This document shows, in pieces, positions 1-53,196 of a DNA stretch of 53,196 nt. The translations under genes were made by a program, and so were the position numbers. The DNA lies in the NCBI GenBank assembly GCA_902792815.1, contig CADBAY010000024.1, forward strand, positions 1 through 53,196, written 5' to 3'. Origin of the DNA: an uncultured Bacteroidia bacterium (GTDB lineage: Bacteria; Bacteroidota; Bacteroidia; Bacteroidales; UBA932). The notes under the pieces were generated by a model. The model had not been told where the DNA came from and searched no databases. It was given only the letters and a program-made list of their open reading frames with translations. The stretch's first letter is position 1. Every line of letters begins with the position of its first letter.

Positions 1-94
1 GAGGATCCACCTCTTCCCATCCCGAACAGAGAAGTTAAGCTCACTAGCGCCGATGGTACTGCCCCACCAGGTGGGAGAGTAGGTAGCTGCCGCT
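1..94 (+). rRNA. rrf: 5S ribosomal RNA, 3' part (cut by window start)
   Basis: The opening bases match the conserved 5S core: the CCGAACAGAGAAGTTAAGC box, then GCGCCGATGGTACTG and GGTGGGAGAGTAGGT. The first 15-20 bases of the gene lie before the window. A strong terminator hairpin follows at once, so this is probably the end of an rRNA operon. The exact 3' end is estimated. Confidence 0.95.
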
Positions 95-100
95 TTTCGG

Positions 101-132
101 AAAGCCCGACTGACGAAAGTCAGCCGGGCTTT
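101..132 (+). terminator. Intrinsic terminator after the 5S gene
   Basis: AAAGCCCG and CGGGCTTT form a perfect 8-bp outer stem. An inner CTGAC/GTCAG stem closes on a GAAA tetraloop, and TTCTTCGTT follows. It lies directly downstream of 5S and ahead of the cutC promoter. Confidence 0.85.
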
Positions 133-195
133 CTTCGTTCCGGCTAACGCCGTCACTCGACGTTTGTTTTTATTGCATTTTACCGGTGGTTCTCC

Positions 196-203
196 TATCT
201 TTG
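196..203 (+). promoter_or_regulatory. -7 promoter box for cutC
   Basis: TATCTTTG matches the Bacteroidota TAnnTTTG consensus. A TTGC at 173-176 lies 19 bases upstream in the -33 position. Only four bases separate the box from the cutC ATG, so the transcript is probably leaderless. Confidence 0.65.
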
Positions 204-207
204 CTGT

Positions 208-876
208 ATGCAAAGGGGGATTTTTTTTGAGTGTTGCTGCCAGTCGGTGCAAGATGCATTGGAAGCGCAGGCAGGCGGGGCGCAACGTATCGAATTATGC
301 TCCAGGCTTGAAGTGGGCGGAGTCAGCCCCTCGGCGCAGCTCATTTCTGAGGCTCTGGGAGCTGTAAGCATACCTGTAAATGTGCTTGTAAGGCCAAGAG
401 AGGGGAACTTTTGCTGGACTCTAGGCGAGGCGGAAGAAATGCTTGAAACCATATCAATCTGTAAAGGCCTGAGAGTCAATGGAGTGGTTATCGGGGCCCT
501 CACTCCTGACGGCCAAATCGACCTGCCTCTTATGTCGCGCTTCATCGCCGCCGCGCGCCCTCTTGACGTTACCTTTCATCGTGCTTTCGACGAATGCGCC
601 GAGCCTTTCAGTGCCCTTGAAGACATAATTTCTCTTGGCTGCAATACTCTCCTTACTTCCGGTCAGGCCCCTTCCGCCCTGGAGGGCAGCAGTCTTATAG
701 CAAGCCTGGTTGGGCAATCCGCCGGGCGTATTACGGTAATGCCGGGCGCCGGAATCAATCCATCCAATATAAGGCAGATCGTACTTTCCACCGGAGCCAG
801 GGAGTATCACGGCTCTGCCCGCGGCCCAGCCGGCACGACCTCCCGAGTTGTAGTAAGCCAAATAGTTAACGTATAG
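208..876 (+). CDS. cutC: CutC family protein
   Basis: This 222-residue protein is recognisable as CutC. It has the N-terminal FECC segment, GGAQRIELC followed by GGVSPS, the VTFHRAFD block near residue 120, LLTSGQ near residue 150, and VMPGAGI near residue 178. The family folds as a TIM barrel in the cytosol. It was named for copper homeostasis, but its real biochemical role is disputed. The length is slightly below the usual 240-250 residues, mainly at the C-terminus. The ATG sits just after a TATCTTTG box. The esterase gene starts 10 bases after the stop, so the two are probably co-transcribed. Confidence 0.92.
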   Translation: MQRGIFFECCCQSVQDALEAQAGGAQRIELCSRLEVGGVSPSAQLISEALGAVSIPVNVLVRPREGNFCWTLGEAEEMLETISICKGLRVNGVVIGALTPDGQIDLPLMSRFIAAARPLDVTFHRAFDECAEPFSALEDIISLGCNTLLTSGQAPSALEGSSLIASLVGQSAGRITVMPGAGINPSNIRQIVLSTGAREYHGSARGPAGTTSRVVVSQIVNV

Positions 877-886
877 TTTTTCTGAT

Positions 887-1828
887 ATGAAACGAGTATT
901 ACTTTCCCTACTGGCTATGTTGATGGCGCTGAGCGCCTCGGCCGGCATCCGCGTATTGTCATCTGACGCACAGCTTGGCGTTGTCAAAGACGTCTATCCT
1001 GCGGCATCCGGGGTACAGCAGTCCAGTGACAGCCGTATCGAAACGGGAGTGGTGAGCAGCAAGATCCTGGGGGCCGATAAGAAATATAACGTCTATCTGC
1101 CCAAAGATTACGATCTGCATCCAGAGCGCTCCTATCCGGTGCTTTACCTGCTTCACGGAGCCCACGGGTCGTATCAGACCTGGGCAAAGAGTTACAATAT
1201 GAAGCTCATAGCCGACTGGCGCACCAACTCCGGCTTCTGCACTCCCATGATAATCGTCATGCCCGATGCTTCCGGCGACGGCCCCGATAATGTGGGACGT
1301 TATATGGGCTATTTCAATTACCCGGGCTGGCGTTACGAAGATTTCTTCTTCGAGGAGTTCATTCCGGCCATCGAGAGCCGCTACCGTATCGTAGGCGACA
1401 GCGCGCACCGTGCCATTGCCGGCTTGTCGATGGGAGGGCACGGCACCACTCTCTTTGCGATGCACAGGCCTGAGTACTGGAGTTCGGCATGCCCGTTGAG
1501 TGCTCGCCTGCAGGGCCGCCCCGACGGCTACAAAGACCGTCCGGAGATGGGCGAATATATTGATCAGGTGGAGTTTAACGATATGCCTGCCTACCTGCAC
1601 GATGCTCCCTCGGACAAGCAAAAAGCAATCGCCGCAGTGCGTTGGTACGTTGACTGCGGCGACGATGACTATTTGCTTGACGGAAGTATCAACCTCTATA
1701 AGGAGATGCGCGCACTTGGATTCCCTTGCGCCCAGCTCCGGGTGAGGGAAGGGACGCACAGCAGTGAATACTGGCGTACCGCCCTCCCGGAAGTCCTTAC
1801 ATTCGTCTCACTTGGCTTTGGCTATTGA
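887..1828 (+). CDS. Secreted esterase, alpha/beta hydrolase (PF00756-type)
   Basis: The 313-residue protein starts with a typical signal peptide (hydrophobic core, then SASAG near residue 20). The rest matches the putative esterase family related to feruloyl esterases: a YNVYLPKDY strand, the oxyanion segment LLHGAHGS near residue 90, the nucleophile elbow GLSMGG with Ser181, an acidic VDCGDDD segment near residue 255, and a C-terminal THSSEYW carrying the likely catalytic His. It is probably periplasmic and cleaves ester substituents on a carbohydrate or small molecule; the substrate is unknown. It follows cutC closely and its last 7 bases overlap the convergent nfnB end. Confidence 0.85.
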   Translation: MKRVLLSLLAMLMALSASAGIRVLSSDAQLGVVKDVYPAASGVQQSSDSRIETGVVSSKILGADKKYNVYLPKDYDLHPERSYPVLYLLHGAHGSYQTWAKSYNMKLIADWRTNSGFCTPMIIVMPDASGDGPDNVGRYMGYFNYPGWRYEDFFFEEFIPAIESRYRIVGDSAHRAIAGLSMGGHGTTLFAMHRPEYWSSACPLSARLQGRPDGYKDRPEMGEYIDQVEFNDMPAYLHDAPSDKQKAIAAVRWYVDCGDDDYLLDGSINLYKEMRALGFPCAQLRVREGTHSSEYWRTALPEVLTFVSLGFGY

Positions 1829-3198
1829 TGTAAATACTCATCAATAGCTTTCGCGGCTGTACGGCCAGCACCCATTGCCAGGATAACGGTGGCGGCGCCG
1901 GTGACGGCATCGCCTCCGGCGAATACGCCCGGACGTGTGGTGGCACCGACTTCGTTGGCCACCAAGCAGCCGCGCCTGTTCACCTCCAGGCCTTCCGTGG
2001 TCTTGGAAATCATGGGGTTCGGAGAAGTTCCGAGGGCCATGATCACGGTCTCGGTATCGATCTCGAATTCGCTGCCGGGGATGGGCACGGGGCTGCGGCG
2101 TCCGCTCTCGTCGGGCTCGCCCAGTTCCATGCGGATGCACTTAAGAGCCTTTACCCAGCCCTTCTCGTCACCCAGAATCTCCACGGGGTTGGTGAGCATG
2201 TCAAATATGATACCTTCTTCCATGGCGTGATGTACTTCCTCGCGGCGGGCGGGAAGTTCGGCCTCGGTACGCCTGTACACGATGTGAACCTCGGCACCAA
2301 GCCTGAGGGCGGTACGTGCGGCATCCATTGCCACATTGCCGCCACCCACTACGCACACCTTCTTACCGGCGTGGATAGGAGTAAGATAATCCTCCCTCCA
2401 GGCCTTCATAAGGTTGTTGCGGGTAAGGAACTCGTTGGCTGAAAATACGCCGCAGAGGTTCTCGCCGGGGATACCCATAAACTTGGGCAGACCGGCGCCG
2501 CTGCCGATGAATACAGCCTTGAAGCCTTCTTCGTCCATAAGGGAATCGATGGTGACGGTCTTGCCGATGATAACGTCGGTCTCGATCTTGACGCCGAGCC
2601 TGCGTACTTCTTCAATTTCGATCTTGAGCACTTTGTCCTTGGGTAGACGGAACTCGGGGATTCCGTATTCCAGCACGCCGCCGGCTTTGTGAAGCGCCTC
2701 GAAGATGGTTACGTCGTAGCCCCACTTGGCAAGGTCGCTGGCACAGGCAAGGCCTGCAGGACCGGATCCGACCACGGCTACTTTGATGCCGTTGGCGGGA
2801 GCGCAGGTGGTGGAAGCATGTCCGAGAGTCTCGTCGGCAACGAACCTCTCCAACTTGCCGATTGCCACGGGCTCGCCCTTTACACCAAGAACGCAGCTGC
2901 CCTCGCACTGAGTCTCCTGAGGACAAACGCGTCCGCACACGGCGGGCAGAGAGCTGTCTTCGGCAATGATGGCAGCGGCACCTTTGATATCACCCTCGCA
3001 CACCTTGGCGATGAATTCGGGAATCTGGATGTTTACAGGGCAGGCGGTAACGCAGCGCGGATTCTTACAATGCAGGCAGCGTGAAGCCTCAAGCATTGCC
3101 TCCTCGCGGTTGTAACCGTAGCAGACCTCATCGAAATTGGTTGCGCGGACCTTGGGATCCTGCTCGCGGACCGCGACTCTGGGTATTCTGTTAGCCAT
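1822..3198 (-). CDS. nfnB: NfnB-type large subunit, NADPH/ferredoxin flavoprotein (GltD family)
   Basis: This 458-residue protein belongs to the glutamate synthase small-chain (GltD) family. Its N-terminus carries two Cys clusters for Fe-S centres: CLHCKNPRC...CP near residues 40-54 and CGRVCPQETQCEGSC near residues 88-102. An FAD-binding VVGSGPAGLACA follows near residue 140, an NAD(P)-binding VVGGGNVAMDAA near residue 280, and a C-terminal GVFAGGD. It overlaps the upstream nfnA-type gene by one base (TAATG). That pairing is diagnostic of NfnAB, the electron-bifurcating NADH-dependent reduced ferredoxin:NADP+ oxidoreductase. A GltD role is less likely because no gltB is nearby. Confidence 0.9.
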   Translation of the reverse strand: MANRIPRVAVREQDPKVRATNFDEVCYGYNREEAMLEASRCLHCKNPRCVTACPVNIQIPEFIAKVCEGDIKGAAAIIAEDSSLPAVCGRVCPQETQCEGSCVLGVKGEPVAIGKLERFVADETLGHASTTCAPANGIKVAVVGSGPAGLACASDLAKWGYDVTIFEALHKAGGVLEYGIPEFRLPKDKVLKIEIEEVRRLGVKIETDVIIGKTVTIDSLMDEEGFKAVFIGSGAGLPKFMGIPGENLCGVFSANEFLTRNNLMKAWREDYLTPIHAGKKVCVVGGGNVAMDAARTALRLGAEVHIVYRRTEAELPARREEVHHAMEEGIIFDMLTNPVEILGDEKGWVKALKCIRMELGEPDESGRRSPVPIPGSEFEIDTETVIMALGTSPNPMISKTTEGLEVNRRGCLVANEVGATTRPGVFAGGDAVTGAATVILAMGAGRTAAKAIDEYLHQ

Positions 3199-4058
3199 TA
3201 TTTTCCCCTCCCTATTTTACAAACGTGGTGTTCATTGACTTCTGCCTCTTCGGCCTTGTACTGGCCCTGGCGGCGCATTGCCTCGTCGAAATCGACTTCG
3301 TAACCATCGAATTCGGGGCCCTCTACACAAGCGAAACGGGTCTTTCCGCCCACGCTCACACGGCAGGCTCCGCACATTCCGGTGCCGTCCACCATAAGGG
3401 TGTTCAGGCTCACCACTGCGGGGATACCGAGCTTCTTGCAAGTGAGGGTGGTGAACTTCATCATGATCATGGGGCCGATGATGACGGCCTGGGTGTAGCT
3501 GTGACCCTCGCTCACTACATGCTCGAGCATATTGGTGCCCATACCTTTGAAGCCGAACGAGCCGTCGTCGGTACAGACGAACAGATTGTCGCAAACGTCC
3601 TTCATCTCATCCACATAGATGAGCAGGTCTTTGGTCTTGGCGCCAATGATGACGTCAACGGGTACGCCGTGCTCCTTGAGCCATTTGGCCTGAGGATATA
3701 CGGGAGCGGTGCCCAGACCGCCTGCGATAAGGATGTAACGCTGTTTCTTAAGCTCCTCTTCGGGCATTTTTACAAATTCGGACGGCTGTCCCAGAGGGCC
3801 CACTACGTCGGCGAAGCATTCGCCTTGCTCGTAAGCAATGATGTCGGCGGTCGATGCGCCGATTTTTTGGGTAACGATAGTCACAGTGCCCTTCTCGCGA
3901 TCGAAGTCACTGATGGTAAGTGGAATGCGTTCGCCCTTTTCGTCGGCGCGGACGATGAGGAACTCTCCGGGCTGTGCCGCTGCGGCAAGCCTGGGAGCAT
4001 GAACCTTCATCCGGCAGATGATGGGGGTCAGCATCTCTTTTGACAAAATTTCAAACAT
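3198..4058 (-). CDS. nfnA: NfnA-type small subunit, FAD/NAD and 2Fe-2S protein
   Basis: The 286-residue protein matches the sulfide/dihydroorotate dehydrogenase-like ferredoxin reductase family. It has an N-terminal FAD domain (PGEFLIVRAD, then RIPLTIS), an NAD domain (IAGGLGTAPVYP near residue 110), and a C-terminal 2Fe-2S Cys set in GTGMCGACRV...RFACVEGPEFD near residues 227-250. With NfnB it would couple ferredoxin and NADH oxidation to NADP+ reduction in the cytosol. It is the third gene of a minus-strand operon running from the PfkB kinase and starts 9 bases after its upstream neighbour's stop. Confidence 0.9.
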   Translation of the reverse strand: MFEILSKEMLTPIICRMKVHAPRLAAAAQPGEFLIVRADEKGERIPLTISDFDREKGTVTIVTQKIGASTADIIAYEQGECFADVVGPLGQPSEFVKMPEEELKKQRYILIAGGLGTAPVYPQAKWLKEHGVPVDVIIGAKTKDLLIYVDEMKDVCDNLFVCTDDGSFGFKGMGTNMLEHVVSEGHSYTQAVIIGPMIMMKFTTLTCKKLGIPAVVSLNTLMVDGTGMCGACRVSVGGKTRFACVEGPEFDGYEVDFDEAMRRQGQYKAEEAEVNEHHVCKIGRGK

Positions 4059-4067
4059 TGTTTTAGT

Positions 4068-4496
4068 TTATTTGATGTTGTTTAGCATTTTCTCGATTAC
4101 TTCAAAAGCCTCTTTCATGGCCACCGGCTCAGGGGTGGTATCGCTAACCACGAGGTCATAGACGCCTCCTTTGAGCTGATGGCGTCCCGCCTTGAAGCGG
4201 GCTGTGCTGCTTGAGGCAGCGTAGCGCTCGTTGATGCAGGGCTTGGGATTGAGCGAAAGGAAAAAGTCGGAATCTGTACGCAGGTCTTTGTCGAACTCCC
4301 CGATAATCTTGAGTTCGATGCCCCTCTTGTTGAAGAATTCCTTGAGCTTGAGCTTGAACGGCTCGCAATACGGCTCTACCGCATTCACGTACACCACGGC
4401 GCTGCGGATTTCCGACAAAGGCATGAGCCTCGTGGGAACCTTGCTGCGATGCGCCCGGAGCGCAAATGCGCGTACCAACTTGCGAGTGAAGCCCAT
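4068..4496 (-). CDS. Small conserved cytosolic protein (DUF6913-like), function unknown
   Basis: The 142-residue protein has no signal peptide and no motif that gives a function. It is basic at the N-terminus, and a Rossmann-like alternation of strands and helices is suggested by the SAVVYVNA and IELKIIGE strands. From memory it resembles the small DUF6913-type proteins of Bacteroidota that accompany housekeeping genes, but this is a weak call. It overlaps the PfkB kinase stop by one base (TAATG) and precedes nfnA by 9 bases, so it belongs to that operon and may be translationally coupled to the kinase. Confidence 0.7.
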   Translation of the reverse strand: MGFTRKLVRAFALRAHRSKVPTRLMPLSEIRSAVVYVNAVEPYCEPFKLKLKEFFNKRGIELKIIGEFDKDLRTDSDFFLSLNPKPCINERYAASSSTARFKAGRHQLKGGVYDLVVSDTTPEPVAMKEAFEVIEKMLNNIK

Positions 4497-5491
4497 TATT
4501 CGTACTTGGCGATAAGATCCCGGATTTCAATCTTGGCGTCCCTCCAGCGGGGGATGTCGATCTTGGTGCCTATAACCTCCACCACCTTGGCGGCGATTAT
4601 GGAACCCACCTCACCGCAAACCTTCAGGGGCATGCCGAGCGAATGGGCGTAGAGGAAGCCCGCCGCATAGGTGTCGCCGGCGCCGGTGGCGTCGATGGTA
4701 TTTGCGGGCCAGGCCTCGATGTAGTGCTCTTCCCTGGCTGATTTGACCCAGCTGCCGTCTTTGCCGACCTTGAGCACGGCAATGTCGCAGTGGTTGCTGA
4801 TCTCTTCCAGGATTTCCCTGGTGCCCTCCAGCTTGGTGAATGCGCGCCCTTCGGTCTCGTTGGCAAAGACTATATCGACGTATCGGTCGATAATATCATG
4901 CAGGAATGCATTGTTGCTCTCCACCACGTTGTACGAGGCCATATCCAGCGATATGATGCAGCCAGCCTCGTGGGCCAGTTCTACCGCCTTGCGGATAAGC
5001 GCCTGGTTTTGAACCAGATAGCCCTCGATGTGGAAGTAGTCGTGCCCTGCGAAGTACTCAGGTTTGAGATCTTCGGGCACCAGGTCGAGGGCGGCTCCCA
5101 GATATACGGCAAAAGTGCGTTCGGCGTTGCCTCCGCTGACGAACACCATGCTGCGTCCGCTGGAATGCTCGCTCTTGAGCAGCAGGGTATTGACTCCGTA
5201 TTGCTCCTGGTCGCTCTTGAAGAGCAGGCCCAGCTCGTCGTCTCCGATTTTGCCGATGAAGCTCGACGGCATGCCGAAGATGGATGTACAAACGATGGTG
5301 TTGGCAGCGCTGCCGCCGGCGACATATTTAACGCCGAGCGGCTTGAGGGCGGCCCATATCATATCGCCCGTCTCCATGTCAACATGCTGCATGCTGCCCT
5401 TGGGCAGATGGTAGGTCTTGAGCAGCGAATCGTCCGGCAGTACTGCCAGAATATCCGTCAAAGCATTGCCAATTCCGAGAATAGATTTCAT
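4496..5491 (-). CDS. PfkB-family kinase, adenosine kinase type
   Basis: The 331-residue protein shows both PfkB signatures: the N-terminal GGSAANT substrate loop near residue 60 and the C-terminal DATGAGDTYAAGF anion-hole and catalytic-base segment near residue 268. In Bacteroidota, proteins of this length and pattern are usually annotated adenosine kinase, but ribokinase or another sugar/nucleoside kinase activity is not excluded. It heads the minus-strand operon kinase, small protein, nfnA, nfnB. A TATCTTTG box ends six bases before its ATG, which suggests a leaderless mRNA. The promoter is back-to-back with that of the membrane protein on the other strand. Confidence 0.88.
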   Translation of the reverse strand: MKSILGIGNALTDILAVLPDDSLLKTYHLPKGSMQHVDMETGDMIWAALKPLGVKYVAGGSAANTIVCTSIFGMPSSFIGKIGDDELGLLFKSDQEQYGVNTLLLKSEHSSGRSMVFVSGGNAERTFAVYLGAALDLVPEDLKPEYFAGHDYFHIEGYLVQNQALIRKAVELAHEAGCIISLDMASYNVVESNNAFLHDIIDRYVDIVFANETEGRAFTKLEGTREILEEISNHCDIAVLKVGKDGSWVKSAREEHYIEAWPANTIDATGAGDTYAAGFLYAHSLGMPLKVCGEVGSIIAAKVVEVIGTKIDIPRWRDAKIEIRDLIAKYE

Positions 5492-5497
5492 AACTTA

Positions 5498-5505
5498 CAA
5501 AGATA
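5498..5505 (-). promoter_or_regulatory. -7 box for the PfkB-nfn operon
   Basis: Read on the minus strand this is TATCTTTG, six bases before the kinase ATG at 5491. It is one half of a divergent promoter pair. Confidence 0.6.
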
Positions 5506-5527
5506 CAAATGATTCTTTGAAAAATGC

Positions 5528-5535
5528 TATCTTTG
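5528..5535 (+). promoter_or_regulatory. -7 box for the COG2426 membrane protein
   Basis: TATCTTTG lies five bases before a GTG codon at 5541. The box makes any translation start upstream of it unlikely and is the main reason for choosing GTG 5541. Confidence 0.6.
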
Positions 5536-5540
5536 TACCC

Positions 5541-6017
5541 GTGTTTAAGAAGTACCTGATTATTTTCCTCATATCCATGGTGCCGCTGATCGAACTTCGC
5601 GGTGCTATTCCCGTGGCGGTCGCTTACGAGCTCCCCCTGGTGCCGTCGTATATTATCGCGGTGATTGGCAATATGTTGCCCGTGCCGTTCATCTTCCTTT
5701 TCGCCCGGCGTATACTGGAATGGGGCAAGGATAAGAAGTATATTGGCAAGTTTTTCAGCTGGTGCCTCGAAAAAGGCGAGAAGGGAGGCCGCAAGCTTGA
5801 GTCAAAGGCCGGTCACGGGCTTTATTGGGCCCTGCTGCTGTTCGTGGGCATTCCTCTGCCCGGTACCGGCGCATGGACAGGTACCCTTGCCGCCAGCATC
5901 TTGAATATGGATTTCAAGAAGAGCGTGCTTTACGTTATGCTTGGTGTGGTGCTAGCCGGCGTGATTATGCTGCTGGCGTCCCTGGGCGTATTCGGGGCCA
6001 TCAACCTATTCAAGTAG
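5541..6017 (+). CDS. COG2426-type small membrane protein (putative small multidrug export protein)
   Basis: Reading from GTG 5541 gives 158 residues, the usual length for this family. An earlier in-frame start at 5418 would run through the divergent kinase gene and its promoter and is rejected. The protein begins FKKYLIIF and has about four hydrophobic segments. The first ends in the family's VPLIELRGAIPV motif, and a GIPLPGTGAW turn appears near residue 105. Members are annotated as small multidrug export proteins, but transport has rarely been shown. No partner gene is adjacent, and the next gene is convergent. Confidence 0.82.
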   Translation: MFKKYLIIFLISMVPLIELRGAIPVAVAYELPLVPSYIIAVIGNMLPVPFIFLFARRILEWGKDKKYIGKFFSWCLEKGEKGGRKLESKAGHGLYWALLLFVGIPLPGTGAWTGTLAASILNMDFKKSVLYVMLGVVLAGVIMLLASLGVFGAINLFK

Positions 6018-6023
6018 ATCTTC

Positions 6024-6584
6024 CTACTCTCCTATTTTTGCCGACATCAGCTCCGAGTTGATTTTGTCTTCCCAGAGCACTACAAGCTGCCCGTTGTTGA
6101 CAATTACGGGGGCAAGGCGCAGCGTCACAGGGCCGCAGGGCGTGTTGTATGTCGAAATCCATTTGCACAATCCCATATTGAGATGATGCAGTTCGAGCCC
6201 GTCGCCCTCGCGGAAAGGACGCTCGAACTTTTCGATCCTTGTGGGACGGCCGAACTGCCTGCTCAGGCCTTCCTGCGCTGCGAGGTAATCTTCTTTGCAG
6301 AGCTTCCAGTTGTTGCGTATGGCAAATGTTGCCGTTACTGCGTACACATCGCCGTTGTCGGGGTTGGACTTGACTATCAGAGTGCACTCGCGGCCGAACA
6401 GCTTCCCTTTGAGGAGTGTGCGGGCTATATCGTCTTCCCACTCTTTGAATCCGGCCTCTTTAAGCTTGTCTACGAAGCTGGATACGGGACCTTCGATAGG
6501 TATTCCCTCGAAGCAAAGATGATCCTGAGCTGATGCCGAAAGGCACAGCATAGCGGCTGCAAATATGGTCAGAAGGTACTTCAT
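6024..6584 (-). CDS. Secreted protein of unknown function
   Basis: I do not recognise this protein. From ATG 6584 it has about 186 residues with a clean signal peptide (KYLLTIF core, cleavage after SASA). An ATG four codons upstream at 6596 is also possible. The mature part is a compact mixed alpha/beta sequence with two or three Cys. A repeated feature is short GPV turns, and FKEWEDDIAR and LSRQFGRPT look like helices. It ends a few bases from the convergent membrane protein gene. Its promoter is divergent from that of the next secreted protein. Confidence 0.75.
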   Translation of the reverse strand: MKYLLTIFAAAMLCLSASAQDHLCFEGIPIEGPVSSFVDKLKEAGFKEWEDDIARTLLKGKLFGRECTLIVKSNPDNGDVYAVTATFAIRNNWKLCKEDYLAAQEGLSRQFGRPTRIEKFERPFREGDGLELHHLNMGLCKWISTYNTPCGPVTLRLAPVIVNNGQLVVLWEDKINSELMSAKIGE

Positions 6585-6634
6585 AACGCAGTTCATTTGA
6601 TGTGTTAAGTTACAATAAACATGCCTCCGGTATG

Positions 6635-6642
6635 CAAATATA
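6635..6642 (-). promoter_or_regulatory. -7 box for the 6.0-6.6 kb secreted protein
   Basis: On the minus strand this is TATATTTG. It pairs back-to-back with the plus-strand box at 6654-6661. Confidence 0.5.
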
Positions 6643-6653
6643 GCTTTTTATGC

Positions 6654-6661
6654 TAACTTTG
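6654..6661 (+). promoter_or_regulatory. -7 box for the 6.7-7.7 kb secreted protein
   Basis: TAACTTTG ends five bases before the ATG at 6667, again implying a very short or absent leader. Confidence 0.55.
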
Positions 6662-6666
6662 TAAAT

Positions 6667-7680
6667 ATGAAAAAAGTAATTGTTGTATCGGCACTTGCCA
6701 TGCTGGCAGCTTTTTCGGCCGGCGCCCAGATGATGCCCGATTCCACCGTGCAGGTTATTGCCTACTGGGATAAAGGCGAGAAGGTTATGTACAAAGTCGA
6801 GAACTCTACAAAGCAAATTTACAAGAGCGGCGAGGAAAAAGTTTTGTCGTCCAGTTCTGAAAAGGATTGTTTTGAAGTCGTCGACCAGACCGACACTTCT
6901 TATATCCTCCGCTTGACAATGAAAGATGTGGTTACGTCCAGCCTGGATGACCCTCTGGATTCTGAATTCATGTCCGATATGATAGGCCGTTTGCAGCTGG
7001 ATTTCCTTACTGACGAATGCGGCGACCTGAAAGCTTTTAATAATCTTTACTCTGAGTGCGAGCGAGTTACGGGGGCTCTTCCTAAATGGCGCGACGAGTT
7101 CATAAAGCAGAAAGGGCATAAGTTGAATTCAAAGCAGAAGGAGCGCTTGAAAGCCTTGACAGGCGGGTTGGCAACGCAGATCGGAGATCCCGACGCGCTA
7201 TACAACAATACGGTCCCGACGCTCAAGAACATGCTTTTCTTTCACGGGCTCAGGCTGGATACTGCCAAGGTCTATAATGTAAATACTAAAATAGACAATA
7301 TTCTGAACCATTCATTCGACGCGGAACAGTCTTTCTGGGTCGATCCGGCGCAGTCCGACACAACATTTGTCGTCATCAGAGGCGTAGCTTCACTTGGAAA
7401 CGATACTTTGATGCCTTATCTGGAAGAGTCCGTAATGGGAAGGCTCAGGGAATCTACGGCCGATGAAGATGAATTCAATCAGTCCTGGGAACAATGGCTG
7501 CAGGAGGCTGTCGACACCCACTTGCAGGTGACTTTTGACAAGTATTGGCTTTGGGTGATACATCTCCCTTCCGGCTGGCCGACCCATGTGGAAATTATGA
7601 CCGAAACGAAGGTGACCTCCGACGATGAAGAGATAAAAACAGTGTCGGATTACCGCTTGGTTTTCGAAGATCAGATGTAA
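6667..7680 (+). CDS. Secreted protein of unknown function
   Basis: The 337-residue protein has a signal peptide (hydrophobic residues 5-18, cleavage after AFSAGA) and no family I can name. The mature chain is acidic and soluble, with strand-rich stretches such as VMYKVENST and YILRLTM, a Lys-rich segment near residues 155-165, and a strand-rich C-terminus (FDKYWLWVIHLPSGWP, then a TETKVTS block). The overall look is of a periplasmic beta-rich protein. It stands alone between a divergent promoter and a bidirectional terminator. Confidence 0.75.
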   Translation: MKKVIVVSALAMLAAFSAGAQMMPDSTVQVIAYWDKGEKVMYKVENSTKQIYKSGEEKVLSSSSEKDCFEVVDQTDTSYILRLTMKDVVTSSLDDPLDSEFMSDMIGRLQLDFLTDECGDLKAFNNLYSECERVTGALPKWRDEFIKQKGHKLNSKQKERLKALTGGLATQIGDPDALYNNTVPTLKNMLFFHGLRLDTAKVYNVNTKIDNILNHSFDAEQSFWVDPAQSDTTFVVIRGVASLGNDTLMPYLEESVMGRLRESTADEDEFNQSWEQWLQEAVDTHLQVTFDKYWLWVIHLPSGWPTHVEIMTETKVTSDDEEIKTVSDYRLVFEDQM

Positions 7681-7681
7681 T

Positions 7682-7713
7682 AAAAAACTCCGGAAGTCTT
7701 TCCGGAGTTTTTT
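7682..7713. terminator. Bidirectional intrinsic terminator
   Basis: A perfect 13-bp stem (AAAAAACTCCGGA paired with TCCGGAGTTTTTT) has a 6-base loop. The A and T tracts let it work on both strands. It sits between two convergent genes. Confidence 0.9.
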
Positions 7714-7728
7714 ATTTGTGTGCTGGGA

Positions 7729-8397
7729 TTATTTCAGGAAATCCTTAAAGAGCCTTTCCATCTGCCGGATAATGCTTTCGCGGTCGGTGGGATTGTTCTT
7801 GTAGCCACGTGGAATGGAACCGAACCAGACGGGCTTCCCGGTATTGCTGTCAAAGATTAATGAGTATACGCCGGTCTTGTAGGCCTTGGTGTCATCGTAG
7901 AGATGTAGATTGCCGTTCTTAAGTAAATCCACAACCCTTCGGCTTGTCTCGAGCGCAGCCTCCGCCTCTAACTGGTTTTCGCTTTTGCAGAATCCAACAT
8001 CGGTAATCAGCAGGCCGTAGTTGCTGCCGCTCTTTTTTACGGCTTCAACAATCTGCGCGGGGACCTCCTGGCGCTTGGCTCCGGCGGCGCCGATTTCAGA
8101 CAGGTGGCGCATCCAGTTGGCGGCATCCACATCACTTTTATAATCGATGGAGGCCGATTTTTTGACAGGAAGCCCAATGTTGCCTACAACCTCGGAAATC
8201 AACTGCTGGTTGAGCTGTGAAGGCGCATCGACATAATTGGTCTGCCACTCACCGAAAGCGTCAGTCAGATAAGAATAGGGGCTTACTAAAGTTATTGAAT
8301 CAATGTTGGAAGCATTGCCCGAGAAGAATTTAGATGCTCCGCAGGAAGTAAAAAACAGGGACGCTGCAATAAGCAGCAGGGGGATGAATTTTTTCAT
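7729..8397 (-). CDS. Lipoprotein of unknown function
   Basis: The 222-residue protein starts with a lipoprotein signal (hydrophobic core, then FTSCG, so Cys19 is the lipidation site). The mature part has no motif I can name. A central LLITDVGFC strand and a C-terminal helix carrying basic residues are visible. It reads like the small Bacteroidales lipoproteins that resemble the GNA1162/DUF799 type, but this is only a resemblance. It starts 6 bases after the LolA-like gene's stop and so is the second gene of a two-gene operon. Confidence 0.75.
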   Translation of the reverse strand: MKKFIPLLLIAASLFFTSCGASKFFSGNASNIDSITLVSPYSYLTDAFGEWQTNYVDAPSQLNQQLISEVVGNIGLPVKKSASIDYKSDVDAANWMRHLSEIGAAGAKRQEVPAQIVEAVKKSGSNYGLLITDVGFCKSENQLEAEAALETSRRVVDLLKNGNLHLYDDTKAYKTGVYSLIFDSNTGKPVWFGSIPRGYKNNPTDRESIIRQMERLFKDFLK

Positions 8398-8403
8398 ATA
8401 GAT

Positions 8404-9027
8404 TTATCGTTTGTCTGTGATTTTGACATTTGGATAGTCTTTGGCATCGAAGGAAACCTGCTTTTCGGTAACCCCGAAGGAGATGCCGCGCATGGTGACG
8501 GTTATGCCTTTCATCTGTGCGCTTAAGCTCACGGGGTAATAAGTTCCCTTTGCCACCACGATATCGATAGTCTTAGGAACGTCTTTCTCTTTGTTGTCCT
8601 TGGATTTCTTGCAGTTGAAGTACCAAGCCTTGTCGGTCTCTTTGCTCAGGGTTACGTCGTAGCCTTCGGCGATGCCGTTGAACATCTCGGTGTCGCCCTC
8701 CGAGGAGGTGGGCCTGTCGGGGTTCTCTTTTTCGATAATGACCTCGTTGTCTTTTGATGTATAGGTCCATTTGGATTTGCCGTCCGACCAGGTTATGACA
8801 TCTACTCCGGCCATGCTGGCCTCCAGGCGGAACTTCTCTCCAAGGGCGTAAGTCTTGGTGCTCATGGCGCCAAGGATGGGGATTTTGACATCGACAGTCA
8901 TAACTATTCCGTCTTTCTCATGGGCGGCCATCGCGGTCTCCATGCGGGAGAGGATTTCCTCGGGGGTCTGGGCCAGTGCCGCTGCGGAGCAAAGCAGGGC
9001 GGAAATAAGGAAAATGAGCTTTCTCAT
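8404..9027 (-). CDS. LolA-like periplasmic protein
   Basis: From ATG 9027 the protein has about 207 residues with a signal peptide ending ALAQ. An upstream in-frame start is rejected because it would lie against the promoter. After the signal comes TPEEILSRME, then beta strands typical of the LolA/LolB half-barrel: VDVKIPILG, SDGKSKWTY and a KTIDIVVAKGTYYP segment. LolA proteins carry lipoproteins across the periplasm. This one is divergent enough that I call only the fold. It is co-directional with the lipoprotein gene after it. Confidence 0.72.
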   Translation of the reverse strand: MRKLIFLISALLCSAAALAQTPEEILSRMETAMAAHEKDGIVMTVDVKIPILGAMSTKTYALGEKFRLEASMAGVDVITWSDGKSKWTYTSKDNEVIIEKENPDRPTSSEGDTEMFNGIAEGYDVTLSKETDKAWYFNCKKSKDNKEKDVPKTIDIVVAKGTYYPVSLSAQMKGITVTMRGISFGVTEKQVSFDAKDYPNVKITDKR

Positions 9028-9054
9028 CCTAACAAACAATAATGGTGATACGTG

Positions 9055-9062
9055 CAAATATA
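9055..9062 (-). promoter_or_regulatory. -7 box for the LolA-like/lipoprotein operon
   Basis: On the minus strand this is TATATTTG, 27 bases before ATG 9027. It faces away from the cysS box. Confidence 0.5.
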
Positions 9063-9073
9063 GCACTTTTTCT

Positions 9074-9081
9074 TATCTTTG
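9074..9081 (+). promoter_or_regulatory. -7 box for cysS
   Basis: TATCTTTG ends six bases before the cysS ATG at 9088. A TTG codon inside the box is in frame with cysS but cannot be the start if this box is used. Confidence 0.6.
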
Positions 9082-9087
9082 CACACT

Positions 9088-10617
9088 ATGCGACAACTCA
9101 AGCTTACCAATACGCTTACGCGTACCAAAGAACTCTTTAAACCTATCCAGGAGGGCCATGTGGGAATGTATGTTTGCGGCCCTACGGTTTATGGGGACGC
9201 TCATCTGGGGCACGCACGCCCCGGAGTTACTTACGATGTGCTGAGCAAACTGCTCAAGCACCTTGGATATAAAGTGCGGTATGTACGGAATATAACCGAT
9301 GTGGGCCATCTTGAGCATGATGCCGACTCCGGAGAGGACAAGATAGCAAAGAAGGCCAGGCTCGAGCAGCTGGAGCCTATGGAAGTGGTGCAGGCTTATA
9401 CCCTGCGTTACCACGAGGCCATGCGCCTTCTCAACGTGGCGCCTCCCTCCATCGAGCCCAGAGCCAGCGGCCATATCGTAGAGCAGATCGAGGCCGTCAA
9501 GAAGATCCTCGACGCCGGCTATGCTTATGAGTCGAACGGCAGCATCTATTTCGATGTGCAGAAGTACAACCGCGACCATCACTACGGCGTTTTGAGCGGC
9601 CGTAACCTTGACGATACCCTTGAGGGCACCCGTAACCTTGACGGTCAGGAAGACAAGCGTGCACCCTTCGATTTCGCCCTATGGAAAAAGGCCGAGCCGG
9701 AGCATATCATGCGCTGGCCTTCCCCGTGGGGCGAGGGCTTCCCCGGCTGGCACCTTGAGTGCTCGGTGATGGGGGAGAAGTATCTGGGCTGTGAGTTTGA
9801 TATCCATGGCGGAGGAATGGACCTGATGTTCCCGCACCACGAGTGCGAGATTGCCCAGAACGTAGCATGCCGCGGCACTCAGGGCGTGCACTACTGGGTT
9901 CACAACAACATGATTACCATCAATGGCCAGAAGATGGGCAAGAGCCTTGGCAATTTTATCACCCTGCCCCAGCTCTTCAGCGGAAATCATCCCAAGCTCG
10001 AAAAGGCCTACAGCCCCATGACCATTCGTTTCTTCATACTTCAGGCACACTACCGCGGCACGCTTGACTTCTCAAACGAAGCTCTCCAGGCGGCCGAAAA
10101 GGGCCTTGCTCGCGTAATGCAGGCCTCGCGTGACCTGTATGCCATGGCCGGCCGCAAGGCTCCCGTGTATGTGTATGGAGAGGAGAGTTTTGCTGTGGCG
10201 CCTGACGACTGCCCCGCCACGTCACCTGCCGTGCGCGAGGTATTCGAGGGTATTTATGATGCCCTGTGCGATGATATGAATACTCCCATGGCCCTTGCCA
10301 GCATTTCGGAAGCCGTTAAGATTATCAATTCCGCCAAAGCGGGGCAGATTAAACTGAGCGACGGTGACCTTCAGACCCTTTGCCAGCTTTTTGACGATGT
10401 GGTATTCGGCGTGCTTGGCCTCAAGGACGAGGAGACCGGTTCCGAGGGAGCCCGTAAAGTGATTGACGGACTTATGGATATGGTGCTCGAGCAGAGGGCC
10501 GCGGCCAAGGCTGCCAAAGACTGGACTACTTCCGACCATATACGTGACGCTCTCAAGGCTCTGGGTATCCAGGTTAAGGACACTAAAGACGGGGTAGAGT
10601 GGACCCTGACTGAATAA
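9088..10617 (+). CDS. cysS: Cysteinyl-tRNA synthetase
   Basis: The 509-residue class I synthetase charges tRNA-Cys in the cytosol. It has the Zn-ligand Cys in VCGPTVYG near residue 25, the HIGH-type signature HLGH, further Zn ligands in WHLECS and HHECEIAQ near residues 215-245, and the KMSKS-type loop KMGKSLGNF near residue 275. The C-terminal DALR-type helical domain and anticodon region are present, and the length is normal. ATG 9088 lies directly after the promoter box. The stop overlaps the next gene's start by one base (TAATG). Confidence 0.97.
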
Positions 10618-11591
10618 TGCAGGTAAAGACTGTAATTAAATACGTTGTTTCATTCCTGCTTGCAGGGGTGCTGGTGTTCTTTGCCTTCCGTGGAGTTGAC
10701 TGGAAGGCCTTCTGGGGTGGACTGGGCGAGACCCGCCTTTTCTGGCTGGGGATGTTCGTCGTTTTCTCCTTGCTTGCCCTTGTGTTCCGCGAGGAGCGCT
10801 GGAGGGCGATTATAAATCCCATCGACCCGGAGGCGAAGCGCCTGGATGTATGGGACGCCACCAACGTGGGCAATCTTGTCAACGTGGTGCTGCCTGGCGC
10901 CGGAGAATTTGTGCGCTGCGGCTATATAACCCGCCGGAATATGACCTACGACAAGGCTTTGGGCACCATAGTTTGTGAGCGTGTATGCGATCTGGTAGCT
11001 GTGGTGGTGCTGTTTGCGATAGCCCTGCTAAGTGGCTGGAGCAAGTTCGGCGGCTTCTTTACCGAGCAGATCTGGACCCCTATTGCGGGCCGCCTTGGGG
11101 CATCGCCCTGGTGGTACCTGGGCGGGGCCTTCTTGGCGGTGGCGTTGCTTATCTGGGCCATCTTCCATTGGAGCGGCAGCAATAAGGTCTGCGGCAAGAT
11201 TGCCGGCTGGATAAAGGGCCTGGGCGCCGGATTTGTGAGTATCGGTAAAATGAAGCACAAGTGGCTTTTCGTGCTCTATACCGTGCTTATCTGGACTATG
11301 TACGTGCTTATGAGTTGGTCGGGTTTGAAGGCTCTTCCCCCGCTTGCCGGGCTGGGTATTTCAGACGCCCTGTTCATCTCGGCGGTGGGCAATGTGGCAT
11401 CTGTAATTCCCGTTCCCGGCGGCATAGGAGCCTTTCATTACCTGGTCAAAGCCACCCTCATGTCGCTGTTCGGCGCCACCGAAAACATGGGTCTGGTATA
11501 TGCGGTATTTTGCCACGAGTCTCATGCTATCATCATAATCATCCTTGGCATTATATCGTACATACGCCTTACCCTGCGTAAGAAATCATAA
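10617..11591 (+). CDS. Integral membrane protein, LPG synthase-TM / YbhN (UPF0104) family
   Basis: The 324-residue protein has about eight hydrophobic segments and the family's conserved elements: an ERW motif near residue 60, the LPGAGEFVRC stretch near residue 93, and PVPGGIGAFHY near residue 265. This membrane domain is that of lysylphosphatidylglycerol synthases without the catalytic domain. Relatives are thought to flip or move lipid-linked molecules in the inner membrane, but the substrate here is unknown. It is translationally coupled to cysS through TAATG, a linkage that may be only positional. Confidence 0.85.
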   Translation: MQVKTVIKYVVSFLLAGVLVFFAFRGVDWKAFWGGLGETRLFWLGMFVVFSLLALVFREERWRAIINPIDPEAKRLDVWDATNVGNLVNVVLPGAGEFVRCGYITRRNMTYDKALGTIVCERVCDLVAVVVLFAIALLSGWSKFGGFFTEQIWTPIAGRLGASPWWYLGGAFLAVALLIWAIFHWSGSNKVCGKIAGWIKGLGAGFVSIGKMKHKWLFVLYTVLIWTMYVLMSWSGLKALPPLAGLGISDALFISAVGNVASVIPVPGGIGAFHYLVKATLMSLFGATENMGLVYAVFCHESHAIIIIILGIISYIRLTLRKKS

Positions 11592-11599
11592 TTTTTTAC

Positions 11600-11607
11600 T
11601 ATATTTG
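11600..11607 (+). promoter_or_regulatory. -7 box for tRNA-Arg
   Basis: TATATTTG ends nine bases before the mature 5' end of the tRNA. Confidence 0.6.
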
Positions 11608-11616
11608 CAGCCCGCT

Positions 11617-11693
11617 GGTTCCGTAGCTCAGTTGGATAGAGCAACAGCCTTCTAAGCTGTGGGTCGCGCGTTCGAGTCGCGCCGGAATCACCA
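11617..11693 (+). tRNA. tRNA-Arg (anticodon TCT)
   Basis: A full cloverleaf can be folded. The acceptor stem is GGTTCCG with CGGAATC, allowing one G-U pair. The anticodon stem ACAGC/GCTGT carries loop CTTCTAA, giving anticodon TCT at 11651-11653. The T-loop TTCGAGT is standard, and CCA is encoded at 11691-11693. It reads AGA (and possibly AGG) codons. Confidence 0.96.
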
Positions 11694-11713
11694 ACCATAG
11701 AGTATCAAAGCAC

Positions 11714-11740
11714 ATGCGCCCGGCCGTCTGCCGGGCGCAT
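11714..11740 (+). terminator. GC-rich hairpin after tRNA-Arg
   Basis: An 11-bp perfect stem (ATGCGCCCGGC with GCCGGGCGCAT) has a 5-base loop. No U-tract follows, so it is either an unusual terminator or a processing/stability hairpin for the tRNA transcript. Confidence 0.55.
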
Positions 11741-11823
11741 TCCGTAGGCCCCGGCTCAGAAAGCTCGCTTTCAAGCCGTCGGCCGCCGTATGTCGGAAGT
11801 CTCTGTTACACAGCACCTTACGC

Positions 11824-11857
11824 AAACTGACCTGGTTAAAAACAACCAGGTCAGTTT
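11824..11857. terminator. Perfect 14-bp hairpin upstream of the 11.9 kb gene
   Basis: AAACTGACCTGGTT pairs perfectly with AACCAGGTCAGTTT around an AAAAAC loop. It ends 23 bases before the next start codon. It can be a terminator for upstream transcription or a leader structure for the gene after it. Confidence 0.55.
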
Positions 11858-11880
11858 ATGTAACTGCCTATAAGTCAGGG

Positions 11881-12330
11881 ATGTCCAGTCAACGCCTTTT
11901 GTTCATCATCTTGTCGTTCACGATGTCTTTGGGAGCAAAGCCCTCGGGGGCTTTTAAGTACTATGAGTACAAGTCTTCTACTATGAGGGAATATCCGCAT
12001 GAGTATTACCGTCTGGAGTATTCAGGGCAGGAAGGAGCCGTCCTGAGCTGGGCCAAGTGCAATTCCGAAGTTGTGCGGGTGAGAGTGCCGGAAGATGCTG
12101 TGCGTAAGGTGGATTCACTGATAGGCAGCTATAAGCTCTATAAGCTCAAAAAGATTTATCGTCCGCCGTTTATGGTGCACGACGGTATTCAGTGGCATGT
12201 TTATTTTGGATATGAGCAGGGGAATGTCAGTTGCATAGCCGATAACGCCTGGCCGCCGGAAAAACTAAAAGAGGGCATCAAAGCCGTCAATGCATATCTC
12301 GATTCGTTAATTAAAGTTGCTGAAGAATGA
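11881..12330 (+). CDS. Small secreted protein of unknown function
   Basis: I do not recognise this 149-residue protein. It begins with a signal-peptide-like segment (RLLFIILSF, cleavage near residue 20) and continues as a small, basic, strand-rich domain. A Tyr-rich stretch near residues 28-47 and a WHVYFGYEQG strand near residue 105 stand out. The last codons overlap the phosphatase start by 4 bases (ATGA), so the two are translationally coupled. Its meaning probably lies with that exported phosphatase. Confidence 0.7.
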   Translation: MSSQRLLFIILSFTMSLGAKPSGAFKYYEYKSSTMREYPHEYYRLEYSGQEGAVLSWAKCNSEVVRVRVPEDAVRKVDSLIGSYKLYKLKKIYRPPFMVHDGIQWHVYFGYEQGNVSCIADNAWPPEKLKEGIKAVNAYLDSLIKVAEE

Positions 12331-13436
12331 AAGCGATTATAGCTATTCTGCTGTCTCTGTGCTCTTTGGCTCTTCCGGCCCGGGAGAGAAGGGATTCTCT
12401 TTCGGTTGACGGTCCGTATATCTTGTATACCGATGGCGGCGTGAGGGTCATTACCGTCGATAAAGATGGCACCATCGAGGATAATCTTTACCCTGAAGCT
12501 CCCGCTACCTTTAAGGTTACCGACCATCTGGGGCACTATCCGTTCGAAGTCAGCCTGAGGCCCTTCTCGAGGCAGGAGTGGCTTGTGGAGTCTCAGCCGG
12601 AGCGGGTGTTTGTAATGTCCGACCCCCACGGGCGGCTTGACTGCGTGGTTAGCCTCCTGCAGGGGAACAATGTGATAGACAGCGATTTGCGCTGGTCTTA
12701 CGGGCGAGACCATCTGGTGATGATCGGAGACATTTTCGACCGGGGCGAGGATGCCGTTCAGATATATTGGCTGTTCTACAAGCTCCAGCAGGAAGCGCAG
12801 GAGGCCGGCGGCCGTGTAACCATGCTCCTGGGGAACCACGAACTTATGGAATTCTCGGGGGATATGCGTTACGCCAAACCCAAATACAAGATACTCGCGC
12901 GGGAGCTGGGGGTAGAATACCGCGAGCTCTTCGGCCCTTCGTCGGAACTCGGAAGGTGGATAGCGTCGTGGAATACCATCTGCCGGATCGGGCGTGACCT
13001 CTATGTGCATGCCGGGCTCGGAGGTGACTATTATCGCTGGAATCTCCCCGTGCCAACTGTCAATGCCCAGATGAGCAAAGCTATTTTCTTTAAGAACAAG
13101 GAGCGTAAAGCCATCTCTGATACGTTGTATTTCCTGTGCGGCAGCTATGGCCCGATATGGTATCGCGGCCTGGTGCTTAAAGAACAAAGGTTCCGGCCCA
13201 TTCAGCGCGATACCCTGGATTTGATTCTGAACCGCAGCGGAGCCGACCGTATTATTGTAGGGCATACTATGTTAAAAGATGTGAGCACCTTCTTTGACGG
13301 CAAGGTAATCGATCTAAATGTGGACAACCGCGTCAACATGCGAAAACGCCGCGGCAGGGCCATCCTGATCGAGGGCGGCCGCTATTATGTGGTGGGCGAC
13401 AAAGGTAAAAAGCGGGTAGCAGTAAAATCATTTTGA
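12327..13436 (+). CDS. Exported metallophosphoesterase (Shewanella-like phosphatase type)
   Basis: The 369-residue protein has a short signal peptide and the full calcineurin-like motif set: SDPHGRLD near residue 95, GDIFDRGE near residue 135, LLGNHELM near residue 168, a YVHAGLGG His near residue 230, and IVGHT near residue 313. The YVHAGL block and overall spacing fit the PPP-like Shewanella-like phosphatases better than nucleases or cyclic-nucleotide phosphodiesterases. It needs a two-metal centre and probably acts on a phosphoester in the periplasm. It is coupled to the small secreted protein before it. Confidence 0.85.
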   Translation: MKAIIAILLSLCSLALPARERRDSLSVDGPYILYTDGGVRVITVDKDGTIEDNLYPEAPATFKVTDHLGHYPFEVSLRPFSRQEWLVESQPERVFVMSDPHGRLDCVVSLLQGNNVIDSDLRWSYGRDHLVMIGDIFDRGEDAVQIYWLFYKLQQEAQEAGGRVTMLLGNHELMEFSGDMRYAKPKYKILARELGVEYRELFGPSSELGRWIASWNTICRIGRDLYVHAGLGGDYYRWNLPVPTVNAQMSKAIFFKNKERKAISDTLYFLCGSYGPIWYRGLVLKEQRFRPIQRDTLDLILNRSGADRIIVGHTMLKDVSTFFDGKVIDLNVDNRVNMRKRRGRAILIEGGRYYVVGDKGKKRVAVKSF

Positions 13437-13446
13437 GATTGCGGCA

Positions 13447-13467
13447 AAAGGCGCTATATTCGCCTTT
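13447..13467 (+). terminator. Weak hairpin between the phosphatase and yccF
   Basis: AAAGGCG and CGCCTTT form a 7-bp stem with a 7-base loop. No U-tract follows, so termination here would be partial at best. Confidence 0.35.
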
Positions 13468-13487
13468 CGGGCATAAATAAATGTACT

Positions 13488-13856
13488 ATGAAATTTTTAG
13501 GAAACATACTCTGGCTGCTTTTCGGCGGTATCCTTGTGGCCGTGTTTTACTTCATCGTGGGCTTGCTGATGTGCATTACCTTCGTGGGTATTCCTTTTGG
13601 CGTCCAGCTGTTCAAATTCGGGGCTTACAGCCTCTGGCCTTTCGGTCACGAACTGGTGGACCGTCCCGGTCAGCCGGGGTGCCTGTCCACGGTAATGAAC
13701 CTCATCTGGATTCTGCTCGGGTGGTGGGAGATAGCTGTTATCCATCTGGTATTCGGATGCTTGTGCTGCATAACCATAGTGGGCATCCCATTCGGAATGC
13801 AGCATTTCAAGATGATAATCCCCGCACTCCTTCCGTTCGGAAAAGAAATCAGGTAG
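13488..13856 (+). CDS. yccF: YccF domain membrane protein
   Basis: The 122-residue protein contains two copies of the YccF repeat: a transmembrane segment followed by CITFVGIPFG near residue 25 and CITIVGIPFG near residue 92, each with a nearby WPFG or LPFG. It sits in the inner membrane and its function is unknown. An alternative ATG lies seven bases upstream in another frame; the chosen start gives the family's usual N-terminus. The nitroreductase gene begins three bases after its stop. Confidence 0.9.
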   Translation: MKFLGNILWLLFGGILVAVFYFIVGLLMCITFVGIPFGVQLFKFGAYSLWPFGHELVDRPGQPGCLSTVMNLIWILLGWWEIAVIHLVFGCLCCITIVGIPFGMQHFKMIIPALLPFGKEIR

Positions 13857-13859
13857 GCT

Positions 13860-14495
13860 ATGGCAGACAACTATCTTGAAAGGCGCGAGGAGGCTCTCCG
13901 CTCTGCGGGGAAGGTAGTGCTGCGCCGCAACACTCCCTCGCTTGATACCCTTCTGCTGAAAAACCGCAGCCACAGGGCATACGATACCACTTACGAAGTC
14001 GCCCGCCGCCAGCTTGATGCGATAGTTTCCGTCAATACCAAGATTCCCTCGGGGCGTAACGCCCAGAAACTGCGTTTTAAACTGCTCGAATCCCGCGAGG
14101 GCGGCGAGGGCTTCTGCCGCTTCCTGCATCTTGGCGGATATCTGCCGGAACTTCATCTTCCCGCTCCCGGTACGGAGCCGCAGGCGTTCATAGTGGTGTG
14201 CAGCACCGAAGCGGAATCACCGACGATTGACATCGACCTCGGGATATCTCTTCAGAGCATGGCGCTAAAGGCTGTTGAGATAGGACTCAACGCATTGATA
14301 ATAAGAGCTTTCGACCATAACGAAGTAAAACAGGCCTTGAATCTGGAACTTGAACCTATTGCCGTGCTGGCGGTAGGTAAAGGACTCGACAAGATAGAGC
14401 TCACGGAGATTCCCGCCGGTGCTTCCACCCGTTACTACCGCAAGGACGGAGTGCATTACGTGCCCAAAATCCGCATCGAAGACCTGCTGCTTTAA
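13860..14495 (+). CDS. Nitroreductase-family flavoprotein
   Basis: The 211-residue cytosolic protein matches the FMN-dependent nitroreductase fold. An Arg-rich RSHRAYD segment near residue 37 and a SGRNAQKLRF phosphate-binding stretch near residue 64 are visible. DLGISLQSMALKAVEIGLNA near residue 125 is the long dimer helix, and AVLAVGKG near residue 175 is the closing strand. Such enzymes use NAD(P)H to reduce nitro, quinone or flavin compounds; the substrate cannot be told. It is likely co-transcribed with yccF. Confidence 0.85.
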   Translation: MADNYLERREEALRSAGKVVLRRNTPSLDTLLLKNRSHRAYDTTYEVARRQLDAIVSVNTKIPSGRNAQKLRFKLLESREGGEGFCRFLHLGGYLPELHLPAPGTEPQAFIVVCSTEAESPTIDIDLGISLQSMALKAVEIGLNALIIRAFDHNEVKQALNLELEPIAVLAVGKGLDKIELTEIPAGASTRYYRKDGVHYVPKIRIEDLLL

Positions 14496-14529
14496 CAGCC
14501 CGGGCGGGTGCTTGTACTGAATAATTGAT

Positions 14530-14537
14530 TACTTTTG
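14530..14537 (+). promoter_or_regulatory. -7 box for the exonuclease III operon
   Basis: TACTTTTG fits TAnnTTTG and ends six bases before the ATG at 14544. Confidence 0.55.
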
Positions 14538-14543
14538 TAAGTT

Positions 14544-15293
14544 ATGAAACTCATCAGCTGGAATGTGAACGGCCTGAGGGCCGTGGCGGGCAAGGGCTTT
14601 GCCGATGTATTCGTCGATTTGGATGCCGATTTTGTGTGCTTGCAGGAGACAAAACTGCAGGCCGGCCAGATAGACCTCGAGTTCCCCGGATACACGTCTT
14701 ACTGGAATTATGCCGAGAAGAAGGGTTATTCGGGTACCTGCATCTACACCAAGCACATTCCGCTGGGCGTAAGCTATGGCCTGGGTGTGCCGGAGCACGA
14801 TACGGAGGGCAGAGTGATTACCCTTGAAATGCCGGATTTCTATCTGGTGAACGTATATACTCCCAACTCTCAGGACGGCCTGAGGCGGCTCGGCTACCGG
14901 ATGGAATGGGAAGATGCTTTCCGCGCACATCTGCTCGCGCTGAACGAGCGCAAAGGGGTTATAGTATGCGGAGATATGAATGTGGCTCACGAGGAGATAG
15001 ACCTTAAGAACCCAGATACCAATCATTTCAATGCCGGCTTTTCCGACGAGGAACGCGCCAAGATGAGCGAGCTGCTCGCCGCCGGCTTTACCGACAGCTG
15101 GCGCAGCCTTCATCCCGGAGAAGTAAAGTACTCCTGGTGGTCGTACCGCATGGCTGCCCGCGAGCGCAACGTAGGGTGGAGAATCGACTACTTCCTCGTG
15201 TCGGACGATATCAAGGACCGTATAGCTTCCGCAGACATTCACAACGAAATCTATGGCTCCGACCATTGTCCTGTTGAGTTGATACTCAAATGA
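14544..15293 (+). CDS. xth: Exodeoxyribonuclease III / AP endonuclease
   Basis: The 249-residue protein is a full-length member of the Xth/ExoA family. It starts with the SWNVNGLRA strand, has the Mg-ligand Glu in LQETKLQ near residue 33, the catalytic GDMNVAHEEIDL near residue 142, WRIDYFLVS near residue 210, and the terminal His in SDHCPVEL. It cuts DNA 5' to abasic sites and degrades 3' ends during base-excision repair. Its own promoter box suggests a leaderless transcript. The stop overlaps the next start (ATGA). Confidence 0.95.
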   Translation: MKLISWNVNGLRAVAGKGFADVFVDLDADFVCLQETKLQAGQIDLEFPGYTSYWNYAEKKGYSGTCIYTKHIPLGVSYGLGVPEHDTEGRVITLEMPDFYLVNVYTPNSQDGLRRLGYRMEWEDAFRAHLLALNERKGVIVCGDMNVAHEEIDLKNPDTNHFNAGFSDEERAKMSELLAAGFTDSWRSLHPGEVKYSWWSYRMAARERNVGWRIDYFLVSDDIKDRIASADIHNEIYGSDHCPVELILK

Positions 15294-16684
15294 AAAGGCT
15301 CCTTCCGGTATTGCTCCTGGCCGCTCTACTGGCGTCCTGTACTCCCACCGCCGAACCGGTGGAACCCTATCCCGTGCCGGTGCTGCCACCGCCTCCCGAA
15401 CCGGAGCCCGAGCCGGAGCCGGAACCTGAACCCGAACCGGAGCCTGAGCCGGAAAAGACATTTGAGATTAGTTTCAACGCTCCCTACATAGATTTGTACC
15501 CCGGCGAGACGTGCACATTAACATACACTCTTGAGGGCAATGCCTATGATCCGTCTAAAGATTACAAGGTGCTCTATTCTTCGTCCGACCCTACCGTTGC
15601 CACCGTCAGCGCTACCGGACTGGTTACGGCCCGCAAAGTGGGCAGCACGGTGATCAGGGTTTCTGAAGTGGATACTGAAGTGTATGCAGAGCGCAAGGTT
15701 TACGTGGTGAATCTTCGCAAGATCGAAGCGGCATATGACCCGGCAAGGAAGTTTACCTGCGGGCATACCCTGTACTACAAGTCGGTGGTGCAGTCGTGGG
15801 ACTTCTTCGACGACTATCTGTATGCCTGCCAGGTGTGCGGAGCTCCGCATACCCTCACATTTACACGCAAGCCCGTGCATTCCCAGAACCCGCAGGCGTA
15901 CATGCATCTGAAGTATTACGGACACGGAGATAATATCTTTGTGGAACGGTGCGCAGACGGCGACTGGATGTGGGTGTCCAACTATGGCACACTCGAGAGC
16001 GGCGAGACCAACCGGTACGCTGACTCCCAGGTGCTCTCGAGAGTGCGTTTCCGTCCGGGAGAGACACTGCTGCCTGAAGAAGCCGACTTCAATTTCGTAC
16101 TTCCGGGCATGAAGCGGTTAATAGCTGCATATGACCCTGACAATGGAAGCATAGCCGTGTGGAGCCGAGATTCCGGCAATAAGGCCTATGTGTACGTGTA
16201 TGATTTTGAAGCGCTTAAAGCAGCCACGCCGGAAGACATACAGTTAACTTACACCATTTTTTATGGCAGTCCGGTGGTCTCCTCCAGGCCTGTCGTGAGA
16301 GCGGTCAACCTTGCCAGGCTTACGCCGCTGTATACAATTAAACTGCCTTTCAACAATGTTATCCAGGGATTCGACTGGCATCATCACAAATTATGGCTCT
16401 TCCGGGGCGGGGGAGCCGAAGCCGCTGCCGTCCAGGCCGGCACGGGCAAGAATTGGGCTAAGGCCTATCTGGTAGATACCCTGGGGCAAACCCTGGTCAC
16501 TGTGTCGGTGCCGTGGGTAACCGATCTCGATTTGCTTAAGAGCGAAGGCATAACCGATCTTGGCTACTTCGAGGCCGAAGGCATCAAGGTCAAGGACGGA
16601 GATCTGTATATAGGCTTTGCCAGCAAGGATGCCGGCAGTTCTCCCCAGCGAAGGGTGAACATCTTTAAGTATTCTTTGGACTGA
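15290..16684 (+). CDS. Lipoprotein with Pro-Glu linker and Big_2 domain
   Basis: The 464-residue protein begins with a lipoprotein signal (LLASCTP, Cys17). A low-complexity linker of alternating Pro and Glu follows (about residues 36-56). Next is an Ig-like Big_2 domain with the diagnostic YSSSDPTVATVSATG and TVIRV stretches near residues 90-125. The remaining 330 residues look like a beta-propeller or beta-rich surface domain (repeated DPDNGSIAVW-like strands) that I cannot name. The extended linker would hold the domains away from the outer membrane. It is coupled to xth by ATGA, and the chromate transporter gene starts one base after its stop. Confidence 0.8.
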   Translation: MKRLLPVLLLAALLASCTPTAEPVEPYPVPVLPPPPEPEPEPEPEPEPEPEPEPEKTFEISFNAPYIDLYPGETCTLTYTLEGNAYDPSKDYKVLYSSSDPTVATVSATGLVTARKVGSTVIRVSEVDTEVYAERKVYVVNLRKIEAAYDPARKFTCGHTLYYKSVVQSWDFFDDYLYACQVCGAPHTLTFTRKPVHSQNPQAYMHLKYYGHGDNIFVERCADGDWMWVSNYGTLESGETNRYADSQVLSRVRFRPGETLLPEEADFNFVLPGMKRLIAAYDPDNGSIAVWSRDSGNKAYVYVYDFEALKAATPEDIQLTYTIFYGSPVVSSRPVVRAVNLARLTPLYTIKLPFNNVIQGFDWHHHKLWLFRGGGAEAAAVQAGTGKNWAKAYLVDTLGQTLVTVSVPWVTDLDLLKSEGITDLGYFEAEGIKVKDGDLYIGFASKDAGSSPQRRVNIFKYSLD

Positions 16685-16685
16685 T

Positions 16686-17240
16686 ATGGAAGGGAAGAAG
16701 GTATCGCTGCTGCAGATTTTTGCCGTGTTCGCCAAGATAGGGGCGTTCACGATAGGCGGCGGTTATGCCATGATTCCCATCATCCAGAGGGAAATGTCCC
16801 GCCGGGGCTGGATATCCGACGACGAACTCCCCGACATAGTGGCTCTCTCGCAGAGCGCCCCGGGAGTAATGGCCGTCAATATTTCAATATTTGCCGGCTA
16901 CCGCCTGAGGGGAGTCGCCGGCAGCATTGCGGCCACGCTGGGCTCCGTTACCCCGTCTTTCCTGATAATACTTGCGCTGGCAATGTTCTTCTCCGCTTTC
17001 AGGGACAATCCGTGGGTCGAACGGGCGTTCAAGGGCATCAGGCCCGTGGTTATCAGCCTTATAGCCGTGCCTATGGTCAATATGGCGCGCAAAGCCTGCA
17101 CCTGCTGGTGGAAATGGCTCATCGCGGCGGCATCGCTACTGCTGGTGGCGTTTCTCAATGTGTCGCCCATTTATATACTGTTGTGCGTTATAGTGCTGGG
17201 ATTCAGCGTAACTTATTACAATCAAAAATGGAAACGCTGA
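16686..17240 (+). CDS. chrA: Chromate transporter half, N-terminal type
   Basis: The 184-residue protein is one half of a split CHR-family transporter. It has the family's TIGGGYAMIPII motif near residue 20, the SQSAPGVMAVNIS block near residue 58, and about five hydrophobic segments. Short-chain CHR proteins work as a pair encoded in tandem, as seen here. The family is named for chromate export, but in gut anaerobes the physiological anion is unknown. The next half overlaps its end by 13 bases in a different frame. Confidence 0.88.
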   Translation: MEGKKVSLLQIFAVFAKIGAFTIGGGYAMIPIIQREMSRRGWISDDELPDIVALSQSAPGVMAVNISIFAGYRLRGVAGSIAATLGSVTPSFLIILALAMFFSAFRDNPWVERAFKGIRPVVISLIAVPMVNMARKACTCWWKWLIAAASLLLVAFLNVSPIYILLCVIVLGFSVTYYNQKWKR

Positions 17241-17830
17241 ACCTCATACTACAGCTCGCTTGGACATTCTTCCTTGTCGGGGCCTTCACCTTCGGCGGGG
17301 GCTATGCCATGCTCTCCCTGCTGCAGACGCAGGTGGTAGTGGCGCACGATTGGATCAGCGAAAGCGCTTTCACCGACATTGTGGCCGTATCGCAGATGAC
17401 TCCCGGCCCCATTGGAATAAATGCAGCAACATATGTGGGCTACAGCGTGCTGCACGAGGCTACCGGACTGCAATGGATGGGAGTGCTGGGTTCCGGCATA
17501 GCGACGCTTGCCCTGATGCTGCCCTCCTTCCTTATAGTGCTGGCTATAGTGAAGTTCTACACCAAGTTCAAGGACAGCAGTCTGTTCGAAGGTACCATGG
17601 GCTGGCTGCGCCCGGCCGTGGTGGGACTCATAGGCGCCGCCGCCGTAATCTTGGTGGTGCGCGTGGCTTGGGCCGGCTGCGTGCCGTCCTTCACGATAGT
17701 GCGCGAGAACTTTGCCGACTGGAAGAGCTGGTGCCTGCTTGGCGCGGCCTTCGTGGCTTCTTACTGGGGGAAGGTCAGCCCGATACTGGTCATCGTGGCC
17801 GGCGCCGTGCTAGGGCTGCTGTTGTATTGA
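17228..17830 (+). CDS. chrA: Chromate transporter half, second subunit
   Basis: From ATG 17228 the protein has 200 residues. A longer reading from 17012 would overlap almost half of the first chrA and is rejected. It repeats the family pattern: FTFGGGYAMLSLL near residue 18, SQMTPGPIGINAAT near residue 57, and several hydrophobic helices. It is the partner of the preceding half, and the 13-base overlap points to coupled translation in a fixed ratio. Confidence 0.88.
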   Translation: METLNLILQLAWTFFLVGAFTFGGGYAMLSLLQTQVVVAHDWISESAFTDIVAVSQMTPGPIGINAATYVGYSVLHEATGLQWMGVLGSGIATLALMLPSFLIVLAIVKFYTKFKDSSLFEGTMGWLRPAVVGLIGAAAVILVVRVAWAGCVPSFTIVRENFADWKSWCLLGAAFVASYWGKVSPILVIVAGAVLGLLLY

Positions 17831-17845
17831 TACTTGCTGTTTTGA

Positions 17846-17853
17846 TACTTTTG
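17846..17853 (+). promoter_or_regulatory. -7 box for the FAD oxidoreductase
   Basis: TACTTTTG lies 39 bases before the ATG at 17893, leaving a normal leader, unlike most boxes in this window. Confidence 0.45.
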
Positions 17854-17892
17854 TTTTTTTCGGTAACTTAGCAGATTGGAAACATAATTAAT

Positions 17893-19305
17893 ATGAAAAG
17901 ACTCCTGATAATCACCGCCGCCGCTGTTTTGCTGGCCTCCTGCGTCAATCAAAACCAAGTCAAGTTTACAGTCACCCGCAGTTTCGACTGCGACGTGCTG
18001 GTCGTTGGCGGCGGCCCCGCAGGCATAGGATCTGCCGTGTGCGCAGCGCGCCACGGAGCCAAGACCATACTGGCCGAAAGGGGAGGATATCTTGGAGGAA
18101 TGGCCACTGCGGGCCTTGTGGCGCCGTTTATGTCGTCCACTACGCCTGACGGCCAGACTATGCTTATCAGAGGATTCTACGAGGAGCTTGTAAATCGTAT
18201 GGAGGCCCAGGGCGGCGCCATACACCCGCTCAACGCGCAGATAGGTTCTTTCTCCGCCTACCGTGACAAGGGCCATCACGGCCTTACCACCTTCGACTAC
18301 GAGTGCCTTAAGCGCACCACCGAAGAGTTCTGCAAAGAGGCGGGAGTGGAGCTGCTCTACCACCTGCTCTTCGTCAAGGCCGATACCAAGGGCAGCAAGA
18401 TTACCGCCGCTTATTTTGCCACCAAGGACGGTATCTGGAAGATAACCGCCAAGAACTACATCGACTGCACGGGTGACGGCGACGTGGCATTCCAGGCCGG
18501 CGCTCCCTATGTGTACGGAGACGGTGAGGGCGATATCCAGGCCAGCAGCCTCTTCTTTGTAGTCCGCGGCGTGGACTGGAAGGCTATGGACGCCCACAAC
18601 GAAGCGTGCAAACAGGCGGATGATTTTGAAGGCCAGTTCTATATGCGCGAGATTATCGCTGCCCGCGAGGCCGGTGAGTTCCCGATGTGGCGGCAGAAGA
18701 TAGCCCTGTTCCAGAATCTGGACGGCACTGCCACGGTAAACATGGCCCAGAGCGACGGGGTTGACGGACTGGATCCCAAGCAGGTCACCGACGCCGAGGT
18801 GGACGGGCGTGCCCAGGCCGCCATCATCGTCAAGTTCCTGCGTAAGTATGTCAAAGGCTGCGAGAATTGCGAGCTTGCCTCCACCGCCGAGCAACTGGGC
18901 GTAAGGGAGACACGCCGTATAGTGGGCGAGTATACCGTCACTACGGAAGACGCAAAGAATTCCGTCAAGTATCCCGATCCGGTGTTCTGCTGTGCCAACC
19001 ATATGGACATTCACCGCAAGGGATATGTAGAATACGTGGCCCGCAATACCAACGAGCCTTACTATTTCCCTTACAGGGCCCTGCTGCCCCGGAAGGTTGA
19101 CAATCTGCTGTGCGCAGGCCGCTGCGCCGCCGCCGAGCGCCCTGTGATGGCTGCGATCCGTGTCATCCCGCCGTGCTTTGCCATGGGACAGGCCGCAGGC
19201 ACGGCCGCCGCGCTTGCCGTACGCGAGGGCGTCGGTCCCAAGCAGCTCGACCCGGCCCTACTCGTCAGCACCCTGAAAGAAGACGGAGTCTATCTGCCTG
19301 AATAG
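17893..19305 (+). CDS. Exported FAD-dependent oxidoreductase (lipoprotein)
   Basis: The 470-residue protein matches the FAD_oxidored (PF12831-like) family. A dinucleotide-binding VLVVGGGPAGIGSA stretch near residue 36 is followed by a GGYLGGMATAG segment near residue 62, YIDCTGDGDVA near residue 192, and a C-terminal RCAAAERPVMAAIR block near residue 410. The N-terminus is a lipoprotein signal with LLASC (Cys17), which is unexpected for a flavoenzyme. If real, it acts at the outer face of a membrane, with FAD either loaded outside or carried through Tat. The substrate is unknown. It stands alone downstream of its own promoter. Confidence 0.85.
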   Translation: MKRLLIITAAAVLLASCVNQNQVKFTVTRSFDCDVLVVGGGPAGIGSAVCAARHGAKTILAERGGYLGGMATAGLVAPFMSSTTPDGQTMLIRGFYEELVNRMEAQGGAIHPLNAQIGSFSAYRDKGHHGLTTFDYECLKRTTEEFCKEAGVELLYHLLFVKADTKGSKITAAYFATKDGIWKITAKNYIDCTGDGDVAFQAGAPYVYGDGEGDIQASSLFFVVRGVDWKAMDAHNEACKQADDFEGQFYMREIIAAREAGEFPMWRQKIALFQNLDGTATVNMAQSDGVDGLDPKQVTDAEVDGRAQAAIIVKFLRKYVKGCENCELASTAEQLGVRETRRIVGEYTVTTEDAKNSVKYPDPVFCCANHMDIHRKGYVEYVARNTNEPYYFPYRALLPRKVDNLLCAGRCAAAERPVMAAIRVIPPCFAMGQAAGTAAALAVREGVGPKQLDPALLVSTLKEDGVYLPE

Positions 19306-19351
19306 TTTTGCTCCCGCCCTGCCGTTCCAAATCGTTTAATTATAGATCGAG

Positions 19352-19450
19352 ATGTCATCCGGATTTCCGGGAAAGACCGACGAAAACGTCCTCATCAAGG
19401 CCATGACCGATGGGGACATGGGGGCTTTTGCGGAAATCTACAGACGCGGC
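19352..19450 (+). pseudogene. Remnant of an ECF sigma factor N-terminus
   Basis: An ATG at 19352 opens a frame whose first 33 residues look like the start of an ECF sigma factor: a short polar leader, then VLIKAMTDGDMGAF and AEIYRR, the usual first helix of sigma region 2. From about 19450 the reading turns into unrelated sequence and stops at 19534, inside the end of the radical SAM gene. The rest of the sigma gene is absent. It is probably a truncated relic, but a chance resemblance over so short a stretch cannot be excluded. Confidence 0.45.
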
Positions 19451-19511
19451 GGAATCGTTTTAAGGAGCTGCCAACAGTTGCTACCTTTTCCGCTCCAGCA
19501 GCCGGTCGCTT

Positions 19512-20585
19512 CTATTTGCTTTCCAGCCTCTTGAGGTTGCAGAGGATGAGGTGCCCCTGCTCGTCGCGAAGGTGCATTCCGTTGCCAAGGCACCACTTCC
19601 ACCATTTGCAAGCGGCGCATTCCTGAGAGCGGAACTGGGAATGGTCGCGGTAAGTGCCGAAGCGGTTCTCCCATACGTCGATGAAATCATCCGTGTAGAT
19701 GTTGCCCTGGTCGTAGTGGGAGCGTATGCTGTTGCAGCCGGAGATGGCCCCGTCTATGCGTACCGAGGCTATGCTAAGGCCGGCCTGGCAGCTGAACAGG
19801 TGGTCGCGCACCTTGCCCTCATAGGGGCCCAGAAAGCCCTCGCAACCGTAGCTGAGGTGAATGCGGCCCTCCTTGCGGGTAGCTACTATGAAATCCATCA
19901 GCTCACGGTACTGCGCATTGCTTATCTGCAGTTCGGGGTCGGTGGCGGCGCGGCCAACGGGGAACACCGTAAAGATGCGCCAGTACTTGAGCCCGAGGGA
20001 TATGAGATACTCTTTAATCTCTTTCAGCTTGGGGAAATTGCGCCGGTTTACGCAGGTTACCACGTCAAATGCTATGGAAGGCTCGGAGGCAAGTATCTTG
20101 ATGGCCCGCGATGCGTAGGAGAATGCATCCGGAACGCCTCTCATCCAGTTGTGGTCGTCTTCCAGCCCGTCCAGGCTGATGGTTGCGCTGCGCATACCGG
20201 CCCTGAGCAGCTGCTCTATCTTGGCCGGGCTCATCAGGCGCCCGTTGGACACCATCCCCCAGGGGAATTTAAGTTCATATATCCTCTTTGCGCAGTCGAC
20301 GATATCTTCACGCACAAGGGGCTCGCCGCCCGAGAGGATGATCAGGATCTTGCGTGAATCATACTTCTCTTTGATACGCAGGAGCACCTTCTCGAAGTCA
20401 CCGAAGGGCATGTCGGGATGGATGGTCGAGACCTTGCAGTCGCTGCCGCAGTGGCGGCACTTCATATTGCAACGCAGGGTACATTCCCAAAACAGCTGCA
20501 TCAAGGGGTGCTCTTTGGCCTCCTCCTTGATGAAGCTGCTGTTGATGTTCAGCGTGATGCGCTGCTTTAGGCTGGGGAAAGACAT
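19512..20585 (-). CDS. Radical SAM enzyme of a rSAM/lipoprotein pair, SPASM-like C-terminus
   Basis: The 357-residue protein has the radical SAM cluster motif C-x3-C-x2-C at Cys39, Cys43 and Cys46, and the SAM-binding ILSGGEPL near residue 80. The last 85 residues carry a Cys pattern (C, GC, C-x2-C-x5-C, C) expected for an auxiliary SPASM cluster, as in peptide-modifying enzymes. It overlaps by one base (TAATG) a 64-residue lipoprotein gene just upstream. That arrangement fits the Bacteroidales family catalogued in TIGRFAMs as a 'rSAM/lipoprotein system', where the lipoprotein is the presumed partner or substrate. The reaction is not known. Confidence 0.85.
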   Translation of the reverse strand: MSFPSLKQRITLNINSSFIKEEAKEHPLMQLFWECTLRCNMKCRHCGSDCKVSTIHPDMPFGDFEKVLLRIKEKYDSRKILIILSGGEPLVREDIVDCAKRIYELKFPWGMVSNGRLMSPAKIEQLLRAGMRSATISLDGLEDDHNWMRGVPDAFSYASRAIKILASEPSIAFDVVTCVNRRNFPKLKEIKEYLISLGLKYWRIFTVFPVGRAATDPELQISNAQYRELMDFIVATRKEGRIHLSYGCEGFLGPYEGKVRDHLFSCQAGLSIASVRIDGAISGCNSIRSHYDQGNIYTDDFIDVWENRFGTYRDHSQFRSQECAACKWWKWCLGNGMHLRDEQGHLILCNLKRLESK

Positions 20586-20779
20586 TATTCCGCCTTTTCG
20601 GTTTCTTCCCCTGCACTCTCTTCCTCGGCCTCGACCTCGTCTTCAGCCTTGGTGGATTCTGTTTGCTCGGTGGGCTCGACCTCCTGATACTCTCTCACGC
20701 CGGGAGCAGGTCCGTAGCATGCAGTGAACAGGTTCAGCCCGAGAAACACCAGCAAAAATTTGAAAAAAGCTTTTTTCAT
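20585..20779 (-). CDS. Tiny lipoprotein partner of the radical SAM enzyme
   Basis: The 64-residue protein has a lipoprotein signal ending FTAC with Cys21, directly followed by YGPAPGV. The tail from residue 29 is almost all Glu, Thr, Ala, Asp and Lys and has no hydrophobic core, so it should be unstructured. A short YG-P motif after the lipid Cys is what I recall for lipoproteins paired with this radical SAM family. Those partners usually continue into a folded domain, which is missing here. Translation is coupled to the enzyme by TAATG. The likely roles are substrate or membrane anchor for the modified segment. Confidence 0.75.
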   Translation of the reverse strand: MKKAFFKFLLVFLGLNLFTACYGPAPGVREYQEVEPTEQTESTKAEDEVEAEEESAGEETEKAE

Positions 20780-20805
20780 GATACTGCAATAATAGACATT
20801 TTGCG

Positions 20806-20837
20806 TTTGAATTCAAAATACTTTTTTCGTATCTTTG
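20806..20837 (+). promoter_or_regulatory. Full Bacteroidota promoter for the RNase H-pfkA operon
   Basis: TTTG at 20806-20809, a 20-base spacer and TATCTTTG at 20830-20837 match the -33/-7 consensus well. The ATG follows 12 bases later. Confidence 0.7.
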
Positions 20838-20849
20838 AACATTGCCTTT

Positions 20850-21272
20850 ATGATAGATTACATCATTTACACAGACGGAGGCTATTCTACCAGCAACAAT
20901 GTCGGATCGGGCGCTTATATCATCCTTAAGTCCGACGGACAGACGCTTGTAAAGCAAGACTCTTTCGTTGTCCGGAAAGAGACCAGCCAGCGTGCCGAAC
21001 TGATGGCTATAATCGCCGCAGTGGACGCTCTGCCCGACCGTTGCTGCGCAAGAATCTGTACCGACTATCTGGCCGCCACCCTCTCGCTGGGCAAGGCTCC
21101 GCGCCGCAAGAACCAGCCCGACCAGGATCTTCTGATCCGCTACAAGCAGCTGGTCAAGCGCAAGAAACTCCTCATAGAATTCAAATGGGTCCGCAGCCAC
21201 ATAGGCCACGCCTGGAACGAACTCTGCGACAGCCTCTGCACCGAGGCGCTCGCTCTTGCAGAAAGTAATTAG
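20850..21272 (+). CDS. Ribonuclease H family protein
   Basis: From ATG 20850 the protein has 140 residues; an upstream TTG lies inside the promoter box and is rejected. The four acidic residues of the RNase H active site can be placed: Asp in YTDGG near residue 9, Glu in QRAELMA near residue 51, Asp in CTDYLAA near residue 72, and the last Asp in GHAWNELCD near residue 129, just after the conserved HIGH loop. It should cut RNA in RNA-DNA hybrids. It is a compact type 1 form with the basic handle region largely kept (a RRKN and KRKK stretch). pfkA begins two bases after its stop. Confidence 0.88.
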
Positions 21273-21274
21273 TT

Positions 21275-22264
21275 ATGGAAAGAACCATCAAGACCATCGG
21301 CGTACTCACATCCGGAGGCGATGCTCCCGGCATGAACGCCGCTATCCGCGCCGTCACGCGCTCAGCCCGCTTTCACGACATCAACGTAGTCGGCATCATG
21401 CGCGGTTACCTAGGCCTGATAGAGAAGGAATTCGTTAAATTCACCTCCTCGTCGGTGTCCAATACTATCCAGCGCGGTGGCACTATACTCAAGACTGCCC
21501 GATGCGGGGAGTTTATGACGGCCGAGGGGCGCAGGAAGGCCTACGACAATATGGTAGAGGCAGGGATCGACGCTCTCGTGGTGATAGGCGGCAACGGTTC
21601 GCTTACCGGTGCACAGCTGTTCGCCAAGGAGTACGATCTGCCTATCATCGGGCTTCCGGGCACCATCGACAACGACCTATACGGAACAGACTCCACCATA
21701 GGTTACGACTCTGCGCTGAATACGATAGTGCAGTGCGTCGATAAGATCCGCGACACCGCCAACAGCCACGACCGCATCTTTTTCATCGAGGTTATGGGAC
21801 GCGACGCCGGTTTCCTGGCGCAGAACAGCGCCATCGCTTCCGGAGCCGAGGCGGCCATCATTCCGGAAGGAGATACCGACGTGGACCAGCTGGCGGCTTT
21901 CATCGAGCGCGGCAAGCGCAAGAGCAAGAACAGCGCCATAGTGCTGGTGAGCGAGGCCCAGAAGAACGGAGTAGGAGGGGCAATGTATTACGCTGAGAGG
22001 ATACGTAACGAGTACCCGCAGTTTGATGCCCGCGTGACTATCCTGGGCCACTTGCAGAGGGGCGGAATGCCAAGCGCCTACGACCGTATCCTGGCTTCAC
22101 GTATGGGCTACGCGGCTATTGAGGCCCTTATGGAGGGGCAGCGCAACGTGATGATAGGCATCAAGAACGACGAGATAGTTTACGTCCCCATCTCCCGTGC
22201 CGTCAAGAACAACAAGCCCATCGATGCGGAACTTATATCCGTCCTCAACGTGCTTTCCATGTAA
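21275..22264 (+). CDS. pfkA: ATP-dependent 6-phosphofructokinase
   Basis: The 329-residue protein is a full-length PfkA. It has the N-terminal [13 protein letters not shown], the nucleotide loop [11 protein letters not shown] near residue 105, the catalytic PGTIDND with the following GTD, a MGRDAG near residue 172, and LGHLQRGG near residue 258. The Gly after Asn in GGNGS and the Gly in GTD favour ATP over pyrophosphate as donor. The Asn in place of the usual Asp of GGDGS is a small deviation. It phosphorylates fructose 6-phosphate in glycolysis and shares a promoter with the RNase H gene. Confidence 0.95.
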
Positions 22265-22277
22265 TTATAATACTGCT

Positions 22278-23414
22278 ATGGACAGAAGAGATTTCTTTAA
22301 ATATTCGGCAACCGGCATTGTGGGCCTTTCGTTGCTGGGGCGCTTGGGAGAGACATCTGCCGAAGCCTGCAAGCGTGACCGCTATTCTGTTGTTATTCTT
22401 GGAGATACCCACTACGATGCTCCCGACCCCGAACTGTATCACGCTGGTTATACCGACCCTAATCCTGCCAGGGAGGCAAACCACCGTAAGGAGTTTGTGC
22501 GCAACGGGCAGATGTGGTCGGGACGCAGCCGCAACCTTGTAAAGCGTGCCGCCTGCCTGGTGGACGATGACACCCGCTACGTATTCCAGATGGGAGACCT
22601 TATCCAGGGCGACACGGCCGACGCCGCTACCCACAAGCGCTTCCTGGACGATGCAATGAATCTGTTCAAGACCGAGGTAGCCCCCGACCTTCCCTTTGTG
22701 ACGGTGGCCGGCAATCACGACCTTCGCGGCAACGACGACGCCGTGGCGACCAAGGCTTACATAGAGTATATGGCGCCCCGTATGAGCAAGGAACTTGGAC
22801 AGGAGATCATAGGACCCAACTTTTTGTTCCGCAGCGGTCCGGATGCCTTTGTGGTGATCAATTTCACCAAGCCCGACGTGCCCGCCATAGAGGCTTTGCT
22901 AGAGCAGGCACGCGGCTCAAGGCACGTATTCGTGGTGGTGCACAGCCCGGTGTTCCCGTATGACGATGCCAAGTATTTCTGGTGGTTCCTTCTGGGCAAC
23001 CGCAAAGACTCCAAGGCAGACGCCCGCCGGCGCATGCGTAAGCTGCTCGCCTCGCTTAACGCCATAGTGCTCTGCGGTCACACCCACACCACCGAGTTCC
23101 TCGACTGGAGGGGCGATGGCGGCCGCATAACCCAGATGACCATGAGCAGCGTCTGGCGCACCGACGAGCAGGCTACCTATACCGAGCTGGCCTCAGGGGC
23201 CAAAGAATATGGTACCCTCTTGTTCAAGGAGAACCCCGATCTTGAAACCGAGGCCAACAGGGCCCTGTTCGATGAGTACCGCGCCGGAATTCGCCAGTAC
23301 AGCATGTCCGAGGCCGCCGGCTCTTATAAGCTGACGGTGGACGGATCACGTGTGTGGGTGGATTTCTATGCCGGCGACTCTGCGCGTGTGAGCAAGCGCT
23401 TCCGCCTGCGCTAG
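22278..23414 (+). CDS. Tat-exported calcineurin-like metallophosphoesterase
   Basis: From ATG 22278 the protein has 378 residues. A start 27 codons upstream would sit inside pfkA and is rejected. The N-terminus is a Tat signal (DRRDFFKYSATG, then a hydrophobic stretch). Metal motifs follow in order: ILGDTHYD near residue 44, GDLIQGD near residue 102, VAGNHDLRG near residue 143, a VVHSPVFP His near residue 213, and LCGHTHTTEF near residue 261. It should act on a phosphoester outside the cytoplasm. The pfkA stop lies 13 bases upstream. The gene ends 8 bases from the convergent peptidase fragment. Confidence 0.88.
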   Translation: MDRRDFFKYSATGIVGLSLLGRLGETSAEACKRDRYSVVILGDTHYDAPDPELYHAGYTDPNPAREANHRKEFVRNGQMWSGRSRNLVKRAACLVDDDTRYVFQMGDLIQGDTADAATHKRFLDDAMNLFKTEVAPDLPFVTVAGNHDLRGNDDAVATKAYIEYMAPRMSKELGQEIIGPNFLFRSGPDAFVVINFTKPDVPAIEALLEQARGSRHVFVVVHSPVFPYDDAKYFWWFLLGNRKDSKADARRRMRKLLASLNAIVLCGHTHTTEFLDWRGDGGRITQMTMSSVWRTDEQATYTELASGAKEYGTLLFKENPDLETEANRALFDEYRAGIRQYSMSEAAGSYKLTVDGSRVWVDFYAGDSARVSKRFRLR

Positions 23415-23422
23415 CAGCAGAG

Positions 23423-24173
23423 CTAGAACTTCATTCCTGTACCGGTCATGATGAAGGAGTAGATATCTGCCTGCTCCTCAAGTACTTTGGCCATTGGCTT
23501 GCCGCCCCCGTGGCCCGCCTTGGTGTCGATGCGTATGAGGGTGGGGTTGGGCCCTGCGTTACACTCCTGCAGGGTAGCGGCGAACTTGAACGAATGGGCA
23601 GGCACCACGCGGTCGTCGTGGTCGGCGGTGGTTACAAGAGTTGCGGGATAGGATACTCCGGGCTTGAGATTATGCAGGGGAGAGTAGCCCAGCAGATACT
23701 TGAACATCTCGGGGCTGTCCTCACTGGTGCCGTAGCCGGGAGCCCAGTTCCAGCCGATTGTGAACTTGTGGTAGCGGAGCATATCCATTACGCCCACTTG
23801 CGGTATGGCAACGGCATACAGTTCAGGACGTTGCGTCATGCAGGCGCCCACCAGCAGGCCGCCGTTGGAGCCGCCCACGATGGCCAGGTGCGAGGGACTT
23901 GTATATCCTTGCTCTATCAGCCACTCGGCAGCCGCTATGAAGTCGTCGAACACATTCTGCTTGTTCATCTTGGTGCCCGCCAGGTGCCAGGCCTCGCCGT
24001 ACTCGCCGCCACCGCGGAGATTCACCTGTGCGTATATGCCGCCCCTCTCGAGGAAGGGTACGCGTGTGGCTGAGAATCCCGGCGGCAGGGAGATGTCGAA
24101 TCCGCCGTATCCGTACAGGTACACGGGGTTCTGCCCGTTCAGTTCCAATCCTTTACGGTAGGTCAGGAACATA

Positions 24174-24182
<9 letters not shown>
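23423..24182 (-). pseudogene. Prolyl oligopeptidase, C-terminal catalytic part only (copy 1)
   Basis: The reading gives the hydrolase domain of an S9A prolyl oligopeptidase: YGYGGFDIS near residue 20, nucleophile elbow VGGSNGGLL with the catalytic Ser near residue 100, [11 protein letters not shown] with the Asp near residue 187, and KAGHGGGKP with the His near residue 222. The normal enzyme has about 700 residues. Here the beta-propeller and N-terminus are gone and the sequence switches at 24182 to a GH106-like gene. A near-identical copy ends the window (52437-53196), sharing exactly the last 99 bases. It is either a real gene truncation or an assembly joint; the fragment is unlikely to work alone. 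Confidence 0.85.
24084..24182. repeat. 99-bp exact repeat, copy 1 (with 53098-53196)
   Basis: These 99 bases equal the last 99 bases of the window. The first mismatch inward is C24083 versus T53097. The outward end is the joint with the GH106-like fragment here and the end of the window there. The wider 750-bp region is also alike but carries scattered differences. Confidence 0.95.
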
Positions 24183-25052
<870 letters not shown>

Positions 25053-25061
25053 ATCTCACTC

Positions 25062-25069
25062 CAAAGATA
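25062..25069 (-). promoter_or_regulatory. -7 box for the GH106-like gene
   Basis: On the minus strand this is TATCTTTG, nine bases before the ATG at 25052. It is paired with a divergent box at 25082-25089. Confidence 0.55.
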
Positions 25070-25081
25070 CTCTTTTTTCTG

Positions 25082-25089
25082 TATATTTG
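25082..25089 (+). promoter_or_regulatory. -7 box for the sialate O-acetylesterase
   Basis: TATATTTG ends six bases before the ATG at 25096. Confidence 0.55.
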
Positions 25090-25095
25090 TGTGTC

Positions 25096-26520
25096 ATGAA
25101 AACCAGGATTCTTCTTCTGTCTGCGGCCCTTCTGGGCCTTGGCCTGCCTGCTGCGGCGCGCGTTACCCTTCCGTCTTTCTTCAGCGACAACATGGTGCTC
25201 CAGCAGCAGTGCAACGCCGCCGTATGGGGCAGCACCGACCGCGGCCGCACCGTGGTCATCAGTCCTTCGTGGACGAAAAAGATATTCAAGGCCAAGCCGG
25301 ATGCGGACGGCAAATGGCAGACGACCGTCCCCACGCCTGCCGCCGGCGGACCATATACAATCAGCTTCAGCGACGGCGACAAAACCGTCCTGCACAACGT
25401 GCTGATAGGGGAGGTGTGGTTCTGCTCGGGGCAGTCCAACATGGAGATGCCGGTGCGCGGCTTCCACGGCCAGCCCGTAGAGGGCTCGGCGGACGTGATA
25501 CTGGGAGCCAAGCCTTCAGTGCCCATCCGCATGTGCACAATAGACAGGAAGTACTCCCTCACCCCTCTGGACACTTGCAGCGGCTCCTGGCAGGAGCACA
25601 CCCCGCAGGCGGTCGCAGACTGCAGCGCCGCGGCCTACTTCTTCGCCCTCAAGCTCCACGAGGTGCTGGGCATACCTGTGGGCCTGCTCATCACCGACTG
25701 GGGAGGCACGCCCATCGAGGCCTGGATGGACGAATCTACCCTCCGGCGCGACTTCGGCGGCGAGTTCAATTTCGGCCATCTGGACAGCGGCACGGTGCCC
25801 GACAAATACCCCAACTGTTCCCCCTGCATGCTGTTCAACGGCCAGGTGGCGCCACTCATCCCTTTCACCTTCAAGGGGATGCTCTGGTATCAGGGAGAGA
25901 GCAACCGTGACCGCCCGGAGCAGTACTCGCGGCTGCAGCCCGCCTACGTGCAGATGATGCGGGAGCTGTTCCATAACCCTGACGCCCCGTTCTACTTCGT
26001 GCAGATAGCACCATACGACTATTCCATGGACCCGCCGACTCTGTGCGGCTATTTCTTCGAAGCGCAGGAAGCCACTCTGGCAAAGATTCCCCGCAGCGGC
26101 ATGGCTGCCACTGTGGACCTTGGCGAGCAGCGCTGCATCCATCCGTCCCGCAAGCGCGAGGTGGGCAGCCGCCTGGCCTACATGGCCCTTGCCGACGAGT
26201 ACGGCGTGAAGGCCATCGAGGAGCGCAGCCCCTCCTACAAAAGCGTAGAATTCAAGGACGGCAAGGCTGTAGTGACGTTCAACGTGGGTCCGCGCGGCCT
26301 GGCTCCTTACGGACGAAAAGTCGGTGGATTCGAGCTTGCCGGCTCTGACCGCGTGTTCCATCCGGCAACCGGCAAGACGGCCGGCGACAAGGTCACGGTA
26401 AGCTGTCCCGAAGTGCCCGAGCCCGTGGCGGTGCGTTACTGCTTCCGCAACTGGTGCACGGGCGAACTCACCAACAGCTACGGCATTCCCGCCCTGCCTT
26501 TCCGGTCGGACGACTGGTAG
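25096..26520 (+). CDS. Sialate O-acetylesterase-type secreted esterase
   Basis: From ATG 25096 the protein has 474 residues; an in-frame start 20 codons upstream lies in the divergent promoter and is rejected. A signal peptide ends near GLPAAA. The SGNH-hydrolase pattern of the SIAE family is clear: SDNMVLQQ near residue 29, the nucleophile in CSGQSNMEMP near residue 118, TDWGGTPIEAWM near residue 203, WYQGESN near residue 265, and a late DLGEQRCIHPSRK segment with the probable catalytic Asp and His. It removes O-acetyl groups from sialic acids or plant glycans. Next to rhamnosidase and uronate genes, a pectin-like or xylan substrate is as likely as sialic acid. Confidence 0.9.
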   Translation: MKTRILLLSAALLGLGLPAAARVTLPSFFSDNMVLQQQCNAAVWGSTDRGRTVVISPSWTKKIFKAKPDADGKWQTTVPTPAAGGPYTISFSDGDKTVLHNVLIGEVWFCSGQSNMEMPVRGFHGQPVEGSADVILGAKPSVPIRMCTIDRKYSLTPLDTCSGSWQEHTPQAVADCSAAAYFFALKLHEVLGIPVGLLITDWGGTPIEAWMDESTLRRDFGGEFNFGHLDSGTVPDKYPNCSPCMLFNGQVAPLIPFTFKGMLWYQGESNRDRPEQYSRLQPAYVQMMRELFHNPDAPFYFVQIAPYDYSMDPPTLCGYFFEAQEATLAKIPRSGMAATVDLGEQRCIHPSRKREVGSRLAYMALADEYGVKAIEERSPSYKSVEFKDGKAVVTFNVGPRGLAPYGRKVGGFELAGSDRVFHPATGKTAGDKVTVSCPEVPEPVAVRYCFRNWCTGELTNSYGIPALPFRSDDW

Positions 26521-26525
26521 GCCCT

Positions 26526-28577
26526 CTACAGCGCCTGGAAGCTTACGGAGTCGCTGGTGCCGGCAGGGGAGACCACGGAGAAGGTAGCACCCTCGGAAGG
26601 AATGCTGAGGCCGTGGAATGTCCAGATTACGCCGGTCTGCTCGCCGCTTTCCCCGAGCGCGGCTATTTCCTTACCGTCCTGCAGCAGGCGCAGCGAGGGC
26701 GCGTTGGAATACACCGTAAGGGTGAATTCCGTCCCGGCAGGGCGCTTAAGCAGCCTTCGGCCGGCAATGTACACCGTTTCCTCAGACTTGTTCCACCAGG
26801 ATTTGTACAGATAGAAAGAGTCCTTCCGCGTCTTGCGGTCGCGGGTAATCAGGCCTTTGTCGTTCATGTACTTACGGTCGGGATTCTCGGTGTATGTAAC
26901 TCCGTCGCTGCTGTCCATGAAGCCCTCCAGGCGGCTGGCAACCGGGAAGTCGAACAGAATCCAGATGGAGGTGAAATTGAGCCATGGCATCTGTGCAATC
27001 TGCTGGGCGTGAGACTCATGCAGGAGATTGCCGTACTCCTCCACGTGGCGCTTGTCGTCGGCGTAGCGCCTTATGTCTTCTTGATTCCAGGTGTGGCAGA
27101 AGGGATTGACGCCAACCCCGTATTCCGAGATATTTGAAGGGCCCATATTGTCCCGTATCCACTCCATTGTGGGAGTAATCCCGGAGAAGTCGCCGTAGGT
27201 CTTGTACCAGCCGAAGTACTGATTTTGTGAGTAGAAGTCGGCCTGGAGTCCCTTGTAGCCGTCACGCTTGAAGATGGTGCAGTCTGTAAGCCCCACGGGC
27301 CTTGACGGGTCGAGCGACTTGGCCAGCCGGTAGAGTTCGGCAGTCCATGCAACGACCTTCTGCGTGTCCAGCGGTCCCTGGAACTTGTCGATCTTGGCCG
27401 AGCCGCGCAGCTCGTTCCACATGCCCCAGAAAAAGATGGACGGGTGATTGTACAAGTTGACTATCATCTCGCGCATCTGGCTTTGGATGTTCTGGAAGTA
27501 TGCGTCGGTGGCGTTCACTCCGCACGCATCTACCCAGGGAATCTCCGTCTGTACCACTATTCCCAGCCGGTCGCAGATGCGGAAGGCGTAGTCGTTGTGC
27601 GGATAGTGGGCAAGGCGCAGGAAATTGCAGCCCAGCTCCTTCACGGTGCGGTAGTCGGCGTCGTAGTCGGCATAGTCCAGGGCCGTTGCCTTGCCGTCCA
27701 GGTCCTGGTGCATGCAGACTCCGCGCAGGGGGTAGCTCCTGCCGTTGAGCATGAATCCTCCGTCCTTGCTCATGCTGTAGTAGCGGAAGCCCACCTCGGT
27801 TACGGCACGGTCGCTGCCGGTGCTGAGTTCCACGGTATAAAGGTACGGGTCTTCGGTGCCGTTCCACAAGTGGGGCGAGGGGATGCTGAACTCGCTTTCA
27901 TATTCTCCCTCGGCACGTCTGGTCTCTTTGAACACCGTCTTTCCCGAGGCGTCCCTTACTTTGAGCGTCACCCTTGCGGCGCCGCTCACGAAGGCCTGTA
28001 CGCGTGCGTGTGCCATGCTGTTGCTCACCTCCAGCTGGGTTACATGCATTCGGTATAGTCCGTAGTGCGACGGGCTGAAATGCACTCCCCGGGGCTGAAA
28101 CACCCATGCCGGATTGTGCAGTCCGCCGTTCTTGTTGAAGTCGGAGCTAAGGGGGATGAGTTCCAGGTCCTGGGTATTGTCGCACACCACCTCCACGGTG
28201 TTGCTTCCCTTGCCTGCGAGCCCCTTAAGGTTAACGCAGAATGCCGTGTAGCCGCCCCTGTGGTCGCAGGCCAGCTGCCCGTTCACATAGACGCGCGCTT
28301 TCTGCGCGGCGCCCTCGAAGATGAGGTACGAGTCCTGCTGCGGACGCTTTATATCCACCGTGGTGCGGTACGTGGCGCATCCCCTGTAGTATGAGGCGCT
28401 GTGCCCGTCGGCGGCATTGTAGGAATGGGGTACCGACACTTCGGTCCAGGATTGCCCGTCCATCGAAAATTCCCATTTTTTCAGGGCCTTCTGCCCGCAA
28501 GGGATGAACCGTGTCGATGCTCCCGCCGTGTATGCGGCAAGCAGCAGGAGTAGTAGCGCAGCGACTGTATTTCTCAT
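26526..28577 (-). CDS. Glycoside hydrolase family 2 enzyme (beta-glucuronidase or beta-galactosidase)
   Basis: The 683-residue secreted protein has a signal peptide ending TAGA, a sugar-binding jelly roll (about 30-190), an Ig-like domain (about 190-268) and the GH2 barrel (about 270-600). The acid/base is Glu389 in WGMWNEL and the nucleophile Glu485 in NISEYGVG. Asn572-Asp-Lys574 sits where glucuronidases carry their N-x-K uronate motif, but the same NDKG also occurs in GH2 beta-galactosidases. Linkage decides in favour of a uronate role: its ATG overlaps the uxuA stop (ATGA), and a mannonate oxidoreductase gene lies upstream. It would release glucuronate outside the cytosol. Confidence 0.88.
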
Positions 28578-29746
28578 TGTTTCATTGAATTAGCTATTCC
28601 CATCTGCAGGCCGCGCAGTTCGGCGATGCCTCTCATGCGGCCGTAAAGCGAGTATCCCGGATTGGAAGTACGGGCAAGGTCGTCGCACATGCGGTGACCG
28701 TGGTCGGGGCGGCAGAAAATACGGAAACCGCGCTCCTGCATCACCTCCAGCAGAACCCTCATGACAACCGCCATGGGTACGTCCCCTTCGAGGTGGTTGT
28801 CCTCAAGGTATCCTCCGGCGGCATCTCGCCTGACATTGCGCAGATGCACGAAGTCCACCCTGTCCCCGAACTCCCGAAGCATTGCCGGCAGGTCGTTGTC
28901 GGGGCGTATGCCCAGCGATCCGGTGCAGAAGCACAGGCCGTTGGAAGGGGAGGGCACGGCTGCGACTATCCTGCGGAAGTCGTCCGCGGTGCTCATGATG
29001 CGGGGCAGACCCAGGATGGGGAACGGGGGGTCGTCGGGATGGATGACCAGCCGTACTCCGGACTCCTCGGCCACAGGGCATACTTCCTTAAGGAATTCTG
29101 TCAGGTTGTACCGCAGTTCTTCAGGTCCTATGATGTTGTAGCGCTCCAGCTCGGAGCGGAACTGCTCCAGGGTGAAGCTCTCTTCGCTTCCGGGCAGGCC
29201 TGCCAGTATGGTATGCGTAAGTGCCTGTATTTCAGCGGCGCTCATGCGGGAATACCGCTCCCGCGCCGATTCTGTTTCGTCGGGCGTGTATTCCTGGAAC
29301 GCCCCTTTGCGGCCGAGGATGAAAAGGTCGAAGGCCAGCAGTGCGGCGCGTTCGAAGCGCAGGCACTGCGAGCCGTCGGGCAGCTTCCAGGCAAGGTCGG
29401 TGCGCGTCCAGTCCAGCACGGGCATGAAGTTGTAGGTCACGCAGCTTATGCCGCAGGAGGCCAGGTTGCGGAGAGTCTGCTTGTAGTTGTCGATATAGCG
29501 CCGGAAGTCTCCGCTGCGGGTTTTGATATGTTCGTGCACCGGAACGCTTTCCACCACGCTCCACTCGAGGCCTTGGGCCGCAATTTCCGCCCGGCGGCGG
29601 CGTATTTCTTCCACGGGCCATACCTCCCCGTTGGGAATGTGGTGCAGGGCATGTACGATATCCGTCACGCCCGTTTGCCGGATATGCTCCAGGGGCACCG
29701 GGTCGGAGGGCCCGAACCAGCGCCAGCTTTCGCGCATAAGTATCAT
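28574..29746 (-). CDS. uxuA: Mannonate dehydratase
   Basis: From ATG 29746 the protein has 390 residues, the normal UxuA length. It opens with the family's [12 protein letters not shown] and shows a [10 protein letters not shown] stretch near residue 35, a [14 protein letters not shown] block near residue 100, a VIHPDDPP metal-binding segment near residue 228, FCTGSLG near residue 270, and the C-terminal RPDHGHRM. UxuA dehydrates D-mannonate to 2-keto-3-deoxygluconate in the hexuronate pathway. The start overlaps the SDR stop and the stop overlaps the GH2 start, both as ATGA, so the three are one coupled unit. Confidence 0.95.
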
Positions 29747-30561
29747 ATAGAGAAGCTGTTGAAGCCTCCGTCCACGACCGATATCGTACCGGTGACGGCG
29801 GCTGATGCGTCGGATGCGAGGTAGTGTATGGCGCCCAGTATCTCGTCGGGCTTGAGGAACCTTCCGATGGGCGTATGGGCGATGATGCTCTGCGAACGTT
29901 CCGTCAGGGATCCGTCGGGGTTGACGAGCAGCGAATGGTTTTGGCCGGTGAGGATGAATCCAGGGGCGATGGCGTTTACCCTGAGTCCCTCGCCGAACTT
30001 GGCGGCAAGTTCGCCCGCGAGCCACTCCGTCCAGCTGGCTATCCCGGCCTTGGCTATTCCGTAGCCGGCCACCCTGGTAAGGGGCCGGAACGAGGACATG
30101 GAGCAGAAGTTGATAATCGACCCCCTGCCTTTGTCCGCCATGGGCTTGAGGAAGACCTTTGTGGGTATAACGGTGCCGAAGATGTTCAGCTCGCAAACCT
30201 GCTTCATGGCCTCGATGTCCATGTCGAAGAGCGTCTGTTCCGGAGCAACGTTGGCGCTTGACAGGTTGCCTCCTGCGGCATTGATGAGCACGTCTATGGT
30301 GCCGAAACGCTGCAGGATTTCCTCCCGGCTCTGCTGCAGCATATCTTCCCGCAGCACGTCCGAGGCGAAGAAATGAGCCTCGCCGGGCGTTCCTTCGAGC
30401 CCGGCAATCAGCTTCTCACTCCTTTCCCTGGCCCTTTCCAGGCCCAGGAGCGCCACTTTGCAGCCCAGGCGCCCGAAGTAGCTGACGATGGCAGAGCCCA
30501 GCACTCCGCAGGCCCCAGTCACCACGACCACTTTTTCCTTAAGGTCGAACAAGTCATTCAT
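29743..30561 (-). CDS. SDR oxidoreductase, probable D-mannonate oxidoreductase (fructuronate reductase)
   Basis: From ATG 30561 the protein has 272 residues; an in-frame TTG four codons earlier overlaps the previous gene and is not preferred. It has the SDR cofactor motif [12 protein letters not shown] near residue 15, NAAGG near residue 94, and the catalytic Ser and YGIAKAG (Tyr-x3-Lys) near residues 150-170. The SDR type of mannonate oxidoreductase reduces fructuronate to mannonate, which UxuA then dehydrates. The ATGA overlap with uxuA is the main support for this specific role. Its start lies two bases after the large MBL lipoprotein stop, joining it to that operon. Confidence 0.85.
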
Positions 30562-30563
30562 GA

Positions 30564-33509
30564 TCAATAGCAAGTGTATGGCCCGTATGTGGCTTCCACC
30601 GCAAACGAGAAGTCGGTATCGCGGAGTTTATAAACGTAGAACTGCTTTCCGCCGGGAGATACGCGTATCACGAAATGCCCGCCGTAGTCCTTGACTTTGG
30701 ATGCCAGGTCGGCCACGGGAGTGCCGGCCTTGATGGAGGCGCTGTTGTCCAGTCTCCCTTCGTGGATGTTGGTCATGAACACATCGCCCCATTGATTGTG
30801 ATAGCTGAAAGCAGGGTCGCCGGGCTTGTCGGAGTCGAAAATCTGTGCCACTGTGACCTTGGGCTGGAGGATGGCGGCCGCGGACTCGTTGAGGGTGTCG
30901 TGGTACAAGTGATGGTTGGCCTTCATGGCCTCCACCTTGTTGCCCCATCCGCTCACTATGCGCTGCATCATGCCTGTCTGGCAGGCGCAGTCGCCGCCGC
31001 TGTAGTAGTCGAAATCGCCGTAGGAGATGAGCACTGTGGCGCATTCTCCGTTTTCGGTCAGCGACCCGCTGTAGGTGCCGAAGCCGCTGCCGTTCCAGTA
31101 CTTGCCGTTGGCTCCGAGGTTGTACACGGTCAGGTCGTAGGAACTGTCGTATTTGGGGATGAACTGCTTCTTGTAGTTGCCGCTGGCGTTCAAATTGAAG
31201 GCGTACCAGGCCATACCGTCCCGGGATTCCCGGTACTCGGCAAACTGGCGGAAGTCTTTGTAAATATCTGTGCTGTAGTCGCTTGTTGTGGGGGTGAAGG
31301 TGGGCCCGCAACGGTCCACCAGCTTCTTGATGGGCAGGTCGTCATACACGGCCATGACGCCGCTGCGGCAGTAGCCGTTGCCGCTCTTGCCGAAGGAGGC
31401 ACGACTCTGGCCCATGTGGTCGATGTGGTAGTGGGACAGCAGGAAGTAGTCCAGATACTCGTGCCCTGTGGCCTGCAGGAAGTATTTTGCGTAGGTAGTA
31501 TATACCTTGAACGGACGTACGACGGAGTTGGGCTTCTGGTCCACGGCCTTGGCCGAGGAAGTATAGTATTCGCCGGCGTCTATCATCATGGACGTGCCGT
31601 CGGGCATGATGACCAGTGTGCATTCACCGCGGCCGGAGTTGATGGCGTGGATGTCCAGATAGCCCTTCTGCCAAGGGGATAGGCTGCCGGCATCCGGTTG
31701 CGGCAGCGGGTCGGGAACGGGCTCGAAGCCGTCGGAGCACAGCACGGGACGTATCGGAAGACACTTCTGCACATGGCCTACGCCGTAGGCGGCATCGCTG
31801 TTCAGATGTACTGTGTAGCCATAGTCGCAGGAGTTCCCGGCGCGGAATCCGAGCACGGTGGTGGCATGGTCGGAGTCGGGATACTTGCTCAGGTCAAGCC
31901 CCGAGAAGGTGCCGCTGCGGTAGTATCCCTGGGCGTTGACGTAGTAGATTTTGTTGGTATTACCGCCGCTGATGTAACGGCCGCGTCCGGCCTTGGGAAG
32001 GAACAACCCGCTTTCCAGGTCGGCGGGAGTGAGTTCCACGGCATCGGTTTCGAGGGTGGAGCTTTCCCAGGACGGGGTGGAAGTCAGCAGTATGCCGTAG
32101 ATGCGGTTGCCGTTTACGTTTACGTATCCTGCCTTTCCGCTGGCGTTGGAGGAAGAGCTGCCTGCACGCAGGACCGAGATTTCGGCCGCCGTGGGTATGC
32201 GGTACTGTCCTTTGCTGGCCCAGAAAGCCACGTCGCCGTGGAGTGCACAGCCGGTGGCGAAGGTGCCGCCAGAGGGAACGGCGAAGCAGTCGTCGCCGCT
32301 GAGTTCGGAAGCCTCAAGGTCCTCGCCGCTGCCGCTTGAGGTAGTGAAAATGCGCCCGGCGATGCTGAATTTGGCGTCAGTTGGGAGCATGTAGCCGGCG
32401 TCGGCTTTCCATGCGTCTCCGGCTATTCCGCCCCAGTTGAAGCGGTCGAAGGCGGAGGACGACTGGGTGATGGTGACGCCCGTGCCGCTGGTGCCCACCT
32501 GGTCGCAGCCCAGGAATTCGTACTGCTGCGAGCCCAGGTGCCAGCCGCTCTGGAAGCCTTCGGAGGTCTTTCCGTCAGCAATCAGGTTGCCGGAGGCCCA
32601 CCATGTGCCTTCCACCTTGCGGACGGCGCTGCTGCGGGTGCATTTGCTCCTGATGTCCAGCGTCGGCATGGCCAGGTAGTCGGCCGGCTGCAGGCTGAGG
32701 GATGCCTTGCCGAAGGCGATGCGCTCAAGGCCTTCGATGGGGACTTCGTCACCGTCGATTATGGCGATGTGAAGGTCAGAATAGTCTCCCGGAGGAACGG
32801 CCATGCTGAAATGCAGTTCGGTGCCGTAGCCCTCGCCGCTGGGGAAGGTGATGATCTGGGAGGATGCGATGGAGTCCGATTTGATGGGCCCTGGTCCGGC
32901 AGTGTCGAAGCTGAAGCTGCCGCTGATGCGCAATCCGCCGGCGCTGAGTACCAAAGCCCTGGCGTAGGCAGGAATGTCATGCAGGGTGATGTCGATGACG
33001 GGGGCGATGTGCTTGAAATAGAGGCTGGCCGTCTGGCTGCCGTCCATTTGGAATGCCGATGCCATGAGGGCCGGCGTGGCGTCGCTTCTCTCCTGAATGG
33101 GAGGGATGGTCACGGTGCCGGGAGCACTGCCGGCAAGGGCGTAGGGATAGACGGCCACGGCGCCCGGAGCACCGGAGAAAGATGAGCAGGTAAATGTGCC
33201 CTGCGAGGTGCCCGCCCCACCCGTGAGCGTGGCACGGAACTTCTGCCCGGAGGTGTTGTACAAGGCAATCTCGTCCCCGGCAGCCCAGGTGACCTTGCCG
33301 CTCGTGGCCACGGACACCTTGGTGCCCGGGACTGCCGCGGAGGTCAGAGTTTTGCCGGAAGTGCCTGGGGCGTAAGCCGTAAGGACCAACGTGCGGCCCT
33401 CCCGGTCTCCTCCCGGCCTCTCGCTTTCAGCCAACTCCCTGCAGCACCCTGCCAGCACCATTGCCGCCAGCACCCCAAAAACTGTCACGAATCGTCTCAT
33501 CTTTCTCAT
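30564..33509 (-). CDS. Large surface lipoprotein: fimbrillin-like + FISUMP-like + MBL domain (MBL paralog A)
   Basis: From ATG 33509 the protein has 981 residues; a GTG two codons earlier is also possible. The lipoprotein signal ends VLAGC. About 30-295 look like a fimbrillin-like domain (the WAAGDEIALYN and YPYAL strands), and about 300-605 resemble the FISUMP-type surface domain (WWASGNL, YRIPTAAEI, then a closing LPIRPV). From about 611 comes an MBL domain: GYLDIHAINSGRGEC, PDGTSMMIDAG, metal motif HYHIDH, GGD, and KANHH, ending GPYTCY. The MBL part is alike in three other window genes. It is related to the ComEC-type MBL domain but exported. It is probably a surface hydrolase; the substrate is unknown. 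Confidence 0.82.
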   Translation of the reverse strand: MRKMRRFVTVFGVLAAMVLAGCCRELAESERPGGDREGRTLVLTAYAPGTSGKTLTSAAVPGTKVSVATSGKVTWAAGDEIALYNTSGQKFRATLTGGAGTSQGTFTCSSFSGAPGAVAVYPYALAGSAPGTVTIPPIQERSDATPALMASAFQMDGSQTASLYFKHIAPVIDITLHDIPAYARALVLSAGGLRISGSFSFDTAGPGPIKSDSIASSQIITFPSGEGYGTELHFSMAVPPGDYSDLHIAIIDGDEVPIEGLERIAFGKASLSLQPADYLAMPTLDIRSKCTRSSAVRKVEGTWWASGNLIADGKTSEGFQSGWHLGSQQYEFLGCDQVGTSGTGVTITQSSSAFDRFNWGGIAGDAWKADAGYMLPTDAKFSIAGRIFTTSSGSGEDLEASELSGDDCFAVPSGGTFATGCALHGDVAFWASKGQYRIPTAAEISVLRAGSSSSNASGKAGYVNVNGNRIYGILLTSTPSWESSTLETDAVELTPADLESGLFLPKAGRGRYISGGNTNKIYYVNAQGYYRSGTFSGLDLSKYPDSDHATTVLGFRAGNSCDYGYTVHLNSDAAYGVGHVQKCLPIRPVLCSDGFEPVPDPLPQPDAGSLSPWQKGYLDIHAINSGRGECTLVIMPDGTSMMIDAGEYYTSSAKAVDQKPNSVVRPFKVYTTYAKYFLQATGHEYLDYFLLSHYHIDHMGQSRASFGKSGNGYCRSGVMAVYDDLPIKKLVDRCGPTFTPTTSDYSTDIYKDFRQFAEYRESRDGMAWYAFNLNASGNYKKQFIPKYDSSYDLTVYNLGANGKYWNGSGFGTYSGSLTENGECATVLISYGDFDYYSGGDCACQTGMMQRIVSGWGNKVEAMKANHHLYHDTLNESAAAILQPKVTVAQIFDSDKPGDPAFSYHNQWGDVFMTNIHEGRLDNSASIKAGTPVADLASKVKDYGGHFVIRVSPGGKQFYVYKLRDTDFSFAVEATYGPYTCY

Positions 33510-33563
33510 AAACACCCTTTATCAATAACAATCTCCTCCTTCTGCCCTCCTCACCCCCTGCTC

Positions 33564-33642
33564 GTCCTCAGAATCGGTCCAAATTAAGGACAAACATCAG
33601 AAATCCTTTCGTTTGTCCTCAAAATCGGCCTGATTTGAGGAC
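33564..33642. repeat. Pair of palindromic 28-bp repeats around an inner inverted repeat
   Basis: Two similar 28-bp units (33564-33591 and 33615-33642) both begin GTCCTCA and end AGGAC, with AATCGG inside. The second is itself a near-perfect palindrome (GTCCTCAAA...TTTGAGGAC). Between them GGACAAAC (33588-33595) and GTTTGTCC (33611-33618) form an 8-bp perfect inverted repeat with a 15-base loop. The whole can fold in several ways. It lies 55 bases or more upstream of MBL paralog A. Confidence 0.8.
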
Positions 33643-33656
33643 GGCCGGAATGGAAA

Positions 33657-33714
33657 GCGGGCAAGGTGCGAAATAAGTGGTAAGGTCCCCGACCAAAACC
33701 GACACCTTGCCCGC
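33657..33714 (-). repeat. 12-bp perfect inverted repeat after the second GLUG gene
   Basis: GCGGGCAAGGTG and CACCTTGCCCGC pair perfectly around a 34-base loop that holds its own GGTC/GACC stem. It starts 11 bases after the GLUG stop in the direction of transcription. No U-tract follows, so it looks more like an attenuator or an mRNA-stabilising structure than a full terminator. Confidence 0.7.
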
Positions 33715-33725
33715 CGCCTATGCCT

Positions 33726-36227
33726 CTATTCGTTCACAAACGTGGCCCAGATAGTGTCTCCTCCGGTAGATTGAACACCAGAATCGGAGAATCCGGCGTC
33801 CGTGCCTGCCAAGAGTCTCTTATAAGTTCCACTGTCAACAGCACTGCCGTTAACGGTAATTCCGGAATGAACCTTTACAGGTTGTGTTTCAGTACCGAAT
33901 GTTGTTGAATGCTGACTGTACATTCCAACAATGAGGCCTGCATTGCCTGCATATCCACAACTGATTGCCCCGGACACTTCACAATTAGCACCTGTACTTG
34001 TGCTCTTTCCGTTAATAAGACCTACGATACCACCGGCTGCGAATCTGCCTGTTGTTCCAGAAACTGAAACAGTACCAATATTTACGCAATTAGTGATTGT
34101 TCCAGCAGTATAATTGCCAACAACTCCGCCAACATATTCATAAATTGCTGCGCTATTTTTGGTTGAGTTTGTTCTGACAATGCCCTTATTAACGCAACTG
34201 TCTAGTGTACCTTGATTAAGCAAGCCTACAATGCCCCCTACTCTTTGATTCTTCTTAGTTGTTATTTGTTCTAAATCTTCAACAACTCCAGATTCAGCAT
34301 TTTCACATGATTGGATAGTACCGTTGGCAGACATTAGCGAACCTACGATGCCTCCATATTTTCCTTGAGAGCATGAAACATCACCTAATTTTTTTATTCG
34401 CCCATAATTGGTGCAGTTGGATACTATGGTTTTGTTTTTAATTGTACCTACAATGCCGCCAATTCCAGTATCATTAGCAGAGCTGTTTGAAAATGTAAAA
34501 AATTGTACAGCGCCATTGATGGCATTTGAACAGTTCGAAAGTGTTATATTTGGAACAGATTCGTCTCCACTAGAATGATCCATACCCAAAATACCACCAA
34601 TAAATACTTGATTGGCTAATATATCAACAGTTGTTCCTACGCAACCATCGTTATGGCAGTCAGTAACCATGGTGTTCTGAGTGTTACCTCCGCATCGCCC
34701 AATGATACCGCCGATAAAAGTGTTACCGAAGTTGGAAGATGCCTTTGAACGTATAACCGAACCATAATTGTAGCACAAATCAAACTTTGAGTTGTCTCCT
34801 CCTATTGTTCCGACAATACCACCAGCATAAACTGTAGTATAATCGATAGCCAAATCAATTATTGCATGGTTTGAGCAATTATCCAGAGAACAATCATTCC
34901 CGGTGCGCCCTGTAATTCCTCCTACATGGACTTCTTGAGATTGTTTGGCTGTTATGGCGATGTAATTATCAATGTTCATAAGAGAACTTCTTGTGGTAGT
35001 TCCGGACAAGGCTCCTATTTTAGATGCTTTACCCTCAGTTTCAGCTGTAATATGGCTCGTTTCATCCCATTTTTTTGTTAAAGGATTGGCACCAAGGAGC
35101 AAATCCTTTACTCTCAATATATCTTCTCTGCTGGAAGAAGAGGTAATGGATGAGAAGAAACCACAATTTTCGGTAATTGTAGTATTGATAATGATGTTAT
35201 AAATACTGTGTCCCTGTCCGTCAAGACATCCGGCAAAGCCTGTGGCATCATTCCCATTCACAGGCGTCCAGGTACCTCCTTCATAGTTGATATCAGCTCC
35301 GAGTTTGACGGTCTCGCCGGCGAGGTAGTAGTCGGCGTACTTGGCCCATTTGTCGAGGTCGGCTTTGGTGGAGAGGGGGCCGAGCCACTTGAGGGTTCCG
35401 AGGTCGCTGAATTTCTTGCCTCCGTTGAGCGGGAGGTCGATTGCGCTGGAGCCGGTCTTGAAGGCCTTAAGGGTTCCGTTGTCGGCGTCTTCCTTGGAGA
35501 AGGCAAAACGGAAGCTGCTCACCCCGCTTTGAGGATATACTACGGCAAAGTAGTTCTGCCCTGCAGCGAAGCTGCCCTTGACGATAACTTTGCCGGCATT
35601 TCCTGAGACTGCTGCCGGAGCCGCTGCATTGACGCTGGCTACTCCCGCAACCTGCAGGGCGGTACCTTCGGCGTCAAATGCCTCGAATCTCACATATCCG
35701 TCCAGGGCTTCGGGAGCCTTGAACTCCACAAGTGAGGATATGTTCTTGAACACCATGTTGTCCTTGTCGGAGGTCTTGCAAACCTGTACAAGGGCATCCT
35801 TGGCCACGCACCCGCCGGAAGGGATGACCTGCACGTCAGGCAGGGTTACGGCCAGAACGTCTTCCGAGACCGCCGCTGACGGAGCCGCAGATGCAGGATA
35901 AACGGCATAATATGTATCACCTTCCGCTATGTTGACGGAGAACGTGGCATAACGTCCGTTGTTCTCGATGGCGGAATCGGTAAGGGGCTCTGAAGAAACC
36001 CATTCCGTGCCGTTGTAGACGGCAATCTGGTCGCCTGCTTCCCAGACCACGGCGTAGTCGGAGTTGAGAGAGGCTTTTGTGTCCGGCTGTTCAAGGACGG
36101 CCCTGAAAGTCAAGGTCTCCGCGGCAGGCTGGGGAGTAACGGCTTCCTCGGGTTCGATTGCCCTGTTGCATGATAAAACTGTAGCGAGCGCCAGAGAGGC
36201 GGCAAAAATATATGCTGACTTTTTCAT
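33726..36227 (-). CDS. GLUG-repeat surface lipoprotein 2 (833 residues)
   Basis: A lipoprotein signal (VLSC, Cys20) leads into a fimbrillin-like domain (about 35-285) with VWEAGDQIAVYNG and YYAVYPASA. From about 320 the chain is made of GLUG-type beta-helix repeats, with many copies of GGIVG followed by a NCxNxG turn, up to a closing TIWATF. Such repeats occur in bacterial adhesins and surface proteins. It is a clear paralog of the 821-residue protein upstream with the same architecture. The repeat half (about 33840-35210) is much richer in A+T than the N-terminal half, suggesting a recombined segment. A 45-residue peptide gene ends 12 bases before its start. Confidence 0.82.
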   Translation of the reverse strand: MKKSAYIFAASLALATVLSCNRAIEPEEAVTPQPAAETLTFRAVLEQPDTKASLNSDYAVVWEAGDQIAVYNGTEWVSSEPLTDSAIENNGRYATFSVNIAEGDTYYAVYPASAAPSAAVSEDVLAVTLPDVQVIPSGGCVAKDALVQVCKTSDKDNMVFKNISSLVEFKAPEALDGYVRFEAFDAEGTALQVAGVASVNAAAPAAVSGNAGKVIVKGSFAAGQNYFAVVYPQSGVSSFRFAFSKEDADNGTLKAFKTGSSAIDLPLNGGKKFSDLGTLKWLGPLSTKADLDKWAKYADYYLAGETVKLGADINYEGGTWTPVNGNDATGFAGCLDGQGHSIYNIIINTTITENCGFFSSITSSSSREDILRVKDLLLGANPLTKKWDETSHITAETEGKASKIGALSGTTTRSSLMNIDNYIAITAKQSQEVHVGGITGRTGNDCSLDNCSNHAIIDLAIDYTTVYAGGIVGTIGGDNSKFDLCYNYGSVIRSKASSNFGNTFIGGIIGRCGGNTQNTMVTDCHNDGCVGTTVDILANQVFIGGILGMDHSSGDESVPNITLSNCSNAINGAVQFFTFSNSSANDTGIGGIVGTIKNKTIVSNCTNYGRIKKLGDVSCSQGKYGGIVGSLMSANGTIQSCENAESGVVEDLEQITTKKNQRVGGIVGLLNQGTLDSCVNKGIVRTNSTKNSAAIYEYVGGVVGNYTAGTITNCVNIGTVSVSGTTGRFAAGGIVGLINGKSTSTGANCEVSGAISCGYAGNAGLIVGMYSQHSTTFGTETQPVKVHSGITVNGSAVDSGTYKRLLAGTDAGFSDSGVQSTGGDTIWATFVNE
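33840..35210. other. A+T-rich block inside the GLUG gene
   Basis: By eye, lines across this block run at roughly 35-45% G+C, while the sequence on either side and the paralogous GLUG gene are well above 50%. The shift near 35205 is abrupt and falls inside one open frame, at the passage from the LDGQGHSIYN segment into the repeats. Confidence 0.75.
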
Positions 36228-36239
36228 GACTCTGATCTT

Positions 36240-36377
36240 TTAATCGTCTTCCCATTCAACGCCTGTTACTTCCTCTGTAGGATTGTACTTTGCGCCATTG
36301 CTCTGGCACAGCACCCCGGCAAGGTCCACGATGTGGACCTTGAGTGCGGGAGTGATATATAAGCTATTGTTATTCAT
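36240..36377 (-). CDS. Small Cys peptide 1 (45 residues), unknown family
   Basis: This short frame starts 10 bases after the first GLUG gene's stop and ends 12 bases before the second GLUG gene's start. It has no hydrophobic signal core and no transmembrane segment. Its middle reads YITPALKV, then GVLCQSNG, and it ends VEWEDD. Tyr7, Pro10, Cys24, Gln25 and Ser26 match the two other small peptides at the same spacing (Y-x2-P-x13-C-Q-[SA]). The acidic Trp-bearing tail is also shared. I recall many unnamed Bacteroidales peptides of this look near surface-protein genes, but no function. It could be a maturation substrate, signal or chaperone-like partner. Confidence 0.7.
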   Translation of the reverse strand: MNNNSLYITPALKVHIVDLAGVLCQSNGAKYNPTEEVTGVEWEDD

Positions 36378-36387
36378 GGTGTTATAA

Positions 36388-38853
36388 TTATTCGAAGATT
36401 GCCCATATGGTGTTGTTGCCGCTGGCGACGCCGGAGGCGGTGATGCCGTAGGCGGAACCGGCGAGAAGAGAACCGTAGTTGGATGCGGTTACATTGGTGT
36501 CGTTGACGGAGCAGCCGGATTTGACCTTGATAGGCGAAGCAGATGTGCCCCACACGGTGGTGACTGAGTTGGAGAAGCGTCCTATGACTATTCCGGCGTT
36601 GACGGCGTCGCCGCAGCTGACGCGGCACTTAACCACGCAGCCCTCACCGGTAAGGTTGTCGTTGGAACTGCCGTTCTGGAGGCCGATGAGGCCGCCGGCG
36701 CTGCGGACCATACCGTCAACAGCCTGGGCTTCAACTACGACATCGCCATAGTTGGAGCAGTTCCTGAACTTGCCTACGGTGCTGTTGCCGGTAAGGCCGC
36801 CTACATAGGTCTGCTTGACACCATCGGCCGAGGAAACGAGGGCATAGTTGGTGCAGCCTTCGTACTGGCCCCTCTGGGCGAAGCCGGAAATGCCGCCCAG
36901 GCGCTCATTCTTGGCGGAGGTCTGTAAAAGGTCGGATACTGCGCCCTTGGTGGAGTCGCCGCTCTTGCCGTTGATGCAGTCTTTGACAAGGCCATTCTCG
37001 TCGGAAGTCATGCCTATGATTCCGCCGTAGCAGCCCTCGCTTGCGTGGTTGCCCAATTTGGCTACAGGACCGAGGTTGACGCAGTCCTGAACAAGGCTGG
37101 CATTGGACATACGGCCCATTATGCCGCCGGCGGCAACATAAGACGCCTGGCTTTGGTTGAAACCTTTGATGTCTCCCTCGTTGGTGCAGTTGAGAACCTG
37201 GAGATTCATTTTGGTGGATTCCGCAAGAACGCTTCCGTCCATGCCCACAATGCCTCCGAAGTATAACTGGCCGGCCTTGACATTGACTGTGGCCTCGATG
37301 GTTCCGGTGTTGGAGCATCCGGTGATAACGCATCCGTCGGTTTCATTGCCGGTACGCCCGAGGATGCCGCCATATACTACAACGCCCTTGTCGGGAGACG
37401 CCACATCGCGGGCGACGCGGCCGGTGTTGGTGCAGTTGCTGATTATGGTGTTGTCGTAGACAGTGCCAACAATGCCGCCGAAATACACGCCCTTGCAGTT
37501 GCTGTTGCATACTACATCGCCGTTGTTGGTGCAGGAACTGATCTCCGAGTTGTTCATGGAACGCCCCACCAGACCGCCGAAGACAGCAGTACCGCTGGAT
37601 ATAACTCCTTCGTATGTGACGGGAATGTTGTTGGTAACGTTCTGGATGATGGTATTCTTGATGCGGCCTGCAAGGGCGCCGGCATTCTCGCTGCTGGCTG
37701 ACGAAATTACAAGCGCGCTTTTATCTTCTTCACGGCCCAGAGTAAGGTTCCTGACGCGGAGCATCTTGTCGTTGGATGCAAGTGTGGAGAAGAAGCCGGG
37801 GAACTGCTCGTCGTCGGAAATCACGATATTGTAGATGTTGTGTCCGGCTCCGTCGAAGATACCGGCAAAATGACCGGAATTGGCGTTTCCATTGACGGGC
37901 TTCCAGGTCTCGCCGCCGTAGTTGATGTCGGCTGCGAGTTCGACAACCTCGCCGGCGGCGTAGAAGTCGGCCAGGGATGCCCACAGGTCAAGGTCGGCCT
38001 TGGTGCGTATTTTGTCGAACCATTTGAGCGTTCCGAAGTCCTCGAACTTGCGGCCGCCGCTGACGGGCAGGTCGAAGCCTGCTGCAGAATTACCGGTGCG
38101 GAGAGCCTTCTGCGAGCCCTTGGAGAAGCAGAAACGGATAGTTCCTACAGCTGCCTGGGGCCATACCGCGGCAAAATAGTTCTGGCCGGCGGTGAAGGAG
38201 CCGCTCACGCTCATGACAGGATCGGTTCCGGAGGCTGCGCCGGGCTCGGCGGCGACTGCTGCGTCACCGGACATCCTGATGGCTGCTCCGTCGGGAGTGA
38301 AGCCCTCAAGATATACGGAGGTGATGCCGCTCTCGGGTGCCTTGAACTCCACGAGCGAAACGGCATTCTTGAACGTTACCTTGGTGGGCTCGGTGCTGGT
38401 GCCTATCTGCACAAGTGCAGCAGGGTCGACGGTTCCGCCGGACGGAATCACTTGCTCGGAGGGCAGGGTGAGCATTACGGAGCCTGCGGCAGCGCCCTCG
38501 GGAAGGGCGGCGGAGGAAACGGCCGAAGCCGGATAGACCAGGGTGTAAGAGCTTGCCTCGCCGATAGTTACGGTAAATGAAGCGGTGCGTCCGTCATCCT
38601 CGATGTCGGCCTCGGTGATTGCGGTTGAGTTGGCCCATGCCGAGCCGTTGTAAACTGCGATGACGTCGCCCTCTTCCCAGCAAACCTTGTAGGCGTCGAG
38701 TGTAGCCTTGGTGGGCTGGTCAAGGGTGGCGGTGAAGCGGATGGTTCCGGGGGTGGCGGCAGGAGTCTCGGTGCGGACTTCCTTGGTACATGCGAAGGCG
38801 GCAAGAGCGGCCGCTGCGACCAGTATGGTTTTAACTAACTGTTTCATTGTCAT
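36388..38853 (-). CDS. GLUG-repeat surface lipoprotein 1 (821 residues)
   Basis: A lipoprotein signal (AFAC, Cys22; a second ATG two codons in is possible) precedes a fimbrillin-like domain (about 35-275) with VCWEEGDVIAVYNG and YTLVYPASA. A linker with TKADLDLWA follows, then GLUG-type beta-helix repeats (about 310-815) with repeated GGIVG, GGILG or GGLVG and NCTNxG turns, closing with NNTIWAIFE. It is the G+C-rich paralog of the 833-residue protein. The protein is expected on the cell surface, anchored by lipid. A 45-residue Cys peptide lies 19 bases upstream and another lies just downstream. Confidence 0.83.
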   Translation of the reverse strand: MTMKQLVKTILVAAAALAAFACTKEVRTETPAATPGTIRFTATLDQPTKATLDAYKVCWEEGDVIAVYNGSAWANSTAITEADIEDDGRTASFTVTIGEASSYTLVYPASAVSSAALPEGAAAGSVMLTLPSEQVIPSGGTVDPAALVQIGTSTEPTKVTFKNAVSLVEFKAPESGITSVYLEGFTPDGAAIRMSGDAAVAAEPGAASGTDPVMSVSGSFTAGQNYFAAVWPQAAVGTIRFCFSKGSQKALRTGNSAAGFDLPVSGGRKFEDFGTLKWFDKIRTKADLDLWASLADFYAAGEVVELAADINYGGETWKPVNGNANSGHFAGIFDGAGHNIYNIVISDDEQFPGFFSTLASNDKMLRVRNLTLGREEDKSALVISSASSENAGALAGRIKNTIIQNVTNNIPVTYEGVISSGTAVFGGLVGRSMNNSEISSCTNNGDVVCNSNCKGVYFGGIVGTVYDNTIISNCTNTGRVARDVASPDKGVVVYGGILGRTGNETDGCVITGCSNTGTIEATVNVKAGQLYFGGIVGMDGSVLAESTKMNLQVLNCTNEGDIKGFNQSQASYVAAGGIMGRMSNASLVQDCVNLGPVAKLGNHASEGCYGGIIGMTSDENGLVKDCINGKSGDSTKGAVSDLLQTSAKNERLGGISGFAQRGQYEGCTNYALVSSADGVKQTYVGGLTGNSTVGKFRNCSNYGDVVVEAQAVDGMVRSAGGLIGLQNGSSNDNLTGEGCVVKCRVSCGDAVNAGIVIGRFSNSVTTVWGTSASPIKVKSGCSVNDTNVTASNYGSLLAGSAYGITASGVASGNNTIWAIFE

Positions 38854-38872
38854 TGATTTTAGATGTTAAACA

Positions 38873-39010
38873 CTAGTCGCCCCAAGTGAGGTCGTCAACC
38901 GTTGTGGGATCCTGGAATTCGCCGCCGCTGGCCTGGCAAAGGCCCAGGGCACAGTCAAAAGGTTCCGCGTAAACCTGCGGAGGGTTGTAAGCCAATTTTA
39001 GTTTGTCCAT
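38873..39010 (-). CDS. Small Cys peptide 2 (45 residues), unknown family
   Basis: The frame begins 18 bases after small peptide 3 and stops 19 bases before the first GLUG gene. Its sequence includes YNPPQVYAE, then ALGLCQASGG, and it ends DLTWGD. Tyr8, Pro11, Cys25, Gln26 and Ala27 fit the shared Y-x2-P-x13-C-Q-[SA] pattern; a second Cys at 20 is its own. It is acidic and has no signal peptide or membrane segment. The G+C-rich codon use matches its neighbours, which supports real coding. The function is unknown. Confidence 0.68.
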   Translation of the reverse strand: MDKLKLAYNPPQVYAEPFDCALGLCQASGGEFQDPTTVDDLTWGD

Positions 39011-39028
39011 GATATATGTGATTATTAA

Positions 39029-39139
39029 TTATTCCCATTCACCTTCACGCCATGTCATGTCTTCCGTGTCCGACTGGCACAGAAGAGAGAGGGGAAGCTG
39101 CTGTACGGCTTCGACGGCAGGCGCTATGTACTCTTTCAT
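39029..39139 (-). CDS. Small Cys peptide 3 (36 residues), unknown family
   Basis: The ATG overlaps the TGA of MBL paralog B (ATGA), which implies translational coupling. The peptide opens KEYIAPAVEAV, continues LSLLCQSDTED and ends with a Trp-rich acidic MTWREGEWE. Tyr4, Pro7, Cys21, Gln22 and Ser23 match peptides 1 and 2 without any gap. It has no signal peptide. Placed between an MBL gene and peptide 2, it shows that the peptides travel with both gene types. The role is unknown. Confidence 0.72.
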   Translation of the reverse strand: MKEYIAPAVEAVQQLPLSLLCQSDTEDMTWREGEWE

Positions 39140-40413
39140 TCGCATTCAAAAGGTCCTTCGACCGATTTTATTTTATAGAGATTGTTGGTGTCGTCGAGCT
39201 GGAAAACCCAGAAGCGTTCACCGCCCGGGGCTACGCGGATGGCCACGTGGCCGTTGACATGGCAGTGATCGTAAAGGTCTTTGTTTGGCGTGGTTATGAC
39301 ATCGTCGACACCGGTAAAGTAAAGCGATACTCCGGTATCGTAGTAAGAGCCGTCCAGCAGGGCCTTGATGGTCTCGAGCATGGGCTGGTCGGTGCGGCGG
39401 GCAAAGCTCTGCGTGACTATCACCTTGGGCTTGAGTATGCCCATCTGGGCCTGCGGCAGGCAGTTTACCGACATATGATGGTCGGCCTTCATTGCCTCTA
39501 TCGGCCTTCCTATCACTTTTGCCACGGGTACGGCCATCTTGGTGTTGCCGCCGGCGTCGCCGGCAGTGTAGTAGTCGAACTTGCCGTAGCTGATGAGGCT
39601 GATGCAGCAGGCGCCGTTTTCGTAGGGGACGCTGCTGCCGTAGGCGTCAACAATGGCGCTGCCATTCCAGTATTCGCCGTTGACTCCGTAATTGAATATC
39701 TTGAAAGAAGGGTACTTGGCGGCATTGTAGCAGAGGGTGATCTGCTTGTCGGTGCCTGCCTCGAAACGTTCCATCACGAGTCCCTTCTTGGAGGTGGCAT
39801 ACTTGACGAAGTTGGTGTAGTCCCCGTGCATGCTGGCGCTGTAGCTGGTTGCGCTGGTCTTGACAAACTCATATTCCGGGTCGTCGGCGCTCCAGGCGCG
39901 GTCGATCAGCTTCTTGTACGGCAAGGTAGTGTACAGGGCCATCATGCCAGTCTGGGTATAGCCCTCGGAACTCACAATGAAGCCCTTGCCCTTGGGCGTG
40001 CCGAAATGGTCGATGTGGAAATGGCTCATTACGGCATAGTCCAGATAATTGCGTCCCGTGGCCTCCAGGAAGTGCTTCATGTAGCGCGACTGCGTGAAAT
40101 ACGCCCTGGTGTTGCTGTTGGGCCTTTGGGTAACTGATACGGGGGACGTGGTGGAAGTCACCACCTCGCCGGCGTCGATTATCATGGAGGTGCCGTCGGG
40201 CATCATGAAGAAGGTGCACTCGCCGCGGCCGGTGCTGATGGCGTGGATGTCCAGCCAGCCTTCCTGCCAGGCGGGCAGGGCATCGCCGACTGCGGCCTCG
40301 TCCGGTGCCTTTGACGAGGGCTTGGGAGTCTCTCCGCCCTGGTCAGGCTTCTGGCCGCAGGATGCGAGAGCCAGTGCGGCCAAAACCAATGAATATAGCT
40401 TTCTTATTTGCAT
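39136..40413 (-). CDS. Exported MBL-fold lipoprotein (MBL paralog B, 425 residues)
   Basis: A lipoprotein signal (LALASC, Cys19) is followed by a short linker and then, from about residue 48, the MBL domain: WLDIHAISTGRGEC, PDGTSMIIDAG, the metal motif HFHIDHFG, an AGDAGG Asp near residue 265, and a KADHH near residue 285. The last 45 residues hold GHVAIRVAPGG and end GPFECE. The opening strands correspond to the DVGQGD region of ComEC-type MBL proteins, but there is no membrane channel domain. It is presumably a surface or periplasmic metal hydrolase with an unknown substrate. It overlaps paralog C by 10 bases and small peptide 3 by 4. Confidence 0.82.
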   Translation of the reverse strand: MQIRKLYSLVLAALALASCGQKPDQGGETPKPSSKAPDEAAVGDALPAWQEGWLDIHAISTGRGECTFFMMPDGTSMIIDAGEVVTSTTSPVSVTQRPNSNTRAYFTQSRYMKHFLEATGRNYLDYAVMSHFHIDHFGTPKGKGFIVSSEGYTQTGMMALYTTLPYKKLIDRAWSADDPEYEFVKTSATSYSASMHGDYTNFVKYATSKKGLVMERFEAGTDKQITLCYNAAKYPSFKIFNYGVNGEYWNGSAIVDAYGSSVPYENGACCISLISYGKFDYYTAGDAGGNTKMAVPVAKVIGRPIEAMKADHHMSVNCLPQAQMGILKPKVIVTQSFARRTDQPMLETIKALLDGSYYDTGVSLYFTGVDDVITTPNKDLYDHCHVNGHVAIRVAPGGERFWVFQLDDTNNLYKIKSVEGPFECE

Positions 40414-41582
40414 TTGAAAGGTCCGTCAACTTGAATTATATTGTATTCGAAATTAGTGTCATCCAACAAATATACAAAAAATTCTTCTCCGCCGGGCATC
40501 ACCCTTATCACCACATGTCCGTTCATGCCGGAGGCCTTGTCGTAGATGTCTTTGTGCAGGTTTCGCTGTTCTTCTCCGAGGTTGGTAAAGTAGTATTTTG
40601 TGTCCAGGCCCATCGGATTGTCCAGCAACAGGTGGGTGAGAGTCTCTACGTCGGGCTGGATTTCCCTAACCGAGAATACCTGCGTCACGACCACCTGAGG
40701 CCGGTAGATGCTCATGGTCTCGTCTTTCATGCAGTGGTAGGAGAAGTGGTGGTCGGCCTTCATGGCCTCGATGGGCCGGCCTATCGCCCTGGCCACCGGG
40801 TAAGCCACGGCGCCGTTGCCGCCGGCGTCGCCTCCGGTGTAGTAGTCAAAGTCTCCGTAGCTCAGCAGGAAACAGCACGAAGCGCCGTTTTCTTTCATGT
40901 CTTTGCCCTCGTACACGTTGACCTTCTTGGTGCCGTCCCACACGATTCCGCTGGCGGCGTAGTTGGTGATCTTGAAATTCCTGTAGCGGCAGGGCCGGTG
41001 GCGGAGGCGCATCTGTCCTGTGTCCCCGACCTTCATGCTCTCGGCCTTCATGCCGTCGTGGGCGGTGGCGTAGCGCACGAACTTGGGATAGAATGTGCTG
41101 TGCGAGCTGGACGGCAGCCAGATGCTCTCGTATTCAGGATATGAGCGGTCTATCAGCGTGCGGATTGGAATCTCCTTCTGCAGGGCCGCAATGCCGGTGA
41201 GCACATAGCCTCCCTCCGGCTCGACTTCCATGCCCTCTTCTTCCGTGCCGAAATGGTCCATGTGATAATGGGTTATGAGGGCATAGTCCAGGGCGCCCTT
41301 GGCCTTGCGGGGCATGAAATGCCGGATATATCGGGCATAGACCTCGCAGGGCCGTACATCGGCCGATGGCTTAGGCGGCACGCTGGGGTATCTTTTTGAT
41401 CTCCAGTTAATCCATTCTCCGGCGTCTACCAGCATGGTGGTGCCGTCGGGCAACACGAAAAAGGTGCACTCTCCGCGGCCAGAATTGATGGCATGAATGT
41501 CGAGATACCCCTCCTGCCACGGGGGCAGTGGGGTACCTGCGACAACGGCTGAAGCCAGAACGGAAACCAACAGCTTTATCAT
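40404..41582 (-). CDS. Exported MBL-fold protein (MBL paralog C, 392 residues)
   Basis: A short signal peptide without a lipid Cys leads straight into the MBL domain at about residue 20: GYLDIHAINSGRGEC, PDGTTMLVDAG, the metal motif HYHMDHFG near residue 110, TGGDAGG near residue 257, and KADHH near residue 281. It ends with HVVIRVMPGG and GPFKCK. As the smallest paralog it defines the minimal unit of the family. It is likely soluble in the periplasm, in contrast to the lipid-anchored paralogs. Its start overlaps the stop of the 645-residue lipoprotein (ATGA). Confidence 0.82.
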   Translation of the reverse strand: MIKLLVSVLASAVVAGTPLPPWQEGYLDIHAINSGRGECTFFVLPDGTTMLVDAGEWINWRSKRYPSVPPKPSADVRPCEVYARYIRHFMPRKAKGALDYALITHYHMDHFGTEEEGMEVEPEGGYVLTGIAALQKEIPIRTLIDRSYPEYESIWLPSSSHSTFYPKFVRYATAHDGMKAESMKVGDTGQMRLRHRPCRYRNFKITNYAASGIVWDGTKKVNVYEGKDMKENGASCCFLLSYGDFDYYTGGDAGGNGAVAYPVARAIGRPIEAMKADHHFSYHCMKDETMSIYRPQVVVTQVFSVREIQPDVETLTHLLLDNPMGLDTKYYFTNLGEEQRNLHKDIYDKASGMNGHVVIRVMPGGEEFFVYLLDDTNFEYNIIQVDGPFKCK

Positions 41583-43516
41583 TTCTTGGTAACCTTGATG
41601 TCGAACACGAAAATACGCGGGGCGTTCTTGGCACCCTTGGGACAGTCGATCTTGAGCTTGGTTGCACTTGTAAGGCCGCTGGCTTCAAGCCTTATGTGCG
41701 AAATGGGCTTGTCGATGTCGGCGTTGTTCCAGGAATGGGGGAAGTAGTCGTTGTCCTCGAGCCTCAGTGTAGTGCCGCCATCCTCGAAACTGCCCAGTGC
41801 TGAAGTGGCTTCGGGGAAGGACGTTCCGGCCTGGCTGGCTGCGACATAGGCATCGCGGGTTATAGTGCCGGAAGTGAAGCTTCCGCCATTCTCGAGTATG
41901 ACGAATACCGGGTCGGTGGAAGACGTCGAGAAACGTGCGATTTCAATTTCGATGACCGCGTCGGCACTTCCCTCTATGCTGCTGAACGCAGGGGTAGTCA
42001 TGGCTCCGGCGATGGCTCCGGCGCAGAGCTGCAGTCCGCCCGGGCGCTCGGCCGCATACTCGAACACCCAGTCCTGGAAACCATAGGCCTGCATGTATTC
42101 AGGCTTGGCTTCGGGTGCCGTGGACACGTCGACAGGGTAGTCGAAAGTAAATGCACCGTTATTCTGGGTGACTGTGCCGCTGGAGGGAAGATAACCGTCG
42201 TAGGTGTCCGCCTTCTGCCCGTTGCCGTCGGCGGGAGCAATGTAGTCGCCACCCATGGTGCAGAGGTCGAAGTCCTCGTGGAAGATGACTGCCGGATCAG
42301 GCTCCGTGACCAGGTAGATGCTGTATTTGGGAGAGGCGGAATCGGAATTGTCGAAGCGGACATGCATCTTGCCGGGACTCTCCAGGTCGACGGTGAACGG
42401 ATTGTTGTTCACATCAGTCTGTACCATGGTACCGATGGCCCTTTTGACATAGTATATGCGCTTGCTCTTGCCGGCATTCTTGATTTTGGCAACCGGAAGG
42501 GCTGAGGCCTCGGAGGAAATGGTGCCCAGGCCGCCTGCTCCTGAACTGGTGGCGAAACCATAGGGTACGCCGTCGAATTCTACTGTGAAGCTGGTGGTGG
42601 CGGGAATCTCGAATTCGCCTTCGAAAACGCCGGGGGCCGACGCTTCCATTACGGTGCGCTCGCCTCCGATGTTGATGCGGCACGGCGGAGCGGCCACTTC
42701 GGCGCATGCAACGTTCATTGCGTGAAGCTCTGCCCTGGATATTCCGGTGGTGTAGTCGCTGAGCACTTGTTCGATTACCGCGGCGCCTTTCGTGTCAAAC
42801 ATGGAGGCTTTTATGGACTCATAATCGGCCACAGGCACCGGCACGAGAGCGTAGAGGGTCTTGCCCGCGCCTTTGACGGTGAGGGTAAGGTCGCTGCCGG
42901 ACACGGCGTCGGAAGGCTTGAGACCCTCTTCGAGTATGCGGCTCACCGGAGCCTTGAAGGTTCCGCTCAAGGCTCCCTCGGGGCTGGAAAGCACTATTTT
43001 GGTGGCCTCGGCGGGGAAGTTGTCCATGGCCAGGTTGAGGAAGCCCACAGCCTGCTTGAAGTTAACTTCCCAAGTGTCGCCTATTGAGCCCACGAGCACG
43101 CCGGGGTAAGTGGAAGATACTGCGGCCGCGATGGATTCATCAAGCTTGAGGGTAAGGTCGGAGCCCGACAGGCTCACTGCGGCGGCAGCCGGATACACGG
43201 CTATGTCTCCAAGCTGCTTGCCGGCGGGGATGGAGCCGCTGAAAACGGCTCTCTTGGTGTCGCCTGTGCCGTCCAGTTTGAACGTCACCAGGCTTCCGTC
43301 GGTGCATGCCACGGCAATCTCGTCGGATGCTTCCCATGTGCCATGGCCCTTGTCGTCCATGAACACCTTGGTCTGCAGGTTCTCGAAGGTGGCAAGCAGG
43401 CTCACCTCGCCGGTGCGGTTGAGAGTCTGGTCGGGAGTCCATGTCTCGTAGCTGTAATCTTTGCAGCCGGCAATCAGCATGGCTGCAGCAGCAATAAATA
43501 TGATATGTCTTTTCAT
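41579..43516 (-). CDS. Fimbrillin-like surface lipoprotein in the SusE/F position (645 residues)
   Basis: A lipoprotein signal (LIAGC, Cys18) is followed by a fimbrillin-like domain (about 35-265) with TWEASDEIAVACTDG and IAVYPAAA. A middle Ig-like segment (about 275-400) has IPATTSFTVEFDG, and a C-terminal jelly-roll-like domain (about 410-645) starts at VIFHEDFDLCTMGG, as in carbohydrate-binding or lectin-like folds. No catalytic motif is seen. It lies 11 bases after susD, where SusE/SusF-like glycan-binding proteins sit, so ligand capture at the surface is a fair inference. It is coupled to MBL paralog C by ATGA. Confidence 0.78.
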   Translation of the reverse strand: MKRHIIFIAAAAMLIAGCKDYSYETWTPDQTLNRTGEVSLLATFENLQTKVFMDDKGHGTWEASDEIAVACTDGSLVTFKLDGTGDTKRAVFSGSIPAGKQLGDIAVYPAAAAVSLSGSDLTLKLDESIAAAVSSTYPGVLVGSIGDTWEVNFKQAVGFLNLAMDNFPAEATKIVLSSPEGALSGTFKAPVSRILEEGLKPSDAVSGSDLTLTVKGAGKTLYALVPVPVADYESIKASMFDTKGAAVIEQVLSDYTTGISRAELHAMNVACAEVAAPPCRINIGGERTVMEASAPGVFEGEFEIPATTSFTVEFDGVPYGFATSSGAGGLGTISSEASALPVAKIKNAGKSKRIYYVKRAIGTMVQTDVNNNPFTVDLESPGKMHVRFDNSDSASPKYSIYLVTEPDPAVIFHEDFDLCTMGGDYIAPADGNGQKADTYDGYLPSSGTVTQNNGAFTFDYPVDVSTAPEAKPEYMQAYGFQDWVFEYAAERPGGLQLCAGAIAGAMTTPAFSSIEGSADAVIEIEIARFSTSSTDPVFVILENGGSFTSGTITRDAYVAASQAGTSFPEATSALGSFEDGGTTLRLEDNDYFPHSWNNADIDKPISHIRLEASGLTSATKLKIDCPKGAKNAPRIFVFDIKVTKK

Positions 43517-43527
43517 ACTTCAGTAGA

Positions 43528-45310
43528 TTAATAACCGGGGTTCTGGTTCTCCTGGCCGATGGCGGCGTTGGTGCGGATTTCCCTGTCGGGAAGCGGCCAG
43601 AGCTCGTCTTTGCCGGGCTGATAGTACAGATTGATGAGGGTGCGGAGGTTGAAAGCCTTGCCGTCCCAGGTGTCGGAAGTGTTGTAGCTGACCGTCCAGT
43701 TCTCGTCAATTGTAGGCTTTGCGTTGGAAATGATGTCCTTGAAGCCGGGAGCGTACTGGGGACCGTTCATGACCTTTTCCGCAAGTGCGCGGCCGTCGGA
43801 CATTTTCCAGCGGCGTATGTCGAACCAGCGGAAGCCCTCGTCGCACAGTTCAACGGTGCGCTCGTAACGCAGGGCGCTGCGGAGTTCGGCGCGGTCCAGG
43901 GTAGTAATCTTCGGCATCTTTACCCTCTGACGCACCTGATTGATGTCGTTCTGTGCGCGTTTGAGGTCGCCGCCGTCCCACTCGATATTGGCTTCGGCGT
44001 CGATGAGCAGCAGCTCGGCGTAACGCATTATGCACACGTCCAGGTCGTCCTCATAGGTGTTGGTGAGGGTGGCACCGTAGTAGGCCGGATCGCCGAATTT
44101 GCGCCACAGGTAGCCGCCGGGGCCCTTGGTGCCGTTGGGCATAGACGTCGTTGTTGTTGACCATGGCTCCGGTGTTGTAGTCGCGCACCTGCTTCTTGGA
44201 GGGGTCGGTGCTGTATTCAACTCCGTTGTAGCGGGTGTCTGAGCGCAGGCAGTACAGGTCCAGACGGGGATCGCGATGGTTCCATGGATCCTGCCAGTTG
44301 TAGAGGGGCGACTCGGTTATGGACTTGCCGTCGGTACACTGGAAGGTGTCCATCAGGGCCTGGGAAGGACCGCATCCGGCAGCGCCGTTATGGACTCGGG
44401 AGGAGTAGGTGTAAACCATTGCGTGAGTGTTGGATGCGGCCAGTTTGTTGAACTGTATGCCCCACATCCACTCGTCGCTCTTCTCGCCTTCATAGCCGTG
44501 CAGATTGGCGGCGGAAGGCTCTCCCTCCGTGGCTGCATTGGGATAGTAGGTGCAGTCCAGGGGCTCCAGCTTGTACACGCCCTCGGCGAGTTCCATGGCT
44601 ATGCGGGAGTATTTTGCCGCCTCCTCGAAACGTCCCCAGTTAAGGCAGATGCGTGCCTTGAGGGTATAGGCGGCAGCCCTGCCCAGGCGGGCGGTGCCCC
44701 ATGTGTTCTTGTCCCAGCGCACCGGGAGATAGTTCAGCAGGTCGTCGTCCATGTCGTTGAGGATGCGGTCTATGACCTGCTCCTTGGGCGTGCGCGGGTA
44801 TTCGTAGTCGGACAAGGTGAGGCAGTGGTCGATGAAGGGAATGTCGCCGTAGAACTGGCAGCCCATGTCGTAAACCAGGGCCCTGAGGCTCAGCAGTTCC
44901 GCCTTGAACTGCATGTAAGTCTCTTCCGACATCTTGTCCTTGATGTTGTCCAGGTTGTCGAGCACCAGATGGATACGGCCGGCCGTCTTGTAAATCCTGG
45001 TGTACATGATGGTTGCGGCGCTGGTGGTCTGCGTGGCCGTGGAGGTCACGAGCAGGTTCCAGCTGCTCAGGCCGATACGGGTGGTTCCTATGTCGGTGAG
45101 GTTGTCCACGAAACGCCAGGGATACGGACTGTACTGGCTAACCGAGTTTGCAAGGTTCTTATAGCTTACCAGGACTCCGGCCAGGGCTTCCTCCTCGCTT
45201 GCGGGGAAGGTTCCGGTGGACGGACCGTTGAGCGGGTAGCGCTCCAGGGCTTTTTCGCAGGATGCAAGCGCAAGTACCGATGCAAGAATCAATATGATGT
45301 ACTTTTTCAT
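43528..45310 (-). pseudogene. susD: SusD-like surface lipoprotein with a frameshift
   Basis: The N-terminal part (lipoprotein signal LALASC, Cys18; then RYPLNGPSTGTFP and the usual helical TPR-like SusD core) reads in one frame from 45310 to about 44150. The C-terminal part (KGPGGYLWRKFGDP, CIMRYAELLLIDAEA, ELCDEGFRWFDIRRW, PLPDREI) reads in another from there to 43528. Joined, they give a complete SusD. The break lies between about 44130 and 44165, near AACAACAACGACG, and fits one extra base. It may be a true mutation or a sequence error. SusD lids the SusC channel, so a real lesion would disable uptake. Confidence 0.85.
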
Positions 45311-45315
45311 GACGC

Positions 45316-48300
45316 TTAGAATTTAATGTCCACTCCGAATGTATAGGTAGATACCAGAGGGTAGTTCGTGGCAGTAGCTCCGGCCTGTACGCCGTCGCCG
45401 CTGGTGGTGAACATGTTCTCCGGGTCGTAACCCTGCCAGTATTTGGTGAGGGTGAAGAGGTTGGTGGCGTTGGCGAAGAGCGTCAGGTTGCTGATCTTGG
45501 CTTTCTTCATCAACTTCTTGGGGAAGGTGTAGCTGAACTGCAGGTTCTTGAGGCGGCAGTACGCGGCGTCCGCCATCCAGAAGCTTGAATTCTTCTTGCT
45601 CAGCTCGCTGGCGTAGCTCAGGCGGGGGAAGTGCCCGTCGGGGGTATCGGGAGTCCAGCGGTCCAGGTGCTCGGTGCGGAAGGTACCGCCCTGTACGCAG
45701 GGCTGGGTGTAGTAGCCGTTGAGGTAGGCGTTGAGCTTGCCCACTCCCTGGAACTGGGCGCTGAGGTTGAAGCCCTTCCAGCCTATGCTCAGAGTGGTTC
45801 CGAAGGTGTAGCGGGGGATGGTGCTGCCGATGATCTGGCGGTCCTGGTCGTCGATCTTGCCGTCAGGGGCGGGAATCTTGTTGCCCTTGGCGTCGAGGAT
45901 GTATTCCCCGTTTTCGTCCACCTTGAAGTCGCCGGCCACGTCTTCATAGATAAGGTCGCCGGGTTTGGTCTCCATGCCGTACTGCGGGCAGGTGGCGTTG
46001 ACCTGGTCGGCCTCTTCCTGGCTGCGGGCCATGCCTATGCACTTCAGACCGTAGATAGATTTGATGGCGTAGCCCTCTTCGTTGCGCAGCAGGTCTCCGG
46101 ATGCGGTGCCCTTCATGTCTATGATCTGGTTGACTACGTCGCTGAGGTTGGCGTCCACGCCCCAGCTCCAGTCGCCCTTGCGGTCGTGGTAGCCTATCCC
46201 GAGCTCCCATCCCACGTTGCGTACGATGCCGGCGTTCTGGAAGGGAGCGTTGAGGCCTATGCTGGCGGGAATGTCAAGTTCCATCAGGATGCCGTATGTG
46301 GTCTTGTAGTACCAGTCGGCGGTGAGGGTGAGTTTGTCGAAGAACGTTCCGTCGATACCCACATCGTACATCTCGGAGGTCTCCCAGGTAATCTCTTCGT
46401 TGGCTAGGTTGTTGAGGCCCACGATGGGGTAGATTATGTCGTTGGCCGAAATGCTGGAGATCGTAAGCCTCTGGATTGTAGGGTAATAGTCATCTCCGAG
46501 GTTCTGGTTTCCCAGCTGGCCGTAGGAGGCGCGGATCTTGAGTTCGTTGACGTTGTTCCGTATGCCCTGCATCCAGGGCTCCTCGGTGATTCGCCATGCG
46601 GCGGATGCGGAGGGGAAGATGCCCCACCTGTGCCCCTTGGCAAAGCGGGAGGAACCGTCGAAGCGGATATTGGCCTCGAAGAGGTAGCGCTCCTTGTAGT
46701 TGTAGTTCAGCCTGCCGAAGAAGGAGGCCAGCGCCCACTGGTATTCGGCTCCGCTGTTCTCCTTGAGTTCGTTGTCGGCGCCGGCATTGATAGTGTGGTA
46801 CTGGGGATACTGGAAATCACGCCTGTAGGCTCCCAGGGTGCGGTTGTCCATGTCTTCGTAGGAAGCGCCGGCAAGCAGCGTCACATCGTGTGCCATGGCA
46901 AAGTTGTGGTGTGCCTTGGCGGTAAAGAGATAGTTGCCGTAAATGGTGCGGCTGATGCTCTCGCGCAGGGAGTTGTATTCCCGGTTCTTGATGGGGGATA
47001 CGGTTCCGTAAGCATCTGAATAATAGGTGACAAGGTCATGGAAGGTATGTGTCTCGCTCTGGGTGATGCGGGGGGCGAGGGTGCCTTCAAGGGTGAGCCA
47101 TTTCCAGGGCTTGTAGCTCAGGGCCAATGCTCCGGCCAGGCGGAAGGTCTCGCTGGTTACCTGTCCGCCCACGCCCAGGTCCATCATGGGCAGGGGGTTG
47201 ACCGTACCGCCGGTGAACGGGGCGTAGGTGCCGTTAGACCATTCTGCCAGGAACAGAGGGTCGCGTGCGTTCATCATGTTGAAGAAGCCGCTCTGGTTGG
47301 GGTGATAGTGCCGCAGGCCGTAACTTCCGGACAGGTCGAAGCGCATGCCGACCTTGTCGTTGATTTCCACGTTCATGTTGTTGCGGAAGTTGTAGCGCTT
47401 GAAGTCGGCGCTCTTGACAATGCCCCTCTGGTCGAGGTAGCCGAGGCTGGTGAGGGTGCGTATCTTGCCGGAAGTGGCGCTCAGGCTCAGGTTGTGCTGA
47501 TGCATCAGGCCGCTGCCGTTCAGGGCGTGCTGCTTCCAGTTGACGATGGGGTAGTTGTCGGGATCCAGCCAGTTGTTCTTGAGGTAGTTGCTTATGTACT
47601 CGTCGGTGTAGATGGAAGTTCCGCCATCGTTCTCGGTGGCCTCGCGGTTGAGTATCATGTAGTCGATGGGGCCCACGGTGTCGGGCGTGGTGGTAGGTGT
47701 CTGCCAGCCCACGTAACCGCGGTAGCTAACGCTGGACTTGCCTTTCTCGGCGCGCTTGGTGGTGATGAGGATGACGCCGTTGGCTGCACGGGAGCCGTAG
47801 ATTGCCGAGGAGGCCGCATCCTTGAGCACGGAGATTTTGTCTATCTGCGTAGCGTCCACCGAGTTGATGCTTCCCTCGATGCCGTCAATGAGCACCAGCG
47901 GGGCCGCACTGCTGCCGCCGAAGGTGCCGATACCGCGGATGCGGATGTTGCCCGTGTCGGCGCCGGGACCGCCGCCGTTGGTGGTGACGGTGACTCCGGG
48001 GATGCTGCCCTGCAGTGCGGTAGATGCCTGCGTAATGGGCTTGTTGTCAAGGATTTCAGATGAAATGGCGCCCACCGCTCCGGTCAGGTTGACCTTCTTC
48101 TGGGTGCCGTAGCCGACCACCACCACGTCGTCCAGGAATTCGGAGTCGGTCTGGAGGTTGACGGTGTACTGGTTCTTCTTGCCCACGGTGAATTCCTGGT
48201 CCGAGAAGCCCAGGAACGAGGCCACCAGCACGTCGCCTTCCCTGGCGGGAATGGTAAAGTTGCCGGAGTTGTCGGTTACCGTGCCTGTATTCGTGCCCTT

Positions 48301-48714
48301 GATGAATACCGAGGCTCCCGGAAGGGGCTCGCCTTCGGGATCCAGCACGCGGCCCGTCACTTGAGGCTTGCCCTGCGGCTGCCCTGCCTGAGGCGTGGTC
48401 CCTATGTTGCTGAGTACGATGTTGCCCTCTATGATGGAGGCTCGTACGTCGGTTCCGCGGAACACTTCTTCCAGGATGGCCAGGACGTCTTTGTCGCGGG
48501 CGTTGATGGTAACGCGCCTTGACTTGTCGAACGCGGCGTCATTGTAGAAGAATGTGTATCCGCTTTGTTGCTCGATTGTCTTGAGCACGGCCGACACGGT
48601 CTGGCTGTCGGCGTTGACGGAGATCCTGCGCGTCTGCGCTCCCAGTTGCAGGGTGGCTGCAAGGAGAAGCGTCGCGAGTGCAATTCCCGTCGGAATTTTG
48701 TGGATTCTTCCCAT
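45316..48714 (-). CDS. susC: SusC-like TonB-dependent transporter with STN signalling domain
   Basis: The 1132-residue outer-membrane protein has a signal peptide ending LGAQ and an STN domain at about 31-100 (AVLKTIEQQSGYTFFYND...NIVLS). A CarboxypepD_reg-like domain follows at about 117-195 (VTGRVLDPEGEPLPGASV), then a TonB plug (DDVVVVGYGTQKKVNLTG, IRGIGTF, SRAANGVI) and a long beta-barrel ending in Phe. The STN domain marks a transducer type that signals through FecR to an ECF sigma factor, both encoded just upstream. Expected cargo is an oligosaccharide, but this is not fixed by sequence. susD follows after 5 bases. Confidence 0.95.
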   Translation of the reverse strand: MGRIHKIPTGIALATLLLAATLQLGAQTRRISVNADSQTVSAVLKTIEQQSGYTFFYNDAAFDKSRRVTINARDKDVLAILEEVFRGTDVRASIIEGNIVLSNIGTTPQAGQPQGKPQVTGRVLDPEGEPLPGASVFIKGTNTGTVTDNSGNFTIPAREGDVLVASFLGFSDQEFTVGKKNQYTVNLQTDSEFLDDVVVVGYGTQKKVNLTGAVGAISSEILDNKPITQASTALQGSIPGVTVTTNGGGPGADTGNIRIRGIGTFGGSSAAPLVLIDGIEGSINSVDATQIDKISVLKDAASSAIYGSRAANGVILITTKRAEKGKSSVSYRGYVGWQTPTTTPDTVGPIDYMILNREATENDGGTSIYTDEYISNYLKNNWLDPDNYPIVNWKQHALNGSGLMHQHNLSLSATSGKIRTLTSLGYLDQRGIVKSADFKRYNFRNNMNVEINDKVGMRFDLSGSYGLRHYHPNQSGFFNMMNARDPLFLAEWSNGTYAPFTGGTVNPLPMMDLGVGGQVTSETFRLAGALALSYKPWKWLTLEGTLAPRITQSETHTFHDLVTYYSDAYGTVSPIKNREYNSLRESISRTIYGNYLFTAKAHHNFAMAHDVTLLAGASYEDMDNRTLGAYRRDFQYPQYHTINAGADNELKENSGAEYQWALASFFGRLNYNYKERYLFEANIRFDGSSRFAKGHRWGIFPSASAAWRITEEPWMQGIRNNVNELKIRASYGQLGNQNLGDDYYPTIQRLTISSISANDIIYPIVGLNNLANEEITWETSEMYDVGIDGTFFDKLTLTADWYYKTTYGILMELDIPASIGLNAPFQNAGIVRNVGWELGIGYHDRKGDWSWGVDANLSDVVNQIIDMKGTASGDLLRNEEGYAIKSIYGLKCIGMARSQEEADQVNATCPQYGMETKPGDLIYEDVAGDFKVDENGEYILDAKGNKIPAPDGKIDDQDRQIIGSTIPRYTFGTTLSIGWKGFNLSAQFQGVGKLNAYLNGYYTQPCVQGGTFRTEHLDRWTPDTPDGHFPRLSYASELSKKNSSFWMADAAYCRLKNLQFSYTFPKKLMKKAKISNLTLFANATNLFTLTKYWQGYDPENMFTTSGDGVQAGATATNYPLVSTYTFGVDIKF

Positions 48715-48721
48715 AGTGTTA

Positions 48722-49741
48722 TTAGTATACGATTATGACTTGACGGCCCGAAACATTTTCGGAGTCCGTACCCTTGAAATCTGAATCGAAGTGGATGTTG
48801 GTGGTCCGCTTGAAGTGTTCGAGCACCACTTCCAGTGTCTGGCCGCTGAAGGTTCCTGTGTAGCGGTTGTCCAGAAGAGACTCGTTGCGCACGAGGAACT
48901 CTACGTTGAAGCGGTTGCCTATGGCCCTGAGAGCCTCCTCGAGGCTGGTGTTGTCCAGTACTGTCTTGCCGTCTTTCCAGGCGGTTACCCCGGCTCCGTC
49001 GGCCTGGCGGCGGGTGAGCCGGCCGGTCTCGGCGCTGAAGGTGCACTGCTGTCCCGGGGACATCGCCACGGTGCGTTCGCGGCCGCCCGGGGCCGGGACA
49101 TGGAGGATGACAGAGCCGGAAAGCAGGGTTGTCCGCACCTCCGAATACTTGTCCGAATAGGCCTCGACATCGAACTCTGTGCCGGTAACTTCCACCTTGG
49201 CTGACCCTGCGTGCACGAAGAATTTGCGTTCGGGGTCTTTTGCTACCTCGAAATACCCCTCGCCTTCGAGGGTGACCTCCCTGGTGCGGCCGAAGCGCGA
49301 AGGATAGCTGAGAGTGGAGTTGGAATTGAGCCACACTCGGCTACCGTCCGGAAGTGTGGTTTGGGCGGTCATGCCGGTGGTGGAGCGGAGTTCCACCTGG
49401 GACGCCCCGCGACCGCTGGACAGCTGGATCGCCATCCAGACCGAAACAATCAGCAGTGGAATACTGCAGACGGCGGCAAACACAGTGGCAAAGCGCAGGG
49501 TTTTACGGCCGTTGTCGCGAAGGAATCCGGCATGGAGCCTTTTCAGGGCATTCTCGGTGTCGGCACTGTCGATTGCTTCCATCCTGGAACCGAGGTGCTC
49601 CAGGCGCATATATTGCTGAGCTTTGATGCGATTGGCGGAACTTTGGCAAATCCACTCGTCGATTTGCCTGCCCTGGTCGGCAGAGACGTTCCCGCTTGCA
49701 TATTCGGGCAGCAAGGCCTCGATTTCTTTTTCGCTTAACAT
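48722..49741 (-). CDS. fecR: FecR-family anti-sigma factor
   Basis: The 339-residue protein has a cytosolic N-terminal helical part that would bind the sigma factor, a single membrane span at about 84-106 (FAAVCSIPLLIVSVWMAI), a FecR domain at about 120-220 (TLPDGSRVWLNSNSTLSYP, VEVTGTEFDV), and a C-terminal DUF4974-type domain (EALRAIGNRFNVEF) that would touch the SusC STN domain. It passes the signal from a loaded SusC to the ECF sigma factor. susC follows after 7 bases. Unusually, the sigma gene is divergent and not directly upstream on the same strand. Confidence 0.93.
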   Translation of the reverse strand: MLSEKEIEALLPEYASGNVSADQGRQIDEWICQSSANRIKAQQYMRLEHLGSRMEAIDSADTENALKRLHAGFLRDNGRKTLRFATVFAAVCSIPLLIVSVWMAIQLSSGRGASQVELRSTTGMTAQTTLPDGSRVWLNSNSTLSYPSRFGRTREVTLEGEGYFEVAKDPERKFFVHAGSAKVEVTGTEFDVEAYSDKYSEVRTTLLSGSVILHVPAPGGRERTVAMSPGQQCTFSAETGRLTRRQADGAGVTAWKDGKTVLDNTSLEEALRAIGNRFNVEFLVRNESLLDNRYTGTFSGQTLEVVLEHFKRTTNIHFDSDFKGTDSENVSGRQVIIVY

Positions 49742-49786
49742 ACTATATAGACAGCCAAGCGGGATTATTCCCTAAATATTTTTTAT

Positions 49787-49794
49787 TATATTTG
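49787..49794 (+). promoter_or_regulatory. -7 box for the ECF sigma gene
   Basis: TATATTTG lies 19 bases before the sigma ATG at 49814. The 72-base gap to fecR also contains GGGATTATTCCC, a short imperfect palindrome that could be an operator. No clear box is seen for fecR. Confidence 0.5.
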
Positions 49795-49813
49795 TGACGA
49801 AGACCACAGAACT

Positions 49814-50353
49814 ATGACCGAAGACAAGCAACTCATCCTGCAGATACGCAACGGAGACCGCGGAGCCTTTGACAGGCTGTTCCGCAGGTGGTATCCGACG
49901 CTGCTTGCCTATGCTTGTCACTATCTGCCCCGGGAAGATGCCGAAGACGTGGTCCAGGATGTAATGTCTTCGTTGTGGACCAATTCGGGAAACATCGTTA
50001 TCAAGGGAGAAACAGGTCCCTACCTGCATGCTGCCGTGCGGAACCGTTGCCTGAACTGTCTGGAGCATTCAGTCGTCGACAAACGCTACCATTCCTCTGT
50101 GCGTCAGTCCGTTATCGATGCTGTCAGCATTGAGGACCAGACTTCCGTGCGCGAACTTAGTTCACTTCTGTCCGATGCGCTCGAGGCTCTGCCGCCCGAG
50201 CAGCGGGAGGCCTTCCGCAAGAGCCGTTCCGAGGGACTCAAATACAGTCAGATAGCTGCCGAGAGCAAAGTGTCGGTGAAGACTGTCGAGTATCGTATCT
50301 CTCAGGCGCTCAGGAAGTTGCGTTTTGCCTTCGCGGACTACTTGCACAAGTAG
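49814..50353 (+). CDS. ECF RNA polymerase sigma factor
   Basis: The 179-residue protein shows region 2 (FDRLFRRWYPTLLAYA, then REDAEDVVQDVMSSLW at about 17-56) and region 4 (LEALPPEQREAF, then YSQIAAESKVSVKTVEYRISQALRKLR at about 120-172). It is the typical FecI/SusC-linked type and is expected to drive the minus-strand susC array once released by FecR. It is transcribed away from fecR. Its last 16 bases overlap the end of MBL paralog D on the other strand, so the two messages are complementary at their 3' ends. Confidence 0.95.
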   Translation: MTEDKQLILQIRNGDRGAFDRLFRRWYPTLLAYACHYLPREDAEDVVQDVMSSLWTNSGNIVIKGETGPYLHAAVRNRCLNCLEHSVVDKRYHSSVRQSVIDAVSIEDQTSVRELSSLLSDALEALPPEQREAFRKSRSEGLKYSQIAAESKVSVKTVEYRISQALRKLRFAFADYLHK

Positions 50354-52422
50354 GGGCCGAATATTGCCTTAACCCTGTACTCCAGGTCGGAGTCGTCCAG
50401 CACATACACATAGAATGCTTCGCCTCCGGGCAGTATGCGCAGCACTACATGCCCCCGGGTTGCGGAGAATTTGCCTACGTTCACTCCCTCGCCGGTCAGG
50501 GTTTCCACATTGCTCTGCGCCAGGTTGGTGGTGAAAATCTTGACGGACGGGCTGGCGGCAAGCACCCGCTTGATCGTGGCGGGGTTGGGCTGGACGTCCT
50601 GCCATACGCCGGCCACGTAGACATCCGGCTTCAGCACTCCAAGGAGTTCGGTGCTGTTGGTGTTCTTTGTGCTGTGGTGGCTGGCCTTCATGGCTTCCAC
50701 CTTCTTCATGACCTTGGAGATGGGCAGTTCTATGTCTTTCCAGGAATAGGTGCTCTTGCCGGTGAACTGGATGTCGCCTCCCGAGAACCAGTCGAACTTG
50801 CCGTAGCTGAGGTGGAAAACGCATGAGTAGATGTTCTCGTTGATGGCCCACTCGTCGATGTTTGCAAGGCATTGGGCAGTAGAAGGTACGTAGGAGGTGT
50901 TCACCCCAGTGCCGGAGCCTGTCCAGATGTCGCCTCCGGCGGCAATGCCGCGCACGCTGAACCCGGAATACTTTGATGGTGAGTGCTTTAGTACGATCTG
51001 GTCGGTATGCCCTATGGCCAGTTTCTCACGCACTGTTCCGTGGTTGGCGGCGCTCCATGCCAGGAAATTGGTGTAGTTGAGGTACAATTTCTGGCTGTTC
51101 TCGTCGAGGTAGTCGCCGGAAGGGCGGTCGCCCCAGTCGCCTCTGTCGATGACTTTGTCGATGGGGATTGACATGCCCACGTCGGGAAGGCCGTTGACCA
51201 CGAAACCGCCGGCGGCAAGGTTGACCGTGCCCACCGGAGTGCCGCTGCTGTTGACCGGCTGCCAGTGGAATTTGGAATACTTGTCCCTCCAGGCACCGAT
51301 GTGGTCACCGTGGTAGTGCGAGGCCATGAAGTAGTCGAGCCGGCCGCCGGCGACAACCGGGGCGAAATGGCGTATGTAGTTGACTATCACTTGCCCGCAG
51401 CTTATCGCCACGCTGGGTTTTGAGGCAATGCCGGAGTCGTATCCGTACTCGCTCTGGGGGCCTCCTGCAGCATCTACCAGCATGGTGGTGCCGTCAGGGA
51501 AGATGTAATAGAACGCCTCGCCCCGTCCGCCGTTGATACCGTGGATGTCAAGGTATCCGGGCTGCCAGTGGGGAAGCGTCTGCCCTTCGACTGCCGCAGT
51601 AGGTGGCGTAAAGTCGACCTCCAGGGCCTCCATGCGCTTGATGCTGCTCCTTTTGACGGTCAGGGGCTTGGCGCTGGAAAATACGCAGCTGCCACCGTCG
51701 GAGGAAGCAACTGTCACAGTGAATCCTTTTTCGAAGGTCATGGGCGGCAGTGCGAACCAGAATTCCGCGGCTTTGTCTGCGGTGGCCCCCGGGCTCACCG
51801 GAGGATTGCAATCCAGCCTGACAGACCTGGATCCGCCGGACAGGATCTGTACGGAGGGCAGGCCGTCGGCCCAGCGGATCTGGGCCTCTCCTGCAAGCAG
51901 CTCGCCTCCGTTACCCTCGAGAGTGACGGAACTGACGGCTCCGGCTGATCCGTAAAACCTGAACACCAGGGCGCCGCAGGTATTCCTGAAGCCCAGAGAA
52001 GACGTTTCGGAACGTGCCGCCATGAGGCCCGCGCCGGGGCCGAAGGAGCCGGAGGCATAGCTCTGGACAGGCTGCAGCGTGGCTGCGACGCTGCCGTCGA
52101 AGTTTACGGAATTGGCCTCGGAATGAGGATAGACGGCGGTGTAGGGGCCATCGCCGGCGGAGCCGTCCGACAGGCGTTCAAGCCTTCCGGACACGTCTCC
52201 ATCCGTTCCGGCGAAGCTGTATTCTGCGTTTGAGCCGGCGGAGTCGAATATGCTTACCCTGTCGCCGGCGTGCCAGCACAGGTGGAACTGAGCGTCGACA
52301 TATGTCTTGCCTTCTTGCTCTATGGCAGCACTGAAAACGGGCCCGGAAACGGCCGCCGGTTCGATTGAGCAGGCGCAGGCCAGGGCGATGGCGCTTATGT
52401 AGAGAACCGTTTTTTTCATCAT
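50338..52422 (-). CDS. Exported MBL-fold lipoprotein with fimbrillin-like N-terminus (MBL paralog D, 694 residues)
   Basis: A lipoprotein signal (ALACAC) is followed by a fimbrillin-like domain (about 25-275) with CWHAGDRVSIFD and YTAVYPHSE. From about residue 283 comes the MBL domain: GYLDIHGINGGRGE, PDGTTMLVDAAGG, the metal motif HYHGDHIG, SGGDIQF, and a KASHHS. It ends with HVVLRILPGG and GPYLCK. It keeps the family's C-terminal Cys but has Ala where the others have Cys after GRGE, and Gly replaces the hydrophobic residue of the metal motif. The gene lies 14 bases after the peptidase stop and converges with the sigma gene. Confidence 0.83.
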   Translation of the reverse strand: MMKKTVLYISAIALACACSIEPAAVSGPVFSAAIEQEGKTYVDAQFHLCWHAGDRVSIFDSAGSNAEYSFAGTDGDVSGRLERLSDGSAGDGPYTAVYPHSEANSVNFDGSVAATLQPVQSYASGSFGPGAGLMAARSETSSLGFRNTCGALVFRFYGSAGAVSSVTLEGNGGELLAGEAQIRWADGLPSVQILSGGSRSVRLDCNPPVSPGATADKAAEFWFALPPMTFEKGFTVTVASSDGGSCVFSSAKPLTVKRSSIKRMEALEVDFTPPTAAVEGQTLPHWQPGYLDIHGINGGRGEAFYYIFPDGTTMLVDAAGGPQSEYGYDSGIASKPSVAISCGQVIVNYIRHFAPVVAGGRLDYFMASHYHGDHIGAWRDKYSKFHWQPVNSSGTPVGTVNLAAGGFVVNGLPDVGMSIPIDKVIDRGDWGDRPSGDYLDENSQKLYLNYTNFLAWSAANHGTVREKLAIGHTDQIVLKHSPSKYSGFSVRGIAAGGDIWTGSGTGVNTSYVPSTAQCLANIDEWAINENIYSCVFHLSYGKFDWFSGGDIQFTGKSTYSWKDIELPISKVMKKVEAMKASHHSTKNTNSTELLGVLKPDVYVAGVWQDVQPNPATIKRVLAASPSVKIFTTNLAQSNVETLTGEGVNVGKFSATRGHVVLRILPGGEAFYVYVLDDSDLEYRVKAIFGPYLCK

Positions 52423-52436
52423 CCTATGTGCAGAAA

Positions 52437-53196
52437 TCAGTAGCTCATTTTCAGGTTGTACATGATGAACGAGTAGATATCTGCCTGCTCTTCAAGTACT
52501 TTGGCCATGGGCTTGCCGCCGCCGTGGCCGGCCTTGGAATCGATGCGGATGAGGGCAGGAGCAGGTCCTGCGTTGCACTCCTGGAGAGTGGCGGCGAACT
52601 TGAACGAATGCGCGGGGACCACGCGGTCGTCATGGTCGGCCGTAGTGACCAGGGTGGCAGGATATGACACGCCGGGTTTGAGGTTGTGCAGGGGAGAGTA
52701 TCCGAGCAGATACTCGAACATCTCCTTGCTCTCTTCGCTGGTGCCGTAGTCGGGAGCCCAGTTCCAGCCAATTGTGAACTTGTGGTAGCGGAGCATATCC
52801 ATTACGCCCACCTGCGGAATGGCAACGGCATACAGTTCAGGACGTTGCGTCATGCAGGCGCCCACCAGCAGTCCGCCGTTGGATCCGCCCACTATGGCCA
52901 GGTGCGAGGGACTTGTATATCCCTGCTCAATCAGCCATTCGGCCGCGGCAATGAAGTCGTCGAACACATTCTGCTTGTTCATCTTGGTGCCCGCCAGGTG
53001 CCAGGCCTCGCCGTACTCGCCGCCACCGCGGAGGTTCACCTGTGCATATATGCCGCCCCTCTCGAGGAAGGGGACGCGTGTTGCGGAGAATCCCGGTGGC
53101 AGGGAGATGTCGAATCCGCCGTATCCGTACAGGTACACGGGGTTCTGCCCGTTCAGTTCCAATCCTTTACGGTAGGTCAGGAACATAGGTATGCGG
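52437..53196 (-). CDS. Prolyl oligopeptidase (S9A), C-terminal part (copy 2, cut by window end)
   Basis: The visible 250 residues hold the full catalytic triad region: [18 protein letters not shown] with the Ser, [11 protein letters not shown] with the Asp and KAGHGGGKP with the His. The gene continues past the window, so whether it is whole cannot be told. It closely matches copy 1 at 23423-24182, differing mainly in the last third (for example [11 protein letters not shown] against [11 protein letters not shown]). S9A enzymes cut after Pro in short peptides. It is the upstream partner of MBL paralog D, with a 14-base gap. Confidence 0.85.
53098..53196. repeat. 99-bp exact repeat, copy 2 (with 24084-24182)
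   Basis: The final 99 bases of the window match 24084-24182 without a difference. The match stops at the window edge on one side and at T53097/C24083 on the other. Confidence 0.95.

Follow-up and report, generated by a model that had tools for sequence, protein, structure and literature searches.

Small YxxP peptides encoded beside fimbrillin-like lipoprotein genes in gut and rumen Bacteroidales as probable LPP-like RiPP precursors

Among the systems described to date, the Linear Polyphosphorylated Peptides (LPPs) are RiPPs that a report of May 2026 described as confined to Bacillota and as having an unknown role (PMC13381572). Their system is represented by lppA/K/B/S/D/N of Paenibacillus alginolyticus, and the precursors carry a YxxP leader, the full consensus of which is YxxPxVLxHQxIxFETxxS, together with a conserved Ser that opens the core (PMC13381572). 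YxxP is also a known lasso leader motif, and paeninodin-like lasso systems, which have a discrete B1 protein, share with the peptides described herein a [Y/W]xxP leader and a PqqD-type RRE, with an HprK-like kinase and a nucleotidyltransferase as tailoring enzymes. Regarding the Mfa/Fim fimbrillin (type V pilus) proteins of Bacteroidales, we know of no comparable peptide cistron in their operons.

In the present study, we analyzed a window of 53,196 nt (positions 1 to 53,196, forward strand, of contig CADBAY010000024.1, assembly GCA_902792815.1) from an uncultured Bacteroidia bacterium, in which three small frames lie among genes for surface lipoproteins. These frames are real genes of a large unnamed precursor family in gut and rumen Bacteroidales, and we estimate a probability of approximately 0.83 that the peptides are dispersed LPP-like RiPP precursors, which are processed by an enzyme cassette and most of which are paired with their own lipoprotein. 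The leader/core boundaries in the following list are predictions placed by likeness to LPP precursors.

33726..36227, minus strand: GLUG-repeat lipoprotein with a fimbrillin-like N-terminal region, its ATG 12 nt 3' of the stop of peptide A; GLUG match below the Pfam cut-off (18.4 vs 20.5 bits)
36240-36377, minus strand: peptide A, ORF of 45 aa; predicted YxxP leader ending in ...AGVL, acidic core CQSNGAKYNPTEEVTGVEWEDD
36388..38853, minus strand: GLUG-repeat lipoprotein with a fimbrillin-like N-terminal region, its ATG 19 nt 3' of the stop of peptide B
38873-39010, minus strand: peptide B, ORF of 45 aa; predicted YxxP leader ending in ...ALGL, acidic core CQASGGEFQDPTTVDDLTWGD
39029-39139, minus strand: peptide C, ORF of 36 aa (38 aa from a second in-frame ATG at 39145); predicted leader and core CQSDTEDMTWREGEWE; its stop lies 18 nt from the ATG of peptide B
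39136..40413, minus strand: MBL-fold lipoprotein-type gene with HxHxDH recognized by eye, in ATGA overlap with peptide C

The sequence-only reading of this DNA had ascribed the pattern Y-x2-P-x13-C-Q-[SA] to the three peptides, and all of them match it exactly, with YxxP near the N terminus. A DNA version of the pattern, with TCN/GCN codons at the last place, was present in the window at B and C and had no match in any of 100 dinucleotide shuffles; it missed peptide A because the Ser codon of this peptide is AGC. The reported ATGA coupling is present, the stop of the MBL gene being overlapped by the start of peptide C, and this gene order also occurs in a relative (G011, L067). The placement of the peptides between the MBL and GLUG genes is accurate for B and C, whereas A is flanked by two GLUG genes. 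None of the three peptides had a match in Pfam or NCBIfam at E ≤ 1. A radical SAM protein (TIGR04133) in the window was considered as a maturase and rejected because no positional link to the peptides was seen.

The peptide family is under purifying selection at the protein level. The source genome has 14 copies (E ≤ 0.001), 40 of the 61 genomes of the genus have a match (E ≤ 0.1), and relatives were found in 12 of the 25 genera sampled in the family. Seven ortholog pairs, one of which was identical in DNA and hence uninformative, gave a pooled dN/dS of 0.37 (Fisher p 1e-6); this ratio is not near 1, the value that had been named in advance as speaking against the frames. Because of these homologs and this ratio, chance is ruled out as the origin of the pattern, as had been supposed. 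Conserved homologs near surface-protein genes had also been anticipated, and 12 of the 14 copies lie directly upstream of a lipoprotein gene, while the other two lie upstream of another peptide.

The leader consensus is roughly YEAPxIEVVEVxxEGVICQS. YxxP was present in 56/56 aligned leaders, which had been chosen with this motif in view, and the residue preceding P+14 was I, L, F, or V in all 56. Among 98 peptides chosen only by an early YxxP and by the start of a lipoprotein gene between -25 and +35 nt, [ILVFM][CA]x[SA] stood exactly at P+14 in 76 and at P+15 in one. The earlier stress on the Cys was probably misplaced: some copies have Ala at this position and others have Leu or Met, and it is the Ser two residues beyond it (P+16) that is kept in most copies. 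One operon-linked clade has Met at P+14, and its Ser is often absent. Alignment A8 corresponds to A7 minus six rows (peptide C, one copy from the source genome, two of the FMGxS, one of the L194, and one of the G171 type). The leader profile had no match in the PDB, and a search of 56 peptides against NCBIfam at E ≤ 1 returned only five single noise-level matches, including lasso_cyano at 0.077. A phage origin was rejected since 43 members had no match in PHROGs at E ≤ 0.01.

Across 86 pairs, which had been selected by a lipoprotein start between -25 and +60 nt, the gap between peptide and lipoprotein was mostly 12-16 nt. The likeness of the downstream lipoproteins to Mfa/Fim fimbrillins consists of the lipobox, which was a selection criterion, a Trp conserved within a TK...W..GD.I.V region, and matches at E ≤ 0.01 to PF13149 Mfa_like_1 (10/74) and NF038041 (3/74). 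Single lipoproteins among the 74 matched other families, such as GH20, Omp28, and thioredoxin, and the NCBIfam search gave isolated weak matches to unrelated families. Lipoprotein similarity was tracked by the similarity of the cores, not by that of the leaders. Composition common to one genome could feed a correlation of this type. With regard to the suggestions of secretion partners and signaling peptides, synteny and this co-variation support a link of the peptides to the downstream surface protein, which may reflect either signaling or assembly.

The enzymes lie outside the window, on contig C5 of the source genome (about 92166-95411). The cassette comprises an HprK-like kinase, a Sec11/SipW-like signal peptidase, a PqqD-type recognition protein, and an MsbA-like exporter, often with a nucleotidyltransferase; the source cassette has none of the last, which was matched by PF14907 for L159 only and was otherwise assigned by position and appearance. 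The PqqD protein of the source genome scored 60 bits with PF05402, and a PqqD-type gene was present in 52/61 genus genomes. Its profile matched the YxxP-binding lasso RRE TfuB1 in the PDB (3.6e-6), ahead of TbiB1 (0.14), PbaB1 (0.37), and LppB (0.53), which were below significance; one unrelated protein was the sole further match. The peptidase had no match in Pfam or NCBIfam, and its profile weakly matched SEC11C at 0.0054 and signal peptidase IB at 0.0093, in line with an archaeal-type signal peptidase (SpI) with Ser/His/Asp; its SM.P, HR, and GD boxes align with SEC11C, with the Ser, the His, and the GD box in register, although S35 and H73, but not D88, belonged to the pattern by which the 26 sequences had been selected. 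Matches of the kinase were also weak and below cut-offs (TIGR04352 at 0.0041 in the source genome; TIGR04249, TIGR04355, TIGR00679, and PF07475 at 1.6e-4 to 0.005 for L137), and a P-loop was used to pick the eight rows of its alignment. The top NCBIfam match of the exporter was TIGR02203 MsbA (3.8e-69, below its cut-off).

Peptides and cassette co-occur. With a strict peptide model, 27 of 119 genomes of the family had both peptide and kinase, 3 the peptide only, 21 the kinase only, and 68 neither (p 1e-10), such that the kinase was present in 27 of 30 peptide genomes, and the co-occurrence by genus was 7/7 vs 5/18 (p 0.0016), P values that ignore phylogeny. In an order sample of 149 genomes, just two genomes outside the genus had the peptide, and their kinase matches were the best two in the sample beyond the genus. 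Three peptide genomes (G232, G239, and G257) had no kinase match, and 10 of 48 kinase genomes had no peptide match even under a broad model, the training sequences of which included peptides found by adjacency.

In several genera, the peptide is in an operon with the cassette, and co-location with the enzymes was observed, for example, at L137, L171-L173, L194-L197, L200, L264, L268-L270, L272, L273, L283, L293, and L296. A candidate peptide lay within about 10 kb of 15 of the 80 named cassette loci (14 in later passes that used ATG starts and a less strict leader shape, plus L257 from a first pass), and the other 65 had none within that distance. The first pass flagged four regions of these 80, two of them spurious, with a peptide before 0/128 lipoprotein-type ORFs vs 4/869 other ORFs, a null count due to its start-codon rule; the same pass gave 5/26 vs 1/148 in a set of 20 regions and 6/53 vs 4/288 in 32 other cassette regions. 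Matches dropped by eye as spurious were those in L189, L161/L215, L268 (first-pass match), L283 (minus-strand match), L135 and L154 (one each), L194 (one), L265, L271, and L272 (one). In the source genome, no peptide was present in the 19.5 kb around the cassette.

Regulation by uORFs is known, and a short ORF located directly 5' of a lipoprotein gene at a narrow spacing may be a translation-coupled leader cistron, the translation or stalling of which sets lipoprotein expression while the peptide has no later life. We regard this as unlikely because the peptide sequence is under purifying selection, the motif is in the middle of the ORF, away from the stop codon, and the peptides are associated with an RRE cassette; moreover, related peptides in another family (G171) sit 3' of secreted-protein genes, and the peptide in G079 is located 5' of the kinase gene, no lipoprotein gene lying between the two. 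Gene pairing and the co-variation of core and lipoprotein would also fit unmodified cytosolic peptides that are each dedicated to their lipoprotein, as a chaperone for its export or a partner in its assembly, a very unlikely explanation that leaves unaccounted for the YxxP leader, the co-occurrence, and the operon linkage with the RRE/kinase/peptidase cassette.

The YxxP leader, shared with lasso precursors, and the lasso RRE TfuB1 as the best PDB match of the PqqD profile are what would be expected of lasso precursors cyclized by B2 and C enzymes with genes at other sites. A search for the B2 peptidase family PF13471 gave no match in the source genome, on which basis this candidate was rejected; within the genus, this family was matched in 2/61 genomes at E ≤ 0.001 and over the cut-off in one (G013), which has no peptide match. 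Furthermore, the cassette has a Sec11-type peptidase in place of B2, and the residue before P+14 is not the penultimate Thr of lasso leaders. The core pattern does not match that of paeninodin-like lasso peptides either. A lasso origin is accordingly extremely improbable.

An LPP-like pathway, the reading that we prefer, agrees with LPPs in the YxxP leader, in a Ser shortly past the presumed cut (AQS in LPP; CQS, CES, AQS, and AAS in Bacteroidales), and in the cassettes, which have a discrete RRE, a Sec11/SipW-like peptidase, an HprK-like kinase, an MsbA-like exporter, a putative NTP transferase (in many Bacteroidales cassettes), and no B2 peptidase. The differences are the host phylum (Bacteroidota vs Bacillota), the dispersed, multi-copy precursors (own genus), most adjoining a fimbrillin-like lipoprotein gene, the position of the Ser (P+16 vs P+15), and the leader, which lacks HQ and FET and does not match the full LPP consensus. 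By analogy, a discrete PqqD-type RRE would bind the leader M-x(n)-Y-x2-P-x13 via YxxP, the SpI/Sec11-like peptidase would cleave beside the P+14 residue (in this group, Cys or Ala), the HprK-like kinase would phosphorylate the Ser at P+16, and the MsbA-like ABC protein would export the core, which has about 21 residues, is acidic, and has an aromatic tail. The earlier suggestion of modification substrates is well supported by the leader, by the co-occurrence, and, in several genera, by operon linkage with a cassette like that of a characterized RiPP system, and the modification itself is suggested by likeness to known enzymes. A single cassette would serve many dispersed precursors, most of which would be the cistron directly 5' of a fimbrillin-like lipoprotein gene; the exported core and this lipoprotein probably act together at the surface.

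Precursors that do not neighbor their enzymes would be missed by cluster-based RiPP mining, and the small-protein family, abundant in gut and rumen Bacteroidales, is unannotated and unmatched in the Pfam and NCBIfam versions searched. More tentatively, each genome may have as many as about 20 scattered precursors on which one cassette acts in trans, with every phosphopeptide being a dedicated extracellular partner of its own lipoprotein; such a partner could be a ligand, a cap, or an assembly subunit of the fimbrillin-like lipoprotein. If so, the genome would encode a modular surface system of paired peptides and adhesins, with interchangeable leaders and with core and lipoprotein swapped as a unit. 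A Bacteroidota version of LPP with lipoprotein-tied precursors would provide a testable clue to LPP function, namely, that of a surface adhesin partner.

Peptides A, B and C all lie on the minus strand of the window:

36240-36377, minus strand, peptide A
38873-39010, minus strand, peptide B
39029-39139 (or 39145), minus strand, peptide C

The sequence-only reading had described three small frames sharing the spaced motif Y-x2-P-x13-C-Q-[SA]; the frames were genuine and as described, and the motif was matched exactly in each. Its view that chance was an unlikely explanation was borne out because a profile built from the three peptides recovered more copies in the same genome, which makes A, B and C members of a family; a DNA-form motif able to catch B and C gave 0 matches among 100 shuffles. 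Searches of the three peptides against Pfam and NCBIfam at E<=1 returned no family match. The minus-strand order from 5' to 3' is MBL - MBL - C - B - GLUG - A - GLUG, MBL and GLUG being lipoprotein-type genes, and this order is identical through peptide A in a relative (genome G011, locus L067), where A precedes another lipoprotein. Four related MBL-fold lipoprotein-type genes are present on the window contig (30564-33515, 39136-40413, 40404-41582, and 50338-52422); the Lactamase_B matches are weak, and the second gene was assigned by inspection and is ATGA-coupled to peptide C.

A 43-row profile detected 14 family copies in the same genome at E<=0.001, while a nine-row profile found at least one copy at E<=0.1 in 40 of the 61 genomes of the genus, with a maximum of 20 per genome. 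The dN/dS among relatives was not near 1; the pooled value was 0.37 over seven ortholog pairs, one of them identical (synonymous, 47.3 changes at 182.5 sites; nonsynonymous, 78.7 changes at 720.5 sites). Positions are counted from the P of YxxP, with the predicted core starting at P+14. Among 56 aligned leaders, in which the constant Y and P are a product of row selection, P+13 was I, L, F, or V in all 56, P+14 was C in 41, A in 8, and L or M in the other 7, while S occupied P+16 in 49; only P+13 was unforced because many rows were chosen by patterns or profiles favouring a small residue and Ser. Under a looser selection, whose sole conditions were a YxxP early in the peptide and a lipoprotein beginning at -25 to +35 nt, [ILVFM][CA]x[SA] stood exactly at P+14 in 76 of 98 distinct peptides, at P+15 in one, and at neither in 21, this set including a few spurious members and many source loci fetched by profile. 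In a second motif-bearing set (76 peptides drawn from 88 peptide/lipoprotein pairs), the cores had a median length of 21 aa, all were net negative, and 69 had an aromatic residue among the last six positions.

According to passages in PMC13381572 and PMC12710340 (cf. PMC7533575), YxxP is the leader motif recognized by lasso-type RREs. PqqD was found in 52 of the 61 genus genomes, lasso peptidase B2 had no match in the genome of the window, and this genome carries the following cassette:

contig C5, ~92166-95411, tight row of HprK-like kinase, Sec11/SipW-like peptidase, PqqD, and ABC exporter

NCBIfam and Pfam strongly supported the PqqD protein, supported the exporter as MsbA-like, gave weak support for the HprK-like kinase, and gave none for the peptidase. 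Against PDB sequences, the PqqD profile matched TfuB1 at 3.6e-6; the other four matches to E 10 were TbiB1 (0.14), PbaB1 (0.37), and LppB (0.53), which are YxxP- or WxxP-binding RREs, and one unrelated protein. The peptidase profile matched SEC11C (0.0054) and signal peptidase IB (0.0093), and its SM.P, HR, and GD boxes align with SEC11C. NTP_transf_5 is part of the cassette in some relatives (PF14907 shown for locus L159). Relatives of the kinase were mostly from rumen and gut MAGs, the closest genus-named one being Candidatus Cryptobacteroides (L218, 64% identity), which is a tentative genus name for the window's genome. Another genome of the genus, G013, has a lasso-type cluster (L158) with two Asn-synthetase-like ORFs, HprK-like, PqqD, YcaO-like, and Transglut_core3 in addition to a peptidase/PqqD/NTP-transferase/ABC row (L159), labels being assigned by eye except for PF13471, PF05402, and PF14907. 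The window also encodes a radical SAM/SPASM protein (19512-20585, TIGR04133, E 9e-158), and at L127 a gene resembling TIGR04133 by inspection adjoins a small lipoprotein gene.

The enzyme set of the Bacteroidales cassettes is the same as that described in PMC13381572 for the Linear Polyphosphorylated Peptides (LPPs), namely, the RRE LppB, SpI-like LppS, HprK-like LppK, nucleotidyltransferase LppN, and MsbA-like exporter LppD. The LPP precursor motif given there is YxxPxVLxHQxIxFETxxS, cleavage falls before AQS, and phosphate sits on Ser, the third core residue (PMC13381572). The Bacteroidales leader is close to that of LPPs, although it is one residue longer and lacks HQ and FET, and CQS, CES, AQS, or AAS stands at the place of AQS.

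The strict peptide model matched 30 and the kinase profile 48 of 119 family genomes (27 had both, 3 the peptide alone, 21 the kinase alone, and 68 had neither; Fisher p 1e-10, ignoring phylogeny), and the kinase was present in 7/7 peptide genera versus 5/18 others (p 0.0016, ignoring phylogeny). Cassette surroundings were inspected in 20 more genomes, comprising 19 of the 21 kinase-only genomes and G322, which has a strict match elsewhere. A YxxP small ORF preceded a lipoprotein beside the cassette in seven of these 19, spanning all five kinase genera previously without a peptide match (L194, with two, L195, L196, L197, with a gap of 70 nt, L200, with the lipoprotein assigned by eye, L209, and L210). 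A leader-only model matched 41/119 genomes in exactly the 12 kinase-bearing genera (both, 38; peptide only, 3; kinase only, 10; neither, 68), which is a consistency check rather than an independent test because its training came partly from the linked peptides. The kinase occurred in 21 of an order-wide sample of 149 genomes, and the two peptide-bearing genomes from other genera also gave the two highest-ranking kinase matches beyond this genus. Within the genus, 28/52 PqqD genomes had the peptide at E<=0.001 versus 1/9 others (one-sided p 0.019, ignoring phylogeny).

Peptide-cassette linkage belongs to some clades. Peptide and lipoprotein are situated between cassette genes at L196 (G213), upstream of the cassette at L200 (G315), L173 (G216), and L137 (G221), and just downstream at L171 (G255) and L172 (G218). 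In another family (L296, G079), a peptide lies upstream of a kinase-peptidase-PqqD-nucleotidyltransferase-exporter row at a distance of 39 nt, and no lipoprotein gene intervenes. Seven loci (L264, L268, L269, L270, L272, L273, and L283) have a compact operon, labelled by inspection, of kinase-peptidase-PqqD-nucleotidyltransferase-peptide-lipoprotein, in which the peptide reads MKKMNK[MT]Y[EA]AP[KV]AE..., P+14 is Met or Leu, and Ser is often absent. Linked or nearby peptides were found in 4/20 regions of peptide-positive genomes (L171, L172, and L173, picked with linkage already visible in coordinates, and L183), 7/20 regions of a second set, 3/12 regions around PqqD (L156, L157, and L160; 3-7 kb), 2/6 regions of the order set (L293 and L296), and 15/80 named loci, some as far as 8.6 kb (L232, L244, L257, L259, L264, L268, L269, L270, L272, L273, L274, L283, L284, L287, and L289). 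L137, fetched on account of its peptides, was left out of these counts. Among the regions of peptide-positive genomes, L174 has a peptide 5.6 kb away, and the cassette region of the window's own genome has zero linked or nearby peptides.

Homologs do lie beside surface-protein genes: a lipoprotein gene directly follows 12 of the 14 copies in this genome, and the remaining two (C and one on contig C15) directly precede another family peptide. In 86 pairs, all preselected so that the lipoprotein begins between -25 and +60 nt, the median gap was 13.5 nt, with 63 at 8-24 nt. The lipoproteins form a varied set; when the N-terminal parts of 74 were aligned, the lipobox having been a selection criterion, Trp within a TK...W..GD.I.V region was kept in at least 90%, and PF13149 (fimbrillin-like) matched 10/74 at E<=0.01. 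In G171, which belongs to a different family, related YxxP peptides whose tails resemble R..W.[DE].E are directly downstream of large secreted proteins and not upstream of lipoproteins (L120-L122, L124, and L125).

Across 73 pairs, core similarity correlated with lipoprotein similarity with the leader held constant (partial rank 0.206, 0/500 permutations as high), whereas leader similarity was uncorrelated (-0.045). With near relatives removed (57 pairs), these values were 0.111 (3/500) and -0.033; the core correlation was 0.087 (17/500) for lipoprotein residues 25-130 alone and 0.093 (2/500) for residues 130-400. Between the window's genome and G011, the leader of peptide B has diverged, its core is identical, and its lipoprotein is nearly so, whereas peptide A has a nearly identical leader with a different core and lipoprotein (lipoproteins compared by eye). 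Common genome composition or recombination within the leader could feed this correlation. The comparisons lend weak-to-moderate support to the core functioning together with its own lipoprotein, and a partnership between peptide and lipoprotein is plausible, at even odds or slightly less.

Positions 23447-24182 of the window are repeated at 52461-53196, the very end of the contig (736 bp, 91% identity), as what appears on inspection to be a prolyl-oligopeptidase-like C-terminal part. A SusD-type gene (43528-45310) is split over two overlapping frames, and its relative at L067 (14571-16373) is one 600-aa ORF; the split is either a frameshift or a sequencing error.

We consider it probable, at approximately 0.83, that the peptides are substrates of the LPP-like cassette. 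By analogy with LPPs, Ser would be phosphorylated and the cut would adjoin P+14. Among the literature matches listed, with subscription papers and preprints outside the scope, there was no Bacteroidota LPP version or fimbrillin link, and signal peptidase, fimbri, and YxxP are all absent from the available text of a Bacteroidales RiPP survey (PMC10352776). The authors of PMC13381572 regard LPPs as restricted to Bacillota and their role as unknown. What is new here would be an LPP-like system in another phylum, with dispersed precursors paired with surface proteins.
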